Source: Pseudomonadota bacterium (GTDB lineage Bacteria; Pseudomonadota; Alphaproteobacteria; Geminicoccales; Geminicoccaceae). Taken from it: 64,000 bases of DNA. Position numbers and translations under genes: made by a program. Each line of letters starts with the position of its first letter. Positions within the stretch are counted from its first letter, which is position 1. Positions 1 through 64,000 of this stretch are shown here, in pieces. The notes under the pieces were generated by a model. That model was not told the DNA's origin, ran no database searches, and saw only the letters and a list, made by a program, of their open reading frames with translations. Where the stretch lies: positions 23,430 to 87,429 of the forward strand of contig JAUQQO010000040.1 of assembly GCA_030549795.1 (NCBI GenBank), read 5' to 3'.

Positions 1-104
1 GCGGGAAAACCAGCGAGGATGCGCTCGCCTAAGCGGGCGAGATCCTCAGCACTCGGTGCTCGCAGCGCGGCGAGCTGGTCGAGGGGGAGCTCGGAGCGAG
101 CCAT
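1..104 (-). CDS. N-terminal fragment of an unidentified protein
   Basis: An open frame on the minus strand starts at an ATG (102-104) and leaves the window after about 34 codons. It begins MARSELPLDQLAALRAPS and looks helical and acidic to amphipathic. The ATG overlaps the stop of the upstream dehydrogenase by one base (TGATG), so the two genes are probably translationally coupled in one operon. Too little is visible to assign a family; linkage to an HSD10-like dehydrogenase suggests, but does not show, a role in acyl-CoA metabolism. Confidence 0.5.
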   Translation of the reverse strand, partial: MARSELPLDQLAALRAPSAEDLARLGERILAGFP

Positions 105-865
105 CACCGCGGCGCCATGCGCAGCGCTCCATCGAGCCTGAGCACACAGCCGTTGAGCATCCGGTTGCGCAGGATCTCGAGCACGAGCGAAGCGAATTCC
201 TCGGGACGGCCGAAGCGCTGAGGGAAGGGCACAGAAGCCGCGAGGCTCTCTTGGACCTTCTCGGGCATGCCTAGAAGAAGCGGCGTCGCGAACAGACCGG
301 GGGCGATGGCAACGACGCGGATGCCGTGCGCGGCGAGCTCGCGCGCCGCCGGCAAGGTCAAGGAGACTACCCCGCCTTTGGAAGCGGCGTAGGCGGCTTG
401 GCCGATCTGCCCCTCGAAGGCGGCTACCGACGCGGTGTTCACGATCACACCGCGCTCGCCCTCGGCATCGGGTTCAAGACGGGTCATGGCGGCGGCGGCG
501 AGCCGGAGCATGTTGAAGGTGCCAAGGAGATTGACGCGGATCACGTCTGCGAATGCGGAGAGCGCCATCGGCCCATCGCGTCCGACGATGCGCGCCGCGG
601 GGGCGATGCCGGCGCAGTTGACGAGCACCCGCAGTTCCCCGAGCCATTCCAGAATCTCAGGAAAAAGCGCTTCCGCCGCCGCGGCATCGGCGACGTCGAG
701 GGTGAAGGCACGGCCGCTCAGCCGGCTCGCCACCGCCTCGGCTGCCTTCGCGTCGCGGTCGACGATCGCGACCCGGGCGCCCGCACGTGCGAGCGCTTCC
801 GCCGTGGCGGCACCGAGCCCGGAGCCGCCGCCAGCGACGATCGCTCCCTTCGCTTCAACGAGCAC
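104..865 (-). CDS. SDR oxidoreductase, 3-hydroxyacyl-CoA dehydrogenase type II (HSD10) like
   Basis: A 253-residue short-chain dehydrogenase with one Rossmann domain. Visible features are the cofactor loop GGGSGLG near residue 13, the NCAG-type strand end (VNCAGIAP), the catalytic Ser in NTASVAAF, and YAASK carrying the Tyr and Lys. The C-terminal LNGCVLRLDGALRM resembles the end of the HSD17B10/HSD10 subgroup, which oxidises 3-hydroxyacyl-CoA with NAD+ in fatty-acid and branched-chain amino-acid breakdown. The start is GTG, preceded by a strong GGGGAGG ribosome site about 7 bases away. It follows atpF by about 23 bases and overlaps the next gene by one base, so it may be read through from the F0 operon. 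The substrate is inferred from subgroup resemblance only. Confidence 0.85.
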   Translation of the reverse strand: MLVEAKGAIVAGGGSGLGAATAEALARAGARVAIVDRDAKAAEAVASRLSGRAFTLDVADAAAAEALFPEILEWLGELRVLVNCAGIAPAARIVGRDGPMALSAFADVIRVNLLGTFNMLRLAAAAMTRLEPDAEGERGVIVNTASVAAFEGQIGQAAYAASKGGVVSLTLPAARELAAHGIRVVAIAPGLFATPLLLGMPEKVQESLAASVPFPQRFGRPEEFASLVLEILRNRMLNGCVLRLDGALRMAPR

Positions 866-888
866 CGTCCGCCTCCCCGCGCACAGGA

Positions 889-1362
889 TCAGGAGAGTTT
901 GGCTTCGACTTCGCGCACCGCTTTGCGCATGAGGTCTTCGACGAGCGGCCCCTGCAGCCGTTCGGCCAAGAGCTCGCGCGTGGCCTTGACCGCGAGCTCG
1001 GCTACGCGCGCCCGCACTTCCTGCACTGCCCGCGCTTCTTCCTGAGCGATCCGTTCGAGCGCCTGTTGAGTGCGGCGTTCGGTCAACAGTTTGAACTCCT
1101 CGCGCGCCTTAGCCTCGAGGCGGCGCTGCTCGGCCTCGGCGCGTTCGAGGATCTCGCGCGCGAGATGCTCGCCTTCGTGCAGCTGGCGTTGGTACTTAGC
1201 GAGCAGAGCCTTGGCCTCTTCGTGCAGACGCTCAGCCTCGTCGAGCTCGCGCCTGATCTGTTCGGCGCGCGCATCCAGCGCCCCTAACACATGCTCACGG
1301 AACGGCTTACGCACCAAAAGGGCAAGGATGATAAGCGCAACCGCCAGCCAGAAATATTCCAT
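889..1362 (-). CDS. atpF: ATP synthase F0 subunit b
   Basis: A 157-residue peripheral-stalk subunit. It has one N-terminal membrane helix (about residues 3-19), then a long charged helix rich in Glu, Arg and Ala that forms the dimeric stator linking F0 to F1. An upstream GTG at 1365 is possible, but the ATG at 1362 has GGGAGG six bases before it and overlaps the b' stop as TGATG, so I use the ATG. It is the last ATP synthase gene of the F0 operon. In alphaproteobacteria b and b' are separate paralogues that pair in the stalk, as here. Confidence 0.93.
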   Translation of the reverse strand: MEYFWLAVALIILALLVRKPFREHVLGALDARAEQIRRELDEAERLHEEAKALLAKYQRQLHEGEHLAREILERAEAEQRRLEAKAREEFKLLTERRTQQALERIAQEEARAVQEVRARVAELAVKATRELLAERLQGPLVEDLMRKAVREVEAKLS

Positions 1363-1946
1363 CACGATCCTCCCTTGCCGGCGACGCGCAAGACTGCTGC
1401 GCGCGCTTCCTCGACCCCGACCTCGATGCCGGCAAGGCGCTTGGTCGCGGCCTGCGCGAGCTCGACAGCAGCGCCCGTGATCTCGGCGAGGGCGGCGCGC
1501 TTGGCGGCTGTGATGCGCGCCTCGGCGTCGTGCAACTTGCGCGCAAGTTCGGCGTCGAGCTGAGCTTGATGGCGGGCGAGGTCGGCGGCGAGGCGGTCCT
1601 GCGCCTCGCGCAGGCGGCGCTGCGCTTCGGCTTGCGCTTGAGCGATGATCCGATCGTGTTCTTTAAGCGCCGCCTCGGCTTCGGCGCGCAGTCGCGCAGC
1701 GCGATCAAGATCGGCGTTGATCCGGTCCTGCCGTGTTTCGAGGATGTCGGCGATGCGCGGAATGGCTTTCGTTTTCAGCAAGTAATAGAGAAGTCCGAAG
1801 GAGACGATGAGCCAAAAGATTTGGCTCGGGTAGGTGCGGCTGTCGAGTTGCGGAAGGGTACTGCTCCCCGGCTCTGCAGCCATGACCAGGATCGGGAGCA
1901 GGACCGCCGAGGTGGTGGCGAGCAGGGAAAGGAAGAGCCGCGGCAT
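1362..1946 (-). CDS. atpF': ATP synthase F0 subunit b' (paralogue of b)
   Basis: A 194-residue second stator subunit. The N-terminus has a hydrophobic stretch (residues 2-23), then a second hydrophobic helix around PSQIFWLIVSFGLLYYLL, followed by a long charged coiled coil. The frame is open up to 1985, but the ATG at 1946 is preceded by a GGAG ribosome site and gives the usual b' architecture. The sequence YPSQIFWLIVSF is typical of b' proteins of alphaproteobacteria and cyanobacteria. It sits between atpE and atpF and overlaps atpF. The first hydrophobic stretch may be a cleaved leader or an extra helix. Confidence 0.92.
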   Translation of the reverse strand: MPRLFLSLLATTSAVLLPILVMAAEPGSSTLPQLDSRTYPSQIFWLIVSFGLLYYLLKTKAIPRIADILETRQDRINADLDRAARLRAEAEAALKEHDRIIAQAQAEAQRRLREAQDRLAADLARHQAQLDAELARKLHDAEARITAAKRAALAEITGAAVELAQAATKRLAGIEVGVEEARAAVLRVAGKGGS

Positions 1947-2014
1947 CGCGGGATTCTCCGCCGTCGAGGACGCGAACCGACCCATGCGATCGGTCCGCGT
2001 CCTTTGCTCTTGAG

Positions 2015-2239
2015 TTACGTGAACAGAATCAAGAAGGCGATCAAGAGAGCGAAAAGTCCTACTGCCTCGACCAGGGCGAAGCCGATGATCGCGTAGGGAA
2101 ACACGCGCTGCTGCACGGAGGGATTGCGCCCGACCGTGGAAATCAGTGTAGCGAAGATATTACCAATGCCGATACCGACACCGAAGAGTGCGATCGCCGC
2201 CAATCCGGCGCCGATCATTTTGGCAGCAGCGAGCTCCAT
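2015..2239 (-). CDS. atpE: ATP synthase F0 subunit c (proton-carrying ring)
   Basis: A 74-residue hairpin of two membrane helices, the expected length for subunit c. The first helix is Gly/Ala-rich ([10 protein letters not shown]); the polar loop carries the conserved Arg-Asn-Pro (GRNPSVQ); the second helix contains the ion-binding carboxylate Glu in [10 protein letters not shown]. There is no sign of a sodium-binding Gln/Thr pattern, so proton coupling is likely. The ATG has a GAGGAT ribosome site. It lies between atpB and atpF'. Confidence 0.97.
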
Positions 2240-2320
2240 GGGATCCTCACTTCCGTTGTTGGGCGACTTCGCCCGGGGCCACTACGCGACGCGGTCCAAG
2301 GGCCTGGCGAACCTACGGCC

Positions 2321-3061
2321 TCAGTGCATGTGGATCGCGTCGTGCAGATAGATGCAGGTGAGCACGGTGAAGATGTAGGCTTGCAAGAAAGCGACCGCAA
2401 ACTCGAAACCGGTGAGCGCTACGCTCACGGCAAGCGGCGCGATCGCCGGTATGGCATAAAAGGAGAACAAGGACACGATGAAGCCGGCGAACACCTTCAT
2501 CATGGTGTGCCCGGCCATCATGTTGACGAACAAGCGCACCGAGAGGCTGATCGGCCGTACGCAATAAGAAAGGATTTCGATCGGCACGAGAAGCGGCAAC
2601 ATCACCTTCGGCGCCCCCTGGGGCACAAAGAAGTGCAGGAAGTGGGCGCCGTGAAGGGCGAAACCGAGCACCGTGACGCCGATGAACACGCCCATCGCGA
2701 GCGTGAAGGTCACGATGATGTGAGATGTGAAAGTGAAACCGAACGGAAGAGGCAGCATGCCGAGCATGTTGCCCATGAATATGAACAAGAAGAGCGTGAA
2801 GATAAGGGGAAAATAACGTAGCCCTTCTTTGCCGGCATTATCGCGAACGATGTTCGCGACGAATTCGTAAGCGAGTTCGACGCATGCTTGTAGACGATTG
2901 GGGACGAGCGCGTGCTGGCGCGTACCGTAGATCAGAAGCCAATACGTGAGACCGACCGCGATCAGCATCCAAAGCGAAGAATTGGTGAACGAGAGGTCGA
3001 AGCCGCCGATCTGGATCGGCACAATCGTTTCGATCTCGAATTGCTGCAGCGGGCTCGCCAC
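2321..3061 (-). CDS. atpB: ATP synthase F0 subunit a
   Basis: A 246-residue multi-helix membrane protein that forms the proton half-channels against the c-ring. The essential Arg lies in the motif SVRLFVNMMAGH, and the last helices carry GFEFAVAFLQAYIFTVL. The N-terminus (SPLQQFEIETIVPI) matches alphaproteobacterial subunit a. The start is GTG (3059-3061), about 40 bases after atpI. It is the first large gene of the F0 operon; the F1 genes are not in the window, as expected for the split ATP synthase loci of this class. Confidence 0.96.
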   Translation of the reverse strand: MASPLQQFEIETIVPIQIGGFDLSFTNSSLWMLIAVGLTYWLLIYGTRQHALVPNRLQACVELAYEFVANIVRDNAGKEGLRYFPLIFTLFLFIFMGNMLGMLPLPFGFTFTSHIIVTFTLAMGVFIGVTVLGFALHGAHFLHFFVPQGAPKVMLPLLVPIEILSYCVRPISLSVRLFVNMMAGHTMMKVFAGFIVSLFSFYAIPAIAPLAVSVALTGFEFAVAFLQAYIFTVLTCIYLHDAIHMH

Positions 3062-3103
3062 CGGCTCTTCGCTCCCATGCTTGCGTTCACCCGAGCGTCG
3101 CGT

Positions 3104-3433
3104 TTACTGGCGACGGTCGGGACCTTCCCGCGTTCGCTGCTCGAACCGCTGCATCCAGCGCCAGGCATTGAGGGTCCCGGCCGCGGCCCCGAGCACGAAC
3201 CCCACGATCAAGAGCCACGGCGCGGTGCCGAGCCACGAATCCAATGCCCAGCCGAACAGCACGCCGCCTGCAACGCCAGCGACGAGCTCGATCCCGACCT
3301 GGATCCCCCCGCCCCAAGGAGTTCGACCCTCGATCGCTCCGTGCTTTCGTTGCGGAGCGTCCGCCCGACCTTTCATGCGTTCGAGGCGGGCATCGAACTC
3401 GTCGAACGGGGGCCCGCTCTCCTTGCGCGCCAT
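3104..3433 (-). CDS. atpI: AtpI, ATP synthase assembly/accessory protein
   Basis: A 109-residue small membrane protein that begins the F0 operon. The open frame extends to 3556, but the part upstream is Arg/Ser-rich and overlaps the end of smc; the ATG at 3433 (MARKESGPPFDEFDARL) gives the usual short charged N-terminus, then two helices around VGIELVAGVAGGVLFGWALD and PWLLIVGFVLGAAAGTL. AtpI-family proteins help insert or assemble the c-ring and may affect Mg2+ or Ca2+ transport. About 119 bases separate it from the smc stop, leaving room for a promoter, though none is obvious. Confidence 0.85.
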   Translation of the reverse strand: MARKESGPPFDEFDARLERMKGRADAPQRKHGAIEGRTPWGGGIQVGIELVAGVAGGVLFGWALDSWLGTAPWLLIVGFVLGAAAGTLNAWRWMQRFEQRTREGPDRRQ

Positions 3434-3552
3434 GCGCTCCTCGGCCCGCACCGCCGACCGCGTCGTCCGCAGCCGGCTCGGGCGCGCGGAACCTAGGGAA
3501 GCGTGCGCCGAGCCGTCAAGCCGGGAGCCGCGCGGCAGTGCGGTTTGCGGCA

Positions 3553-6500
3553 TCATGCCGTAAGGCGGAGCTCAAGGGCCTGGGCGAGCTCGACGGAAAG
3601 CAGCCGCGACACGCCGCGCTCGACCATCGTCACGCCGTAGAGCCGGTCCATTCTCGCCATGGTCAAGGGATGGTGGGTGACGACCAAGAAGCGGGTTCCG
3701 ATCTCGCGCGCGATCTCGCCCATAAGCGTAGTAAAGCGCGCGACATTGGCATCGTCGAGGGGAGCATCGACCTCGTCGAGCACGCACAAGGGACTCGGGC
3801 GGGCTAAGAAGAACGCGAAGACGAGCGCTAAGCCGGTGAGCGCTTTTTCCCCTCCGGAGAGGAGCGCTACGTGTGCAAGCCGCTTGCCCGGAGGCTGGGC
3901 TTCGATCTCGAGTCCGGCTGAAAGCGGGTCATCGAGATCGCAAAGGCGCAACTCAGCTCGTCCGCCTCCGAATAAGCGCGCGAAGAGGCGTCGAAAATGG
4001 TCTTCCACGGAAGTGAAAGTCTGCAACAGGCGGCTCCGCGCCTCGCGGTCGATGGTGGCGATCGCCCGCGACAGCCGTTCGGTGGCGGCGCGTACCTCCG
4101 CTTCTTCTGCCCGCATGCGCGCGAGCTCGCGCTCGAGCTGGGCCACTTCCTCTTCGGCGCGAAGGTTGACCGGGCCCATGCGGTCGCGGCGCGCGCGCAG
4201 CCCAAGCGTCAACCGCTCGAGCTCCTCAAGGGACAGACGCGCGAGTTCGGCGGGCTCGCTCCAAGAAGTGAAGGCTTCCGGCGGCCGACCAAGGCGTTCG
4301 CGCACAGCTGCCCGCGTCGCCTCGACTGTGTTGCGGGCGCGTGCTTCTTCCGCGCGACAGCGCGCTGAGTATTCAATCGAACTCGCGCGCCTTGCCTCGA
4401 GCTCTGCAATCCGTTGATCGAGCTCGGCGATCGCTCGTTCCGCGCGTTCGACCTCGGCCGTTGCGATTGTGCGCGCCGCCTGCGCGTCCGCCTCATCGCG
4501 ACGCAAGGCTTCGAGCGCGGCTTGGGTTTCGCTTTCGTGTTCCGCGGATTGCACGAGCTCGCGCAGCCGTTCCTCAAGCGCGCGCTCGCGCTGTCGCTGG
4601 CCCGCCTCGCGCTCGGCGAGCGGCGGGAGTTCGGCCTCAAGCGCGGCGATTCGCGCCTCGGTCCCGCTTCGTTGCACGCGCAGGGAAGCGAGCGCTCGCT
4701 CGAGTTCGCTTCGGGCGCGTTGAGCCTCGGCGAGTGCGGTCTCGGTCGCTGCCAGATGTTTTGTCGCACGTTCCTGTTCGGGTGCGACCCGAGCGAGCTC
4801 TGCGCGCAGCGCGCATACGCGCTGCTCGGCCTCAGCCCGCTCGCGCACAAGCCGCTCCCGTTCGCTCTCTCGCCGTAGCCGTGCGCTCTCAGCATGAGCA
4901 AGCGCCGCCCGTTGTCGTTCCACCTCTTCGGTTAATGCGCGGATCAACTGAGTAAGCGTCGCGAGCTCACGGCGCAGCGCTGCCAATTCGCTCTCAAGCG
5001 TCGCAGAACGTGACTTGGCCGTCTTCAACGCCGAGGCGAGGGACTGAGCGCGTTCCTTAAGACTTTCGAGTAGCTCGCAAGCAGGTCCATCTTCGGCCGG
5101 TTCGCTCAACTCGGCCTGTTCGCGCTCGAGTTCGGCTGCCTCGATCTCAAGGCGCTGCACCAGTTCCTCAAGTCGCACCCGCTCGCTGCGCGCCCGTTCG
5201 ACAATCGCGCGTGCTTCTGCGTAACGCCGCTCGCACCGCTCTTTCTCCGCGCGGCTTTGGGCGAGCGCGCGCGCTGCGGCTTCGGCCGCAGCCACGGCGG
5301 CATCCCGCCTGCGCTCGGCCTCCGCCATGCGGCCGGTGAGCTGCGCGAGTGTCCGCTCCGCCTCGGCGCGCTCTGCCGCCAGCGCCTCGAGCCGAGCGAG
5401 GCGCAACCCGATCTCATCGGCCCCGGGGCGGCAGACGAAGCCGTCCCAGCGCCAAAGCCCCCCGTCGCGGCTGACAAGGCTTTGTCCGGGGCGCAGATGA
5501 GGCTGCAACCGCTCGGCCTGTTCCGGCGTGCAAAGCCCAACAAGCGCGAGATGCCGGGCAAGTTCTGGGGGCGCTTGCACGCACGCAGTGAGCGCTGTGA
5601 CCCCCTCCGGCAAAGCGGGCAAAGCCTCCGAATTCTCGATCAGACGCCAGAAGCGTTGCGCTGAAGGATCGGTTCCGGCGAAGAGAGCCTCACCCAGAAC
5701 AGCGGCGAGCGCGCGCTCGAAGCCGCGCGTCATTTTGATCTTAGCCAAAATTGGCGCTGCCGCAGCATCCGCGTGCGCGGCCGTAGACCGTTGCAGTCGA
5801 CACTCTTCGGCTTCGATGCGCGCGTAGTTCGCCCGCGCGGCGGCGAGCGCGTTCGCGCTCTCAACCAGCTCGAGCTCGGCGCAGCGCTGCTCCTCCAAAG
5901 CGCGACGCTCGGCTTCGAGCGCGGTATCGAGGGTGTGCTCAGCGTCTGCGCGGGCGCGGGCGAGCGCGGCGAGATCGATGCCCGCCTCTTCCCTTTCGAG
6001 TGCGGCAAGGCGTGCCCTGAGCGCCTTGCGCTGTTCGTCGAGCCGCGCGCGCGACCGCGCGAGCGCGGCCAGCCGCTCGCTGCGCGCGCGCCGGCTGCGC
6101 TCGAAAGCGCGGGCCTCTGCTTCAAGGGCTGCGAGTTGTGCCCGCGTCGCGACCTCCTGGTTCGCGATCTCCGCTGCTTCGTCGCGCGCACGCGCCACAG
6201 TTGCCTCAAGGGTGGCGATTTTTTCTCTAAGCTCGGCTTCGCGCGCACGCGCTGTCTCGAGATCCGCTTGCGCCCGAGCGAGAGCTTCCCGTGCGGCCGC
6301 ACAGCCATCACTCGCGGCGTCTTCGCTTGCGAGCCGACGAGCGGCTTCGCTTGCGCGTGCTTCCCATTCCCGCACCTCGTCTTCCAGGCGCGCGAAGCCG
6401 GCGAGCGCGAGGCGCGCCGCAAGAGCGGCTTCACGGGCGGCGAGCGCCTCGGCCTCACGCTGCTCAGCCGCGGCGAGATCTGCCGCTGTTTTGGCAAGCT

Positions 6501-7572
6501 GCGCGGCAAGCTCCTCGCGCGCGCGCACGAGTGCCTCGAGCTCGGCGTTCTTGGCCGCGAGCTCGGTTGTCAAGGCCGCGCGTTCCCGCCGCACGGCTTC
6601 GAGATCGCGTTCGATTTCCGCGCAGCGCCGCGCTCGCTCCTCTTGTTCACGCACGTGCTGCGCTTCGGCGGCGCGCAACCGTTCGGCAAGCCGCGCTGCC
6701 TCGGTGGTGGCGCGCTCGAGACGCTCGCGCAGGCGTGCAAGCTCGGCTGCGCGCTCTGCCCGTTCGCTGCGGGCGCGCGCAAGCGCCGCTTGGACCTCCT
6801 CTTCGGCCGCGCGCGCCTGCTCGAATTGCGCCTTCGCGGCTGCATAGGCGTCAACGGCCTGCGCGCAGCGTCGCAACAAAAGCGCCGTTTCGGTTGCGCG
6901 CAATTCGGCCGAGATCCGCCGGTACCGTTCGGCTTCCGCTGCTTGAGCGCGCAGTTTTTCGAGCTGCTCGCTTGCCCGCGCGGCGAGCTCGCGCACCCGG
7001 GCGAGATTGGCTTCTGTTTCCGCGAGCCGCTGCTCGGCCTCGCGCCGGCGCAGGCGCAGGCCGGAGATGCCGGCGGCTTCTTCGAGCAGCCGGCGCCGCT
7101 CGTCGGCTCGCGCATCAACCAGAAGACCGATCTGTCCCTGGCTCACGATCGCGACGCTGCGAGCTCCGGCGGCTGCATCGGCGAGCAAAAGGGCGACGTC
7201 GCGCTGGCGGACCTCTCGTCCGCCGATCCGCCAGCTCGAGCCAGTTCCGCGCTCGATACGGCGGACGATCTCGGCGCGCTCGCCGGGGGCGAGAACCAAG
7301 AAGCCCTCGAGGGGGCCCTCGACGAGCAGCCCGACCTCGGCGACGTCACGAGGAGCGCGCGCAACCGAGCCACCGAAGATCACATCATCCATCTCGGTGC
7401 CGCGCAGTCCTTTGGCAGAGCTTTCGCCTAAGACCCAGCGCAGTGCGTCGACCAGGTTCGACTTACCGCAGCCGTTCGGCCCGACGATGCCGGTAAGGCC
7501 GGGACGAATCTCGAGCTCGAACGGGTCGCAAAAGGATTTAAAGCCGCTTACGCGGAGCCGCGTGAACTTCAC
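3553..7572 (-). CDS. smc: Chromosome segregation ATPase SMC
   Basis: A 1339-residue SMC protein with the standard order: N-terminal ATPase half with Walker A GPNGCGKSN (residues 31-39) and Q-loop, a long Ala/Arg/Glu coiled coil, a hinge around residues 590-720, a second coiled coil, and a C-terminal half with signature LSGGEKAL and Walker B LCVLDEVDAPLDD. It acts as a dimer with ScpA/ScpB to compact and separate newly replicated DNA. It is roughly 150-200 residues longer than a typical bacterial SMC, most of the excess being coiled coil. The start is GTG with a weak ribosome site. It lies 67 bases after a DsbA-like gene, an association seen in many alphaproteobacteria. Confidence 0.97.
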   Translation of the reverse strand: MKFTRLRVSGFKSFCDPFELEIRPGLTGIVGPNGCGKSNLVDALRWVLGESSAKGLRGTEMDDVIFGGSVARAPRDVAEVGLLVEGPLEGFLVLAPGERAEIVRRIERGTGSSWRIGGREVRQRDVALLLADAAAGARSVAIVSQGQIGLLVDARADERRRLLEEAAGISGLRLRRREAEQRLAETEANLARVRELAARASEQLEKLRAQAAEAERYRRISAELRATETALLLRRCAQAVDAYAAAKAQFEQARAAEEEVQAALARARSERAERAAELARLRERLERATTEAARLAERLRAAEAQHVREQEERARRCAEIERDLEAVRRERAALTTELAAKNAELEALVRAREELAAQLAKTAADLAAAEQREAEALAAREAALAARLALAGFARLEDEVREWEARASEAARRLASEDAASDGCAAAREALARAQADLETARAREAELREKIATLEATVARARDEAAEIANQEVATRAQLAALEAEARAFERSRRARSERLAALARSRARLDEQRKALRARLAALEREEAGIDLAALARARADAEHTLDTALEAERRALEEQRCAELELVESANALAAARANYARIEAEECRLQRSTAAHADAAAAPILAKIKMTRGFERALAAVLGEALFAGTDPSAQRFWRLIENSEALPALPEGVTALTACVQAPPELARHLALVGLCTPEQAERLQPHLRPGQSLVSRDGGLWRWDGFVCRPGADEIGLRLARLEALAAERAEAERTLAQLTGRMAEAERRRDAAVAAAEAAARALAQSRAEKERCERRYAEARAIVERARSERVRLEELVQRLEIEAAELEREQAELSEPAEDGPACELLESLKERAQSLASALKTAKSRSATLESELAALRRELATLTQLIRALTEEVERQRAALAHAESARLRRESERERLVRERAEAEQRVCALRAELARVAPEQERATKHLAATETALAEAQRARSELERALASLRVQRSGTEARIAALEAELPPLAEREAGQRQRERALEERLRELVQSAEHESETQAALEALRRDEADAQAARTIATAEVERAERAIAELDQRIAELEARRASSIEYSARCRAEEARARNTVEATRAAVRERLGRPPEAFTSWSEPAELARLSLEELERLTLGLRARRDRMGPVNLRAEEEVAQLERELARMRAEEAEVRAATERLSRAIATIDREARSRLLQTFTSVEDHFRRLFARLFGGGRAELRLCDLDDPLSAGLEIEAQPPGKRLAHVALLSGGEKALTGLALVFAFFLARPSPLCVLDEVDAPLDDANVARFTTLMGEIAREIGTRFLVVTHHPLTMARMDRLYGVTMVERGVSRLLSVELAQALELRLTA

Positions 7573-7639
7573 CGTGTCGCCGGTTGTAAGAGCGATAGGC
7601 TGCGCTGGGTACAGCCGAGTAGTTTTTGTTCTGTTGCTA

Positions 7640-8242
7640 TCAACGCAACAGTGGTTCGATGAGCTTGGCGAACTCCTCAGCGCTGCGGTTGCCGGCGTGG
7701 ACGCGTCCGTTTATGAGAAAACTCGGCGTCGAGCGTACATCGTACTTCTGTTGTGCTTCAAGACGCGAGCGCAAGATGTCATCCTCCAAGGTACGATCGG
7801 CAAGACACGCTTCGATCTGGGCGTCGGAGAGCCCTCCGAGTTTTGCGATCTGTTTGAGGGCGCCGATCGGGTCCTTTGCATTCGCCCAGCGGTCCTGACT
7901 GCCAAGCAGCGCATCTACGAACTGGAAATAGCGCTCACCGCCAGCGCAGTGGGCAAGTACGTGCGCCTTGAGCGACACACCATCGGTTGGAAAATCGCGG
8001 ACTATGAGGCGCAGCTGGCCCGTGTCGATGAAGCGCCGCTTGATCTCGGGTAAGCTGCGCAAATGGAAGGCGGCGCAGTGTGGACAGGTGAGTGAAAACC
8101 ACTCGATTACCGTGATCTTGGCTGAAGGATCGCCAAGAGCGCGTTCTTCGACTTTAGCCGCGTGCACGGGCCGGGGCGGGACCGAGGCCGCGAGAGCCAG
8201 CCCCGCCATCGTTGCGAAGCACCACCGTCGAGCTACCCGCAT
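7640..8242 (-). CDS. DsbA-family periplasmic thiol:disulfide oxidoreductase
   Basis: A 200-residue secreted thioredoxin-fold protein. The frame is open far upstream, but the ATG at 8242 gives a classic signal peptide (positively charged start, hydrophobic core near residues 8-20, cleavage after VHAA). The mature protein shows the redox motif CPHC in LTCPHCAAFH and the cis-Pro loop in VRSTPSFLINGR near the C-terminus. It should exchange disulfides in periplasmic proteins; the helical insert resembles DsbA/DsbG-type proteins. It sits between a Sel1 lipoprotein gene and smc. Whether it is an oxidase or an isomerase-type enzyme cannot be told here. Confidence 0.88.
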   Translation of the reverse strand: MRVARRWCFATMAGLALAASVPPRPVHAAKVEERALGDPSAKITVIEWFSLTCPHCAAFHLRSLPEIKRRFIDTGQLRLIVRDFPTDGVSLKAHVLAHCAGGERYFQFVDALLGSQDRWANAKDPIGALKQIAKLGGLSDAQIEACLADRTLEDDILRSRLEAQQKYDVRSTPSFLINGRVHAGNRSAEEFAKLIEPLLR

Positions 8243-8276
8243 GCCGCACCTCGTCGCGATCGTCGCTGCACGGAGC

Positions 8277-9644
8277 CTAGCGCGCTCGGGCGATTTCGCC
8301 AGGGGGAGGAGCTGCGGCTCGGTTTTGCGCGTCTGCGTTTCGCGCCCGTAGCCACTCCTGGGTCGCCGCTTCCGCGCGCCGGCGCGCTGCCGGATCGAGT
8401 TTGGCTGCCAAGCGTGATGCGCGTTCACGGCCGCGCGCGTAGCCGTGATCGGCGGCGAGCTGGTACCAGATGTAGGCCGCGAGCAGGCCAGTTTCGCCTG
8501 CGCCACCCCGTTCTTCGAGTTCGCCCAGCTTGAACATCGCCTTGCCATCGCCCGTCTCCACCGCCCGCAGATAGTATGCGCGCGCTTTGGCGATGTCGAA
8601 GACGGGGCCTTGCGGGTCTTCATGCAGCTCGGCAAGCCAGCGCCAGGCTCGATGCTCGCCGAGTTCCGCAGCGCGTTGAAAGAGCTCGAAGGCCGCTTGC
8701 TTGTCGATCGGTCCAGCTTTGCCGGCGAGTTTCTTGCGCGCGAGGTCATAGGCTGCCACGGCGTCACCAAGCTCGGCCGCGCGTGCAAGCCAGCGCGAGG
8801 CTTCCACTTCGTCTGGGGGCAGCCGAGCAGCGCCGCGCTCGTAGATCCGTGCGAGGCGCACAAGTGCGCTGGGACGCCCGCCTTCCGCGGCTCGGCGGTA
8901 CCATTCGACCGCGCGCGTTCCATCCGCCGGCACCCCCCGGCCGTCGCGGAAAAGATCACCCAACCGTTCTTGCGCCCGTGCGTCCCCCGCCTCGGCTTCG
9001 GCGCGCAGGGGCTCTAGCGCGACTGCATACCATCGCTGTGCCTCGAGCGGATCGCGCCGGCGCCCGCGTCCTTCGGCGAGGCGATCGGCGAGCGTGAGTT
9101 GCGCGTGCACATAGCCCTCACGCGCGATGCGCTCGATGGTCGCCTCTGCTCGTGCCCGTGCGCTTAAATCAAGCTCCGGATCGTCCGCTTCGATAAGCGC
9201 GAGCTGCAGGCGTGCCCCCGGATCGCCTGCTTCCGCCGCACGGCGAAGAAGCGCGAGCCCGCGCGCAGGATCGCGCGGAACGCCCAAGCCCTCGCGATAG
9301 GCTTCGCCGAGCTCGCGTAGCGCAGCCGGTGAGCCGGCCGCAGCGGCGCGTTCGAGAAACCGGATGGCTTCGCCCGGATCGCGGGGCACGCCGAGCCCGC
9401 GTCGGTGCAAACTGGCAAGCTGCAGCTGGGCGGCCGTCGATCCTTCCTCTGCGAGTCTTTGCAAAAGCGCGACCGCCGCAGGGACGTCGCCAGAGGCGAA
9501 CAGCCGCTGCACCTCGCCGAGACGATCAGCGAACGGATCGACGGGTGCCGGGGCGGGAGGAGGCGCGGGTGTGCAGCCAGCGCAGGCGAGCAACGAAGCG
9601 AGGCTCAACCGTGCGAGCCAGAGGCTGCCAGAAACGGCTCTCAT
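8277..9644 (-). CDS. Sel1-repeat (TPR-like) lipoprotein
   Basis: A 455-residue predicted lipoprotein. The signal peptide ends in a lipobox LACAGC at about residues 19-24, followed by a Pro/Ala linker. The rest is a run of about ten Sel1-type repeats of roughly 36 residues, recognisable from repeated A..G...A...LG..Y..G.GV..D patterns (for example YREGLGVPRDPARG and LFRDGRGVPADGTRA). Such solenoids bind other proteins; cell-envelope examples are known in several bacteria. The ATG overlaps the stop of the dciA-like gene (ATGA). The genes around it (mutY, dciA, dsbA-like, smc) form a familiar block, in which this gene looks like an addition. Partner unknown. Confidence 0.85.
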   Translation of the reverse strand: MRAVSGSLWLARLSLASLLACAGCTPAPPPAPAPVDPFADRLGEVQRLFASGDVPAAVALLQRLAEEGSTAAQLQLASLHRRGLGVPRDPGEAIRFLERAAAAGSPAALRELGEAYREGLGVPRDPARGLALLRRAAEAGDPGARLQLALIEADDPELDLSARARAEATIERIAREGYVHAQLTLADRLAEGRGRRRDPLEAQRWYAVALEPLRAEAEAGDARAQERLGDLFRDGRGVPADGTRAVEWYRRAAEGGRPSALVRLARIYERGAARLPPDEVEASRWLARAAELGDAVAAYDLARKKLAGKAGPIDKQAAFELFQRAAELGEHRAWRWLAELHEDPQGPVFDIAKARAYYLRAVETGDGKAMFKLGELEERGGAGETGLLAAYIWYQLAADHGYARGRERASRLAAKLDPAARRRAEAATQEWLRARNADAQNRAAAPPPGEIARAR

Positions 9645-10165
9645 CGTCGCTCCCGTTTGCCGAAGGCGGGCGCGAGCAGCCGTCGCCCAAGTGCGGCGAG
9701 CGCAGCCCTAAGCTCCTCATGCGCGAGCGATGCGGTGGCTGCAGCGATGGCAGCTTCCACATCCGGACTGCTCGCAGGCTGCGGCACGGGCTCCGCGATG
9801 GCCGTGGAGGCGAGGGGGCGTTGGCGAATGAGGATGCGACTTACCGCACGAAAGCCCAAAAAGCCGTTGATCCTTTCGATGAGCACAGGGGCACTGTGCT
9901 GCAGTTCGAGCGCCGTCGCTGCACTCGCCCACAGCTCCAGGACGCCGCCCTTTTCACCCCGCGGAAAGCGCAGATCGATAGGGCGGCAGCGCGCCGCGAG
10001 TTCGGGCCCGACGATCGCCGGCCAATCGGCGAGCGCGGCAACCGCCGCAAGCCCGCGGCGACGAAGCGCGGGCGGCAAGAGCGCGAGGACGAGCCTGCCG
10101 ACCGGCGCCGCGCCGGCTTGCCTAGAGGTGGCGGTCAGATCCGAAGCCGTTCCCACCTGGTCCAC
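9641..10165 (-). CDS. DciA-like (DUF721) replicative helicase loading protein
   Basis: A 174-residue protein of the DUF721/DciA family. The conserved core is near residues 40-110 and includes WPAIVGPELAARCRP and a beta strand LELWASAATALELQ, followed by INGFLGF. DciA proteins help load the replicative helicase DnaB in bacteria without DnaC or DnaI. The C-terminal part is Ala-rich and less conserved. It is transcribed away from mutY, with about 50 bases between the start codons, and leads the long minus-strand chain. Neighbourhood with mutY and smc supports the call; helicase loading in this organism is inferred from the family. Confidence 0.8.
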   Translation of the reverse strand: MDQVGTASDLTATSRQAGAAPVGRLVLALLPPALRRRGLAAVAALADWPAIVGPELAARCRPIDLRFPRGEKGGVLELWASAATALELQHSAPVLIERINGFLGFRAVSRILIRQRPLASTAIAEPVPQPASSPDVEAAIAAATASLAHEELRAALAALGRRLLAPAFGKRERR

Positions 10166-10215
10166 CGAGCGCTAGCTCTCTGCGCGAGATCCCCACCGTG
10201 CTCGAAGAGCCTAAC

Positions 10216-11307
10216 ATGACCGGCAGGATCCGACCATGCGGCGGTCTTGACCGCGAGCGCGCGCAAGCCATGCGCGCTGCGCTCCTTTGTTGGTTCGATC
10301 GCGAGCGACGCGAGCTGCCGTGGCGAGCAGCTGCGGGCGAATCGGCCAACCCCTGGGCGGTACTGGTGAGCGAGGTCATGCTCCAGCAGACGACGGTGGC
10401 CACGGCGGCCCAGCGTTTTCCCGCCTTCATGGCGCGGTTTCCGACCCCCGCTGCGCTCGCTTCGAGCTCGCTTGAGGAGGTGCTCGTGGCTTGGCAGGGC
10501 CTCGGCTATTATCGCCGCGCGCGCCTCTTACATGCCTGTGCGCGGGCGGTCGTCGCTGCGCACGGCGGCCGTGTGCCCGATACGCCCGAACAGCTTCGCG
10601 CGCTGCCCGGCCTTGGGGCGTATAGCGCCTTTGCGGTTGCCGCGATCGCCTTCAACCGACCGGTGCTGCCGGTCGACGGGAATGTCGCGCGCGTCGGCGC
10701 ACGGCTTCTCGGGCTCAGCATGCCGGCGCATCGGGTGCGCGCGACAGTGGCGCGGGAGTTGGCCATGCTCGCAGAGGGGCCGCGGCCGGGCGATCTCGCT
10801 CAGGCGCTCATCGAGCTGGGCGCGCTCATCTGCCGCCCGCGGGCGCCCGCTTGCGATCGTTGCCCCCTGCAGCGCTTTTGTTGTGCCGCCGAGAGCGGCC
10901 GGCCCGAGGACTTTCCTCTCCCCTCGCAGCGCAAAACCCTGCCTGTCCGCTCGACCATGGCGTTTTTCCTGCAGCGGCCTGACGGAGCGATCCTCTTCCG
11001 GCGCCGCCCCGAGGAGGGGCTGCTCGGCGGTATGATCGAGCTTCCGAGCTCGCCTTGGGGAAGCGAGCGATCGCTTGAAGAGCATCTCGCGCATGCGCCC
11101 GCCTCTATCGCGTGGCGACCGCTTCCCGGTGAAGTCCGGCACCGCTTCACCCACCTCGAGCTTCGGGTGCTTTTGGCGTGCGGCACGCTCGAAGAGAACG
11201 ATGTTGCGGGCCTTTGGCTCACACCCGCGGATTTGGCCGAGGTGCCGCTGCCGACCTTGACCCGCAAGCTGCTCGTGCAGTGCGGCGTGGTCCTTCCCGC
11301 GCGCTGA
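10216..11307 (+). CDS. mutY: A/G-specific adenine DNA glycosylase MutY
   Basis: A 363-residue base-excision enzyme that removes adenine mispaired with 8-oxoguanine. It has the helix-hairpin-helix with LPGLGAYSAFAV, the catalytic Asp in PVDGNVARV, the substrate-side Glu in EVMLQQTTV, and the four-Cys iron-sulfur cluster loop C-x6-C-x2-C-x5-C (CRPRAPACDRCPLQRFC). A C-terminal NUDIX-like domain that recognises 8-oxoG begins near residue 240. A GTG at 10198 would add six residues; the ATG at 10216 with GAAGAG upstream is preferred. It partners functionally with mutM, also in this window. Confidence 0.96.
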   Translation: MTGRIRPCGGLDRERAQAMRAALLCWFDRERRELPWRAAAGESANPWAVLVSEVMLQQTTVATAAQRFPAFMARFPTPAALASSSLEEVLVAWQGLGYYRRARLLHACARAVVAAHGGRVPDTPEQLRALPGLGAYSAFAVAAIAFNRPVLPVDGNVARVGARLLGLSMPAHRVRATVARELAMLAEGPRPGDLAQALIELGALICRPRAPACDRCPLQRFCCAAESGRPEDFPLPSQRKTLPVRSTMAFFLQRPDGAILFRRRPEEGLLGGMIELPSSPWGSERSLEEHLAHAPASIAWRPLPGEVRHRFTHLELRVLLACGTLEENDVAGLWLTPADLAEVPLPTLTRKLLVQCGVVLPAR

Positions 11308-11330
11308 GCGCGCGGCCAGTGACCTCGGGA

Positions 11331-12248
11331 TCACTCCTGCGCGTGCGCTTCGCGCAACTGCTTAAGCCTTCTATAGAGCTCTTCCGGATTGCGCCCGGTA
11401 GCGGCCGCTACCTCGCGCGCAGCGCGGCCGGGCGGCAGGCGCGCCGCCGCCTCGAGCAGTGCTGCATCGATGGCCGCTTCGGATATGTCCGCCGTCGGCT
11501 TTTCCGGCGGTCCGATGACGACGACGATCTCGCCGCGCGGCGCAGTATCTCGATAGGCGGCGGCGAGTTCGCTCAAGCTGCCGCGGCGGATCTCCTCGTG
11601 GAGCTTGGTCAGTTCGCGGGCCACCGCTGCCATCCGCGGTCCTAAGAGTTCTGCCGCGTCGGCCAACAGATCGGCGAGACGACTGCCGCGCTCGAGCAAA
11701 ACCAGCGTGACCGGGATCGCCCCGAGCGCCGCGAGTTCGCGCCGGCGCGCATCCCGCCGAGGCGGGAGGAAACCCGCGAACAAGAACCGATCGGTGGGCA
11801 GACCGGCAATCGAAAGGGCGGCGATCGGCGCCGAGGGGCCGGGGACGCAGCGCACGGGAATGCCCGCTTCGTGCGCTTCTTTAACCAGACGGTAGCCGGG
11901 GTCGCTGATCGAAGGGGTACCGGCGTCGCTCACGAGCGCAAGCGCAGCGCCCTCGCGGAGTTTCTTGATGAGCTGTGGCCGCACGCGCGGTGCCGAATGA
12001 TCGTTATAGACAACGAGCGGCTTTTCGATCCCGAAGCGATGCAGCAAGGCTCCGGAGATGCGGCTGTCCTCGCACACGACCGCATCCGCGTGGGCGAGCG
12101 TCTCCAACGCGCGCGGGCTCAAATCACCGAGATTGCCGATCGGCGTGGCGACCACATAGAGGCCAGGAGCGAGTTTACGGGGGGCGGCGGGTCCGGTAGA
12201 GCCTTGATCAGCGGCCGGTGTCCGGCTGCGCAGCTTGGCTCCGCTCAT
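11331..12248 (-). CDS. rsmI: 16S rRNA (cytidine-1402 2'-O)-methyltransferase RsmI
   Basis: A 305-residue tetrapyrrole-methylase-fold enzyme that uses SAM to methylate the ribose of C1402 in 16S rRNA. Key motifs are LYVVATPIGNLGDLSPRAL near residue 30, CEDSR, LVSDAGTPSISDPGY and the SAM-site stretch CVPGPSAPIAAL; the C-terminus has the helical HTH-like tail with GRNPEELYRRLKQL. The frame continues 153 codons upstream, but the ATG at 12248 fits the family length. That ATG shares the CATG at 12246-12249 with the divergent lipoprotein gene. In E. coli the homologue is also divergent from lpoA. Confidence 0.94.
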   Translation of the reverse strand: MSGAKLRSRTPAADQGSTGPAAPRKLAPGLYVVATPIGNLGDLSPRALETLAHADAVVCEDSRISGALLHRFGIEKPLVVYNDHSAPRVRPQLIKKLREGAALALVSDAGTPSISDPGYRLVKEAHEAGIPVRCVPGPSAPIAALSIAGLPTDRFLFAGFLPPRRDARRRELAALGAIPVTLVLLERGSRLADLLADAAELLGPRMAAVARELTKLHEEIRRGSLSELAAAYRDTAPRGEIVVVIGPPEKPTADISEAAIDAALLEAAARLPPGRAAREVAAATGRNPEELYRRLKQLREAHAQE

Positions 12249-13458
12249 GTTCGCCACCCGCCTGTCCGGCCTCCTGGTCTTCACCCTCTTTTTGCTCGTT
12301 GCCTGCGTGCCGGCGAAACAGACCACGCCTGTGGCACCGCCGCAACCACCCCGCGCGCCGAGCCCGAAAGTCGAGCCGCTACCGCCGCCACCTGCACCCC
12401 AGGGCCCGCGCAAAATCGGGCTTCTCGTGCCTCTTTCGGGAAACGCAGCGCCGATCGGCCAGGATATGCTCGACGCCGCCCAGCTCGCGCTGTTCGAGAG
12501 CGACAACCGCGAGCTTTTACTCTTACCCCGCGACACGGGCGGCGAGCCTGCGACCGCGCGACAGGCCGCCCAAGACGCGCTCGCGGCCGGAGCGGAGCTC
12601 TTGCTCGGTCCGCTCTTCGCAGGTTCGACGAGCGCTGTAGCACCACTTGCACGCGAACGGGGGGTCGTCACGCTCTCGTTTTCAAACGACGCCTCGATCG
12701 CCGGCAACGGTGTGTTCGTGCTCGGCTACCGGCCCGAAGAGCAGATCGTTCGCATCCTCGCCCATGCGCGCGAGCAGGGCTGGCGCAAACTCGGTCTGCT
12801 CGCTCCCGCCGACAGCTACGGCAACGTGGCGATCGCCGCCTGGCGGCGCGAGTTGAGCACCCGCGGTGATGCTGCGGCATCAGCGATCGGGGTCTATCCG
12901 GCGAGCGGCGATCCGACCGCGGCGGTGCGCAGCTTTCTTGAACGCTATGGCGGTCGGGTGGGCGGCCAGACCCCGGATCTCGATGCGGTCCTGATCGCCG
13001 ATGGCGGGCTGCGCTTGCGGCAGGTGGCGGCCCTGCTCGCCTTCTTCGACCTCGATCCGACGCGCACCCGGCTCCTCGGCACCCGTCTTTGGGCCGACGA
13101 TCCCGCAGTTCTGCGCGATCCGGCTTTGCGCGGCGGTCGCTTCGCGGCACCCGATCCCGCCGCTGAAGCCGCCTTCCGCGAGCGCTTTCGCTCGGCGTTC
13201 GGGCGCGAACCGACACCGCTTGCCTCGCTCGCCTTCGATGCGGTGCGGCTTGCTGCAACGGTCGCGGTGCCGGGCCGGCCGCTGACGGTTGAGGCCTTGC
13301 TCGACCCGCGCGGGTTTCAAGGGGCTTTGGGGCCGTTTCGGTTGCGGGCCGAAGGCATCGCCGAGCATGCGCTCGCGATCCTGGAGGCGGGCCCCGAAGG
13401 CGCGGTCGTGGTCGAGCCGGCGCCTGCTCGGTTTCCCGCAGCCTTCGCCCTTCGCTGA
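12247..13458 (+). CDS. Penicillin-binding protein activator (LpoA/LppC-like) lipoprotein
   Basis: A 403-residue outer-membrane lipoprotein candidate. The signal peptide ends at a lipobox (LLVAC near residue 18), then a Pro-rich linker, then a periplasmic-binding-protein fold starting KIGLLVPLSGNAAPIGQDM. LpoA proteins reach through the peptidoglycan to activate PBP1A; alphaproteobacterial relatives retain mainly the C-terminal binding-protein domain, as here. A TTG at 12235 is an alternative start, but the ATG at 12247 is better. It is divergent from rsmI, a conserved pairing. The yraN gene that usually follows is absent; a GGDEF gene comes next. Confidence 0.85.
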   Translation: MFATRLSGLLVFTLFLLVACVPAKQTTPVAPPQPPRAPSPKVEPLPPPPAPQGPRKIGLLVPLSGNAAPIGQDMLDAAQLALFESDNRELLLLPRDTGGEPATARQAAQDALAAGAELLLGPLFAGSTSAVAPLARERGVVTLSFSNDASIAGNGVFVLGYRPEEQIVRILAHAREQGWRKLGLLAPADSYGNVAIAAWRRELSTRGDAAASAIGVYPASGDPTAAVRSFLERYGGRVGGQTPDLDAVLIADGGLRLRQVAALLAFFDLDPTRTRLLGTRLWADDPAVLRDPALRGGRFAAPDPAAEAAFRERFRSAFGREPTPLASLAFDAVRLAATVAVPGRPLTVEALLDPRGFQGALGPFRLRAEGIAEHALAILEAGPEGAVVVEPAPARFPAAFALR

Positions 13459-13573
13459 AGAAGCTGAACTTTCGAGCACAAATGCGAGAGGGCCGTCGAC
13501 CGGCGGTTTACAGCGCCTCGTCCTTACGGTTAAAACTACCCGAGGGCGACGAAACTCACGGGCGAGGCGTGAC

Positions 13574-15442
13574 ATGGCCGAACACCCGGAGAAACCGTCC
13601 GACGGCAGCTCCGACGTCGAGTTCGCAGCGCAACGCGCTTCATGGCGCGAGGCGGGGGGCGGATCCGTGGTACCGCTTGAGGGGCTTCGCCGCGCAGCCG
13701 TGCTTCCAAGCCTCGTATCCTTGTCCGGGTCGCTCAGCGGCAACTGCCGAGTGCTCGTGGTCAGCGCCGAGGAGGAGCTGCTCGAGATCGTGCGCGATCT
13801 CCTTGCGCGCGCCGAGCGACCATCGTTTCGGGTGGACGGAGCGCCGAGCGCGGATGCGGCGCTGCGCCGGCTCGCTGCGAGCCGCTACGATGTCGTTCTC
13901 GTCGACGAGCACCTGCCCGATCGAGATGGGATCGAACTAGTCGGCATCTTCGAGCGCCGCGGCATCCGTGTTCCGATCGTCTTGATGAGCGAGGATGTCG
14001 ATCGGATCGATCCCGCAGCCGCGATCGACCTCGGCATCGGTGATCTGCTCGAAAAAGAAGAGCTCGAAGTCGGAAGGTTGGTCCGTTCCTTGCGCTTTGC
14101 GATCGCGCGCCGCAAGCTCACCGATCGCCTCGATCATCTCGCTCAGTACGACGAGCTGACCGGTCTTGCCAATCGCTCCCTGTTCAAGGATCGGCTCCAG
14201 CAGGCGATAGCGGCCGCGCATCGTCACCGCACCTATGTGGCGGTGATGATCCTCGACCTCGACGGCTTTAAGGCGGTCAATGACACCTTTGGCCATGCCG
14301 CGGGCGACCGGCTGCTTCGGATCGTCGCCGATCGCTTGCGTAGCTGTGTTCGCGCCACCGACACGGTGGCGCGTCTCGGCGGCGACGAATTCGCGATCCT
14401 CCTTGACAATCTCGCGCGACCGGAACGTGCCGCTGTGGTCGCGCGAAAGATTCTCGAGGCTCTCGAGCCGCCCATCGGGTTGGAGGGCAAAGAGGTGCGC
14501 ATCGGCGGCAGCCTCGGCGTAGCGCTCTATCCGAGCGATGCGCGGGATCCGCAGATCCTCGTGCGGCTCGCGGATGCCGCCATGTATGCGGTCAAAGCAC
14601 GTGGTGGACGATGCTGTCGTTTCCACGATCCGGCTTTGGACCAGCGCATGCGCCGCGGCTCGGTGCTAGAGCTTGACTTGCGTCGCGCGTTCGCTCGCGG
14701 CGAATTCGCGCTCTTCTTCCAGCCCCAGCTGCCGCTGCGCTCGAACGAGCTCGGCGTGGTGGCAGTCCCGAGGTGGCATCACCCGGAGCTAGGCACGGTC
14801 GAGGCGGATCGGTTCCGTGCGGTGGTCGAAGAGTGCGGCATTGTCGATCCGATCAGCGAGTGGCTGATCGGGGAAGCATGCCGCCATCTCAAAGAGTGGC
14901 AAGAGCTCGGCTTGGGGTCGTGTCACCTGTGCGTGCCGGTTCTCTCGCGCCGACAGCTCGCCTGGAGCGACCTCGCTGCGCGCGTAGCCGAGCGGCTCGA
15001 GCGCGCGGGAATACCGCGCACTGCACTCGAACTGGAAGTCGACGAGCGGTCGATCTTCGAGGATATCGAGACGGGGAGTAGCGGTCTTGTGCCCTTGGCT
15101 CAAAAAGAGTTGCGGCTCGCCGTCGACCGCTTTGGAGCGAGCATCGGCTCTCTGCGCGTGCTGCGCGACGCACCCCTCCGCACGCTCAAGATCGCACGCG
15201 AACTGCTCCGCGGCGTGCCCGAAGACGGCAATGCTAATTTTTTCCTTCGCTGTGTGGTCGGGATAGCACGCGAAGCCGGTGTGCGCGTGGTGGTGGAAGG
15301 CGTCGAGAGTCAGGCCCAGCTCGCCTTTTTAGAACAGATCGGTTGCCACGCCGCGCAATCGGACACGCTCGGCCCCTCGCTTTCGCCCGAAGAATGTATC
15401 GCATGGCTGCGGGAACGGTCGGTTCGCGCAGCTGTCCTTTGA
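13574..15442 (+). CDS. REC-GGDEF-EAL protein with intact GGDEF and degenerate EAL
   Basis: A 622-residue cyclic-di-GMP protein. A receiver-like domain spans residues 57-175; the phosphoacceptor Asp is kept (D111 in LVDEHLPDRDG) but the acidic pair near the start is altered (VVSAEEE). The GGDEF domain (about 190-350) has LGGDEF at 268-273 and an I-site RATD at 260-263, so diguanylate cyclase activity with product inhibition is plausible. The EAL domain (about 360-615) has lost several metal ligands: VAV replaces EAL (396-398), Pro454 replaces the usual Asn, DR replaces DD (518-519), and KIA replaces KID. It is probably not a phosphodiesterase and may bind c-di-GMP or a partner. It lies about 1.6 kb from the flagellar genes. 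Start ATG chosen at the first Met giving a complete REC domain. Confidence 0.9.
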   Translation: MAEHPEKPSDGSSDVEFAAQRASWREAGGGSVVPLEGLRRAAVLPSLVSLSGSLSGNCRVLVVSAEEELLEIVRDLLARAERPSFRVDGAPSADAALRRLAASRYDVVLVDEHLPDRDGIELVGIFERRGIRVPIVLMSEDVDRIDPAAAIDLGIGDLLEKEELEVGRLVRSLRFAIARRKLTDRLDHLAQYDELTGLANRSLFKDRLQQAIAAAHRHRTYVAVMILDLDGFKAVNDTFGHAAGDRLLRIVADRLRSCVRATDTVARLGGDEFAILLDNLARPERAAVVARKILEALEPPIGLEGKEVRIGGSLGVALYPSDARDPQILVRLADAAMYAVKARGGRCCRFHDPALDQRMRRGSVLELDLRRAFARGEFALFFQPQLPLRSNELGVVAVPRWHHPELGTVEADRFRAVVEECGIVDPISEWLIGEACRHLKEWQELGLGSCHLCVPVLSRRQLAWSDLAARVAERLERAGIPRTALELEVDERSIFEDIETGSSGLVPLAQKELRLAVDRFGASIGSLRVLRDAPLRTLKIARELLRGVPEDGNANFFLRCVVGIAREAGVRVVVEGVESQAQLAFLEQIGCHAAQSDTLGPSLSPEECIAWLRERSVRAAVL

Positions 15443-16111
15443 ACCCGCGCTTTAAGCGAAACGCAAGGCGTTCCATCATTCGGGCTCGCCGTTGACCTCT
15501 GGGGGCACGCGTTTTAGCGAGTTCACGGCTCCGCGCACAACACACGCATAAGCGTACAACGACCAATCCGGTGCAAAATGAAAAGGCAGCGCCGAATATC
15601 GGTGGGCCTCACTCGGCAGCGCGCATTCATTCGGCTCACAGAGCTACTTTGCGGCACTCCAGTCGAGGCGGGCGCTTTCTCGCCTGAAGCGAACATAAGC
15701 CGGCTGTGCGGAGCGTGTCGTCTGATGTCCGAAGAGCCGAGCCGATCGCATGGCTGAAGAGAGCGTCTTTGGCGATCGTCGAGCAGCCGTTTCGGTGGCG
15801 CTGAGGCCGCGCGCTTAAGAGTGAGGCTCGGCTCCGCGCCAAAGCCGCGTAATGCGCGTTGAGGGCAAAAAGCTTCAATTCGGCAGCTTCATGGCGAGGG
15901 CGCATCGCCCAGGTAGGGCGGTTACGGCCCAATGTCTTCGGACAACGCACTGGAAGCCTGAACAACCTGCCCGAACCGATAACGTGTGGGCGCGGCGTTG
16001 CGGCTTGCTGCAGCGCACCGGGCGCTTTGCTCCTATGTGATGGACAAAGGGCAAGGCGGTGGGGCTCGCAGGCAACGGGCCTAAACCTAAGGCGGTCGAG
16101 GGATAGCGATC
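15443..16111 (+). other. 669-base intergenic region with no recognised gene
   Basis: No frame here has a convincing protein family; the open frames are Arg/Pro/Ser-rich shadows. GC content is somewhat lower than in the flanking genes. I looked for tRNA, RNase P RNA, SRP RNA and 6S RNA signatures and recognised none. GGGCGGTTACGGCCC (15915-15929) can form a small hairpin. The region probably holds the promoter of the hydrolase at 16112 and may contain an undetected small RNA or decayed gene. Confidence 0.4.
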
Positions 16112-16924
16112 GTGGTCCACTTCGTCTTGGCTGGCGTGGCCGGTTACGCCGTGGTGGTGGGAGCTCTCTATTTGCTTCAAGATGCGCTCGTCTTCCCGCG
16201 CAGCGCAGCGAAAGGGGCAGTCTACGGTCCACCCACCCAAGCGCAGCGGATCGCACTCCCCACTTCAGATGGCAACAGCATTGTCGGCTGGTTTGTACCC
16301 GCCCGCGGCGAGAGCTGTGGGGTCGTCCTCGGCTTCGGCGGGAATGCCTGGAATGCTGATGATCTCGCGAGTTTTCTCGCCCGGCGGCTCCCGCACCATG
16401 ATCTTGTCGTGTTCCACTATCGCGGCTATGGCCCGAGCAGCGGCCGGCCGAGCGAACGGGCGCTCTACGACGACGCGCTCGTCGTGTACGACTGGGCCAA
16501 AGGGCGCGCGCACGGCCGCCCCATCTACGCCGTCGGCTTCAGTCTCGGTACGGCGGTCGTCGCTTTTCTGGCGGCACAGCGTCGGCTCGACGGCATCGTG
16601 TTGGTCACGCCCTTCGATTCCCTCGAAGCGGTCGCGCGCACGCGGTTTCCCTGGGTACCGGTGGGGATCTTGCTGCGCCATCCGTTCCGCGCTGCCGAGC
16701 AATTGCGCGGAGTCGAGGTACCGGCCGTGGTGATCTTGGCCGAGCACGATGAGGTGATCCCGCGCGAGCGCAGCGCGGCGCTCGTAGCCGCTCTCGCGCG
16801 ACCGCTCTTCGTCGGCATGGTCCCCGGGAGTACGCACAACCGCATCTACGACGAAGAAGAATTCGACCGGCTGCTGAGTGAAGCGCTTCGAGCGTTCGAC
16901 GGAATCGCCCGCAGCCGCACTTGA
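16112..16924 (+). CDS. Membrane-anchored alpha/beta hydrolase (BEM46/ABHD13-like)
   Basis: A 270-residue serine hydrolase. The N-terminus has one membrane helix (about residues 4-24), then an alpha/beta hydrolase domain with the oxyanion segment GFGGNAWN, the nucleophile elbow GFSLG (Ser near residue 145), an acid Asp in AEHDEVIP, and a catalytic His in GSTHNRIY. The strand before it reads VVFHYRGYGPSSGRPSE, typical of BEM46-type hydrolases. The substrate is unknown; members are often annotated as lysophospholipase- or peptidase-like. The start at 16112 is GTG and places the helix at the extreme N-terminus. No operon partner is evident. Confidence 0.85.
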   Translation: MVHFVLAGVAGYAVVVGALYLLQDALVFPRSAAKGAVYGPPTQAQRIALPTSDGNSIVGWFVPARGESCGVVLGFGGNAWNADDLASFLARRLPHHDLVVFHYRGYGPSSGRPSERALYDDALVVYDWAKGRAHGRPIYAVGFSLGTAVVAFLAAQRRLDGIVLVTPFDSLEAVARTRFPWVPVGILLRHPFRAAEQLRGVEVPAVVILAEHDEVIPRERSAALVAALARPLFVGMVPGSTHNRIYDEEEFDRLLSEALRAFDGIARSRT

Positions 16925-17004
16925 TGGACCGGCTCCAAGCTAGCGCTCACAAGCGGATTATTGTTTTGGCGATCGAAACGCTCCGCGTTCTTTCAACTCG
17001 CAGC

Positions 17005-17463
17005 TTAGGTTGAGTGCGCCTTTTGAGCCCCAAACGCGGTTTCCATGACCTCCAGTTTGGCGAGCTCGACAGCGACTCGAACCGCGATCTCGCCCAATAC
17101 CGCTTCAAGACCAGGTTCCTGGCGCTGGTGTTCGAACTCGGCCGCGCCGCGGGCGAGCGCAGAGACGACACTCTTGGGGATTTCACCGGCGAGCAAGCCT
17201 AAGCGCAGCTCTTCGAGCAGATCGAGGAGCAACGCTCCCCGCTGCAAGGCGCGTCGCCGTCGATCCCCCGCTTCATCCACGCGTTGAAGGGCCAGAAGTG
17301 CGTCGATCGACCCGACGCCGGCAGCCGGTTGGGAAATGCCGCGCATCGCCGCTGCGCTCTCTCGGCGCGCGGCTTCGAGTTCTCGCCCCCATTCCGGTCC
17401 GCCGCGGGCGAGGGGGCGATGAGGGACCGCCGAAACTCCCATCGCGAAGGCCTCGATGCGCAT
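17005..17463 (-). CDS. fliX: FliX, class II flagellar assembly regulator
   Basis: A 152-residue protein matching FliX of Caulobacter and relatives: a short N-terminus starting MRIEA, a low-complexity middle, then the conserved helical core with SIDALLALQ, RRRALQRGALLLDLLEELRL and a C-terminal GLEAVLGEIAVRVAVELAKLE. FliX works with the sigma54 activator FlbD to couple completion of early flagellar structures to transcription of later genes. The frame is open to 17613, but the ATG at 17463 is the natural start. It is divergent from flgI, the same arrangement as in Caulobacter, and a perfect CtrA box sits about 50 bases upstream. Confidence 0.88.
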   Translation of the reverse strand: MRIEAFAMGVSAVPHRPLARGGPEWGRELEAARRESAAAMRGISQPAAGVGSIDALLALQRVDEAGDRRRRALQRGALLLDLLEELRLGLLAGEIPKSVVSALARGAAEFEHQRQEPGLEAVLGEIAVRVAVELAKLEVMETAFGAQKAHST

Positions 17464-17510
17464 CCGACCGACTCCCGCATGCGAAGCACCGCGATGATGG
17501 CCAAGAAAAG

Positions 17511-17525
17511 TTAAAGAACTCTTAA
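17511..17525. promoter_or_regulatory. CtrA-binding box upstream of fliX
   Basis: The 15 bases read TTAA, seven bases, TTAA, an exact match to the full CtrA consensus. It lies 48-62 bases upstream of the fliX ATG, in an AT-rich patch of an otherwise GC-rich region. In Caulobacter fliX is a class II gene driven by CtrA, so position and function agree. The match is seen directly; binding is inferred. Confidence 0.75.
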
Positions 17526-17559
17526 AGGTCTTGGAGAGAGCGGCAGTTGTTGCCCGAGT

Positions 17560-17574
17560 CGGCAGGATTTGCCG
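17560..17574. promoter_or_regulatory. Enhancer-like inverted repeat (possible FlbD site)
   Basis: CGGCA, five bases, TGCCG form a perfect inverted repeat. Its centre lies about 80 bases upstream of the start point predicted from the sigma54 site at 17621, a usual distance for an enhancer. It resembles the ftr elements bound by FlbD in Caulobacter, as far as I recall that consensus. An overlapping TGCC-N6-GGCA repeat lies at 17551-17564, with a GAGTC (GANTC) methylation site inside. Confidence 0.45.
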
Positions 17575-17620
17575 CGCAAGCGATTGCAGTGACGTCCGAA
17601 GATCCGCTCGCACCGTGCTC

Positions 17621-17637
17621 TGGCACGAAGATCGCTT
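17621..17637 (+). promoter_or_regulatory. Sigma54 (-24/-12) promoter of flgI
   Basis: The sequence TGGCACGAAGATCGCTT fits the sigma54 consensus TGGCAC-N5-TTGC with one mismatch and exact GG-to-GC spacing. Transcription would begin near 17647, giving a leader of about 30 bases before the flgI GTG. Late (class III) flagellar genes including flgI are sigma54-dependent in Caulobacter, which supports the call. Confidence 0.75.
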
Positions 17638-17676
17638 TTCAGGGAGGCGAGAGAGCTGTCGCGATGGGAGTGGATC

Positions 17677-18828
17677 GTGTCGCTTCGCGTGATCGCAGCA
17701 CGAAGCCCGGCTCGGCGCTACCGCGGGCTGCTCGCCCTCACCCTCGGGTTCGCCTTTTTGGGGGCGTCGATCAGCCCTGCGCGTCCGGCCTCACGCATCA
17801 AGGACATCGCCGATTTCGAAGGCGTGCGCGAGAACGTGCTCATCGGCTACGGGCTTGTGGTGGGGCTCAACGGAACCGGCGATACGCTGCGCAACGCCGT
17901 CTTCACGCAAGAGAGCCTGATTGCGATGCTCGAGCGGCTCGGCGTGAGCACGCGCGGGGCCAATTTGAACACGAAGAACGTCGCCGCCGTGATGGTGACG
18001 GCGTCGCTCCCACCCTTTGCCCGCCAGGGAAGCAGGATCGATGTTGCCGTCAATGCCCTCGGCGACGCCAAGTCGCTCGTAGGCGGGACCCTCCTTGCGA
18101 CCCCGCTTTTAGGTGCCGATGGCGAGGTCTACGCGGTTGCCCAGGGCGCGCTCGCGGTAGGTGGGTTCGAGGCGAAGGGAGCCGCCCAGTCGGTCATTCG
18201 CAACGTTCCCACGAGCGCGCGCATTCCGGCTGGCGCGATCGTCGAACGAGAAGTTCCCTTCGCCCTCGATTCCCTGCCCGAACTCAGGCTCGCTCTGCGC
18301 AATCCCGACTTCACGACCGCGCAGCGGATCGTCGCCGCGATCAACGGTCGGCTTTCGGGGATCGGTGCGCGCGCGACCGACCCCGCTACCGTGCGCGTGC
18401 CGATCCCCGCCAGCTATCGCGGTCAAGTGGCTCGGCTCATCAGCGAGATCGAGCAGCTGCCGGTGCAGCCCGACAGTCCCGCCCGCATCGTCATCGATGA
18501 GAGCTCGGGCGTCATCGTGATGGGCGACAAGGTGCGGATCAGCCGGGTCGCGGTCGCGCAGGGTAACCTCACGGTTCGGGTGACCGAAACCCCGCAAGTG
18601 AGCCAGCCTGGGCCACTCTCGGGCGGAGAAACGGTCGTAGTGCCGCGTACCAACGTCGAGATCGACGATCAGCGCGAGCGCAGGATGGTGGTGCTCGAAG
18701 AAGGGGCGACGCTCGATGCCCTGGTCGATGGTCTCAACGCCTTAGGCGTAGGTCCGCGCGACATGATCGCGATCATCCAGGCGATCAAAGCCGCTGGGGC
18801 GCTGCAAGCCGAGATCGAGGTGATGTGA
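17677..18828 (+). CDS. flgI: Flagellar P-ring protein FlgI
   Basis: A 383-residue secreted protein that forms the ring around the flagellar rod in the peptidoglycan layer. A signal peptide covers about residues 1-39 (cleavage near ARPAS). The mature start SRIKDIADFEGVRENVLIGY and the later GLVVGLNGTGD, RNVPTSARIPAGAIVERE and the C-terminal ALGVGPRDMIAIIQAIKAAG are hallmark FlgI stretches. The start is GTG. It leads the plus-strand operon flgI-flgJ-flgN-flgK-flgL-fliW, and its stop overlaps the next start (TGATG). Confidence 0.97.
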   Translation: MSLRVIAARSPARRYRGLLALTLGFAFLGASISPARPASRIKDIADFEGVRENVLIGYGLVVGLNGTGDTLRNAVFTQESLIAMLERLGVSTRGANLNTKNVAAVMVTASLPPFARQGSRIDVAVNALGDAKSLVGGTLLATPLLGADGEVYAVAQGALAVGGFEAKGAAQSVIRNVPTSARIPAGAIVEREVPFALDSLPELRLALRNPDFTTAQRIVAAINGRLSGIGARATDPATVRVPIPASYRGQVARLISEIEQLPVQPDSPARIVIDESSGVIVMGDKVRISRVAVAQGNLTVRVTETPQVSQPGPLSGGETVVVPRTNVEIDDQRERRMVVLEEGATLDALVDGLNALGVGPRDMIAIIQAIKAAGALQAEIEVM

Positions 18829-19112
18829 TGAGCGCGCCGCTCACAACCGCAGGATCGGCGCCAGCATTGAGCGCGGTCGAACGCGAACAGCGCCGGCTGC
18901 GCGAAGTAGCGATCGAATTCGAGGCTGTTTTCCTATCTCAGGTCTTACGCGGAATGAGCGCTGGTCTCGGCCCCGACAGTCTGTTCGGCAAAGAGCCTTT
19001 TGGGAGCCTTCTCGCCGACGAATACGCGCGCCTGCTCGCGCGCACCGGAGGGGTGGGCATCGCCGAAGCGACCTATCGCGAACTCTTGCGCATTCAGGGG
19101 ACGCACCGATGA
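18828..19112 (+). CDS. flgJ: FlgJ-like rod-binding protein (N-terminal domain only)
   Basis: A 94-residue protein equivalent to the N-terminal rod-capping domain of FlgJ. The family core is visible in AIEFEAVFLSQVLRGM and in the glycine-rich SLLADEYARLLARTGGVGIAEATY. The muramidase half found in enterobacterial FlgJ is absent, which is usual in alphaproteobacteria, where a separate lytic enzyme serves. The ATG overlaps the flgI stop, and the stop overlaps the next gene by four bases. Confidence 0.9.
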   Translation: MSAPLTTAGSAPALSAVEREQRRLREVAIEFEAVFLSQVLRGMSAGLGPDSLFGKEPFGSLLADEYARLLARTGGVGIAEATYRELLRIQGTHR

Positions 19113-19537
19113 GCGGACTCGAGCGGCTCGCGTTGTTGCTCTCCGTGATCGAACGCCTTTGCGCGGTGATGGCGCAGGAGAACGACTGCCTGCGTCGCAT
19201 GGAAGTCGAGACAGTGCGTGCACTGCACCTCGAGAAGCGGCGCTTAGCCGAAGCCTATGAGAGAGAGCTTGGACAGTTGCGCCGCGAGCCAACTCTTCTC
19301 GCCGAGTTGCCGGTGCACGCGCGCATTGAGCTCGAGGAGGCGATGCGACGGTTACACGCCGCAGCGCGCCGCAACAGCGAAGTACTGTGGGCGGCCAAGA
19401 CGGTGAGCGAGCGGCTGTTGCGGCACCTCGCCGAGAGCCTTGCCGAGCATCCCTTCGCTCACTCGCTTTCTTCGCCTCGCGGAGCGACGAGCGGGACCGG
19501 CAAGGTCGTGGCCATAAGCTGCGATCAACGGATCTAA
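19109..19537 (+). CDS. flgN: FlgN-like flagellar export chaperone
   Basis: A 142-residue, largely helical protein between flgJ and flgK. The pattern of long amphipathic helices (ERLCAVMAQENDCLRRME, RIELEEAMRRLHAAARRN) matches FlgN-type chaperones, which hold FlgK and FlgL ready for the export gate. The polar C-terminal tail is poorly conserved. Sequence similarity in this family is low, so position immediately before flgK carries much of the weight. The ATG overlaps the flgJ stop (ATGA). Confidence 0.75.
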   Translation: MSGLERLALLLSVIERLCAVMAQENDCLRRMEVETVRALHLEKRRLAEAYERELGQLRREPTLLAELPVHARIELEEAMRRLHAAARRNSEVLWAAKTVSERLLRHLAESLAEHPFAHSLSSPRGATSGTGKVVAISCDQRI

Positions 19538-19547
19538 GGGATCGGCC

Positions 19548-21422
19548 ATGAGCCTCGGAAACACGCTCCAGATCGCGGTCAGTGGGTTGCAGACGGCCCA
19601 GCGCGCGCTCCAGGTGACCGCGAACAACCTCGCCAACGCCACCTCCCCGGGCTACAGCCGCAAGCTGCACACCCAGGAAGCGCTCGTCCTGGACGGGCAG
19701 GGACGGGGAGCGCGTGCGCTCGCCGAGCAGCGGGTGGTCGACGCTTTTCTGACTGCCGAGCTCAGGGCCAGGGACGGGCAGTTGGGCCGCAGCGCTACGG
19801 TCCAAGAGTTCGCCGATCGGGCGCAAAGCCTCCTCTTTGGCGTGCCTGGCGACGAGCGGTCGGGACTGTTGGGCCCACTCAATGAGCTCGCGCGCGCGCT
19901 CGAATCGCTCGCCAACGATCCCGATCAGCCGGGGCTTCGGGCTGCGGTCGTGGGCGCAGCCGACGCCTTCGCGCGCGCGGTGCGCCGCGGCGCTGAGGCC
20001 ATCCAGGCCCTGCGGCAGGAGGCCGACCGAAGAATTGGCGCGCTCGTCGAGCGCATCAACGCCGATCTCGCCACATTGCGCGAGATCGATCGAACCATCC
20101 GTGAGCGGGGTGAGACCCCGGAACTCGCTGATCAGCGCGATCGGACCCTGCGCGAACTCGCCCGCAAGCTCGACATCTCGACCTATCGTCGCGACGACGG
20201 GCAGCTCGGAGTTCTCCTTCGCGGCGGTCAGGGGCTTTTTGAAGGGCGACCGCGCGTGCTCGTCTACGATCCGGCACCGGTTGTCGACGCCGGTACGATC
20301 TTCGGTCCGATCTCACTCTATGCCGCCTCTGACATCGATCCGGCGACCGGTAAGCCGCTAGCCGGAGCGCAGGGGGAGGTGGTGGTCACAGGCGGACTGC
20401 GCGCTGAGCTTCCGCCCGAGCTGCGGACGGGCACGCCGGCCGACGAGGCGCTGATCGTGCGCTCTCCGCTGCGCTCAGGTGAGCTCCAAGGGCTGCTCGA
20501 AGTACGCGACCGGCTGCTGCCCGAGCTCGCCGATCAACTGGACGAGCTCGCGCGCATCGCTGCCTTCGCCGTGAACGCGGCGCACAACGGAGCCGTCGCC
20601 TGGCCGCCGCTGTCGACGCTTGTCGGTACTCGCAGCGAGGACGGGACTTTCGACGCTGCCACCCGTTCCGGCACGGCCTGGCTCGCCGTGGTGGATCGTG
20701 CCACCGGCACCGTCGCGCACACGATCGCGATCGACGTGACGGCCGATTTCGCGACCCTCGTCGCCGATCTCGACACGGCCCTTACGGGTTACGGCAATGC
20801 CACCGTCGACGCCCAAGGGCGGCTCGCGCTTTCCCTCTCTTCCGGCTTTGGGCTCGCACTTTCGGAAGGCGATAGCGCGATTATCGTCACCGATGCTCTT
20901 GGGCACAGTTGGGCCTATGGCTTCTCGCACTACTTCGGCCTCAACGATCTTTTCGTGAGCGAGGCCGGTCGGCCAAGTCTCCTCTCGGTGCACCAAACCC
21001 TGCGCAGCGATCCCGCGCGCCTTGCAACCGCCAAGCTCGACGTCGTACCGGGCCCGCCGCCTTCGGCGGTGCTCGGGGGGCCCGGTGATCCCCGTGGCGT
21101 GCAGGCGTTGGCCGCGGCCTTTCAACGCGAGATCGACACCGTACCGCGTGGCCGGCTTTCAACCGTGCGCGCTACCCTCGGCGGTTACGCAGCCGACTTG
21201 GTCGCCACACACGCAGCCACCACACGCGACGCGGAGCGCGCGGTCGAAACCGATCGGGCGCTGGTTAGCGAGCTCGAGACGCGCTGGTCGGCGGTCTCGG
21301 GAGTAAACGCCGACGAGGAATTGTCACGCTTGGTTCTCTACCAACAGGCCTACACCGTCGCGGCGCGCATCGTGCAGATCACCGATCGGTTGTTCGACGA
21401 GCTGTTGGCGATCGCGCGTTGA
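19548..21422 (+). CDS. flgK: Flagellar hook-associated protein 1 (FlgK)
   Basis: A 624-residue junction protein between hook and filament. The N-terminal rod/hook motif is clear (LQIAVSGLQTAQRALQVTANNLANATSPGYSRK) [shown in parts: SGLQTAQRAL, NNLANATSPGYSRK], and the C-terminus has the matching SGVNADEELSRLVLYQQAYTV heptad region. The middle is variable. It is slightly longer than many alphaproteobacterial FlgK proteins. It follows flgN by 10 bases and precedes flgL by 13, consistent with one operon. Confidence 0.95.
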   Translation: MSLGNTLQIAVSGLQTAQRALQVTANNLANATSPGYSRKLHTQEALVLDGQGRGARALAEQRVVDAFLTAELRARDGQLGRSATVQEFADRAQSLLFGVPGDERSGLLGPLNELARALESLANDPDQPGLRAAVVGAADAFARAVRRGAEAIQALRQEADRRIGALVERINADLATLREIDRTIRERGETPELADQRDRTLRELARKLDISTYRRDDGQLGVLLRGGQGLFEGRPRVLVYDPAPVVDAGTIFGPISLYAASDIDPATGKPLAGAQGEVVVTGGLRAELPPELRTGTPADEALIVRSPLRSGELQGLLEVRDRLLPELADQLDELARIAAFAVNAAHNGAVAWPPLSTLVGTRSEDGTFDAATRSGTAWLAVVDRATGTVAHTIAIDVTADFATLVADLDTALTGYGNATVDAQGRLALSLSSGFGLALSEGDSAIIVTDALGHSWAYGFSHYFGLNDLFVSEAGRPSLLSVHQTLRSDPARLATAKLDVVPGPPPSAVLGGPGDPRGVQALAAAFQREIDTVPRGRLSTVRATLGGYAADLVATHAATTRDAERAVETDRALVSELETRWSAVSGVNADEELSRLVLYQQAYTVAARIVQITDRLFDELLAIAR

Positions 21423-21435
21423 GGGAGATTCGGCG

Positions 21436-22335
21436 ATGATCGAACGTATCGGTGACCTCGGCCAAAACGATCGGCTCGTCGCGCTCTTGCGCCAGACACA
21501 AATGCGCGTGCGCGAGGCACAAGTCGCAGTGGCGAGCGGGCATCGTACCGAGCGGTGGGATCGTCTCGGCGACCGCGCCGGGATGCTCGCTACGATCCGC
21601 GAGCAGCGCGGCCTCACCGCCAGCTTTCTGGCCGAGAACGACGAGCTGCGCGCGCGTTTGGGCGTGATGGATGGGACACTCGGCGCGATCGGCGAAATCG
21701 CCGAACGGCTGCGGACCCTTCTCGTCGCCCGCCTGTCGGACGCCACCGGGCCGTCTGTGCCGCTCGATGCCGAGGTGGACGCCATGGCGGCTGAAGTCGA
21801 GGGTCTGCTCAACCGGCAGCTCGATGGGGCCTATCTGTTCGCGGGCAGCCGCAGCGATCGGTCGCCCGTGGCGCTCCCCGATCCTCTGCCCACGACCGTC
21901 GACGCGTCGCTCTACTACCGAGGCGACGAAGTAGTGCTGGCTTTTAGAGCCGATGTCGATGTCACGATCGCTTACGGGGTGCGCGCCTCCGCTGAACCCT
22001 TCGCCCAGCTGGTCGCGGCGCTCGGTCAAGCGCGGGCCGCGCACGCTTCCAACGATCGCGCGGGGCTCGAAGCCGCGCTTATGCTTGTGCAAAGGGCGGT
22101 CGCGGGGATCGCTGAGTTGCGCGGGCAGGTGGGGGCCGTCGGCAATCGGCTCGAGGCGATCGCCGAAAGCCAGCGCGCAGCACTGGTACAGCTCGACAAT
22201 CTCATCTCCGAGATCGTCGATACCGATGTTGCCGAGACGATGAGCCGGCTCGCGCGCGACCAAGCCACGCTCGAGGCGAGCTATCTCGTTATCGCCCGTC
22301 TCAATCAGCTCTCCCTCGCCGATTACCTGCGCTGA
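21436..22335 (+). CDS. flgL: Flagellar hook-associated protein 3 (FlgL)
   Basis: A 299-residue flagellin-like protein. The N-terminal helix contains the flagellin-type AQVAVASGHRTERWDRL, and the C-terminus ends in the paired helix (MSRLARDQATLEASYLVIARL, here cited as the segment MSRLARDQATLEAS onward). FlgL sits distal to FlgK and seeds filament growth. Length and position directly after flgK separate it from flagellin itself. The ATG is preceded by a GGGAGA ribosome site. Confidence 0.92.
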   Translation: MIERIGDLGQNDRLVALLRQTQMRVREAQVAVASGHRTERWDRLGDRAGMLATIREQRGLTASFLAENDELRARLGVMDGTLGAIGEIAERLRTLLVARLSDATGPSVPLDAEVDAMAAEVEGLLNRQLDGAYLFAGSRSDRSPVALPDPLPTTVDASLYYRGDEVVLAFRADVDVTIAYGVRASAEPFAQLVAALGQARAAHASNDRAGLEAALMLVQRAVAGIAELRGQVGAVGNRLEAIAESQRAALVQLDNLISEIVDTDVAETMSRLARDQATLEASYLVIARLNQLSLADYLR

Positions 22336-22403
22336 TCGCATTCCACAGCGCGCGATTGGGCTCTCGCGTACGACGAATGTCTCAATAGGCTAAGGATCGC
22401 CCC

Positions 22404-22868
22404 ATGCAAACGGAGCTCTCGTCCGCCTCGGCCCCAGTCAAGCCAAGGAGCTCGGTCGCCGCGGCTTGGCTGGAATGCGGGCCGATCCATCTGCCCTACG
22501 GCCTACCTGGCTTCGCCGATCTGCGCGATTGCCACTTGGAGCCTTTGGGAGGATTTTCTGAAGACTTTTTCCTCTTGCGCGCTCGAAAGCCTGAAGGACC
22601 GCGCTTCATACTGGCGCCGCTGCGCGATCCCGGGCAACTCTTCTCTTCCGAAACCATGGGCGCGCTTTTGATGGCCTGTGGTCTGCCGGAAGCGGCGCTG
22701 CGCGTTTTGCTCGTCGTGACCTTGGTGCCCGCTGGGCATGGGCTCGAAGCTTTGGTCAACTTACGCGCTCCGCTCGTGGTCGATGTGCGGTCGCGTACAG
22801 CGCGCCAGATCGTGCTGCCCGATCCGAAGCTGCCTTTGCGCTGCCCGCTCGGGCGTCGCACGACCTGA
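22404..22868 (+). CDS. fliW: FliW flagellar assembly factor
   Basis: A 154-residue FliW-type protein. The conserved opening IHLPYGLPGFADL, the FILAPLRDP segment and the C-terminal VNLRAPLVVDVRSRTARQIVLPD match the family well. In other bacteria FliW binds flagellin and sequesters the RNA-binding regulator CsrA, so that filament synthesis follows export. No csrA, flaF or flbT is visible in the window. It lies 68 bases after flgL and probably closes the operon. An N-terminal extension of about 28 residues precedes the usual family start. Confidence 0.88.
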   Translation: MQTELSSASAPVKPRSSVAAAWLECGPIHLPYGLPGFADLRDCHLEPLGGFSEDFFLLRARKPEGPRFILAPLRDPGQLFSSETMGALLMACGLPEAALRVLLVVTLVPAGHGLEALVNLRAPLVVDVRSRTARQIVLPDPKLPLRCPLGRRTT

Positions 22869-22932
22869 GGCGCATTATGCGGCGTGGCGGCGAGGGCGAG
22901 ACTTGTGCTCACAAGCTTGCTAAGGGACCGGT

Positions 22933-24102
22933 ATGACCGGATCCCGACTAGGCGTGCACACCTTAGCCCGCCCACCGCGTCTTTGGCTGTTGCTCGGCGA
23001 CAAGGCCGGTGACAACGCGCAAGTCCTCGAGCTCGCCCACGCTCTAGGGGAGCCGTTTATCGTCAAGCGGTTGCTTCCCCGCCCGCAATGGGTCGTGGGC
23101 AAGCCTCGGTTCGCCCCGGGCCTCTACCATCTGGACCTCGCCCGCTCCGATCCGCTCGAACCTCCCTGGCCCGAATTGATCCTCACCATTGGTCGGCGGC
23201 CGTCGATGGCAGCGCTGTGGGTAGCAGAGCAGAGCCGCGGCTTCACCCGCATCGCCCTCCTCGGCCGGCCCAAGCGCTGGCCCGAACGCTTCGCCTTGAT
23301 CATCGCGCCCGCGCACTACGATGTTCCGCCAGCACCCAACGTTATTCGCCTGCAGCTGCCGCTTCTGCGTCCCGATCCTCGGAAGATCGCGCAAGCGGCC
23401 GAGCGCTGGCGCTCCCAGTTCGCGACCCTGCCGCGGCCGCTTACCGCCTGCTTGGTGGGCGGAGAGACCAAACCCTATCGCTTCGATGCTGCTGTCGCCC
23501 GCGATCTCGCTGGGCGTCTTGCGGCGCTCGCGGCGCGCGACGGAGGAACGCTCTATGTGAGCACGAGCCGGCGCACGAGCCGCGAGGTTGCCGACGCGCT
23601 CGAGGCTAGCCTGCCGGCGGGGGCGCGCATCTACCGCTGGCGGGCCGAGGACCCGGCGGAAGCCAACCCCTATCTCGCACTGCTCGCCTTTGCCGATCGC
23701 TTCGTCGTCACCGGGGACAGCGTGTCGATGATCGTGGAGGTCGCGCGGCTCGGCCGACCGCTCGCCATCGCGGAGCTGCCGGTACGGCGCGATCCGCTTA
23801 CGAGATCAAAGCGCCTTCTCGCGCGTGCTTTAGGCCCCGAGGGCCCTTGGTCGCGGCTGGGTGCTCTCGCGCGTCGCGCAGGCGTGCTCGGTTTTCCCCG
23901 CGAGATCGAGCGGATCCACCGCTATTTGTACGAGAGTGGGCGGGCAGTGCGGCTCGGTGAGGCGTTTCCGAGCGCCACGCATCCGCCTCCAGACGAGCTC
24001 GATCAAGTGATCGCTCGCTTACGGGCCCTTCTCGAGCAAGAAAGTGTAGCGCGGTCGCTTTGCGAGCGAGTCGGGCAGAGCGCGACCCGGGGCTCAAGCT
24101 AG
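22933..24102 (+). CDS. ELM1/GtrOC1-family protein (predicted glycosyltransferase fold)
   Basis: A 389-residue protein of the mitochondrial-fission ELM1 family, common in alphaproteobacteria and shared with plants. Visible family stretches are LWLLLGDKAGDNAQVLELA near residue 17, ELILTIGRRPSMAAL, ACLVGGETKPYRFD and FVVTGDSVSMIVEVA, the last being the donor-site-like GDSxSM motif. The fold is predicted to be a GT-B-type nucleotide-sugar enzyme, but bacterial function is unproven. It follows fliW by 64 bases. Its TAG stop shares CTAG with the stop of the convergent protease gene. Confidence 0.88.
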   Translation: MTGSRLGVHTLARPPRLWLLLGDKAGDNAQVLELAHALGEPFIVKRLLPRPQWVVGKPRFAPGLYHLDLARSDPLEPPWPELILTIGRRPSMAALWVAEQSRGFTRIALLGRPKRWPERFALIIAPAHYDVPPAPNVIRLQLPLLRPDPRKIAQAAERWRSQFATLPRPLTACLVGGETKPYRFDAAVARDLAGRLAALAARDGGTLYVSTSRRTSREVADALEASLPAGARIYRWRAEDPAEANPYLALLAFADRFVVTGDSVSMIVEVARLGRPLAIAELPVRRDPLTRSKRLLARALGPEGPWSRLGALARRAGVLGFPREIERIHRYLYESGRAVRLGEAFPSATHPPPDELDQVIARLRALLEQESVARSLCERVGQSATRGSS

Positions 24103-24929
24103 CGCGCCTTGATCTCTCGATGGCGAGGAAAGGGCAGATATTCGACCCCACCCCCTTGCTGGCGTACCGGTTGCGGGTAGAGCGTCATGAGCTCCAGAAC
24201 TTCGCTCGGCATCGCGAAGGAAACCGGAAGACCGAGCGCTTTCGCCTCTTCAGCCGAGATCGGATAATCGTGGGTCCAAGTACCGGTTGCGAGTTTGGCG
24301 GCGACTGCGCGAGCACGCTCCTCGTCCATGTGGCGTCGCAAGAGCTCGCACGCCGCCGCCTCCACCTGGGCGATCGCCTTGCGTCCGACATCGGCGAGCA
24401 CGAGGGTCTGGTCGTCGACTTCCGCGATCGGTTTGCTCTCCGCCACTTTGACAATCGAGGCAGCAGGCATGCCGCCGAGCTGGGGATCGATCGGTCCCAG
24501 CACGGAGTGCCGGCACATCACGATCTCGTCGGCCGCGAGGGCGATGAGTGTGCCGCCCGACATGGCATAGTGGGGCACGAACACCGTCACCTTGCCTTTG
24601 TGCGCTTGAATGGCACGGGCGATCTGCAAAGCGGCGAGCACGAGACCGCCGGGCGTGTGTAACACGATGTCGAGCGGCAACTCGGGATCGGTCAAGTGGA
24701 TGGCACGTAGAACTTCTTCCGAATCATTAACGTCGATGTAGCGCATAAGAGGAAAACCCAAGAGACTCATCGTCTCTTGGCGATGGACGAGAAGGATCAC
24801 GCGCGAACCGCGCTGTTGTTCGATCTGGGCGATCTTGCGCGCCCGCATCGCTTCCAGCCATCGGCGTTGCAGCACCGGTTGCAGCGCCGAGACGATGAAG
24901 AAGATCCAAAACAGATCCATCAGCCCCAT
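24099..24929 (-). CDS. SDH-type Clp-fold serine protease (membrane-anchored)
   Basis: A 276-residue protein of the SDH family (ClpP/crotonase fold, related to SppA). An N-terminal membrane helix (about residues 3-20) is followed by the protease domain: LDIVLHTPGGLVLAA, the nucleophile Ser in HYAMSGGTLIALAADEI, and the Asp and His expected in LGPIDPQLGG and in the region that follows. It likely cleaves membrane or periplasmic peptides. Its start overlaps the end of the rhomboid protease gene by about 10 bases, so two membrane proteases are coupled. Substrates are unknown. Confidence 0.85.
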   Translation of the reverse strand: MGLMDLFWIFFIVSALQPVLQRRWLEAMRARKIAQIEQQRGSRVILLVHRQETMSLLGFPLMRYIDVNDSEEVLRAIHLTDPELPLDIVLHTPGGLVLAALQIARAIQAHKGKVTVFVPHYAMSGGTLIALAADEIVMCRHSVLGPIDPQLGGMPAASIVKVAESKPIAEVDDQTLVLADVGRKAIAQVEAAACELLRRHMDEERARAVAAKLATGTWTHDYPISAEEAKALGLPVSFAMPSEVLELMTLYPQPVRQQGGGVEYLPFPRHREIKAR

Positions 24930-25690
24930 GGTCCGCTCCCGACATTGCCGCGCGAACGCCGCCCATCCGGAAGGAACCCGTAAACGCCCTCATCCGCATA
25001 AAAGCGTCGATGGTGGCGATGGGAACGGCGCAAGATGGGAGCCAAGGCCCAACCGGCAACGAAGCCACCGATGTGGGCCCACCAGGCGACCCCACCGACG
25101 TCCGGGGCCGCTTGGAGCGTGAGAAGTCCCGGAATGATCTGGGAGAAGAACCAGAAGGCAGCAAACACCAAGGCCGGAACTTCGACGAAGAACGGTATGA
25201 ACAGGACTGGGATCACCATCACGAGGCGAGCACGCGGAAACATCCTTGCGTAGGCTCCGATCACTCCGGCAATCGCCCCCGAAGCGCCGACCGCCGGTAC
25301 GGTCGAGCTCGCGTTCACGACCGCATGCGCAAGGCCTGCAAAGAGACCACAGGCGAAATAAAACAGAAGGTAGCGCCGAGTTCCCAAACGGTCTTCGATC
25401 GCCGGTCCGAATACCAAGAGTGTCCACATGTTCATAAGCAAATGTAAAAATCCACCGTGTAAGAACATATGGGTTACGAATACCCGATAATCCCAAAGAT
25501 CCGGCGGACGACGAATCGCGAGATGTCCGAAGAAACGAGCCGGCACCAGTCCATGCTCGAAGAGAAAGCGCTCGAAAACGCGCGGCGGCAATGCGGCTTC
25601 GAAGAGGTACACGAACACGCAGATCGCGATCACCGCCCAGGTGAGGAAAGGCGGAAAGCGCCTCGCGACGGTATCGCGGACTGGAAGCAC
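24920..25690 (-). CDS. Rhomboid-family intramembrane serine protease
   Basis: A 256-residue membrane protein with about six helices. The rhomboid signatures are present: FLHGGFLHLLMNMWTL in the second helix, the catalytic Ser in VGASGAIAGVIGAY, and the catalytic His in WAHIGGFVAGWAL. Rhomboids cleave transmembrane segments within the bilayer. The C-terminal tail is basic and His-rich (RRSHRHHRRF). The start is GTG. It is cotranscribed with the SDH-type protease downstream. Confidence 0.93.
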   Translation of the reverse strand: MLPVRDTVARRFPPFLTWAVIAICVFVYLFEAALPPRVFERFLFEHGLVPARFFGHLAIRRPPDLWDYRVFVTHMFLHGGFLHLLMNMWTLLVFGPAIEDRLGTRRYLLFYFACGLFAGLAHAVVNASSTVPAVGASGAIAGVIGAYARMFPRARLVMVIPVLFIPFFVEVPALVFAAFWFFSQIIPGLLTLQAAPDVGGVAWWAHIGGFVAGWALAPILRRSHRHHRRFYADEGVYGFLPDGRRSRGNVGSGPWG

Positions 25691-26101
25691 AGATCCTCCA
25701 AAGCCGGCGAGCGTCCAAGCATGCCGGGACAGCGCAAGGCAAAGCCTTTAGCAGGGGCGCAGAAAGGCGTGAACCCGCGCGCTTAACTCGGACGCCTCGG
25801 AGCTTTGATATCGGTCGGTGCGAAGGCGAGGATTGCGAAGGCGAGGATAGAGCGTCGAGCTCCACGGCAAGCGGGCCGCAGCCCGTCTGCAGGCCCAACA
25901 GCGCCAAAGGGCGTGATCGCCAACAGGCTAGCGTGGGCTGCGATCGCCGGTGGCGTGGGCGATCTCTCGCTTGAGGCGAGGCCTTTAGGTGCGCCATCGA
26001 GCGGGCGCATCGTCGCGCCCTAGGGTGAGTGGTTGTGGCCTTCCCTTCGATCGTGCTAGCCACAGCCGCGGTCGGTTCGGTCCTCGCGGGGGAAGGACGC
26101 G
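25691..26101 (+). other. 411-base intergenic region
   Basis: This lies between the rhomboid start (minus) and the glycosyltransferase start (plus), so it should hold two divergent promoters. It contains a 15-base tandem duplication at 25819-25848. Open frames here are low-complexity shadows. The glycosyltransferase ATG has a GGAAGGA ribosome site at the right end. I see no RNA gene. Confidence 0.5.
25819..25848. repeat. 15-base perfect tandem duplication
   Basis: TGCGAAGGCGAGGAT occurs twice in direct succession (25819-25833 and 25834-25848). It is intergenic and only two copies long, so a slippage event is the simplest reading. Confidence 0.9.
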
Positions 26102-27004
26102 ATGAAGCCCTGCGTCTTCGTCCATACCAATCACAAGCAGTATATCGGTGCGCTGGTTTCGGCCTATTCGATGAAGCGCAACTCGCGCTCGCCCGAAGCG
26201 TTCGACGTGCGATTGATCGAACACGCCACCTACAAAGAGTTCTTCGACCGTTATGAAGGGCGCGAGTACCGGCGGGACGGCTCCACCCGGCGTTGGCTCA
26301 ACGACGATCTGCAATCCTTTACCCCGCTGCGCTTTAAGCCGCCGGAGCTCATGGGCTACCAGGGGCGGGCGGTGGTGGTCGACCCCGACGTCTTCGCCGT
26401 TCAGGATGTCTTCGAGCTGCTGTCGCGCGACATGCAGGGTAAGGCTATCTTGTGCCGCATGCGCGGCTCGGGGCCGTTCGCGCACTTCGCGTCGAGCGTG
26501 ATGCTCCTGGACTGCGCGAAACTTACGCATTGGAAGATGGAAGAGGATTTCGACAAACTCTTCCGTATGGAGCGCGACTACAAGGATTGGATGAATCTCG
26601 AGTACGAGAACAAATCCACGATTGGTCTGTTCGAGCCCGAGTGGAACGACTTCGACAAATTGACGCCTAAGACCAAAATGCTGCACAACACCCGTCGCAT
26701 GACCCAGCCTTGGAAGACCGGCTTGCCGGTCGACTTCGTGCCTGCGGAGCGTTCCTACATTCCGGGTCTCGCGTTTCTCAAGCGGGCTCGTCGCAAGCTC
26801 TTCGGCGAGTACGCCTTCCTCGGTCGCTACAAGCCGCATCCGGACAGTAAGCAAGAGCAATATTTCTTCGGACTTCTGCGCGAGTGTCTCGAGAAAGGCA
26901 TCGTCGACGAAGCCCTTCTCAAAGAACACATGGCCCGCAACCATATCCGCCACGACGCGCTCGAACTGGTCGAGCGCGTCCCTGAGTTACCGAAAGCCGC
27001 GTGA
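26102..27004 (+). CDS. GT-A-like glycosyltransferase
   Basis: A 300-residue soluble protein. The opening [27 protein letters not shown] and the later [18 protein letters not shown], with a DxD-like metal motif (DPD), resemble GT-A glycosyltransferases of the GT8 type; [15 protein letters not shown] near the end supports this. The donor and acceptor are unknown. It overlaps rph by four bases (GTGA), so it is probably co-translated with the RNA- and nucleotide-processing genes rph and rdgB, with no obvious shared pathway. The ATG has a GGAAGGA ribosome site. Confidence 0.65.
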
Positions 27005-27729
27005 GCTTCGTCCGCCCCTCCGGTCGCCGTGTCGATGAGCTCCGCCCGGTCAGCCTCGAGCCGGGCTGGAGCCGTCATGCCGAAGGCTCGTGCCTCGTGC
27101 GCATGGGCCATACGGTAGTCTTGTGCACGGCCAGCGTTGAAGAAAAGGTGCCATCATTCCTGCGCAACACCGGAAGAGGCTGGGTGACCGCCGAATATGG
27201 GATGCTGCCGCGCGCCACCGCGACCCGCAGCGAACGCGAGGCGGCGCGCGGTCGCCAGTCGGGGCGGACGCTCGAGATCCAGCGCCTGATCGGCCGCAGT
27301 CTTCGCGCCGTGACCGACCTCGAGCTCTTGGGCGAGCGGCAGATCACCATCGACTGCGACGTCCTGCAGGCGGATGGCGGCACGCGCTGTGCGGCGATCA
27401 CCGGCGGCTACATCGCCTTGCACCAGGCGCTTACGCTGCTCGTGCGGCGGGGCGAGCTGCCGCGACTGCCCTTGCGCGAGCCGGTGGCAGCGGTTTCCTG
27501 TGGCGTCGTTGAGGATACAGCTTTGCTCGACCTCGACTATGCCGAAGACAGCATCGCCAAGGCGGACGGCAACTTCGTCCTCTCGGCATCCGGCGGCGTG
27601 GTCGAGATCCAGCTCACGGCCGAGGATCTGCCGCTTTCTGAGCCGCAGGTTGCCGAGCTGCGCGCGCTCGCCGAGCGCGGTATCGCGCGGCTCATCGAGT
27701 TACAACGCGAGGCGATCGCCAGACTGTGA
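27001..27729 (+). CDS. rph: Ribonuclease PH
   Basis: A 242-residue phosphorolytic exoribonuclease that trims the 3' ends of tRNA precursors with phosphate. Family motifs include [19 protein letters not shown], the loop [32 protein letters not shown] and the catalytic-site [18 protein letters not shown]. It should form a hexamer. The GTG start overlaps the stop of the upstream glycosyltransferase; its own stop overlaps the rdgB start (GTGA). The rph-rdgB pair is common in alphaproteobacteria. Confidence 0.97.
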
Positions 27730-28376
27730 GCGAGACGCCCCGACGCTTTGTCGGCGACCGGCTGTTGGTCGCCACCCACAATTCCGGCAAGCTCGCGGAG
27801 TTCCGCGCGCTCCTCGAGCCGCTCGGCATCCGTGTGGTGGGAGCGGGCGAACTCGGTCTTGCAGCACCCGCGGAGACCGGCACGACCTTCCTCGACAATG
27901 CCCGGCTTAAGGCCCTCGCAGCGGCACGCGCGAGCGGTCTGCCGGCGCTTGCGGACGACAGTGGGCTCGTCGTCTACGCCTTGGACGGTGCGCCCGGGCT
28001 CGCTACTGCCGATTGGGCAGGGCCCGAGCGTGACTTCGCCAAGGCCATGCGCAGGGTACGCGATGCCCTGGCAGCACGCTTCGGCAGCATCGAGCGCGTG
28101 GATCGTCGTGCCGCCTTCGTGGCCGCCATCTGCCTCGCTTGGCCGGATGGGCATGTGGAGTGCGCGGAAGGCCGGGTCGAGGGCGAGATCGCGCCAGAGC
28201 CGCGCGGCAGCGGCGGGTTCGGCTATGACCCACTGTTCATACCCGAAGGCGAGAACCGTACCTTCGGCGAGATGCTGGCGTACGAGAAAGAGGCGCTCTC
28301 GCATCGGGCGAAGGCGATGCGCAGGTTGCTCGCCCGGTGTTTTGTGCGTGATGAAGAGCAACCGCGGCGCGCGTAA
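27726..28376 (+). CDS. rdgB: dITP/XTP pyrophosphatase (RdgB/HAM1)
   Basis: A 216-residue house-cleaning enzyme that hydrolyses dITP, ITP and XTP to monophosphates so that deaminated purines are not incorporated into DNA or RNA. Motifs: [18 protein letters not shown] near residue 15, [32 protein letters not shown], and [15 protein letters not shown] in the C-terminal half. The GTG start overlaps the rph stop. The tRNA-Ala gene follows after about 80 bases. Confidence 0.96.
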
Positions 28377-28456
28377 GGCCGCGAATGCCGCCTCGGCGTC
28401 ATGACGCGCACTTCGGGGATTGCGCACAGCCGCGCGAACTGACATCTGTGCGCTTG

Positions 28457-28532
28457 GGGGCCGTAGCTCAGTTGGGAGAGCACCTGCTTTGCAAGCAGGG
28501 GGTCGGGGGTTCGAGTCCCCTCGGCTCCACCA
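28457..28532 (+). tRNA. tRNA-Ala (anticodon TGC)
   Basis: A 76-base cloverleaf with acceptor stem GGGGCCG/CGGCTCC, a D-arm GCTCAGTTGGGAGAGC, anticodon stem CCTGC/GCAGG with loop TTTGCAA (anticodon TGC at 28490-28492), a T-arm with GGTTCGAGTCC, and encoded CCA at the 3' end. All stems pair; one G-U pair lies in the acceptor stem. It is a lone tRNA, not part of an rRNA operon in this window. Confidence 0.98.
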
Positions 28533-28566
28533 GCTCGATCACCCCGATCCACGCTTTTTTCGGACC

Positions 28567-28583
28567 GCCGATCGTCGGCTTTT
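28567..28583 (+). terminator. Intrinsic terminator after tRNA-Ala
   Basis: The stem GCCGA/TCGGC with loop TCG is followed at once by TTTT, 35 bases after the tRNA. It is short but correctly placed. On the other strand it lies just after the dctM stop. Confidence 0.55.
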
Positions 28584-28619
28584 CTGCTCGTGAGCGGAAT
28601 GGCAACCAGATAGCTCGGC

Positions 28620-29936
28620 TCATCCGACCCGCGGGCCCATCAAACGGTCCGGGAGCCAGGTGGCGAGCTCGGGAAAGATGCACAGGATCACCATCGCCAG
28701 CACCATGAGCAGCATGAAGGGCAAGGCGCCCTTGAGCACGGTGGTGAGCGGCACGTCGGGGGCGATGCCGTTGATCACGAAGAGGTTCAGGCCGACGGGC
28801 GGGGTGATGAGCCCGAGCTCCATGTTGAGGGTCAAGATCACGCCAAACCACACCGGGTCGAAGCCGGCATTGACGAGGATCGGCAGGATGATCGGTGTAG
28901 TCATGAGAATGATCGCAGCCGGCGGCAGAAAGCAGCCTGCGACGAGAAGCAAAATATTGATCCAGAAGAGCAGGACCCAGCGGTTGACTTCGAGGCTGGC
29001 GATCCACTGCGCGATCGACTGCGTCACGTAGAGGCTCGAGAGCATATAGCCGAAGAGCACTGACGTGGCGATGATCATGAGGATCATCGTCGATTCGCGG
29101 ATCGTCGCTTCGAAGATCGGCCACAGCTCCTGCGGTCGCCACATCCGATAGACGAGCACAACCAGCAGCAAGCAAAGGACTGCACCGACCCCGGCAGCTT
29201 CGGACGGGGTGGCGATGCCGCCGTAAAGCGCCCACACCACGCCCACGATGACTGCCACGAAGGGCAGGACGCGAGGCAAGAGCAAAACCCGCTCAAGGAG
29301 CGAAGGGCCGGGCCCGCTGGAACGCTTCTCGCCCCGCCACAGGCTCACAGCCACGGCCCAAAGCGCAAAGAGGCCAGTTAAGAGGAGCCCGGGGACAATT
29401 CCGGCAAGGAACAGCCGACCAATCGAGGTCTCGGAGGCGATGCCATAGAGGATCATCGTGATCGAGGGCGGGATCAATATCCCAAGTGTACCGCCCGCAG
29501 CGATCGCACCGGTCGCAAGATCGGCCGGGAAACCGCGCTTGCGCATCTCGGGGATGCCCATCTTGCCGATCGCAGCGCAGGTGGCCGGCGAGGACCCGGT
29601 CAGCGCAGCAAAGAGCGCACAGGCGCCGATATTGGCGACGACGAGATTGCCGGGGATGCGCCAAAGCCAGCGGGCGAGCGCTTCATAGAGATCGGCGCCG
29701 GCGCGCGAGGCGGCCACCGCCGCTCCCATGAGCACGAACATGGGGATGGAGACGAGGGTGAAATCGTTCAGACCAGCAAAGAGCGTGTCGGCAAGGTTGG
29801 CGAGCGCGATGGGACCCTCGAAGATTAAAAGAAAAGCGATCGCGACGAGTCCGAGGGCGAAGGCGACGGGTGTTCCCGTGGCGAGCACGAGAACGGTGAC
29901 GAGGCCGATGAGGGCTCCCAAGGCGAGCGGGCTCAC
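28620..29936 (-). CDS. TRAP transporter large permease (DctM)
   Basis: A 438-residue membrane protein with about 12 helices, the large subunit that carries out sodium-driven uptake. DctM family stretches include PMFVLMGAAVAASRAGADLYEAL, ALTGSSPATCAAIGKMGIPEM, GTLGILIPPSITMILYGI and MELGLITPPVGLNLFVING. The start overlaps the dctQ stop (ATGA). Together with dctQ and dctP it forms a complete TRAP system. The substrate is not shown by sequence. Confidence 0.95.
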   Translation of the reverse strand: MSPLALGALIGLVTVLVLATGTPVAFALGLVAIAFLLIFEGPIALANLADTLFAGLNDFTLVSIPMFVLMGAAVAASRAGADLYEALARWLWRIPGNLVVANIGACALFAALTGSSPATCAAIGKMGIPEMRKRGFPADLATGAIAAGGTLGILIPPSITMILYGIASETSIGRLFLAGIVPGLLLTGLFALWAVAVSLWRGEKRSSGPGPSLLERVLLLPRVLPFVAVIVGVVWALYGGIATPSEAAGVGAVLCLLLVVLVYRMWRPQELWPIFEATIRESTMILMIIATSVLFGYMLSSLYVTQSIAQWIASLEVNRWVLLFWINILLLVAGCFLPPAAIILMTTPIILPILVNAGFDPVWFGVILTLNMELGLITPPVGLNLFVINGIAPDVPLTTVLKGALPFMLLMVLAMVILCIFPELATWLPDRLMGPRVG

Positions 29937-30451
29937 GGTCCGACCTCATGCGGATTGCCGAACGCCGGCTTTCTTTCGGTCGCGATTTCCCAGAGCTCAG
30001 CAATGTACTGCAAGGTCAACAAGAGCGATCCCACGGGTAAGGAAAGATAGGGGATCCAAAGTCGCGCGCGCCACATGGTGCTGGTGCGCAAATCGAGACT
30101 AAAGGCCTCCCACCACCATTCGAGTGAGGTCACGAAAACGAGCAAACAGAAGACAAAGCCGAGCCCGCCTGCGATCATCCCGAGAGTGCGGCGGGCGCGG
30201 CCGCTTAGCCAGATCGGAACGAGTTCGACCACGACATGGCCGCGCACGATGAGGACATAGGGGGCGGCCAGGAAGGTTGCGGCGACGAGCGCGAATGTGA
30301 CGAACTCGTTCTGCCAGATCGCCGAGCGGCCGAGGCCGTGGCGGATCACGAGCATTTGGCAAATGACCGCGATCGCCGCCACGACCAGCCCGGCAGCGAT
30401 GAAGGCTGCGGCGCGCGAGAGCGCGCTCACGACACGGACGTAAGTCTCCAT
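29933..30451 (-). CDS. TRAP transporter small permease (DctQ)
   Basis: A 172-residue protein with four membrane helices. The DctQ core is visible around VICQMLVIRHGLGRSAIWQNEF, VLIVRGHVVVELVPIWLS and LWIPYLSLPVGSLLL. It pairs with DctM in the inner membrane. It lies between dctP (36 bases upstream) and dctM (four-base overlap). Confidence 0.92.
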   Translation of the reverse strand: METYVRVVSALSRAAAFIAAGLVVAAIAVICQMLVIRHGLGRSAIWQNEFVTFALVAATFLAAPYVLIVRGHVVVELVPIWLSGRARRTLGMIAGGLGFVFCLLVFVTSLEWWWEAFSLDLRTSTMWRARLWIPYLSLPVGSLLLTLQYIAELWEIATERKPAFGNPHEVGP

Positions 30452-30487
30452 CGCGCGCGAGAACTTAGCGCTGCGCTCGGACGCGTA

Positions 30488-31474
30488 TCAGTTCACCGCG
30501 AGAGCTTTCTCGATTAAGGCTTTGCCGCCTGGTACCTGCTCAGAGAAGGTCTTGTACGAGGTCTGCCAAGCGATATCCCGCCACTTCTGCACTTGCTCAG
30601 GAGAAAGAGTGACGACTTTTTTACCTGCTTTCTGGAACGCTTCAACCATTTGTTCGTCGAGCTTTTTGCTCTCAGCGAAGAAGTAATCTTCGCTCTTTTT
30701 GGCGGCAGCGAGGAGAGCATCTTTCTGCTTAGCGTCAAGCCGCTCGAAGCTCCGTTTGGACATCAAAACGGGTTCGTACATGAACCAGAGCGCCGTGTCG
30801 CCCGGAGCCGTGATGCAGTCGATCTGCTCGTAGAGCCGGAAGGACACGAAGCTCGCCGTTGAGGTGTCGGTGGCATCGGCCACGCCGGTCTGCAGGGCGC
30901 TGTAGACCTCGTTGGAGGGGATCTGCACGATCGAGGCACCAGCACCCGCCCACATCTCGGCGAAGGTGGCGCCGGCTGAGCGGATCTTGAGCCCTTTGAC
31001 ATCGGCGGGCTCGAGAATGCATTTGCCCTTCGCGCCGAAGGCGCCGGCGAGCCAGGCGTCGGCCAGGACGATGATGCCTGCGTCTTCGATGATCTTCTTG
31101 ATTTCCTTCATGAAGGGCGAATCGTTGAGGCGCCGTGCGCGCTCGTGGCTCAACACCAGCCCGGGCATGAGGGTGGCCCCGAACTGGGGATGACGACCAG
31201 ATGCATAGTCGAGCGGAAAGGCCGAGATGTCGATCTGGCCTTTGAGCATCGCGTTCCACTGCTCAGTCGGCTTGACGAGAGAGGCGCCAGGATAGACTTT
31301 GATCGTAAGACCGACGTTGGCTTTTTCGACCTCGCGCGCGATGATCTGAACCATTTCGTCGCGAACGTCGCCTTTCCCGCCAGGGAATTGATGGCTCGCC
31401 TTCAGTTCGATTTGAGCGTTCGCACCTGCCGATGCGCAGACGAGACCCATCAGGACGAGCCAGGCTCTCCGCAT
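30488..31474 (-). CDS. TRAP transporter substrate-binding protein (DctP)
   Basis: A 328-residue periplasmic protein. The signal peptide ends near ASAGANA (about residue 20). The mature part opens IELKASHQFPGGKG; it contains VYPGASLVKPTEQW, the conserved carboxylate-binding Arg segment VKGLKIRSAG, and a C-terminal helix rich in Lys and Glu. The Arg points to an organic acid ligand, as is usual in this family, but amino acids or sugar acids also fit. A PsiE-like gene lies upstream on the same strand. Confidence 0.93.
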   Translation of the reverse strand: MRRAWLVLMGLVCASAGANAQIELKASHQFPGGKGDVRDEMVQIIAREVEKANVGLTIKVYPGASLVKPTEQWNAMLKGQIDISAFPLDYASGRHPQFGATLMPGLVLSHERARRLNDSPFMKEIKKIIEDAGIIVLADAWLAGAFGAKGKCILEPADVKGLKIRSAGATFAEMWAGAGASIVQIPSNEVYSALQTGVADATDTSTASFVSFRLYEQIDCITAPGDTALWFMYEPVLMSKRSFERLDAKQKDALLAAAKKSEDYFFAESKKLDEQMVEAFQKAGKKVVTLSPEQVQKWRDIAWQTSYKTFSEQVPGGKALIEKALAVN

Positions 31475-31512
31475 GTGCTGCCTCCCTCGACGTTACTCGC
31501 TGGCTTTGCTGC

Positions 31513-32061
31513 TTAGCGGCTCGATCCGGTTTTTTCTAGGCCAGAGAGAGCTGCTTCCGTCGTCGCGAAGCGGCGATCCTGTTCGCGCAAGGCCCAATAT
31601 ACCGCCCCCAGAGCCAAGAGCGCAGCAGCGAGCCCGAGAATCTTCGCTGCTTCTGTCGACTCGAGGTCCATGATGATCAATTTGCGCAAGATGGCGAGCA
31701 GGGCGAGTAGAACGACGGTGCGTGCCTGCACGATGCTCTGCCGGCGCTCCACCGCCACAAGCAAAGACCGCTTAAACTCGAGCGCGATGATTACAGTGAA
31801 GATCATGCCGAACACCCGCTGGAAAGCAGCATGTTCGGTCACGTCGAGTTGACCCTTGAGGACGAGGCTGATCATCACTTCGAGGATCAGGCTCCAGACC
31901 GCCGCCACGACGATGACCGCGATGACGACGGTGAGCACCACGACCATAGCGTGCTCGAATCGCTCGTAGAGACCGAGCACCCGCCAGTGGCCGCGTGCGG
32001 CATCCCATTCGCGACGCAAAAGACCGCCTCGATCCTCCCGCGTGCGTACCTCTGGTGTCAT
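31513..32061 (-). CDS. PsiE-family membrane protein
   Basis: A 182-residue protein with four predicted membrane helices. The pattern FEHAMVVVLTVVIAVIVVAAV, VFGMIFTVIIALEF and ARTVVLLALLAILRKLIIMDL [each within a helix] matches the phosphate-starvation-inducible PsiE family, whose function is unknown. The open frame reaches 32088, but the ATG at 32061 overlaps the stop of the Opg-like gene (ATGA) and gives the normal length. It lies between an OpgG/D-like gene and dctP, both on the same strand. Confidence 0.8.
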   Translation of the reverse strand: MTPEVRTREDRGGLLRREWDAARGHWRVLGLYERFEHAMVVVLTVVIAVIVVAAVWSLILEVMISLVLKGQLDVTEHAAFQRVFGMIFTVIIALEFKRSLLVAVERRQSIVQARTVVLLALLAILRKLIIMDLESTEAAKILGLAAALLALGAVYWALREQDRRFATTEAALSGLEKTGSSR

Positions 32062-33629
32062 CCGGCTGCTCCCGGTCGCAGCTGCCACAGCCAGGTTTCC
32101 GAAAGCGCGCGATCGGCGAGCCGCAGATAGCTGCGCAGCTCGACCGGCTCGGGGCCAGGGGCGTTGAGGTCGAAAACGATCCGCAGGCGCCGGGTTCCCG
32201 GTACCGGTTCCACCATCACCTGCAAGAGCGTGCCGCGGCTCGCGCTCACTACCGGCTCCGGAAGCGTCCCCTCGGGCAGAGCGTCCAGCGCCCGGCCCGC
32301 GAACTCAACGACGATGCGGAAGATATCGCGCGCGCGTGGCTTGCCCGGTTCGTTGCCGCGCCCGATCCGAGTGGCGGTAACCTGCGCAAGGCCGCGCGGG
32401 GCATAGGGGTCCTCGGCGAGCCAGAACAGGCGATAGCGCCAGCTGCCTTCACCACCGGCGGGCGGTGGCTCGCGCGGAACCCACATCGCGACGATGTTGT
32501 CGTGGATCTCGTGGTCGGTCGGAATTTCCACCAGCTGGACGGCCCCCTCTCCCCAGGGGTGCAGGGGCTCGACCCAGGCCGAGGGCCGACGGTCGAAGCG
32601 TACACCATCGAGATAGTGCTCGACGTCGCGGTCACGCTGGAGGAGTCCGAAACCTTTGGGATCACGATCGAGAAAGCTCGAAACGACCACTGTTTCGGGA
32701 TTGTTCAAGGGGCGCCAGATGCGCTCGCCGGCCCCGGTCCAGATCGCAAGCCCATCCGAATCGTGGACCTCTGGTCGCCAGTCGAGCCAACGGCTCTCGC
32801 CATATTCGGCATACCAGAACATCGAGGTGAGTGGCGCGATGCCGAGTCGGCGCACCCGACGACGAAAGAACAGGTGCGCTTCCACCTCCATCTCCACGCC
32901 AGCGCCGCGCCAGGCACGGAAACGGAAAGCTCCGGAAAGCGATGGTCCGTCGAGCAAGGCGTCGATCACGACCGGGTCCTCGACCGCGATCGCCGGATGC
33001 AGCCAAAAGGCAGTGAACGCAGGAAACTCCTCGCCTTCAGGCTCGGCTGTATCGACCGCCACACCGCGCGCTGAAAGACCATAGTAACCGAGCTCGCCGA
33101 TCGCGCGGAAATAGGAGGCGCCTAGGAATGCGAGCCAGTCCTGTCGCGGCCAATCGGGCCGCGCGCGCGATTCGTGGATGCGGAAACCGGCATGGCCGGC
33201 CTCGCTACCGAGCCGGCGCCAGGGGCTGTCAGGTGGGCTCGTATAGTGCGCGGGATCGAAGAGCACGGGGCGCGCGCGGTCCCCCTCGACGAGGTGGATC
33301 GCCACCGGATGCGGGAAGAAGCGGCCCAAGGGGAAAAAGGTGACGGGATAGCGACCAGGACCTTCAGCCCACAGAGCGAGCTCGGGGCGAAAGCGGATGG
33401 CGCCGTGGCGCTCATAGTCGATCTCGGCGACCGTCTCGGGTGCCGGCCGCGGCAGCGGTTGAAAGGCTTCGCGGGCACGGGCGCGCGCTTGCGCGCGAAG
33501 TTGCTCGAAGGCGTAAGGGCGCGCTTCGCCCAGAGGTGGGGCGGCAGAGGACCGCCTCGTCGCTACCGCGAGGAGCGCGCAGAGGCCGCCCGTGAGCTTG
33601 AGGATCGTTCGACGCGGGAAACCGCTCAC
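32058..33629 (-). CDS. OpgG/OpgD-family periplasmic glucan biosynthesis protein
   Basis: A 523-residue exported protein. The N-terminus has a twin-arginine-type signal (RRTILKLTGG near residue 6, cleavage near SSAAP), as in OpgD. The beta-sandwich OpgG domain follows: YERHGAIRFRPELALWAEG, VTFFPLGRFF, SSYFR-like GASYFRAIGELGYYGLSARG, and APLTSMFWYAEYG with RPEVHDSDGLAIWTG. OpgG/D proteins shape osmoregulated periplasmic glucans, and some are beta-glucan hydrolases. No opgH glucosyltransferase lies in the window. GTG start overlaps the DUF1028 stop. Confidence 0.92.
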   Translation of the reverse strand: MSGFPRRTILKLTGGLCALLAVATRRSSAAPPLGEARPYAFEQLRAQARARAREAFQPLPRPAPETVAEIDYERHGAIRFRPELALWAEGPGRYPVTFFPLGRFFPHPVAIHLVEGDRARPVLFDPAHYTSPPDSPWRRLGSEAGHAGFRIHESRARPDWPRQDWLAFLGASYFRAIGELGYYGLSARGVAVDTAEPEGEEFPAFTAFWLHPAIAVEDPVVIDALLDGPSLSGAFRFRAWRGAGVEMEVEAHLFFRRRVRRLGIAPLTSMFWYAEYGESRWLDWRPEVHDSDGLAIWTGAGERIWRPLNNPETVVVSSFLDRDPKGFGLLQRDRDVEHYLDGVRFDRRPSAWVEPLHPWGEGAVQLVEIPTDHEIHDNIVAMWVPREPPPAGGEGSWRYRLFWLAEDPYAPRGLAQVTATRIGRGNEPGKPRARDIFRIVVEFAGRALDALPEGTLPEPVVSASRGTLLQVMVEPVPGTRRLRIVFDLNAPGPEPVELRSYLRLADRALSETWLWQLRPGAAG

Positions 33630-34339
33630 AGCTCTGAACCTTCCGGCTGCCAGGTCGCGATGCGCCGTTCGATCTCGGCACGATCGAAGATCCCCGGATC
33701 GCGCTCGTGCTGTGGGAAGATGCTCGCCAAGGCCAAAAAGCGTTCTCTTGCGACCCGGTAGAGCCGCTCCAGCTCGTCTAAAGGCTCGGGGTGGTCATCG
33801 ACGCGCAGCGAAAGCCGAGGCCAGGGCTCACGCCCGTGGACGAGAATGGCAGCGGATTGTTTACCGCGCCGGTCGCCTCCTGCTGCTTCTCCCGCTCGCA
33901 TCGCGGCGATCAGCCGCGCAACCAGCGGCAGATCCTGCCGAGCCAGCCAGGTGGACAAGGTCGCTTCGAGCACCTGCGGGCCGGCGAGCAGGTTGCCGGC
34001 GAGCGAGACGTCGCGGTCAGCGAGATGGCCGCACCACTCGATACACGCGGCCCCCGTCCAGCGCGCCGCGCGACCGTCGGCATCCATAAGATGAAGCTGG
34101 CGGTGTTCGCGGCCGGGATCGAGGCCGACGAGGGTCGCTACCGCCATCTCGGGGGCTACGCCTTCAGCCAAAAGGCGCAATCCGCGAGGTCCATAGGTCG
34201 GGTTGACGAGCGCCTGGGTGGCCACCGCCCCGTGCGGGGAGGCGTACGGGACGAGGGCGCCGACCGCGAAGAAGCGCGAGGCTACAGCGATCCCGAAAAG
34301 ACCCGTGCGCTGATCGCGGACGATGATCGACCAAGTCAT
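33626..34339 (-). CDS. DUF1028 protein (predicted Ntn-hydrolase fold)
   Basis: A 237-residue protein of the DUF1028 family. The N-terminus TWSIIVRDQRTGLFGIAVASRFFAVG [first part TWSIIVRDQRTGLFGIAV] and the following GAVATQALVNPTYGPRGLRLL are diagnostic. As far as I recall, a solved DUF1028 structure has an Ntn-hydrolase-like fold; the enzymatic reaction is unknown. The C-terminal third contains a peptidoglycan-like short domain found in some members (LRVDDHPEPLDELERLYRV). It sits 13 bases after the gamma-glutamyltransferase-like gene, a frequent association, and overlaps the Opg gene. Confidence 0.85.
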   Translation of the reverse strand: MTWSIIVRDQRTGLFGIAVASRFFAVGALVPYASPHGAVATQALVNPTYGPRGLRLLAEGVAPEMAVATLVGLDPGREHRQLHLMDADGRAARWTGAACIEWCGHLADRDVSLAGNLLAGPQVLEATLSTWLARQDLPLVARLIAAMRAGEAAGGDRRGKQSAAILVHGREPWPRLSLRVDDHPEPLDELERLYRVARERFLALASIFPQHERDPGIFDRAEIERRIATWQPEGSEL

Positions 34340-34352
34340 GGCACGAGCCTCG

Positions 34353-36149
34353 CTAGCGCCCGATGGCGTAGGCCTGCATCAGTCGCGCCGTAGCGGCAGC
34401 GTGAAGAAAAGAGCCTTTGCGCGCGACCGCGGTGAGACGCCCGATCGACCAGCCGTCGCGAATATCCACTCGGTGCCCGCGGCGCGCGAGCTCTTCGAGC
34501 GTGGTATAGGGGAAACGCTCCTCGATCGCGAGCGCGCGCGGCCGCGCCCGGCGGGGATAGAACGAGGAGGGCCAGTGTTCGGCGAAAAACAGGGGCGCGT
34601 CGATCGCCGCCTGGAGGTCGAGGCCGTGGACGAGGTGGCGCAGGAGAAAGACCAGCTGCCACTGGTCCTGCTGGTCGCCGCCGGGGGTGCCACAGGCGAG
34701 ATAGGGTTCGCCGTCTTCGAGTACGAGAGTGGGCGAGAGAGTGGTGCGCGGACGTTTGCCGGGAGCGAGCGCGTCCGGCCGCTCGCGTTCGAGGCGGAAC
34801 ATCTGACCGCGCGTGCCGAGACAAAAGCCGAGTTCGGGAATGGTGGGGCTCGACTGTAGCCAGCCGCCCGAGGGCGTAGCCGAGATCAGGTTGCCGAAAC
34901 GGTCAGCGACGTCGATGTGGCAAGTGTCGCGGCGGCCGCGGTTTTCACCGAGCGGCCCGAACGTCGGCTCCGAACCGGCGAAGTCTGCTTCAACACAGGC
35001 CTTCTGCCAGCCGTCGACCGCGAGCTCGACCTGGCGTTCGTAGCCCGCGATGGCACCGGGTCGAAACGCGCTCGAGGCCTCAAGGCCAAGAAGCGTGCGG
35101 CGCTGGGCAGCATAAGCCGGCGACAGCAAACGGTCGAGGGGAACCGGGACGAAGGCTGGATCGCCATAGTAAGCCTCGCGATCGGCCATCGCGAGCTTGA
35201 GCGCCTCAACGACCAGGTGCACGAACTCGGGCCCCTCGTCGGCGGCGGTTTCCACGCCGCTGCCCTCCAGGATGGCAAGGGCCTGCAGGAGCACCGGACC
35301 CTGCCCCCAGGGGCCGGTCTTGCACACCCGCCAGCGGCCGAAGTCGAGACTCACCGGTTCTTCGAAACATGCCGACCAGGCGGCAAGATCGGAGCCGCGC
35401 AGAAACGCGCGGTGCGGCCGGCCGAGCGCGTCCATGACTTCGGTAGAGCAGCAAAAGCGGTCGATCGCCTCGGCCACGAACCCTTCCCGCCACGCTCGCC
35501 GCGCCGCCTCGATCTGCGCCTCGCGTCCACCGCCGACTGCCTGCGCTTCGCTGAGCAAGCGCCGGTAGGTGGCGGCGAGGGTCGGGTTGCGAAACAGGGT
35601 TCCGGCAGCCGGCGGCTCGCCGTTTGGCAGCCACAGCGCGGCCGAGGTCGGCCAGTGAGCGCGGAACCAGGCTGCGCGCGCAGCGATTGTGTCAGCACAG
35701 CGCGGAAGGAGCGGATGGCCCCGCTCGGCATAGGCAATCGCGGGCTCGAGCACGGTGGCGAGATCGAGCGTGCCGTACTCGAGCAAGAGCAAGAGCCAAG
35801 CGTCGACCGCACCCGGGACGACAGCGGGCAACAGCCCATCATCGGGAATCACCTCGATGCCGAGCGCCTCGCAGGCTTCGATGGTGGCGCTCTGCGGGGC
35901 AGGGCCCTGGCCGCAGAGTACGCGCACGCGGCGCGCGCGGGCGTCCCAGAACAGAGCCGGCATGTCGCCGCCGGGGCCGTTGAGGTGGGGTTCCACCACC
36001 TGCAGCACGAAGCCGCCCGCCACTGCCGCATCGAAGGCGTTGCCACCCAGCTCGAGCATACGCATGGCAGCGGCGCTCGCGATCCAATGGGTGCTCGCTA
36101 CCACGCCGAAGGTGCCGGTGATCACCGGGCGAGTCGCAAAGCGCTCCAT
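34353..36149 (-). CDS. Gamma-glutamyltransferase-like Ntn hydrolase
   Basis: A 598-residue GGT-family protein. The large-subunit part includes ASTHWIASAAAMRMLELGGNAFDAAVA [core: MLELGGNAFDAAVA] and VEPHLNGPGGDM; the autocleavage Thr is near residue 409 (RRDTCHIDVADRFGN), followed by the small-subunit loop SATPSGGW and TLSPTLV. The family transfers or hydrolyses gamma-glutamyl groups, for example from glutathione. No signal peptide is visible, unlike periplasmic GGT, so it may be cytoplasmic and closer to the YwrD/acylase-like branch. The ATG at 36149 has GGAGGAGA seven bases upstream; the frame extends five codons further. Confidence 0.88.
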   Translation of the reverse strand: MERFATRPVITGTFGVVASTHWIASAAAMRMLELGGNAFDAAVAGGFVLQVVEPHLNGPGGDMPALFWDARARRVRVLCGQGPAPQSATIEACEALGIEVIPDDGLLPAVVPGAVDAWLLLLLEYGTLDLATVLEPAIAYAERGHPLLPRCADTIAARAAWFRAHWPTSAALWLPNGEPPAAGTLFRNPTLAATYRRLLSEAQAVGGGREAQIEAARRAWREGFVAEAIDRFCCSTEVMDALGRPHRAFLRGSDLAAWSACFEEPVSLDFGRWRVCKTGPWGQGPVLLQALAILEGSGVETAADEGPEFVHLVVEALKLAMADREAYYGDPAFVPVPLDRLLSPAYAAQRRTLLGLEASSAFRPGAIAGYERQVELAVDGWQKACVEADFAGSEPTFGPLGENRGRRDTCHIDVADRFGNLISATPSGGWLQSSPTIPELGFCLGTRGQMFRLERERPDALAPGKRPRTTLSPTLVLEDGEPYLACGTPGGDQQDQWQLVFLLRHLVHGLDLQAAIDAPLFFAEHWPSSFYPRRARPRALAIEERFPYTTLEELARRGHRVDIRDGWSIGRLTAVARKGSFLHAAATARLMQAYAIGR

Positions 36150-36620
36150 CGTGATCTCCTCCACGAGGGCTCTAGCCTCGCGCAGGTCGTCGCCCGAACG
36201 TTACCGGCCGAGGACGGCGAGCACGTGGCGAGGTCCGGCGATCGTACCATCCCCGCGGGCTTTCGGCCCCGAGGTCCCAAGCGGTGGCCATAGCGTGCCT
36301 ACAGCGTGCACGCGGCCGAGCTCCCACTCTTGCCACAGCTGTTGCCAAAGCCCGACCCGCTGGCAAGAGCGAGAAAACGACCGGCCGATCGCGACAGAGC
36401 AGTGTTACCGGGGACGATGGTGCGATCGGTCAGGGAAGGCAACCGCGAGCTCCTCCACTTCTGGCGCCCTCGCAGCGGCTTCCCCGGCAGAACAAGGTCG
36501 GGGTGAATTAGACAAGAACGATCGGAAAATCAGTTCGACGCGCGTGTCGCACACCATTTTCCTCAACTCAGAGCGGATCGGGGCGTCGCCACGCCCGAAG
36601 GTGGCGGACGCCGTGTCGGT
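36150..36620 (-). other. 471-base intergenic region
   Basis: Lies upstream of the seven-gene GGT-to-TRAP cluster and downstream of the DMT transporter gene. The part at about 36500-36560 is more AT-rich than its surroundings and could hold the cluster promoter, but I see no clean -35/-10 pair. A hairpin at 36582-36612 is listed separately. No open frame here resembles a family. Confidence 0.5.
36582..36612 (-). terminator. Hairpin after the DMT transporter gene
   Basis: Arms GGCGTCGCCAC and GTGGCGGACGCC pair over 11 bases with one bulged G around an eight-base loop, nine bases past the stop at 36621. It lacks a following U-run on either strand, so it is a possible rather than a classical intrinsic terminator. 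Confidence 0.4.
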
Positions 36621-37547
36621 TCACACCGCCGGCATTTCGCCGCGGGTACCGGGGCTCGCGGTGCCGAGTCGCAAGGTCTCCCGCCAGAGAATGTAAAGGC
36701 CGCTTGCAGCCACAAGCACCATGCCGAGGAAGAGCATGGGTGAGGGCCGATCGCCGAAGATGAAAAGGCCGAAGATCACCGCCCAGAACATCTGGGTGTA
36801 CTGAAACGGCGCCACGATCGAGGCCGGGGCTTCGCGGGTGGCGAGCACGAGCGCAGCCTGCGCACTGCCGAGCAAGAGCCCGGCCAGAGCCGTCGGCCAG
36901 AGCGCTTCGAGGTCGAGCGGCTGCCAGAGAAACACCGCGCCAGGCGCGGCAACGAGGCCGATGGCGAGGAAGAGCAACAAGAGGATCGCAGAACTCGTCT
37001 CTGAATCGCCGATCCGCTTGAGCACAGTCATCGCCGCCGCTCCGAACACCGCCGCGGCCGTCGCGAGGACGTGCCCAAGGCCCAGGGTCGCGAAGTCCGG
37101 ACGGACCATGATGAGCACGCCCGCAAAGCCGACCGCAGAGGCACTCCAACGTCGCCAGCCCACCTGTTCGCGCAAGAAGAAGGCGGAAAATGCGGTAAAG
37201 AGGATGGGGGCGAGGAAGAGCAGGGCATAGGCGTCGGCGAGTGGGAGAAGCGCAAAGGATCGCCATGCGCACAGCGCACACAGCGCAGTCAGGATCCCGC
37301 GCGCCGCGACGAGCTTGAGGTTTCGGGGCAGAAGAGCGCGCAGGCCACCGCGCCCGCGGGCGAGCAAGAACACCGGCAAAAGGGCGAAAAGGCTCGCGAT
37401 GAGGGCGATCTGCTCGACCGCGAAGCGTTGTGCTGCGAGTTTGATGAGCGCATCTGCGGCTGAAAAGCACAAGTAACTGACAACCGCCGCGAACACCGCG
37501 CGCACCGACGTCTTCGCCGGTGCAGCGAGGGCCGAAGATCCACGCAT
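36621..37547 (-). CDS. DMT-superfamily (EamA) transporter
   Basis: A 308-residue protein with ten predicted helices in two EamA repeats. The first repeat starts VSYLCFSAADALIKLAAQ and includes the typical FLREQVGWRRWSASAVGFAGVL; the second ends IFGLFIFGDRPSPMLFLGMVL. Such proteins export or import amino acids, nucleotides or other metabolites; nothing here fixes the substrate. It stands alone, 154 bases from the end of the rrf2 gene on the same strand. Confidence 0.9.
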   Translation of the reverse strand: MRGSSALAAPAKTSVRAVFAAVVSYLCFSAADALIKLAAQRFAVEQIALIASLFALLPVFLLARGRGGLRALLPRNLKLVAARGILTALCALCAWRSFALLPLADAYALLFLAPILFTAFSAFFLREQVGWRRWSASAVGFAGVLIMVRPDFATLGLGHVLATAAAVFGAAAMTVLKRIGDSETSSAILLLLFLAIGLVAAPGAVFLWQPLDLEALWPTALAGLLLGSAQAALVLATREAPASIVAPFQYTQMFWAVIFGLFIFGDRPSPMLFLGMVLVAASGLYILWRETLRLGTASPGTRGEMPAV

Positions 37548-37701
37548 GGCAAATCCGAACGCAGGCCGATCCGACGACCGACTAGATAGAGTTGGGTCGG
37601 AGCCGACAGCTGTGCGAAAATAACGTAGGCTTATGTCATCGTAGCGGGAGCAGCGGCAGGAAGAGGGGCTGCGCGCCGAGCGGGCCGTTCGGCAAAGAGC
37701 G

Positions 37702-38151
37702 CTAGATCACGAAATCCAGATCGGGGGCGCGCGGTGCGCAACCGGCGGCAGCGGCGCGGTCGCACAAGGACTCGAGCGAGACTTGCGCCAGCCGTTCAAG
37801 CGAGAGCGCTTCGAGTTCCGCCCAAAGCGGCGCTAAGACCTCGCGGGCAAGGCGCGAGCCGCTCTCTTTGGGTTCTCGGGGCTCTTCTTTAAGCGCGAGC
37901 AGGATGTCGGCGACGCTTATGCGCCGGCGCTCGCGCGCGAGCCGATAGCCGCCTTTGGGCCCGCGTAGGCTCTTGAGGATCCCGGCGCGCACGAGCTGCT
38001 GCATGAGCTGCTCGAGGTGTCGGCGCGGTAGATCGAGGCGGGCCGCCGTCTCCTTGCTCGGCACCGGAGCGCTCGAGCCATAGAGCGCGATGTCGAGTAC
38101 CGCTTCGAGGGCGAGCTGGAGCCGCCGGTCTGGGACGCCCAAGCCGATCAT
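37702..38151 (-). CDS. Rrf2-family transcriptional regulator without the usual cysteine cluster
   Basis: A 149-residue winged-helix regulator. The recognition region [22 protein letters not shown] and the wing [22 protein letters not shown] are typical of Rrf2/IscR. The three-Cys iron-sulfur motif of IscR is missing; the only cysteines are C-x7-C near the C-terminus ([11 protein letters not shown]), so cluster sensing is uncertain. It overlaps dut by four bases (ATGA) and ends the ubiE-ubiB-coaBC-dut operon. Its target is unknown. Confidence 0.85.
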
Positions 38152-38633
38152 GGCCGTGACACCTCGTCGGCGGAGACTCCGGTCGAGCCGAATCCGCCCT
38201 GCCCGCGCGCGGTCGCGCGTGTGTCAACATGTTTCTCCTCCCACGCGAGCCGAGCCACGGGGGCGACGACCAGCTGAGCGATGCGGTCGCCGCGTCGGAT
38301 GGTCACGGGTTCCTGCCCGAGGTTGATGAGGATAACCGCGACCTCGCCCCGGTAGTCGGCATCGATGGTGCCGGGTGCGTTGAGAACGGTCAGTCCGAAA
38401 CGGAGAGCGAGACCGGAGCGCGGGCGCACCTGGGCCTCGAACCCTTCGGGCAAAGCGATCCGGATACCGGTCGGGACGAGGGCACGCGCGCCCGGGGCAA
38501 GAGAGAGCGGCTGTTCGGCAGGAATGGCCGCCAAGAGGTCCACCCCCGCGGCCTGGGCACTCGCATAGGCTGGCAGTGGCAAGTCGCCGGCGTGCGGCAG
38601 ACGTTCGACTGCGACGACGACGGAGGTGCTCAC
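38148..38633 (-). CDS. dut: dUTP diphosphatase
   Basis: A 161-residue trimeric dUTPase that hydrolyses dUTP to dUMP and keeps uracil out of DNA. The five motifs are visible, including [35 protein letters not shown] [motifs II-III in parts: PRSGLAL and [10 protein letters not shown]], [10 protein letters not shown] and the C-terminal Phe-containing [11 protein letters not shown]. The frame is open to 38699, but the GTG at 38633 overlaps the coaBC stop (GTGA) and gives the normal length. The coaBC-dut pairing is widespread. Confidence 0.96.
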
Positions 38634-39844
38634 GGCGCAGTGCGACCCAAGGCGAGCGCGATCCGTGCGACGAGCCGGCGCGCCACCTCTTCTTTGCAAA
38701 GCTCGGGCCAGGCCTCGGCCGGCCCGTCGCCGGTGATGAGCAGGACCTGGTTCCGTTCTCCGCCGAAGACCTGCGAGCCCGGCGAAACGTCATTGGCAAG
38801 GATCCAATCGCAACCCTTTTTGGCCCGCTTGCGCCGCGCCGCCGCTTCGAGCTCGCCGGTCTCAGCAGCGAACCCGACGACGAGACGGGGCCGCGCGCGC
38901 TCATGACGGGAAAGCGTGGCGAGGATGTCAGGGTTCTCGACGAGCCGCAGCACGGGCGGCGCTGCGCCTTCCTCCTTTTTGAGCTTCTGCGGCGCTGACA
39001 TTTCAGGGCGCCAATCGGCGACTGCTGCTGCGCAGACGGCAACGTCGACGGGCAGCGCCGCCTCGCAGGCGGCGAGCATGTCGCGAGCACTCTCAACGTG
39101 GACGGTGTGCACCCCCGGGGGATCGGGGATCGCCACTGGCCCCGAGACGAGGGTTACCTGGGCTCCTGCCCGGGCAAGAGCGGCAGCGATCGCGTGACCC
39201 TGACGACCGGAGCTGCGGTTGGCAATAAAGCGCACGGGATCGATCGCCTCACAAGTAGGCCCGCTCGTGACGAGCGCGCGCACGCCTCGAAGCGGTTGGG
39301 ATTGCGGCTCGAGCCGGACGAGGATGCGCTCAACCAACACATCCGGCTCGACCAGTCGGCCAGGACCGGTCTCTCCGCAAGCCATATCGCCTTCCGCAGG
39401 CCCCACGAACTCTACTCCATCGTGGATGAGTTGCGCGACGTTGCGCTGCGTGGCCGGATGGCGCCACATGAAGGGGTTCATAGCGGGAGCGACGAGGACC
39501 GGCTTATCGGTGGCGAGTAGAAGAGTGGAAGCGAGGTCATCAGCCAGGCCGTGTGCCATCTTAGCGATAATATCGGCCGTGGCCGGAGCGACGACGACGA
39601 GATCGGCTTCACGCGACAGCCGAATATGGCCCATCTCCGCCTCGTCGGTGAGCGAGAAGAGATCATCATAGACTTTTTCGCCCGAGAGAGCAGCGAGGGC
39701 GAGTGGACTTACGAGTTCTTTGGCAGCGCGGGTTAGCACGCAGCGCACCGCGATGCCTCGTTCCTTAAGACGGCGGACGAGCTCTTGCGCCTTATAGGCC
39801 GCAATTCCGCCGGTGATGATCAACAGGACGCGCCTGCCCGACAA
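38630..39844 (-). CDS. coaBC: Bifunctional phosphopantothenoylcysteine decarboxylase/synthetase
   Basis: A 404-residue two-domain enzyme in CoA synthesis. The N-terminal CoaC domain (flavoprotein, residues 1-185) begins [19 protein letters not shown] and has the catalytic His region [19 protein letters not shown] and [16 protein letters not shown]. The C-terminal CoaB domain (about 190-400) has [25 protein letters not shown] [core: [12 protein letters not shown]] and [12 protein letters not shown] with the Lys used for CTP-dependent ligation. It overlaps dut and follows ubiB by about 45 bases. Confidence 0.97.
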
Positions 39845-39889
39845 CGCCTCGATCCCAAAATGCTTCAGGCCCGCGAGTGTGCCGCGCCC

Positions 39890-41392
39890 TCAGCCCAAGG
39901 CAAGGCCGAGGAGAAGTCCTAAAGCAAGTGCGAGCGCCCAGCCGATGACATCCGGGCGGGTGGGTGCGGGTGGGGTGCGGGCGGGCGGCTGTTCGAGCAG
40001 ACGCTCGAGCCGGCCGATCGTGGCCGGCAGGCGGCGCAGGGCATCGAGGCCCTCGGCCACCGCTTCGCGCAGCTGGGCTTCGGGACCGAGATTTTCCCGC
40101 ATCCAATCTTCGACCAGTGGCCGCGCGAGGGCCCAGATGTTGACGGAAGGGTTGAGGGCGCGCCCCACCCCCTCGGCGACGACCATGGTCTTCTGAAGGA
40201 GCAGGAGCTGAGGTTGGGTCTGCATTTCGAACTCTTCGGCGGTAGCGAGGAGCTGGCCCAAGAGGCGTCCGAAAGAGATCTCGCTCAAGGGAAGCCCCAA
40301 GATCGGCTCGCCGAGCGCGCGGCAGGCCTGGGTGAAGGCGGCCTTGTCCTGATCCGGGGGGAGAAAGCCGGCGCGGAAAAAGACATCGGCGACACGAGCA
40401 TAGTCCCGCTCGAGGAACCCCAAGAGAATCTCGCAGAGGTTGCGCCGATCGGCGAGGTCGAGCCGACCCATGATCCCGAAGTCAAGCGCGACGATGTCGC
40501 CGGTCTTGGGATCGATGAGCATGTTGCCGGGATGCATGTCGGCATGGAAGAAACCATCGCGGAACACCTGGTTGAAGAAAACCACGGCAGCGCGCTCTAA
40601 AATTGCGTCCGGATCGAGCCCGGCTTCGATCAGACGCTCGCGCTCATCGACCGGAAGTCCTTCCACCCATTCGAAGGTGACCACTCGTCTTCCGGTACGG
40701 CGCCAGTCGACGGCAGGCACGCGGAAGCCCACGGCATCACGATTGTTCTCGGCGAATTCCGCCGCTGCTGCCGCTTCCAGGCGCAGATCCATCTCGCGGC
40801 GGGTGGAACGGGCCAAGAAGCGCACCGCCTCCACAGGCCGGTAGCGGCGCAGAGGCGGATGCAGCCGTTCCGCCCATTCCGCGAGCCAGAGGAAGAAATC
40901 GAGATCGCGCCCGATCGCTTCTTCGATACCCGGGCGCAGGATCTTGACCGCAACGAGCGCTCCTTCGGTGGTACGAGCCCGGTGCACCTGTGCGATCGAT
41001 GCAGCGGCCACCGGCTCCTGTGCGAACTCGCAAAAAAGCGCCTCGATCGGTTGCTCGAGATCGCGTTCGATGACCGCGCGCGCCTGTTCGACCGGAAAGG
41101 GCGGCAATCGGTCTTGCAGGAGCGAAAGATCGCGGGCGATCGTCTCGCCTAAAAGATCGGCGCGCGTGGCGAGCGACTGTCCGAGCTTGATAAAGGCGGG
41201 GCCCATCTCCTGCAGCGCGCGGGCGAGCCGTTCACCGGGTCGACCAGGGGCGCTCTTATCGACGAACCGTTCGGCGAACTCGACGAAGGGTACGAGCTGC
41301 GGGACGAGGGCGAAGGGAAAGAGCGCATTGTGGCGCGCCAGCGAGCGGGCGCAGGCAAGCAAGCGGGCGAGGTTGCGCACTCCGCGCAGCAT
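39890..41392 (-). CDS. ubiB: UbiB, ubiquinone biosynthesis kinase-like protein
   Basis: A 500-residue atypical ADCK/ABC1 kinase-like protein needed for ubiquinone synthesis. The KxGQ-type motif is in PAFIKLGQSLATRADL; the Ala-rich loop is in AAASIAQVHRA; the Lys follows in LVAVKILRPG; DFG equivalents occur in GDIVALDFGIMGRL. The N-terminal part and the final hydrophobic helix (DVIGWALALALGLLLGLAL, near residues 480-500) suggest membrane association. It lies six bases after ubiE. Confidence 0.95.
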   Translation of the reverse strand: MLRGVRNLARLLACARSLARHNALFPFALVPQLVPFVEFAERFVDKSAPGRPGERLARALQEMGPAFIKLGQSLATRADLLGETIARDLSLLQDRLPPFPVEQARAVIERDLEQPIEALFCEFAQEPVAAASIAQVHRARTTEGALVAVKILRPGIEEAIGRDLDFFLWLAEWAERLHPPLRRYRPVEAVRFLARSTRREMDLRLEAAAAAEFAENNRDAVGFRVPAVDWRRTGRRVVTFEWVEGLPVDERERLIEAGLDPDAILERAAVVFFNQVFRDGFFHADMHPGNMLIDPKTGDIVALDFGIMGRLDLADRRNLCEILLGFLERDYARVADVFFRAGFLPPDQDKAAFTQACRALGEPILGLPLSEISFGRLLGQLLATAEEFEMQTQPQLLLLQKTMVVAEGVGRALNPSVNIWALARPLVEDWMRENLGPEAQLREAVAEGLDALRRLPATIGRLERLLEQPPARTPPAPTRPDVIGWALALALGLLLGLALG

Positions 41393-41398
41393 GCTCGC

Positions 41399-42172
41399 TC
41401 ACAAGCGCCAAGCGGAATGGATCGCGGCGATCCCGCCGGTGAGGTTGCGAACGCGTACCTGCTCGAGCCCCGCCGCCTCGATAAGCGCTGCGAACGTTCG
41501 TTGATCAGGGAAGCGGCGAATACTTTCGGCAAGGTAGCGGTAACTCGCAGCGTCACCGGCCACCAGCCCACCAAGCGCCGGCAAGACAGTAAAAGAGTAG
41601 AGATCGTAGAGCGGCTCCAAAAGCGGTAAGAGGAACTTGGAGAACTCGAGGCACAAAAAGCGTCCACCGGGCTTCAACACCCGACGCGCTTCCGCGAGCG
41701 CGCGGTCGATGTGGGTGACGTTGCGGATGCCGAAGGCGATCGTATAAGCGTCGACGCTCGCATCGGGCAACGGCAGGCGCTGAGCGTCGCCCACCACCCA
41801 GTCGATCTCGCCGAGCCAGCCGGCATCGAGGGCGCGATCGCGCCCCACCTGGATCATCGCCAGATTATAGTCGACGACGGTGACGCGTGCCTTTCCATCG
41901 AGGCGGGCGAGCAAGCGCATCGCCACGTCGCCCGTGCCTCCGGCGACGTCCACGAGGTGTATGCCCGGGCGCGGCATCAGCCAGTCGAGCATCGCCTCTT
42001 TCCAAAGGCGGTGGATGCCTGCGCTCATGAGGTCGTTCATGAGATCATAACGGGCGGCGACCCGCTCGAAGACGGCCTTGACGCGACCGGCCTTCTCTTC
42101 CGGCGCGATCTCCTCAAAGCCGAAGGAGGCGGCGAGCCGCGCCGCGGCGCTTGCAGGATCTTCGGGGCTCAT
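41399..42172 (-). CDS. ubiE: UbiE C-methyltransferase (ubiquinone/menaquinone)
   Basis: A 257-residue SAM-dependent methyltransferase that adds the ring C-methyl group in ubiquinone synthesis. UbiE motifs: [17 protein letters not shown], the SAM loop [32 protein letters not shown] and [14 protein letters not shown]. The frame runs to 42358, but the ATG at 42172 gives the normal protein. It heads the operon ubiE-ubiB-coaBC-dut-rrf2 and diverges from mutM with 77 bases between starts. Confidence 0.96.
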
Positions 42173-42249
42173 GCAGACAGGGCCCGGTCCTTGGCGACCG
42201 TCGTCCCTTACGCGGCGGCCGCCGGGCCGGCAAGGCTGCGTGCGCACGG

Positions 42250-43065
42250 GTGCCAGAGCTCCCCGAAGTCGAGACGATCCTCCGCGGATTGGCGCTACGT
42301 TTGACCGGTCGCCGCATCGTGGGGCTCGATCAGCGGCGGCCGGATCTGCGGGCGCCATTGCCGTCCGGACTGAGCGAGCGGCTCGTCGGGCGGCGGTTCG
42401 AGGGCTTCGCGCGGCGGGGCAAGTTCATCCTCGCCACCCTCGACGACGGCTGGACGCTCCTCTTTCATCTCGGCATGTCGGGCCGATTGGTGCTCGACGG
42501 GGCGTCAAGAGGACCGCACGAACACCTCACCTTTCTCTTCGACGACGGCAGCCGCTTGCGGTTCGTCGATCCGCGTCGTTTCGGCATGCTCGACCTGTGG
42601 CCGAGCGCACGGCTCGCGGAGCATCCTTCACTGCGGGACCTCGGGGTGGAGCCGCTCGATCCCGGTTTCGACGCTCGGCTCTTGGGGGAGCTCCTGCGCG
42701 GGCGGCGCGCGCCGCTTAAGAGCGTGCTCATGGATCAGCGGGTCGTGGCCGGGCTCGGTAACATTTATGCGAACGAGGCGCTGTTCCGCGCCCGGTTGTG
42801 CCCGCTGCGCGCGGCTTCGACACTCGGCCCGGTGCAAATCGCGCGCCTCGTCGCGGCGATACGAGCGACGCTTGATGACGCCATCGCCAAGGGCGGGACG
42901 AGCTTACGCGACTATGTGCAAGCGAACGGCGAGCTCGGCTCCTTTCAGAACGACTTTATGGTCTACGATCGCGAGGGCCAACCCTGCCCGGTGTGCAGCC
43001 GGCCGATCCGCCGCATCGTCCAGGCCGGGCGTTCGACCTATTTCTGTTCGCGCTGTCAACGGTAA
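42250..43065 (+). CDS. mutM: Formamidopyrimidine-DNA glycosylase (Fpg)
   Basis: A 271-residue bifunctional glycosylase/AP-lyase that removes 8-oxoguanine. The start is GTG, giving (after Met removal) [13 protein letters not shown] with the catalytic Pro and Glu. Later motifs are [20 protein letters not shown], the helix-two-turn-helix around [15 protein letters not shown], and a C-terminal four-Cys zinc finger ([10 protein letters not shown]... and FCSRCQR). The long upstream frame is not part of the gene because the catalytic Pro must be at position 2. Confidence 0.97.
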
Positions 43066-43196
43066 GTGAGCAGGGGGCTGGACGACGAGCCGATCCTCCT
43101 GCAACTAGCCGCGCGTCACGGCAACCATGTTCGTTGCTGGGGCCGAGAGGCGGCCGCGGGCGGCGCGCGCGGGTCGCCCGGACCGGGAGAAACGCC

Positions 43197-43970
43197 ATGG
43201 CTTATGAAACGATTATCGTGGAAACGCGGGGGCCGGTAGGCTTGATCACGATCAACCGGCCGAAACAGCTCAACGCGCTCAACAGCCAAGTCATCAACGA
43301 GATCGAGCAAGCACTGTGTGCCTTCGATGCCGATCCGAAGATCGCGGCGACCGTGGTCACCGGTAACGAGAAAGCCTTCGCCGCGGGCGCCGACATCAAG
43401 GAGATGTTGAACAAAGACTTCGTTTCGGCGTTTGAGAGCGACTTCGTGGGTGCTTGGAACCGCATCGCCCGTCACAAAAAGCCGATCATCGCAGCGGTGG
43501 CCGGTTACGCGCTGGGCGGGGGCTGCGAGCTCGCGATGATGTGCGACATCATCATCGCCGCGGACAATGCGCGCTTTGGCCAGCCGGAAATCAATCTCGG
43601 CACCATCCCCGGCGTCGGCGGCACGCAACGGCTTACCCGTGCGGTCGGCAAATCCAAGGCGATGGAGATGGTGCTCACCGGTCGACTGATGACAGCGGAA
43701 GAGGCGGAGCGCGCTAATCTCGTCGCGCGGGTAGTTCCGCTCGCGCGGCTTTTGGACGAAGCGATCGCGCTCGGTGAAGAGATCGCCAAAAAGTCGCCGC
43801 TTATCGTGCGGATTGCCAAGGAGGCAGTGAACGTTGCTTTTGAAACGACGTTGCAAGAGGGCATCCGCTTCGAGCAGCGCGTCTTCTATGCGACCTTCGC
43901 CACCGAGGATCGCAAAGAGGGGATGACTGCTTTCACTGAAAAGCGAGCGCCGAACTTCCGCAATCGGTGA
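43197..43970 (+). CDS. Enoyl-CoA hydratase
   Basis: A 257-residue crotonase that hydrates 2-enoyl-CoA in beta-oxidation. The oxyanion loop [10 protein letters not shown], the helix [20 protein letters not shown] with the first catalytic Glu region, and [19 protein letters not shown] with the second Glu are all present. The ATG at 43197 follows a GGGAGA ribosome site. It stands between mutM and rpsT, a gene order also seen upstream of dnaA in other alphaproteobacteria. Confidence 0.95.
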
Positions 43971-44054
43971 TCAGAAGGCGGTTGAGCGTTCGGCGTTGAC
44001 GCCACGCGCCAGCGCCGCTATCAAACCGGGCTCGCATCTTCAGAGAGGGAAGTC

Positions 44055-44345
44055 GTGGCGAACACTGCTTCGGCGCGCAAGCGCGTGCGCCAGACAATCA
44101 AGCGCACGCTCCGTAACAAGGCCCGCAAGAGCCGGATCAAGACCTTCATCCGCAAGGTCGAAGCGGCTCTCGCGGCGGGCGATCCGGTGGCCGCGCGCGA
44201 GGCCTTCAAGGCGGCAGAACCGGAGATCCGGCGCGGCGTGAGCAAAGGTGTCCTCCATCTGAATACCGCTTCGCGCAAGATCTCCAGACTCGCCCGGCGG
44301 ATCAAAGCGCTCGATCTGGCTCAAAGCGGGCAAGCGGCAGGATAG
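44055..44345 (+). CDS. rpsT: 30S ribosomal protein S20
   Basis: A 96-residue basic ribosomal protein that binds 16S rRNA. The N-terminus [20 protein letters not shown] and [16 protein letters not shown] are clear S20 features; the C-terminus [17 protein letters not shown] completes the three-helix bundle. The start is GTG after GAGAGGGAAG. It lies next to dnaA, as in many alphaproteobacteria. Confidence 0.97.
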
Positions 44346-44798
44346 GAGCGGTCGCGCCCCGCCCCGGCTCGGTGGGTCGGAAGGGGCCAACCGCCCTGCC
44401 GTCGCTTTCCCAACCTGCGGTCGCGATAGGCCGTGGTGTTTGGGTGTTCGCATTACACCTGCGCTCCGTTTCGGCTTAGGGACGGAGCGCTTAGGGGTAT
44501 GTCCGTTCTCAACCCTCAAGCGAGCATTTCCGTTCACGTTTCGGTCTTCTAGACGTCCGCGGCGCGCAGGATTAAAGATAGCGTCTCGCTACGGCATGAT
44601 GTTTCGAAGCCGTCGATTTGCAAATATTCGGAGGGCGGAAATTCCGCCTAAGCATTCGTCCGAGGCTCAGCGAGGGCTTGCTTCGTGAGGCGGCTCTACC
44701 GTAGCTAGAAGGGCGTCCCCGGGCGAGACCGGCGCGCGTCCAGCGCCGCCGTTCTCGGCTCGCGACGGCGTCGAACGTCGGGTGTCGGGAGCAGCAAC
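44346..44798 (+). other. 453-base region upstream of dnaA
   Basis: Holds the dnaA promoter and possibly the rpsT terminator. The stretch at about 44560-44660 is more AT-rich than its surroundings and carries two small palindromes (44616-44625 and 44634-44648). I found no TTATCCACA-type DnaA box and no CtrA full site, so there is no evidence that the replication origin lies here. A nine-base direct repeat GCGGTCGCG occurs soon after rpsT (44348 and about 44420). Confidence 0.6.
44616..44648. promoter_or_regulatory. Two adjacent palindromes upstream of dnaA
   Basis: ATTTGCAAAT (44616-44625) is a perfect palindrome, and GGCGGAA-A-TTCCGCC (44634-44648) is a perfect inverted repeat with a one-base centre. 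They lie 150-180 bases upstream of the dnaA ATG on the same face or close to it. No known regulator can be named. Confidence 0.4.
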
Positions 44799-46211
44799 AT
44801 GGCCTTGCGGTCCGGCCAGTCCTTCGCCTCGAAGGAAATCATGCGGACGTACGCCGAAAATCATTCGGGCCCGGTCGGCAACGAGGCCCGCCAGCAATGG
44901 CAGCAGGTGTGCGCGCTTTTGCGCGCCGAGTTCGGGGATACGGCGTTCGGCACCTGGCTCAAGCCGCTCGAGCTCGTCGAGGTCGCCTATGACCGCGCAG
45001 TGCTCGCCGTCCCTACCCAATTCATGCGCGATTGGATCGCTGCGAACTACGCCGATCGCATCCGCGTGATCTGGACTCGCCTCAACCCGTCGGTGCGGTC
45101 GATCACGCTGCTTGTGCGGCCGCCGCAGCCCAGTGCTGCGGCCGAGCCCGCCGCGGCGGAGACCCCCACAGGCGGCGCCAACGAGGAACTGAGCGCGCGG
45201 CTCGATCCGCGCTTCACCTTCGAGACCTTCGTGGTCGGCAAGCCCAACGAATTCGCGTTTGCGGCAGCGGAAAAAGTCGCGAACTCCAACACCCCTCCGT
45301 TCAATCCGCTGTTCCTCTACGGTGGTGTCGGTCTCGGCAAGACACACCTGATGCACGCTATCGCCTGGCGGGTCCGTCAGCGCGACCCGAGCCGTCGCAT
45401 CGTCTATCTCACCGCTGAAAAGTTCATGTATCAGTTCATCTTGGCTTTGCGCTCAAAGGATACGATCCCATTCAAAGAGTTGTTCCGCTCGGTCGACTTG
45501 CTGATGGTCGATGACCTCCAGTTCATCATCGGGAAGGATTCGACGCAAGAAGAGTTCTTCCATACTTTCAACGCGCTGGTCGAGCGTGGGCGCCAGATCG
45601 TGATCAGTGCCGATCGCAGCCCCTCGGACCTCGACGGGCTCGAAGAGCGCATTCGTTCACGCCTGTCGTGGGGACTCGTCGCCGATATCCACCCCACGAC
45701 CTATGAGCTGCGCCTCGGGATCCTGCAGGCGAAGGCGGAAGCCGCGGGCGTCGAGCTGCCCTTGCGGGTGCTCGAGTTCCTCGCGAGCCGTATCACCAGC
45801 AACGTGCGCGAACTCGAAGGCGCCCTCAACCGGATCGTGCTTCAGGCGAGTCTTACCAATCGCCCGATCACCATCGAAATGGCGCAGGAGATCCTCAAAG
45901 ACGTCCTGCGCTCGACTGAACGACGCATCACCATCGAAGAGATCCAAAAGGCAGTGGTCGAGCACTATGGCCTCAAGCTCTCGGACATGACCTCTGCGCG
46001 TCGTCAACGCGCCGTCGCCCGCCCGCGGCAGGTAGCGATGTATCTGGCCAAGATCTTGACTCCCCGGTCTCTACCCGAGATCGGGCGGCGCTTCGGTGGC
46101 CGTGACCACACGACCGTAATGCATGCGGTGCGCCAGATCGAGCGGCTGATCGTGGAAGACCCCCAGATCGCCGAAGACGTGGCGGCGCTGCGCCGCAAGC
46201 TGCAGGCCTGA
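44799..46211 (+). CDS. dnaA: Chromosomal replication initiator DnaA
   Basis: A 470-residue initiator. Domain I (residues about 28-105) mediates self-assembly and helicase contact; domain III has Walker A GGVGLGKTHL near 175 and Walker B LLMVDDLQF, with sensor motifs after; domain IV ends with the DNA-binding signature GGRDHTTVMHAVRQI. The ATG at 44799 has GGGAG eight bases before; an alternative ATG at 44841 has AAGGA close in front and would shorten the tail by 14 residues. It starts the dnaA-dnaN-recF-gyrB series. Confidence 0.98.
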   Translation: MALRSGQSFASKEIMRTYAENHSGPVGNEARQQWQQVCALLRAEFGDTAFGTWLKPLELVEVAYDRAVLAVPTQFMRDWIAANYADRIRVIWTRLNPSVRSITLLVRPPQPSAAAEPAAAETPTGGANEELSARLDPRFTFETFVVGKPNEFAFAAAEKVANSNTPPFNPLFLYGGVGLGKTHLMHAIAWRVRQRDPSRRIVYLTAEKFMYQFILALRSKDTIPFKELFRSVDLLMVDDLQFIIGKDSTQEEFFHTFNALVERGRQIVISADRSPSDLDGLEERIRSRLSWGLVADIHPTTYELRLGILQAKAEAAGVELPLRVLEFLASRITSNVRELEGALNRIVLQASLTNRPITIEMAQEILKDVLRSTERRITIEEIQKAVVEHYGLKLSDMTSARRQRAVARPRQVAMYLAKILTPRSLPEIGRRFGGRDHTTVMHAVRQIERLIVEDPQIAEDVAALRRKLQA

Positions 46212-46322
46212 GAGCGGAGCTGCGAAGGGGTCGAAGCCGCCTCGGGTTTCTGCTAGCTTGCCGCTCCCGTCGCCAAGCGCCAGGGAACGAGGAAATCCCG
46301 GGCGAGCCCGGATGATCCGCCC

Positions 46323-47440
46323 ATGAAGCTCTCGATCGCGCGCGCAGCCCTGCTCCGCTCGTTGAGCCACGTCCAAAACGTGGTCGAGCGACGCACGACC
46401 ATTCCGATCCTCGGCAACGTCAAGCTCACGGCTTCCGAGGGCGGGCTCGAGCTGCTCGCCACCGATCTCGATCTCACCTTGCTCGCCCGTGAGGGAGCGG
46501 AAGTCGAACAGGCGGGAGCGACTACGGCACCTGCGCACATGGTCTTCGACATTGTGCGCAAGCTGCCGGAAAATCTGGACGTTCACCTTCTCCACAAGCC
46601 CGGGACCTCCGAGCTCGAGATCCTCGCCGGTCGCTCGCGCTTCGTGCTTCCGACCTTGCCTGTCGAAGAGTTCCCGGCCACCGACGACGATGCCTTCGAC
46701 GTTCGTTTTTCCGTTGAGGCCGCGGAACTCGCCAAGTTGGTCGAGAAGTCGCGCTTTGCCATCTCGACTGAAGAGACCCGCTATTATCTCAACGGTGTGC
46801 ACTTCCACGTCGCTGGCGCCGGCGCGACCCGAACGCTGCGCGCGGTGGCGACCGACGGCCACCGTTTGGCGCTGGTCGAGATGCCCTGTCCTTCTGGCGC
46901 CGAGCGAATGCCGCCCGTGATCGTGCCGCGTAAGACGGTGGGGGAACTCTTGAAGTTACTCGACGGCGCCGACGAGCCGGTCGAAGTCGGTGTTTCCGCC
47001 ACCCGCATCCGCTTCGCGCTGGGCCGTACGTTGCTCGTCTCGCGGCTCATCGATGGGACCTTTCCCGATTACGAGCGTGTCATCCCGCGCGACAACGAGC
47101 GCATCGCTGTGCTCGCCACGCGGCCGTTCGAACAGGCGATCGATCGCGTGGCGACGATCTCCACAGAAAAGGCGCGGCCGGTGAAGCTCGCCTTCGAGGC
47201 GGACAAAGTCACGCTCTCGGCGGCGAGTTCGGAATTCGGCCGCGCGAGCGAAGAACTCGACTGTTCTTATACGGGCGAGCCGCTCGAGATCGGTTTCAAC
47301 GCCCGCTACGTGCTCGACATCACGGGCGAGATCGAGGGGCCCGAGCTTCGGATCGAAATGGCGAACGCGGCCGCACCGACGGTGTTCCGTGACCCCTCCG
47401 ATCCGAGCCTTCTTTTCGTGCTCATGCCCATGCGGGTCTA

Positions 47441-47441
<1 letters not shown>
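46323..47441 (+). CDS. dnaN: DNA polymerase III beta sliding clamp
   Basis: A 372-residue three-domain clamp that rings DNA and tethers the polymerase. The N-terminus KLSIARAALLRSLSHVQNVVERR, the clamp stretch AVATDGHRLALVEMP and the C-terminal end FVLMPMRV with the hydrophobic partner-binding cleft are typical. It follows dnaA by 111 bases, and its TAA overlaps the recF ATG (TAATG). Confidence 0.98.
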
Positions 47442-51008
<3,567 letters not shown>

Positions 51009-51056
51009 GCATCGGGTCAGCGCCGCCATCGAAAAATCTCAACCGCACAGCCCAAC

Positions 51057-51188
51057 ATGCGTCTGCCCGCCGGCTTAGAGTTCTTCGGTCAGGTCGACAT
51101 CGACGGTGAGACCGAAGTGATGACTGTTCGCCTCGAGGACCTCGAGGCTCGGAGGCTCTTTACTCAGAAGCTACTTCCTCAAGTGTAG
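51057..51188 (+). pseudogene. C-terminal remnant of a PhoD-like alkaline phosphatase
   Basis: A 43-codon open frame reads MRLPAGLEFFGQVDIDGETE, then TVRLEDLEARRLFTQKLLPQ. This resembles the C-terminal end of PhoD-type alkaline phosphatases (FFG.V.IDG....LTV.L.DL...L....L.P), as far as I recall that family. It lies in the same frame as gyrB, separated only by the gyrB stop and 16 codons. Nothing upstream resembles the phosphatase catalytic domain, so it is probably a gene fragment left after deletion; a small functional ORF is less likely. Confidence 0.45.
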
Positions 51189-51248
51189 GTAAGCTGAGCC
51201 GGCCGCGCGTCGTGCATTCGCCGCATGGCGGGCGCTGCAGTAGCGGTC

Positions 51249-52493
51249 TTAGCTAGCGCGGGCGAGCGCGAGCACGGCGCGCAAGAGCACTTGGCAGCCA
51301 GCGGCGAGATGCTCGGGCTCGGCCCATTCCTCTTCGTGGTGCGAGAGGCCGTCGCGGCAGGGGACGAAGACCATCGCCGTGGGCACAACGCGTGCCGTGT
51401 AACAGGAGTCGTGCCCAGGACCGGAAATCATCTCCCGCCACGGTAGCCCCTCGGCGATCGCGGCGTCACGGATCGCGGCGATGCACCCCGGGTCAAAAGC
51501 GACCGGCGGGAAAGACCAGATGCGCTCGAAGCGAAACGACAAGCCGTTTTGCCCGCACACCTCGCTCACAAGCGCGGCACAGCGCCGATCGAGCTCGGCG
51601 AGGCTGTCGGCATGCGGATGGCGGAGGTCGATGGTCAGGCGGACCTCGCCGGGAACGACGTTGCGCGAGGCCTGCAGGACCTCGAGGACACCCACGGTCG
51701 CCACCGCATGCGGGGCGAAGGCGCGGGCGAGGCGCTCGAGACCGTCAACGATACGGCTGGCCGCCACCAGCGCGTCCTTGCGCCGGTCCATTGGGGTCGA
51801 GCCAGCGTGGCTGCGGCGACCGATGATCGTGAGGTCGTACCAGTTGATGCCCTGCGCTCCGGTGACCACTCCGATGATCTTGCCCTCCGCCTCGAGGACC
51901 GGGCCTTGCTCGATGTGCAGCTCGAGGTGGCACTTCCAGGGTTCGGCGGTGCAGGGAAGCGAGCCCTTATAGCCGATCCGCTCGAGCTCATCGCCGAAGC
52001 GGCGCCCCTCGCGATCGGTACGACCATAGGCGAAGTCTTGCGTGAAGGCGCCTGCGAACACACCGGAGGCGAGCATCGCCGGCGCGAAGCGGCAACCCTC
52101 CTCATTGGTCCAGTTCACCACCATGATCGGGTGGTCGGTCACAACACCAGCGTCGTTGAGCGCGCGCACGATCTCGAGCCCGGCGAGCACGCCCGCGACT
52201 CCGTCGAACTTTCCACCCGCCGGTTGAGTATCGAGATGGCTGCCGACCACGACCGGTGGCAGCTCGGGCCGCTTGCCCTCGCGTCGGGCGCGCATGTTGC
52301 CCATCGCATCGACGACGACGGTCATCCCCGCCGCCTCGCACCAATGCCGGAACAGATCGCGTGCCTCTTTGTCGGCATCGGTGAGCGCCTGGCGATCGCA
52401 GCCGCCTTTCGGCGTCGCTCCGATCTGCGCCATCTCCATAAGCGATCGCCAATAGCGGTCTGCGTCAATCCTAAGCGCGCTCGGGTCTCGCAT
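51249..52493 (-). CDS. M20-family amidohydrolase (N-carbamoyl-amino acid / allantoate type)
   Basis: A 414-residue zinc-dependent hydrolase. Metal motifs: VVVGSHLDTQPAGGKFDG with His and Asp, MVVNWTNEEGCRFAP with the catalytic Glu, HLELHIEQGPVLEAEG, and the C-terminal SGPGHDSCYTARVVPTAMV [core: SGPGHDSCYTA]. The family cleaves N-carbamoyl-L-amino acids, beta-ureidopropionate or allantoate. It is divergent from a LysR regulator gene, the usual sign of ligand-controlled catabolism. A GTG at 52499 would add two residues; the ATG at 52493 is used here. Confidence 0.92.
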   Translation of the reverse strand: MRDPSALRIDADRYWRSLMEMAQIGATPKGGCDRQALTDADKEARDLFRHWCEAAGMTVVVDAMGNMRARREGKRPELPPVVVGSHLDTQPAGGKFDGVAGVLAGLEIVRALNDAGVVTDHPIMVVNWTNEEGCRFAPAMLASGVFAGAFTQDFAYGRTDREGRRFGDELERIGYKGSLPCTAEPWKCHLELHIEQGPVLEAEGKIIGVVTGAQGINWYDLTIIGRRSHAGSTPMDRRKDALVAASRIVDGLERLARAFAPHAVATVGVLEVLQASRNVVPGEVRLTIDLRHPHADSLAELDRRCAALVSEVCGQNGLSFRFERIWSFPPVAFDPGCIAAIRDAAIAEGLPWREMISGPGHDSCYTARVVPTAMVFVPCRDGLSHHEEEWAEPEHLAAGCQVLLRAVLALARAS

Positions 52494-52634
52494 GCCCACC
52501 GCCGCTTCTTATTCATTTCGCTGTGCGCGTTCCTCGCGCTGTAAGCTCCTTTGCGTCAAGCAGCCATCGCAAGGGGTAGACCCGAGCGGCCGGGTGCGGC
52601 AGCTTCGTGTCGGCGATCGAAACGGACCGTTCCG

Positions 52635-53690
52635 ATGCGCGACGAAGGAGAACATGAGGAGAGCACAGCGGTTCGCGAGCCGGGGTCGGAGGTGAGCGGC
52701 GAGGCGCGCAGTCCGACCCTCGCGCTCACCCTGCACCAACTACGGCTGTTTTGGACGCTCGCCCATTCGCGCTCGCTCACCCAGGCCGCCAAGCAGCTCG
52801 GGATCACCCAGCCGGCGCTCTCGCAAGCACTCGCAAAGCTCGAAAAACTCTTGGGTCACCGGCTCGTCGACCGGCGGGCGAGCAAGCTCGAGCTCACCGA
52901 TGCCGGGCGCTTCCTGCTCGAACGCGCTGGCCGCCTGCTTGCCGAGGCGGACGCGCTCGAAAGCGGGCTTCAGGCCTATAAGGCGGGGCTGCGCGGGCGC
53001 GTTTCGGTCGGTGCGCTCGCCTCAGTGGCGCGAACGCTCTTGCCGTTGGCCTTCGAACAAGCGCGCCTTAAAGTTCCCGATCTTGCCGTAGACGTGCACG
53101 AACTCGCCCCGCAGGAGGCGATCGAAGGGCTCTACGGACGCACGCTTGAGGTCGCGGTGGTCTCCGAGACGGCCGTGGCGAGCGACCATCTTCCCTTCGC
53201 GCGCATTCCCCTGCGCGAGGACGGTTACGCGCTCGCGGTGCCGGCGCATCTCGCGCTCGACGGGCTGGTCGAGCCGGAAGCGGAACTGCCGGAGGAGGCC
53301 CGGCTCGTGCTCGAGCGCACGATCGAGTTCAATTTCGGCACATTGCACGCCGAGCGGATCGCCGAATGGTACCGCCGGGTGCTTCCCAGTGCGCGCACAG
53401 TTGCCCGCGTGCGCTCTTACGAGACGGCGCTCGCCATGGTCGAGGCCGGGCTCGGCGTGGCCCTCGTGCCCGAGCTCACCGCGCAGCTCGCCGGGCGCAT
53501 GCTCTTTGAGGTCAAGCTCTACGCCGTGCCCACCATGGAGCGTCGGCTGGTGGCGCTGGTTCCCTCGCACCGGCGCCAGATCGAGCCCTTGCGGACCTTT
53601 CTCGATGCGCTCGTGATCGCCGCCCGCCGGCTCAAACTCGTCCCCGTCGCCTCGCCGCCGCCATTCGTGATCGCGCGCTCGGGTCCATAA
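52635..53690 (+). CDS. LysR-family transcriptional regulator
   Basis: A 351-residue regulator. The winged HTH spans about residues 30-90 (LHQLRLFWTLAHSRSLTQAA, then ITQPALSQALAKLEKLLG), followed by the periplasmic-binding-like effector domain. Divergence from the M20 hydrolase suggests it controls that gene, sensing a carbamoyl or ureido compound. The start is uncertain: 52635 (ATG) gives a 25-30-residue charged extension before the HTH; a GTG near 52692 would give the usual family start. The intergenic space is about 140 bases. Confidence 0.85.
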   Translation: MRDEGEHEESTAVREPGSEVSGEARSPTLALTLHQLRLFWTLAHSRSLTQAAKQLGITQPALSQALAKLEKLLGHRLVDRRASKLELTDAGRFLLERAGRLLAEADALESGLQAYKAGLRGRVSVGALASVARTLLPLAFEQARLKVPDLAVDVHELAPQEAIEGLYGRTLEVAVVSETAVASDHLPFARIPLREDGYALAVPAHLALDGLVEPEAELPEEARLVLERTIEFNFGTLHAERIAEWYRRVLPSARTVARVRSYETALAMVEAGLGVALVPELTAQLAGRMLFEVKLYAVPTMERRLVALVPSHRRQIEPLRTFLDALVIAARRLKLVPVASPPPFVIARSGP

Positions 53691-53822
53691 AAGGCGTCCC
53701 GATCCGGCCGGTGAACGGCTGGACACCCTGGACCGCTCGCTGCGTCTGGATGGCGTTATAAGTCGACGCGCATGAGTGCGAAAACTTGTCGCACGCGGCT
53801 GCGCTACCCATACCCAAGGGAG

Positions 53823-53842
53823 CCGTTCGGATGTTCCGACGG
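53823..53842 (+). promoter_or_regulatory. Hairpin in the pqqA leader
   Basis: CCGTTCGGA and TCCGACGG pair over eight bases with one bulged T around a three-base loop, 30 bases before the pqqA ATG. A possible -10 (TTATAAG, 53756-53762) lies upstream. The hairpin could affect pqqA RNA stability or translation; this is inference. Confidence 0.35.
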
Positions 53843-53871
53843 CCAAACCCAGGCGATCGGGGAGTGGATCG

Positions 53872-53955
53872 ATGCGCAAGAAGTGGACCCGTCCGGTCGT
53901 GACCTCCCGTCCCGTTGGGATGGAGGTCACCATGTACCTGCCAGCCGAGCTCTAA
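53872..53955 (+). CDS. pqqA: PQQ precursor peptide PqqA
   Basis: A 27-residue peptide, MRKKWTRPVVTSRPVGMEVT then MYLPAEL. It carries the conserved Glu and Tyr (E18 and Y22, E-x3-Y) that PqqE and later enzymes link and cut to form the pyrroloquinoline quinone cofactor. The typical KWTRP start and the YLPAEL end match known PqqA. The gene is too short for routine ORF calls. The ATG follows GGGGAGTGGATCG. It is the first gene of pqqABCDE. Confidence 0.95.
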   Translation: MRKKWTRPVVTSRPVGMEVTMYLPAEL

Positions 53956-53964
53956 GCCCGGCTG

Positions 53965-54927
53965 TTGCCGCCCGCGGGGGTCGCGTTGCGCGCGATCGTG
54001 CTCGGCGCCGCCGCGGGCGGCGGTTTTCCGCAGTGGAATGCGGCGAGCGAGGCGTGCCTGCGCGCGCGGGCCGGCGATCCCGCGGCGCGGCCAGCGACAC
54101 AGGCAGCACTCGCCGTTTCGGCGGATGGCGAGCGCTGGCTTTTGGTCGAGGCGAGCCCAGATCTGCGCCAGCAGATCGAAGCGACGCCTGAGCTTCAGCC
54201 CAAGCGGCCACCACGCTCCTCACCGATCGCCGCTGTGGTCGTAACCAACGGCGAAGTGGATTCGATCGGAGGCCTTTTGCATCTGCGCGAGGGCACTCCC
54301 TTCGCCCTCTATGCGCATCCACGCATTCTTGCGCTTTTGGATGCCAACCCGATCTTCGAGGTGGTCGATCGGCGGATCGTGCCGCGCCGTGCCCTTCCGC
54401 TCGACCGTTGGGTCGAGCTTGAAGACGCTAGGGGTGAGGCGCTCGGTCTTGCCCTGCGCGCGTTCGCACTCGCAGGTAAGCCGCCGCTCTTTCTCGAGAA
54501 AGCGGCCCACGGCGGACCGCCGCCGGCTCCCGAACCCGGGGACGTCATCGGCCTCGAGATCGCCGCGGCAGGCCGCCGTATCGTGTGGATCGCCAACTGC
54601 GGCGCGCTCGACGAAAAGGTGATAGCGCGCTGCGCAGGGGCTGACGTCCTGTTCGTTGATGCGACTCTGTGGAGCGACGACGAATTGGTCCAGGCCGGGA
54701 TCTCCGAGCGTACCGGGCGCGCTATGGGCCATGTGTCGCTCAGCGGCGAGCAGGGCGTGTTGGCGCGGCTCGCTCCTGTTCCGGCGGGTCGCAAGATCTT
54801 GGTCCATATCAATAACACCAATCCCGTGCTGCTCGCTGACAGCCCTGAGCGCACGGAAGTCGAACGCGCGGGTTTCGAGGTCGGCTTCGACGGCCTCAGG
54901 ATCGATCTGGAAGGGGAGATGCCGTGA
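53965..54927 (+). CDS. pqqB: PQQ biosynthesis protein PqqB
   Basis: A 320-residue metallo-beta-lactamase-fold protein that acts as an iron-dependent hydroxylase on a tyrosine-containing intermediate. The family start (GSAAGGGFPQWN type) is visible as LGAAAGGGFPQWNAASE, with VVVTNGEVDSIGGLLHLREG, GHVSLSGEQGV and VHINNTNPVL downstream. Start is a TTG at 53965; another TTG at 53986 would begin at the canonical family position. The Cys pair of some PqqB proteins (WNCNC) is replaced by WNAAS. The end overlaps pqqC by four bases. Confidence 0.92.
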   Translation: MPPAGVALRAIVLGAAAGGGFPQWNAASEACLRARAGDPAARPATQAALAVSADGERWLLVEASPDLRQQIEATPELQPKRPPRSSPIAAVVVTNGEVDSIGGLLHLREGTPFALYAHPRILALLDANPIFEVVDRRIVPRRALPLDRWVELEDARGEALGLALRAFALAGKPPLFLEKAAHGGPPPAPEPGDVIGLEIAAAGRRIVWIANCGALDEKVIARCAGADVLFVDATLWSDDELVQAGISERTGRAMGHVSLSGEQGVLARLAPVPAGRKILVHINNTNPVLLADSPERTEVERAGFEVGFDGLRIDLEGEMP

Positions 54928-55694
54928 GCGAGCTCGACGCCTACCGCGATTTGCGCTCGGCTGAGGAACTCGAAGCTGCCTTACGCCGCATCGGCGCCGA
55001 GCGCTACCACATCCACCACCCGTTCCATCGCATGCTGCACAGCGGGCGCTGCACCAAGGGCCAGGTGCAGGCCTGGGCGCTCAACCGTTACGTCTATCAA
55101 AGCCGCATCCCGATGAAGGACGCGAGTCTTATGGGCCGCTGCCCCGACCGCGAGCTCAGGCGTCATTGGCTCGTGCGCATCCTCGATCACGACGGTTTCG
55201 GTGACGAGGAAGGGGGTATCGAACGCTGGCTCAGGCTCTGCGAAGGCCTCGGGCTCGACCGCGACTATGTGGTTTCGGAAGAAGGGGCCCTGCCAGCGAC
55301 CAAGTTCGCAGTCGAGGCCTATGTGCGGTTCGTGCGCGAACAGAGTCTGCTCGAGGCAGTAGCCTCTTCGCTCACCGAACTCTTCGCGCCTGCCATTCAC
55401 GAAGAGCGGATCCCTGGACTTCTCAAGAACTATCCCTTCGTCACCGAACAAATGGTGGCTTATTTCCGCAAGCGGCTGGATCAGGCTCCGCGCGATGCTG
55501 GCTTTGCGCTCGAATGGGTGAAACGCCACGCCGATACGCCGGAAAAACGCTTCCTCGTCTGCAAGGCGCTCATCTTCAAATGCGACGTCTTGTGGGCGCA
55601 GCTCGATGCGCTCTATAGCGCCTATGTGGCGGGGGCGGGCATCCCCAAGGGCGCGTTCGTACCAGCCGACCATGGGGAGGCGAAAGCGGCATGA
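54924..55694 (+). CDS. pqqC: PQQ synthase PqqC
   Basis: A 256-residue cofactor-less oxidase that catalyses the final ring closure and eight-electron oxidation to PQQ. PqqC stretches include RYHIHHPFHRMLHSG, LNRYVYQSRIPMKDASLMGRC [core: YVYQSRIPMKDA], ILDHDGFGDEEGGIERW, and FTPAIHEERI-like LFAPAIHEERIPGLL. The His and Tyr residues that line the active site fall within these. The overlaps with pqqB and pqqD indicate coupled translation. Confidence 0.97.
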   Translation: MSELDAYRDLRSAEELEAALRRIGAERYHIHHPFHRMLHSGRCTKGQVQAWALNRYVYQSRIPMKDASLMGRCPDRELRRHWLVRILDHDGFGDEEGGIERWLRLCEGLGLDRDYVVSEEGALPATKFAVEAYVRFVREQSLLEAVASSLTELFAPAIHEERIPGLLKNYPFVTEQMVAYFRKRLDQAPRDAGFALEWVKRHADTPEKRFLVCKALIFKCDVLWAQLDALYSAYVAGAGIPKGAFVPADHGEAKAA

Positions 55695-55981
55695 GCGTGG
55701 CTGCCGAAGATCGGCTCGTCCTCGCGCGTGGCGTGCGGTTGCGCTTCGACCCCGTGCGCAACTGTCATGTGCTACTCGCACCCGAGCGCGTGCTCTTTCC
55801 TTGTCCGACCTCGGTCGCAATCCTCGAGCGCTTGCGCGAACCGCGTACGCTGAGCGATCTCGCGCGCGAGCTCGCTTCCGAGTTCGATGCTCCGGAAGAG
55901 GAGATAGCCCAAGACGTGGCGGCGCTCATGAGGGATCTCATAGCGCAGCACGTCGTGCGCGTGGAGCGGAGGGCACAATGA
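55691..55981 (+). CDS. pqqD: PQQ peptide chaperone PqqD
   Basis: A 96-residue RiPP-recognition-element protein that binds PqqA and hands it to PqqE. The winged-helix core is visible in VRLRFDPVRNCHVLLAPERV, ILERLREPRTLSDLARELA and the C-terminal DVAALMRDLIAQHVV. It overlaps pqqC and pqqE by four bases each. In some bacteria PqqD is fused to PqqC; here it is separate. Confidence 0.95.
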   Translation: MSVAAEDRLVLARGVRLRFDPVRNCHVLLAPERVLFPCPTSVAILERLREPRTLSDLARELASEFDAPEEEIAQDVAALMRDLIAQHVVRVERRAQ

Positions 55982-57096
55982 GTACCTTCGCGCGCGACCC
56001 GTGGACGGAACCGCCGATCGGGTTGCTCGCCGAGCTCACCCATCGCTGCCCGCTCGCCTGTCCCTACTGTTCCAATCCCATCGACCTCGTGCGGCGCGAG
56101 CGGGAGCTTTCCACCGCCGATTGGCTTTGTGTGCTCGATCAGGCGGCCGAGCTCGGCGTTCTGCAGCTGCATCTCTCGGGCGGCGAACCGACGCTGCGCT
56201 CTGATCTCGAAGCGATCGTCGCCCACGCGCGTAAGCTCGAGATCTACAGCAATCTGATCACTGCCGGGGTGGGTGTTTCCGAGCGAAGGCTCGAAGCCCT
56301 CGCTCAGGCCGGGCTCGATCACGTGCAACTGAGTGTTCAAGACATTGATCCTGAGGGCTGCGATCGCATCGGTGGCTATCGCGACGCGCTCGCGCGCAAG
56401 ATCGCCTTCGCTCGCGCGGTGCGTAGGCTCGGCCTGCCGCTTACCCTCAACGCCGTCGTCCATCGTCACAATCTCGATCGCCTCGAAGGATTCATCGATC
56501 TCGCCTTAGAGCTCGACGCAGATCGCCTCGAGGTCGCCCACGTCCAATATTACGGCTGGGCATTGGTGAACCGCGCTGCGCTCATGCCCACCCGCGGCCA
56601 GCTCGAGCGTTCGGTAGCGATCGTCGAAGAGGCACGGGCGCGGTTCGGCGATCGCTTGCTCATCGACTTTGTAGTTCCCGATTACTACGCGCGGCATCCC
56701 AAACCCTGCACCTCGGGCTGGGGGCGCGCGGTGATCGTGGTCGCACCGGACGGGCGCGTGCTGCCCTGTCATGCTGCCCATGTGATCCCCGGGCTAGTCT
56801 TCGCCAACGTCAAGGACAAGCCGCTGCGCTGGATCTGGCAGGAAAGTCCAGCCTTCCAGCGTTTCCGCGGCTTCGCGTGGATGCAGGAGCCTTGCCGATC
56901 CTGCCCGCGCCGCGAAATCGACTTCGGCGGTTGCCGTTGTCAGGCGATGCAGCTTTTGGGCGATCCGGAAGCGACCGATCCGGCTTGCTCGCTCTCTCCG
57001 CACCACACCCGCATCATGGCGATGGCCGATGCAGAAGCGGCTGCTTCGCCGCCGACGTTCCGCTACCGGCGCCTCGAGCCGGCATCGAGCTGCTAA
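55978..57096 (+). CDS. pqqE: PqqE radical SAM enzyme
   Basis: A 372-residue radical SAM protein that forms the Glu-Tyr carbon-carbon crosslink in PqqA. The radical SAM cluster loop C-x3-C-x2-C is in HRCPLACPYCSNP; LSGGEPTLRSDLE is the SAM-binding GGE motif. The C-terminal SPASM domain holds auxiliary-cluster cysteines: CTSGWGRAVIVVAPDGRVLPC, CRSCPRR and GGCRCQAM. The ATG overlaps the pqqD stop. No pqqF or pqqG protease gene follows; the precursor may be processed by a protease encoded elsewhere. Confidence 0.97.
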   Translation: MSTFARDPWTEPPIGLLAELTHRCPLACPYCSNPIDLVRRERELSTADWLCVLDQAAELGVLQLHLSGGEPTLRSDLEAIVAHARKLEIYSNLITAGVGVSERRLEALAQAGLDHVQLSVQDIDPEGCDRIGGYRDALARKIAFARAVRRLGLPLTLNAVVHRHNLDRLEGFIDLALELDADRLEVAHVQYYGWALVNRAALMPTRGQLERSVAIVEEARARFGDRLLIDFVVPDYYARHPKPCTSGWGRAVIVVAPDGRVLPCHAAHVIPGLVFANVKDKPLRWIWQESPAFQRFRGFAWMQEPCRSCPRREIDFGGCRCQAMQLLGDPEATDPACSLSPHHTRIMAMADAEAAASPPTFRYRRLEPASSC

Positions 57097-57108
57097 GAGG
57101 CGACGAAA

Positions 57109-57134
57109 AGACCAGCCGACGCGCCGGTTGGTCT
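57109..57134 (+). terminator. Strong hairpin after pqqE
   Basis: AGACCAGCCG and CGGTTGGTCT pair over ten bases (one G-T pair) around a six-base loop, starting 13 bases after the pqqE stop. It lacks a full U-run, so it may be a weak or Rho-assisted terminator, or a transcript-stabilising end. Confidence 0.5.
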
Positions 57135-57341
57135 CTATCGTCCATCGCCTGAACGCTATTGCTGTTAGCGGCGGCGAGCCGCGTTTGTCGCACAAAGAGG
57201 TGAGAAAGATCGCGCTACTCAACGGCTCGTTCGCGCCCACAAACCGGCGCGATGCTCATGGTCGCAGCAAGCAGCGCAGGCAGCGCAAGGCGCGTTGCGC
57301 TTGGTGACTTTTGACACGTTCGGATGGCCGAGACCGTGCCG

Positions 57342-57773
57342 TCACCGAAGACTAGGTGCTCGACGCGCTGTGCTCACGGTGTGGTCGTGAAGGCGTTCGT
57401 CGGCCGCTTTCCGATCGGGTTTGGATGTCAGCGTTTGAGCGGATCCTACGGCGTTAGCTTCGCTCGGCTGCCGGGGCAAAAGCGCCATGACCGCGTAGCT
57501 CGCCATGACCACGCCCCCTGCACCGGCTAAGGCGATCGCGGCGATGATCACCCAATCGATCGGCCCGCCGATGTCAGAAGCGAGTGAATTGGTGATCCAG
57601 AACACCAACGCCACAGCACTCACGGCCCCGAGCGGCGCGGTGAGCTCGGCGCGCACAAGGCGCCGCGCTTTAAAACCACGACCGCGCGCCACGGCGACCA
57701 CAAAGCCGGGTGTAATGATCAACGCGAGCGCGACCAGCCCCCAAAAAAGTTCGCGCCCGCACGTTTTTTTCAC
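57342..57773 (-). CDS. DUF5368-like small membrane protein, possibly N-terminally truncated
   Basis: A 143-residue protein with three predicted helices: LFWGLVALALIITPGFVVAV, GAVSAVALVFWITNSLASDI and DWVIIAAIALAGAGGVVMAS. The order LFW..V, ARRLVRAELTAPLGA, SDIGGPIDW matches DUF5368 proteins as I recall them, but these usually have about 15-20 more N-terminal residues before LFW. The start is GTG in a poly-A context (GTGAAAAAAACG), so a frameshift or loss at the 5' end is possible. Function unknown. It is convergent with the pqq operon. Confidence 0.55.
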   Translation of the reverse strand: MKKTCGRELFWGLVALALIITPGFVVAVARGRGFKARRLVRAELTAPLGAVSAVALVFWITNSLASDIGGPIDWVIIAAIALAGAGGVVMASYAVMALLPRQPSEANAVGSAQTLTSKPDRKAADERLHDHTVSTARRAPSLR

Positions 57774-58642
57774 GTACGGCGATTAAGGCTGAAAGGTAGA
57801 GGTCCCTAACACCGACTCTCCTTTACGCGCGGCCACGCAGCATAGCGCATGGGTTGGCTTGGGCGCGATTTCTTTCGTAAGCCAATTGATCTGCAACTTC
57901 TCGAGTGTCCCGATGACCTTCGGGAAGCTAGAAACCAGGTTGTCGTCGTAGTCGCATGCGACCGACATGGCTCGGTCGATAGGAGATATGAAGAGGCAAG
58001 AGGTCAAGCTGTTGAAGGGGTATTGGCTCTCGCGCAGCTCGATCGGGGCGATGAGCCGATCTTCGACCACTGGTGCTCGCCATTTCACTGAGGGGGCGTT
58101 CTTGCCTGTGAGCACACCGGGAGGTCAGCGAACGCGAAAATTTCGGGCCAGCGTCGGAGGCGCAGCGTTCTCTTCTCGACCTCGATCCGCTACCGCTCTT
58201 TTCATCCGTTGCGCCCAAAGAAGCGGGGATCCGCACACCACCCCGAGGGTCTATCGGTGGCACTACGTGAATTTGTTCTGAGGGGATCTCCGTCGCCAAA
58301 GGTAGCGAGGCGGAACGCGCCATCGATCGCCACGAGAACGCGTTTCGAGCGTGTCTCGATGTTCCCGTCGCGCAAGGCCGCACCTACCCGCTCGGGCACG
58401 AGCAATATCCAAAAGCTTTGCTCTTCGAACAAGAGACAATATGGGCGCGGCTCCGCTCACCCGCGCGCGTTACGATATCCTCGACCAATGCATAATGGGT
58501 GCCCTCGCGATCTTCATCGCGATGTTCTTATGCGTGCATTTGCGGCGAGTGCGGACCCGCCGCCCCGAAGCGCAACCGAATTTCTAATGTAGCCACTGCC
58601 CGTCCTGGTCCGTGTAAGCCTCCCCCCGCGGCCCGGCGAGCG
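57774..58642 (-). other. 869-base region without a confident gene
   Basis: Lies between the DUF5368-like gene and the RND pump genes. GC content is lower and codon patterns are poor. One minus-strand frame (57783-58115, 110 residues, with NLVSSFPKVIGTLEKLQINW) and one tiny plus-strand membrane ORF (58495-58587) are the only candidates. The region may be a decayed gene. I saw no tRNA or transposase. Confidence 0.4.
58495..58587 (+). CDS. Possible 30-residue membrane microprotein
   Basis: The frame encodes MGALAIFIAMFLCVHLRRVR followed by a short polar tail: one hydrophobic helix with a strongly positive cytoplasmic side, as in many bacterial microproteins. No good ribosome site precedes the ATG, and nothing is known to be conserved. 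It may be chance. Confidence 0.2.
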   Translation: MGALAIFIAMFLCVHLRRVRTRRPEAQPNF

Positions 58643-61600
58643 TCAGCCGTGGTCGCGGAAAATGCGATAGACGGCCGGAATCGCCACCACGGTCAATACC
58701 GTGCTCGAGAGAAGGCCGAAAAAGAGGGATGTGGCCAGCCCCTTGAAGATTGGGTCTGGAAAAATAAAGGCAGCACCAATCATTGCCGCTGCTGCAGTAA
58801 GGGCGATAGGTTTTATGCGGACAGCTCCTGCTTCGAGTGCGACTTCGCGGATTGGTCGTCCCTTGAGAGGAGTGTGACGGATGAAGTCAACGAGGAGGAT
58901 CGAGTTGCGCACGATGATCCCGGCAAGAGCGATGAAGCCGATCATCGAGGGAGCAGTGAAGGCGGCACCCAGTGCCGCATGGCCGAGGACGACGCCGAGC
59001 AGCGCCAGAGGTACCGGAAGGAGCACCACGAAGGGGACTTTGAAGCTCTGGAATTGTGCCACGACGAGGAGATAGATGCCGAGCAACGCAACGGCGAAAG
59101 CGGCGCCCATGTCGCGAAAAGTGACGCGCGTGATCTCCCACTCGCCTTCCCAAAGCAGAGACGGCCGCGACTCGTCGAGCGGCTGGGAGGCGAAGCGCAC
59201 CTCGGGAGCGTCCTCAAGCCGCGCGAGCTTTTCCATTACCGCCAGCATCCCGTAGATGGGGGCTTCGAAGGCGCCGGCGAGTTCGGCCGTGACCATCTCC
59301 ATGGTGCGGCCGTTTCGTCGCCAGATCGGCCGTGAGGCCGGCTCCTCGCGGATCTCGACGAGATCACCGAGCTCGACGATGCCGTGGCGACCCGGCACGG
59401 GCGTCGCGAGCAACCGTTCAGAAGGGAAGCGGGCCTCTTTCGAGAGGCGCAGCGTGATGGCGAGCGGATTGCGGTCGGCGCCACGGTGCGACCAGCCAAC
59501 CTGCAAGCCGCGTAACAGTGCCGCGAGCGTGTCGTGAACCGCTTCTTCCTCCACGCCGTGGAATTCGAGCTCATCCGAGAGGAGCCGGATGCGCAGCCGC
59601 GTTCCGGGTGCGCGAATCGTATCGTCGAGGTCGACCAGAAACGGTACCTCTTCGAACACTTGGCGCACCTGCCGAGCGATCGCCTCGCGCGTCGTCGCGT
59701 CCGGCCCATAGAGCTCGGCGATCAGTGTGGCGAGCACCGGCGGTCCGGGCGGCACCTCGACGACTTTAAGCCGCGCACCGGGCGGCAAGGGTACCGTCTG
59801 TAGCAATTCGCGCACTTCCAGCGCGATGGCATGGCTTTCGCGCGCGCGCTCGTGGCGGGAAGTGAGCTGGATGTCGAGATCGCCGAGCTCGGGGGCGCGG
59901 CGGGCGAAGTAGTGGCGCACGAGACCGTTGAAGTTGAAGGGGGCCGCGGTCCCGGCATGCAGGTTCATGGCCACGACTTCGGGCACCTCGCGGAGCCGTT
60001 CGGCCAACAGGAAGAGCGAGCGCTCAGTGTCCTCAAGGCTAGCACCCTTGTCGAGGTCCAACAGCACCATGAGCTCGGACTTGTTGTCGAAGGGTAAGAG
60101 CTTCACGGTCACGTGGCGGGTGGCGAAAAGCGCGAAGCTCCCCATCGTGGCCGCCGCAACGATCAGGAGAAACGCCCAGGATGCCCAGCGGCGGCGGACG
60201 ATCGGACCCGCGAGCAGCCGGTAGAGGCGAGCCAGCGCACCCTCGCCGTGCGCGAGATGCCCGACGCCGAGCTTAACCATGAGCCAGGGCGTGAGCATGA
60301 CCGCAACGAAGTACGAGAACAGCATCGCAGTCGAGGCGACCGCGGGGATCGGGCCCATGTAGGGGCCCATGAGCCCGGAGACGAAGAGCATGGGCAAAAG
60401 CGCCACGATCACGGTGAGCGTGGCGACGATCGTCGGGTTGCCGACCTCGGCCACCGCTTCGATCGCGGCCTGGACCCGGTCGCGACCGTCGTTCATCGCC
60501 CAGTGGCGGTCGATGTTCTCGACCACGACGATGGCATCATCGACCAGGATGCCGATCGCGAAGATGAGCGCGAAGAGCGAGACGCGGTTGAGGGTGTAGC
60601 CGAGAGCCCAAGCTCCAAAGAGCGTGAGGAGAATTGTAGTCGGAATGACGATCGCCGTGACCAGCGCAGCGCGCCAGCCGATCGCCAGCCAGATGAGGCC
60701 GACGATCGAGATTGTGGCGAGGAAAAGATGAAAGAGCAGTTCGTCCGACTTATCGGTGGCTGTCTTGCCATAATCGCGGGTGATCGTTGCCTCGATACCG
60801 GCAGGCAAGAGAACTCCGCGTAGCTCGTCGAGGCGTTGTGCCACCGCGCGCGTGATGGTGACCGCATTCGCCCCGGGCCGCTTGGCGATTGCGACCGAAA
60901 CCGCCGGTGCTCGGACGAAGTTGCCGTCAGGTCCGCGCATGAGCCGCCAGACCCGACTCTCTTCGGGGCGCGGCAGGACCGCCACGCTCGCCACATCGCC
61001 GAGGTAAACCGGCCTGCCGTCGCGGGCGCGCAGGACCAAAAGCGCAATCTCGGGCACGGTCTGGAGCGTGGCGCCAACCTGGACCGAAAGGCTCCGGCCG
61101 TCCTTGCGCACAAAGCCGGCGGCGAAAGAGCGGTTCGCTCCCTCGATCTTGTCGACCAGTTGGTTCAAGGTGATCCCGTGCAACGCCAAGCGCTCGGGAT
61201 CAGGTTCGATTCGGATCTCATAGGGTCGGCCGCCGACGATGTAGGTAAGACCGACCTCGTCGATCTTGACCAGTTCGGATAGGAGCCGATCGGCAATCTC
61301 AAAGAGCGCAGCATCATCGACACGTTCGATTGCGTCACCGACCGGATAGATCGTGACGACCGCCACCGCGACGTCGTCGATGCCGCGCCCGACCACCAAG
61401 GGTTCGGGAATGCCCAAGGGAATGCGATCCCAATTGGCGCGCAGTTTCTCGTGCACGCGCAAAATCGCATCGTCGGCGTCCGTGCCCACAAAGAAGCGGG
61501 CCGTGGCGAGGACCTGATCGTCTTCAGTGCGGCTGTAGACATGTTCGACGCCTGGGATCCCTTCGAGGATTTGCTCTAAAGGACGCGTGACGAGCTCCAC

Positions 61601-61792
61601 CGCATCCGCCGCCGAAAGCCCATCGGCGCGGACATAGACGTCCACCATTGGAACCGAGATCTGGGGCTCTTCTTCCCGCGGAAGGACAATGAGCGCGATT
61701 AGACCAACGGCGACCGCGGCTAAAAGCAGCAGTGGGGTGAGGGGCGACCGGATAAAGGTGCGGGCGAGATGCCCCGAAATACCGAGGTTCAT
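58643..61792 (-). CDS. RND efflux transporter permease
   Basis: A 1049-residue inner-membrane proton antiporter with two repeats of helices and large periplasmic loops. Features: N-terminal helix with LTPLLLLAAVAVGLIALIVL, PREEEPQISVPMVDVYV, the proton-relay Asp pair in GILVDDAIVVVENIDRHW (TM4), and the second-half GIIVRNSILLVDFIRH. The REEEPQ start and a mid-size loop place it near the drug/solvent-pump branch rather than CusA. It overlaps the adaptor gene by four bases. No outer-membrane channel gene is in the window, so the pump may use a shared TolC. Confidence 0.95.
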   Translation of the reverse strand: MNLGISGHLARTFIRSPLTPLLLLAAVAVGLIALIVLPREEEPQISVPMVDVYVRADGLSAADAVELVTRPLEQILEGIPGVEHVYSRTEDDQVLATARFFVGTDADDAILRVHEKLRANWDRIPLGIPEPLVVGRGIDDVAVAVVTIYPVGDAIERVDDAALFEIADRLLSELVKIDEVGLTYIVGGRPYEIRIEPDPERLALHGITLNQLVDKIEGANRSFAAGFVRKDGRSLSVQVGATLQTVPEIALLVLRARDGRPVYLGDVASVAVLPRPEESRVWRLMRGPDGNFVRAPAVSVAIAKRPGANAVTITRAVAQRLDELRGVLLPAGIEATITRDYGKTATDKSDELLFHLFLATISIVGLIWLAIGWRAALVTAIVIPTTILLTLFGAWALGYTLNRVSLFALIFAIGILVDDAIVVVENIDRHWAMNDGRDRVQAAIEAVAEVGNPTIVATLTVIVALLPMLFVSGLMGPYMGPIPAVASTAMLFSYFVAVMLTPWLMVKLGVGHLAHGEGALARLYRLLAGPIVRRRWASWAFLLIVAAATMGSFALFATRHVTVKLLPFDNKSELMVLLDLDKGASLEDTERSLFLLAERLREVPEVVAMNLHAGTAAPFNFNGLVRHYFARRAPELGDLDIQLTSRHERARESHAIALEVRELLQTVPLPPGARLKVVEVPPGPPVLATLIAELYGPDATTREAIARQVRQVFEEVPFLVDLDDTIRAPGTRLRIRLLSDELEFHGVEEEAVHDTLAALLRGLQVGWSHRGADRNPLAITLRLSKEARFPSERLLATPVPGRHGIVELGDLVEIREEPASRPIWRRNGRTMEMVTAELAGAFEAPIYGMLAVMEKLARLEDAPEVRFASQPLDESRPSLLWEGEWEITRVTFRDMGAAFAVALLGIYLLVVAQFQSFKVPFVVLLPVPLALLGVVLGHAALGAAFTAPSMIGFIALAGIIVRNSILLVDFIRHTPLKGRPIREVALEAGAVRIKPIALTAAAAMIGAAFIFPDPIFKGLATSLFFGLLSSTVLTVVAIPAVYRIFRDHG

Positions 61793-62799
61793 CGCGCCAC
61801 TCCCGTCTGCTGCGCGGTGGCTGGCAGGACGAGGCGGTCACCGGGCTGGACCCCGCTTAGGATCTCCACCATCGCTCTGCCATTGAAAAACCGCGTCGGT
61901 CCCCGCTGGACCGGAACCTCCAGTCCACTTTCGAGCCGCACGAGATCCACCCCTGGAGCGCGGCGGACGAATTCGGGCGGTACGAGGATGGCCTCGCGCC
62001 GGTCAGCAGCGATGGTCACCCGCACCCGCTCGCCCACGAAAAAGTCGCCTAAGCCCTCGACCTCGGCGTCCGCTACCACCTGGCCGTTTTCGAGTTCGGG
62101 ATAGACGAGGATAAGCCGGCCCGTGCCGAGCACTGCGTCTGGACGTTCGGCGAGGCCACGAGCACCGACCTCGACCGGATCACCGGCACGCATGAAGCGC
62201 GCGTGCCGCTCCGGGAGCCGCAGGCGCAGCACATAAGTCCGGGTGGCGAGCCGGGCGATCGTCTCGCCGGGCATCACTACCGACCCCTCGGTGCCACGCA
62301 CCGAAAGGATCCGACCTGCTTGTGGGGCGAGCACGCGGCCTTCGCGCCGCCGCTCCTCGACCACTGCGCGCTCGGCGCGCGTGGCGGCGATTTGCGCCTC
62401 GATCACGTCGAAGGCAGCCTGAGCCTCGTCGAGCCGGGCCTGTGGTACTGCTCCTTGTGCGCGCAAGGTCCGTGCCCGCTCGAGGTCTTGTGCCGCCTGC
62501 CGACGCTGGGCAGCGAGAGCATCGAGCCGAGCATCGATCGCCGCGAGCTCAAGGGCGAGCTTTCGGTCCTCGACCTCGGCCAAGAGTGCCCCCGCCTCAA
62601 CGCGGTCCCCCTCGCGCACCAACAGCTTCGAGAGTGTGCCCCCGATGCGGGTCCGCGCTTCTACTTCCCGCACGCTTTCGACTGTAGCGAAGACGGCCTT
62701 GCGGTCCTCGACCGTGCGCCGCTCGGCTACGAACAGCTCCGCTGCGGCTGCACGTGCGGCGATTAGGACGAGAAGGGCGAGGAGAGGTACGACGCGCAT
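61789..62799 (-). CDS. RND efflux periplasmic adaptor (membrane fusion protein)
   Basis: A 336-residue exported adaptor linking the pump to the outer membrane. The signal peptide (PLLALLVLIAARAAA) is followed by a lipoyl-like half (EVEARTRIGGTLSKLLVREGDRVEAGALLAEV) [core: GGTLSKLLVREGDRVEAG], a coiled-coil hairpin (RTLRAQGAVPQARLDEAQAA), the second lipoyl half and a beta barrel. The ATG at 62799 has GGAAG six bases upstream; the longer frame is not needed. A perfect palindrome 28 bases upstream may be the operator of this operon. Confidence 0.92.
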   Translation of the reverse strand: MRVVPLLALLVLIAARAAAAELFVAERRTVEDRKAVFATVESVREVEARTRIGGTLSKLLVREGDRVEAGALLAEVEDRKLALELAAIDARLDALAAQRRQAAQDLERARTLRAQGAVPQARLDEAQAAFDVIEAQIAATRAERAVVEERRREGRVLAPQAGRILSVRGTEGSVVMPGETIARLATRTYVLRLRLPERHARFMRAGDPVEVGARGLAERPDAVLGTGRLILVYPELENGQVVADAEVEGLGDFFVGERVRVTIAADRREAILVPPEFVRRAPGVDLVRLESGLEVPVQRGPTRFFNGRAMVEILSGVQPGDRLVLPATAQQTGVAR

Positions 62800-62826
62800 G
62801 GGCGGCTTCCCGAACTCCGAGGTGTT

Positions 62827-62844
62827 TATGAGCAATCGCTCATA
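62827..62844. promoter_or_regulatory. Operator-like palindrome upstream of the RND operon
   Basis: TATGAGC, AATC, GCTCATA is a perfect 7+7 inverted repeat with a four-base centre, 28 bases upstream of the adaptor ATG. Such sites are typical of TetR-type repressors that control RND pumps (AcrR/TtgR-like). No TetR gene is in the window. The overlapping TATAAT at 62843-62848 could be a -10 for the plus-strand gene at 62998. Confidence 0.6.
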
Positions 62845-62997
62845 TAATGCTCGTGCCCACGTAGCGGAACCGATGCTATCATCGGCCGCGCGCACGCGTG
62901 TCGTCATTGCCGCAGGCGAGCCCCTCGCCGAGTCGCGCTGGACGCCAGCGCGCGCCGCGTGCTCGATCGGCCCGCGGATGCGAAGGGGGTAGGATCC

Positions 62998-64000
62998 ATG
63001 GACATCGTTGCGGCGCTTGAGGCGGCTTTGGGGCCGGGAGCTGTGCTTCAAGGCGAGGCTATCCCCGAGCGCAACCGGAGCGATTGGAGCGGGCTTGGCC
63101 CGGTGTTGCCGCTCGCCCTGGTACGGCCGCGCACGACCCACGAGGTGGCGACGATCCTGCGCACCTGCCACGAGCTCCATGTGCCGGTCGTTCCACAAGG
63201 AGGGCTCACGGGCCTGTGCGGCGGGGCGCGACCTACGCCGGATGCGGTCGTGCTCTCGCTCGAGCGTCTGGTGGGCGTCGAGGAGATCGACCCGGCGATG
63301 GCAACCATGACCGTGCGGGCCGGCACGCCGCTCGAAACCGTCCAGAGGGTGGCGGAGGAGGCAGGCTTCCTTGTCCCCCTCGATCTCGGTGCGCGCGGCT
63401 CGTGCACGATCGGCGGCAACCTTTCCACCAACGCCGGTGGCAACCGAGTGATCCGCTATGGCATGGCGCGCGAGATGGTGCTCGGCCTCGAGGTGGTGCT
63501 GGCCGACGGCACCGTGGTCTCGAACCTCAACAAGATGATCAAAAACAATGCCGGCTACGACTGGAAGCAGCTCTTCTTGGGTTCAGAGGGCACGCTCGGT
63601 GTGATCACCCGAGCCGTGCTGCGCCTATGGCCCTTGCCGGGCTACACTACGGCCGCCTTCTGTGGGCTTGCCGATTTCGCGTCGGTCGTGCGGTTGCTCG
63701 AAGAAGCGCGCGCCGGGCTCGGGCCGCTCCTTTCCGCCTTCGAGGTGATGTGGCCGCGCTTCTACGACCTGATCGTGGGCCATGCGAGCGGTGTGCGGGC
63801 CCCGCTCGCCGGCCGGCACGGCTATTACGTTCTCCTCGAGGCCCAGGGCACGGAAGAAGCGTTCGATGCACCCCGGTTCGAGGCCTTTCTCGAGCGGATG
63901 CACGAAGCGGGGGTGGTGGCCGATGCCGCGGTCGCCCAGAGCCGGGCGGACGTGCGCGCGTTCTGGGCGATCCGCGACGCGGTGGCCGAGTGGAACCGGA
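62998..64000 (+). CDS. FAD-linked oxidase, glycolate/D-2-hydroxyacid dehydrogenase type (truncated by window end)
   Basis: The first 334 codons of an FAD-binding PCMH-type oxidoreductase (GlcD/D2HGDH family). Visible features: PRTTHEVATILRTCHELHVP, the FAD loop VVPQGGLTGLCGG, PLDLGARGSCTIGGNLSTNAGGNRVIRYG [core: GSCTIGGNLSTNAGGN], LKQLFLGSEGTLG-like KQLFLGSEGTLGVIT, and the start of the cap domain. It should oxidise a 2-hydroxy acid such as D-lactate, glycolate or D-2-hydroxyglutarate. The ATG has GGGGGTAGGAT before it. The end lies beyond the window. Confidence 0.92.
   Translation, partial: MDIVAALEAALGPGAVLQGEAIPERNRSDWSGLGPVLPLALVRPRTTHEVATILRTCHELHVPVVPQGGLTGLCGGARPTPDAVVLSLERLVGVEEIDPAMATMTVRAGTPLETVQRVAEEAGFLVPLDLGARGSCTIGGNLSTNAGGNRVIRYGMAREMVLGLEVVLADGTVVSNLNKMIKNNAGYDWKQLFLGSEGTLGVITRAVLRLWPLPGYTTAAFCGLADFASVVRLLEEARAGLGPLLSAFEVMWPRFYDLIVGHASGVRAPLAGRHGYYVLLEAQGTEEAFDAPRFEAFLERMHEAGVVADAAVAQSRADVRAFWAIRDAVAEWNR

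Follow-up and report, generated by a model that had tools for sequence, protein, structure and literature searches.

The window analysed here, a stretch of DNA of 64,000 nucleotides taken as a whole, contains a pair of divergent flagellar genes whose start codons, an ATG at 17463 on the minus strand and a GTG at 17677 on the plus strand, are separated by 213 bases. The first of these, fliX (17005-17463, minus strand), encodes a class II flagellar assembly regulator of 152 amino acids recognized by PF10768 (E 1e-29), with matches to the NCBIfam FliX models that fall below their cut-offs. The second, flgI (17677-18828, plus strand), encodes the flagellar P-ring protein (PF02119, E 6e-142) and is followed on its 3' side, according to Pfam, by a weak Rod-binding match (flgJ-like), flgK (19548-21422, plus strand), a flgL-like gene (21436-22335, plus strand) and fliW. 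Matches to PF22638, PF00460, PF06429 and PF00700 are attributed jointly to the flgK and flgL-like genes (19548-22335).

Sites between fliX and flgI

The sequence of the 213-bp region yields the site order fliX - CtrA box - ftr - sigma54 - flgI. A preliminary description of this DNA had placed a perfect CtrA box 48-62 bases before fliX, a near-perfect sigma54 promoter before flgI and a CGGCA-N5-TGCCG repeat in the same region, and all three were recovered. The CtrA box of the fliX promoter, TTAAAGAACTCTTAA (17511-17525, minus strand), matches TTAA-N7-TTAA perfectly; full CtrA motifs are located near -35 (PMC4287350). The sigma54 promoter of flgI, TGGCACGAAGATCGCT (17621-17636, plus strand), departs from TGGCACG-N4-TTGCW once, with TCGC for TTGC, and would be expected to start transcription near 17647. 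The repeat, CGGCAGGATTTGCCG (17560-17574), is an FlbD-type ftr palindrome with perfect halves. Scanning the region added a second, ftr-like site with one mismatch, CGGCAGTTGTTGCCC (17541-17555), which the preliminary description had overlooked; it starts 19 bp before the other, which puts the two ftr starts at distances of 30 and 49 bp from the box.

Of 2000 Markov-shuffled versions of the region, none contained a perfect CtrA box or a perfect ftr palindrome, and 0.45% contained a sigma54 match at up to one mismatch. Perfect CtrA boxes number 15 in the 3.16 Mb genome, as against four for a reversed-pattern control, and none besides that at 17511-17525 was found in the window with up to one mismatch allowed. 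By itself the ftr palindrome shows no enrichment across the genome (15 matches versus 18 for the reversed control), and its meaning therefore rests on its position and conservation.

Two further candidates were set aside. A perfect ftr-like palindrome at 33926-33940 and a sigma54-like site at 34339-34354, 413 bp apart, are probably a chance pairing. An attempt to outline a CtrA regulon on the basis of the remaining 14 perfect boxes gave 19 candidate ORFs, none of them flagellar, in stretches where the gene calls are crude; Pfam matches among ORFs near these boxes included GGDEF-EAL, Rrf2, CMAS, COX2-like and Amidohydro_2, among others.

Regulator genes and their distribution

All three regulators whose absence would have weighed against a Caulobacter-type reading are encoded in the genome. 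CtrA shares 63% identity with its Caulobacter counterpart and scores 377 bits against NF045991, above the cut-off of 350. The FlbD orthologue matches NF050807 over its full length with 689 bits, just below the curated cut-off of 750, and its gene sits in a fliF-fliG-(fliH-like)-fliN-flbD-flhA run. RpoN is present in one copy.

A DUF1153 protein, a family which we take to be that of SciP, is encoded upstream of fliF. Its gene (L160:4325-4618, minus strand; contig C56 at about 24.3-24.6 kb) lies between flgE and fliF and is flanked on both sides by CtrA boxes with one mismatch, that between it and fliF reading TTAACGCAGTTTTTA. The order sampled here comprises one family and 31 genomes, among which DUF1153 was found in 26 and FliX in 24.

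Two side observations concern other flagellar genes. A gene for an FlhF-like, SRP54-type GTPase (L159:15903-16832, minus strand) adjoins flhA; alphaproteobacterial polar flagellates of the Caulobacter type have been grouped as lacking FlhF/FlhG (PMC7064773). In the window, fliW (22404-22868, plus strand) comes after flgL. Of the order's 31 genomes, 27 have FliW and just one has FlbT, and the window's own genome also encodes CsrA; the FlbT-based flagellin control of Caulobacter may have been replaced by FliW-CsrA in this order.

Conservation and variation of the region

Loci from the family were joined with 80 named loci from other Alphaproteobacteria, and flgI and fliX were located in them by tblastn. 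Five loci cut by contig ends were uninformative for the pairing. Of the 99 loci that were informative, drawn from across Alphaproteobacteria with Caulobacter and Bradyrhizobium among them, 97 have the divergent fliX/flgI pair. At 95 loci, the window's own among them, tblastn placed flgI divergent to and upstream of fliX; in two members of the family (L056 and L060) flgI occupies the divergent position and fliX is too diverged for tblastn. The pair is not universal: in a single genus of the family, g5, both L058 and L059 have FliX, but the flank fetched around it contains no flgI.

The individual sites are conserved well above expectation from shuffled sequence. With at most one mismatch, a CtrA box was found at 85 of the 95 loci (2.6 in shuffles) and an ftr site at 92 (5.5 in shuffles), and a sigma54 site with at most two mismatches at 93 (4.0 in shuffles), although these loci are mostly Bradyrhizobium relatives and not independent. 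All three sites were detected at 82 of the 95, and 77 of those keep the order fliX - CtrA - ftr - sigma54 - flgI; the five exceptions are apparently cases in which the scan took its best match from another part of the stretch. The same mismatch limits, applied to the 18 loci of the window's family, gave a CtrA box at 15, with none found at the other three, ftr at all 18 and sigma54 at 16. The sites are thus kept both in the family and far beyond it.

Variation is found in the spacing and number of ftr sites. Measured between the starts of the ftr and CtrA sites, the distance is 20 for 61 of the 68 sites outside the family, the others having 18-19. Family members instead show two clusters of distances, 28-31 and 49-51, equivalent to about one and three further helical turns. 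The nearer ftr is some 15 bp clear of the CtrA box in the family, while the two nearly abut in Bradyrhizobium and Caulobacter. Ten of the 18 family loci have a second ftr (at most one mismatch), spaced 19-23 bp from the other, and none of 74 other loci does. Both the tandem ftr and the shifted spacing look specific to the lineage of the window's family.

A site for integration host factor (IHF), of the sort common in the Bradyrhizobium/Caulobacter loci, is not recognizable in the window, a difference that likewise looks lineage-specific. Caulobacter class III/IV transcription requires IHF (PMC3096577), and an IHF-like site (WATCAANNNNTTR, at most one mismatch) was present in the 70 bp before sigma54 at 40 of 77 outside loci, as against about three in shuffles, a signal that rests largely on Bradyrhizobium relatives. 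Among loci of the window's genus none of 6 had it, and among those of the family's other genera 1 of 10 did, in a comparison where spacer G+C also differs (0.74 in the genus versus 0.53 outside). The best match between ftr and sigma54 in the window has three mismatches, no better than shuffles; the consensus is loose, so the lack of a match need not mean that the site is lacking. These patterns could be read as a rebuilding of the family's sigma54 enhancer, in which tandem FlbD sites about 20 bp apart would replace a single site plus IHF bending, and the enhancer would have moved away from the CtrA box by whole helical turns, from 20 bp to 30 and 50 bp, with FlbD still facing CtrA and able to couple fliX repression to flgI activation. 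We consider this scenario to be rather unlikely.

Interpretation and relation to known systems

In Caulobacter, class II flagellar genes are activated by CtrA, FlbD is inhibited or stimulated by FliX according to the state of basal-body assembly, and FlbD acts through ftr sites to repress class II and activate class III promoters (PMC3096577, PMC3930126). The region described here is very probably a standard alphaproteobacterial fliX/flgI divergent class II/class III control region, the regulatory steps within it being ones that we infer. Both the regulator genes in the genome and the conserved sites lend good support to the earlier proposal of a CtrA-to-sigma54 control region of Caulobacter type. 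In the proposed sequence of events, CtrA would activate fliX as a class II gene; once the MS-ring, switch and export complex is built, FliX would let FlbD work, and FlbD at the tandem ftr sites would activate RpoN polymerase at flgI, which heads the class III flgI-(flgJ-like)-flgK-flgL run. Given the position of the ftr pair, immediately behind the CtrA box of fliX, FlbD may simultaneously lower fliX expression, in the way that it represses class II genes in Caulobacter. The proposal that FliX controls sigma54 activation in its own promoter region stands as a suggestion only, since it is by way of the FlbD protein that FliX acts (PMC3096577), and any feedback of FlbD on fliX is one that we infer from the positions of the sites.

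That feedback step is optional, and it is the only point of difference from an alternative which we regard as quite possible, though somewhat less than probable: that two independent promoters stand back to back, with ftr serving flgI only and FlbD having no effect on fliX. The distance from ftr to sigma54 is within enhancer range in nearly all loci, and the gap that separates the family's nearer ftr from its CtrA box, where Bradyrhizobium and Caulobacter have almost none, fits such independence. However, the tight hold on ftr-CtrA spacing, at one value in most loci outside the family and near 30 and 50 bp inside it, suggests that the two sites work together in some way along a shared helical face. 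It is far less likely that CtrA has no control of fliX here, the box being a vestige or serving some other regulator. This would accord with the few family members without a good box, and with the paucity of recognizable cell-cycle or flagellar genes near the genome's other perfect boxes, but ctrA and sciP are both present, and the box is perfect, one of just 15 in the genome, and kept within one mismatch at most family loci. That three motifs came together by chance in GC-rich DNA, a reading to which the unremarkable genome-wide frequency of the ftr palindrome might lend some colour, is negligibly probable given the lack of CtrA and ftr sites in shuffles of the region and the recurrence of the arrangement, with its sites conserved, in dozens of genomes.

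In a class II/class III control region of this kind, the CtrA cell-cycle regulator and the FliX/FlbD assembly checkpoint are linked through a single stretch of regulatory DNA that distant Alphaproteobacteria have conserved. Its natural variants, differing in ftr number, spacing and IHF site, offer a ready series for testing FlbD as activator and repressor from the same place.

Among known systems, the fla2 set of Rhodobacter sphaeroides resembles the window in having divergent flagellar promoters under CtrA, but differs in that both promoters there are driven by CtrA, without any RpoN protein (PMC6180460). Loci of Bradyrhizobium, Tardiphaga and Rhodopseudomonas (among L063-L142) share the gene pair, the site order, the CGGCA-N5-TGCCG ftr and the TCGCA form of the -12 element. 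They differ in a CtrA box that is mostly TTTA-N7-TTAA and in a single ftr 20 bp from it and, unlike the window, many carry an IHF-like site before sigma54. Another close parallel in layout is that of Caulobacter, where fliX and flgI are likewise divergent, with a CtrA box before fliX, sigma54 before flgI and ftr between them; direct comparison with the Caulobacter loci L110 and L117 gave the window's order. In the Caulobacter loci the box reads TTAACCATACTTCAA, with a lone ftr at 4-5 bp, as opposed to the perfect box and two ftr of the window, in which no IHF site is recognizable. Mohr, MacKichan and Shapiro reportedly described this arrangement in the fliX-flgI intergenic region of Caulobacter crescentus in 1998. 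The hint of novelty in the preliminary description, of a checkpoint reproduced in a different lineage, accordingly falls away, as the same region and site order already exist in Caulobacter and Bradyrhizobium loci; the arrangement is already known from Caulobacter and occurs here with modest lineage variation.
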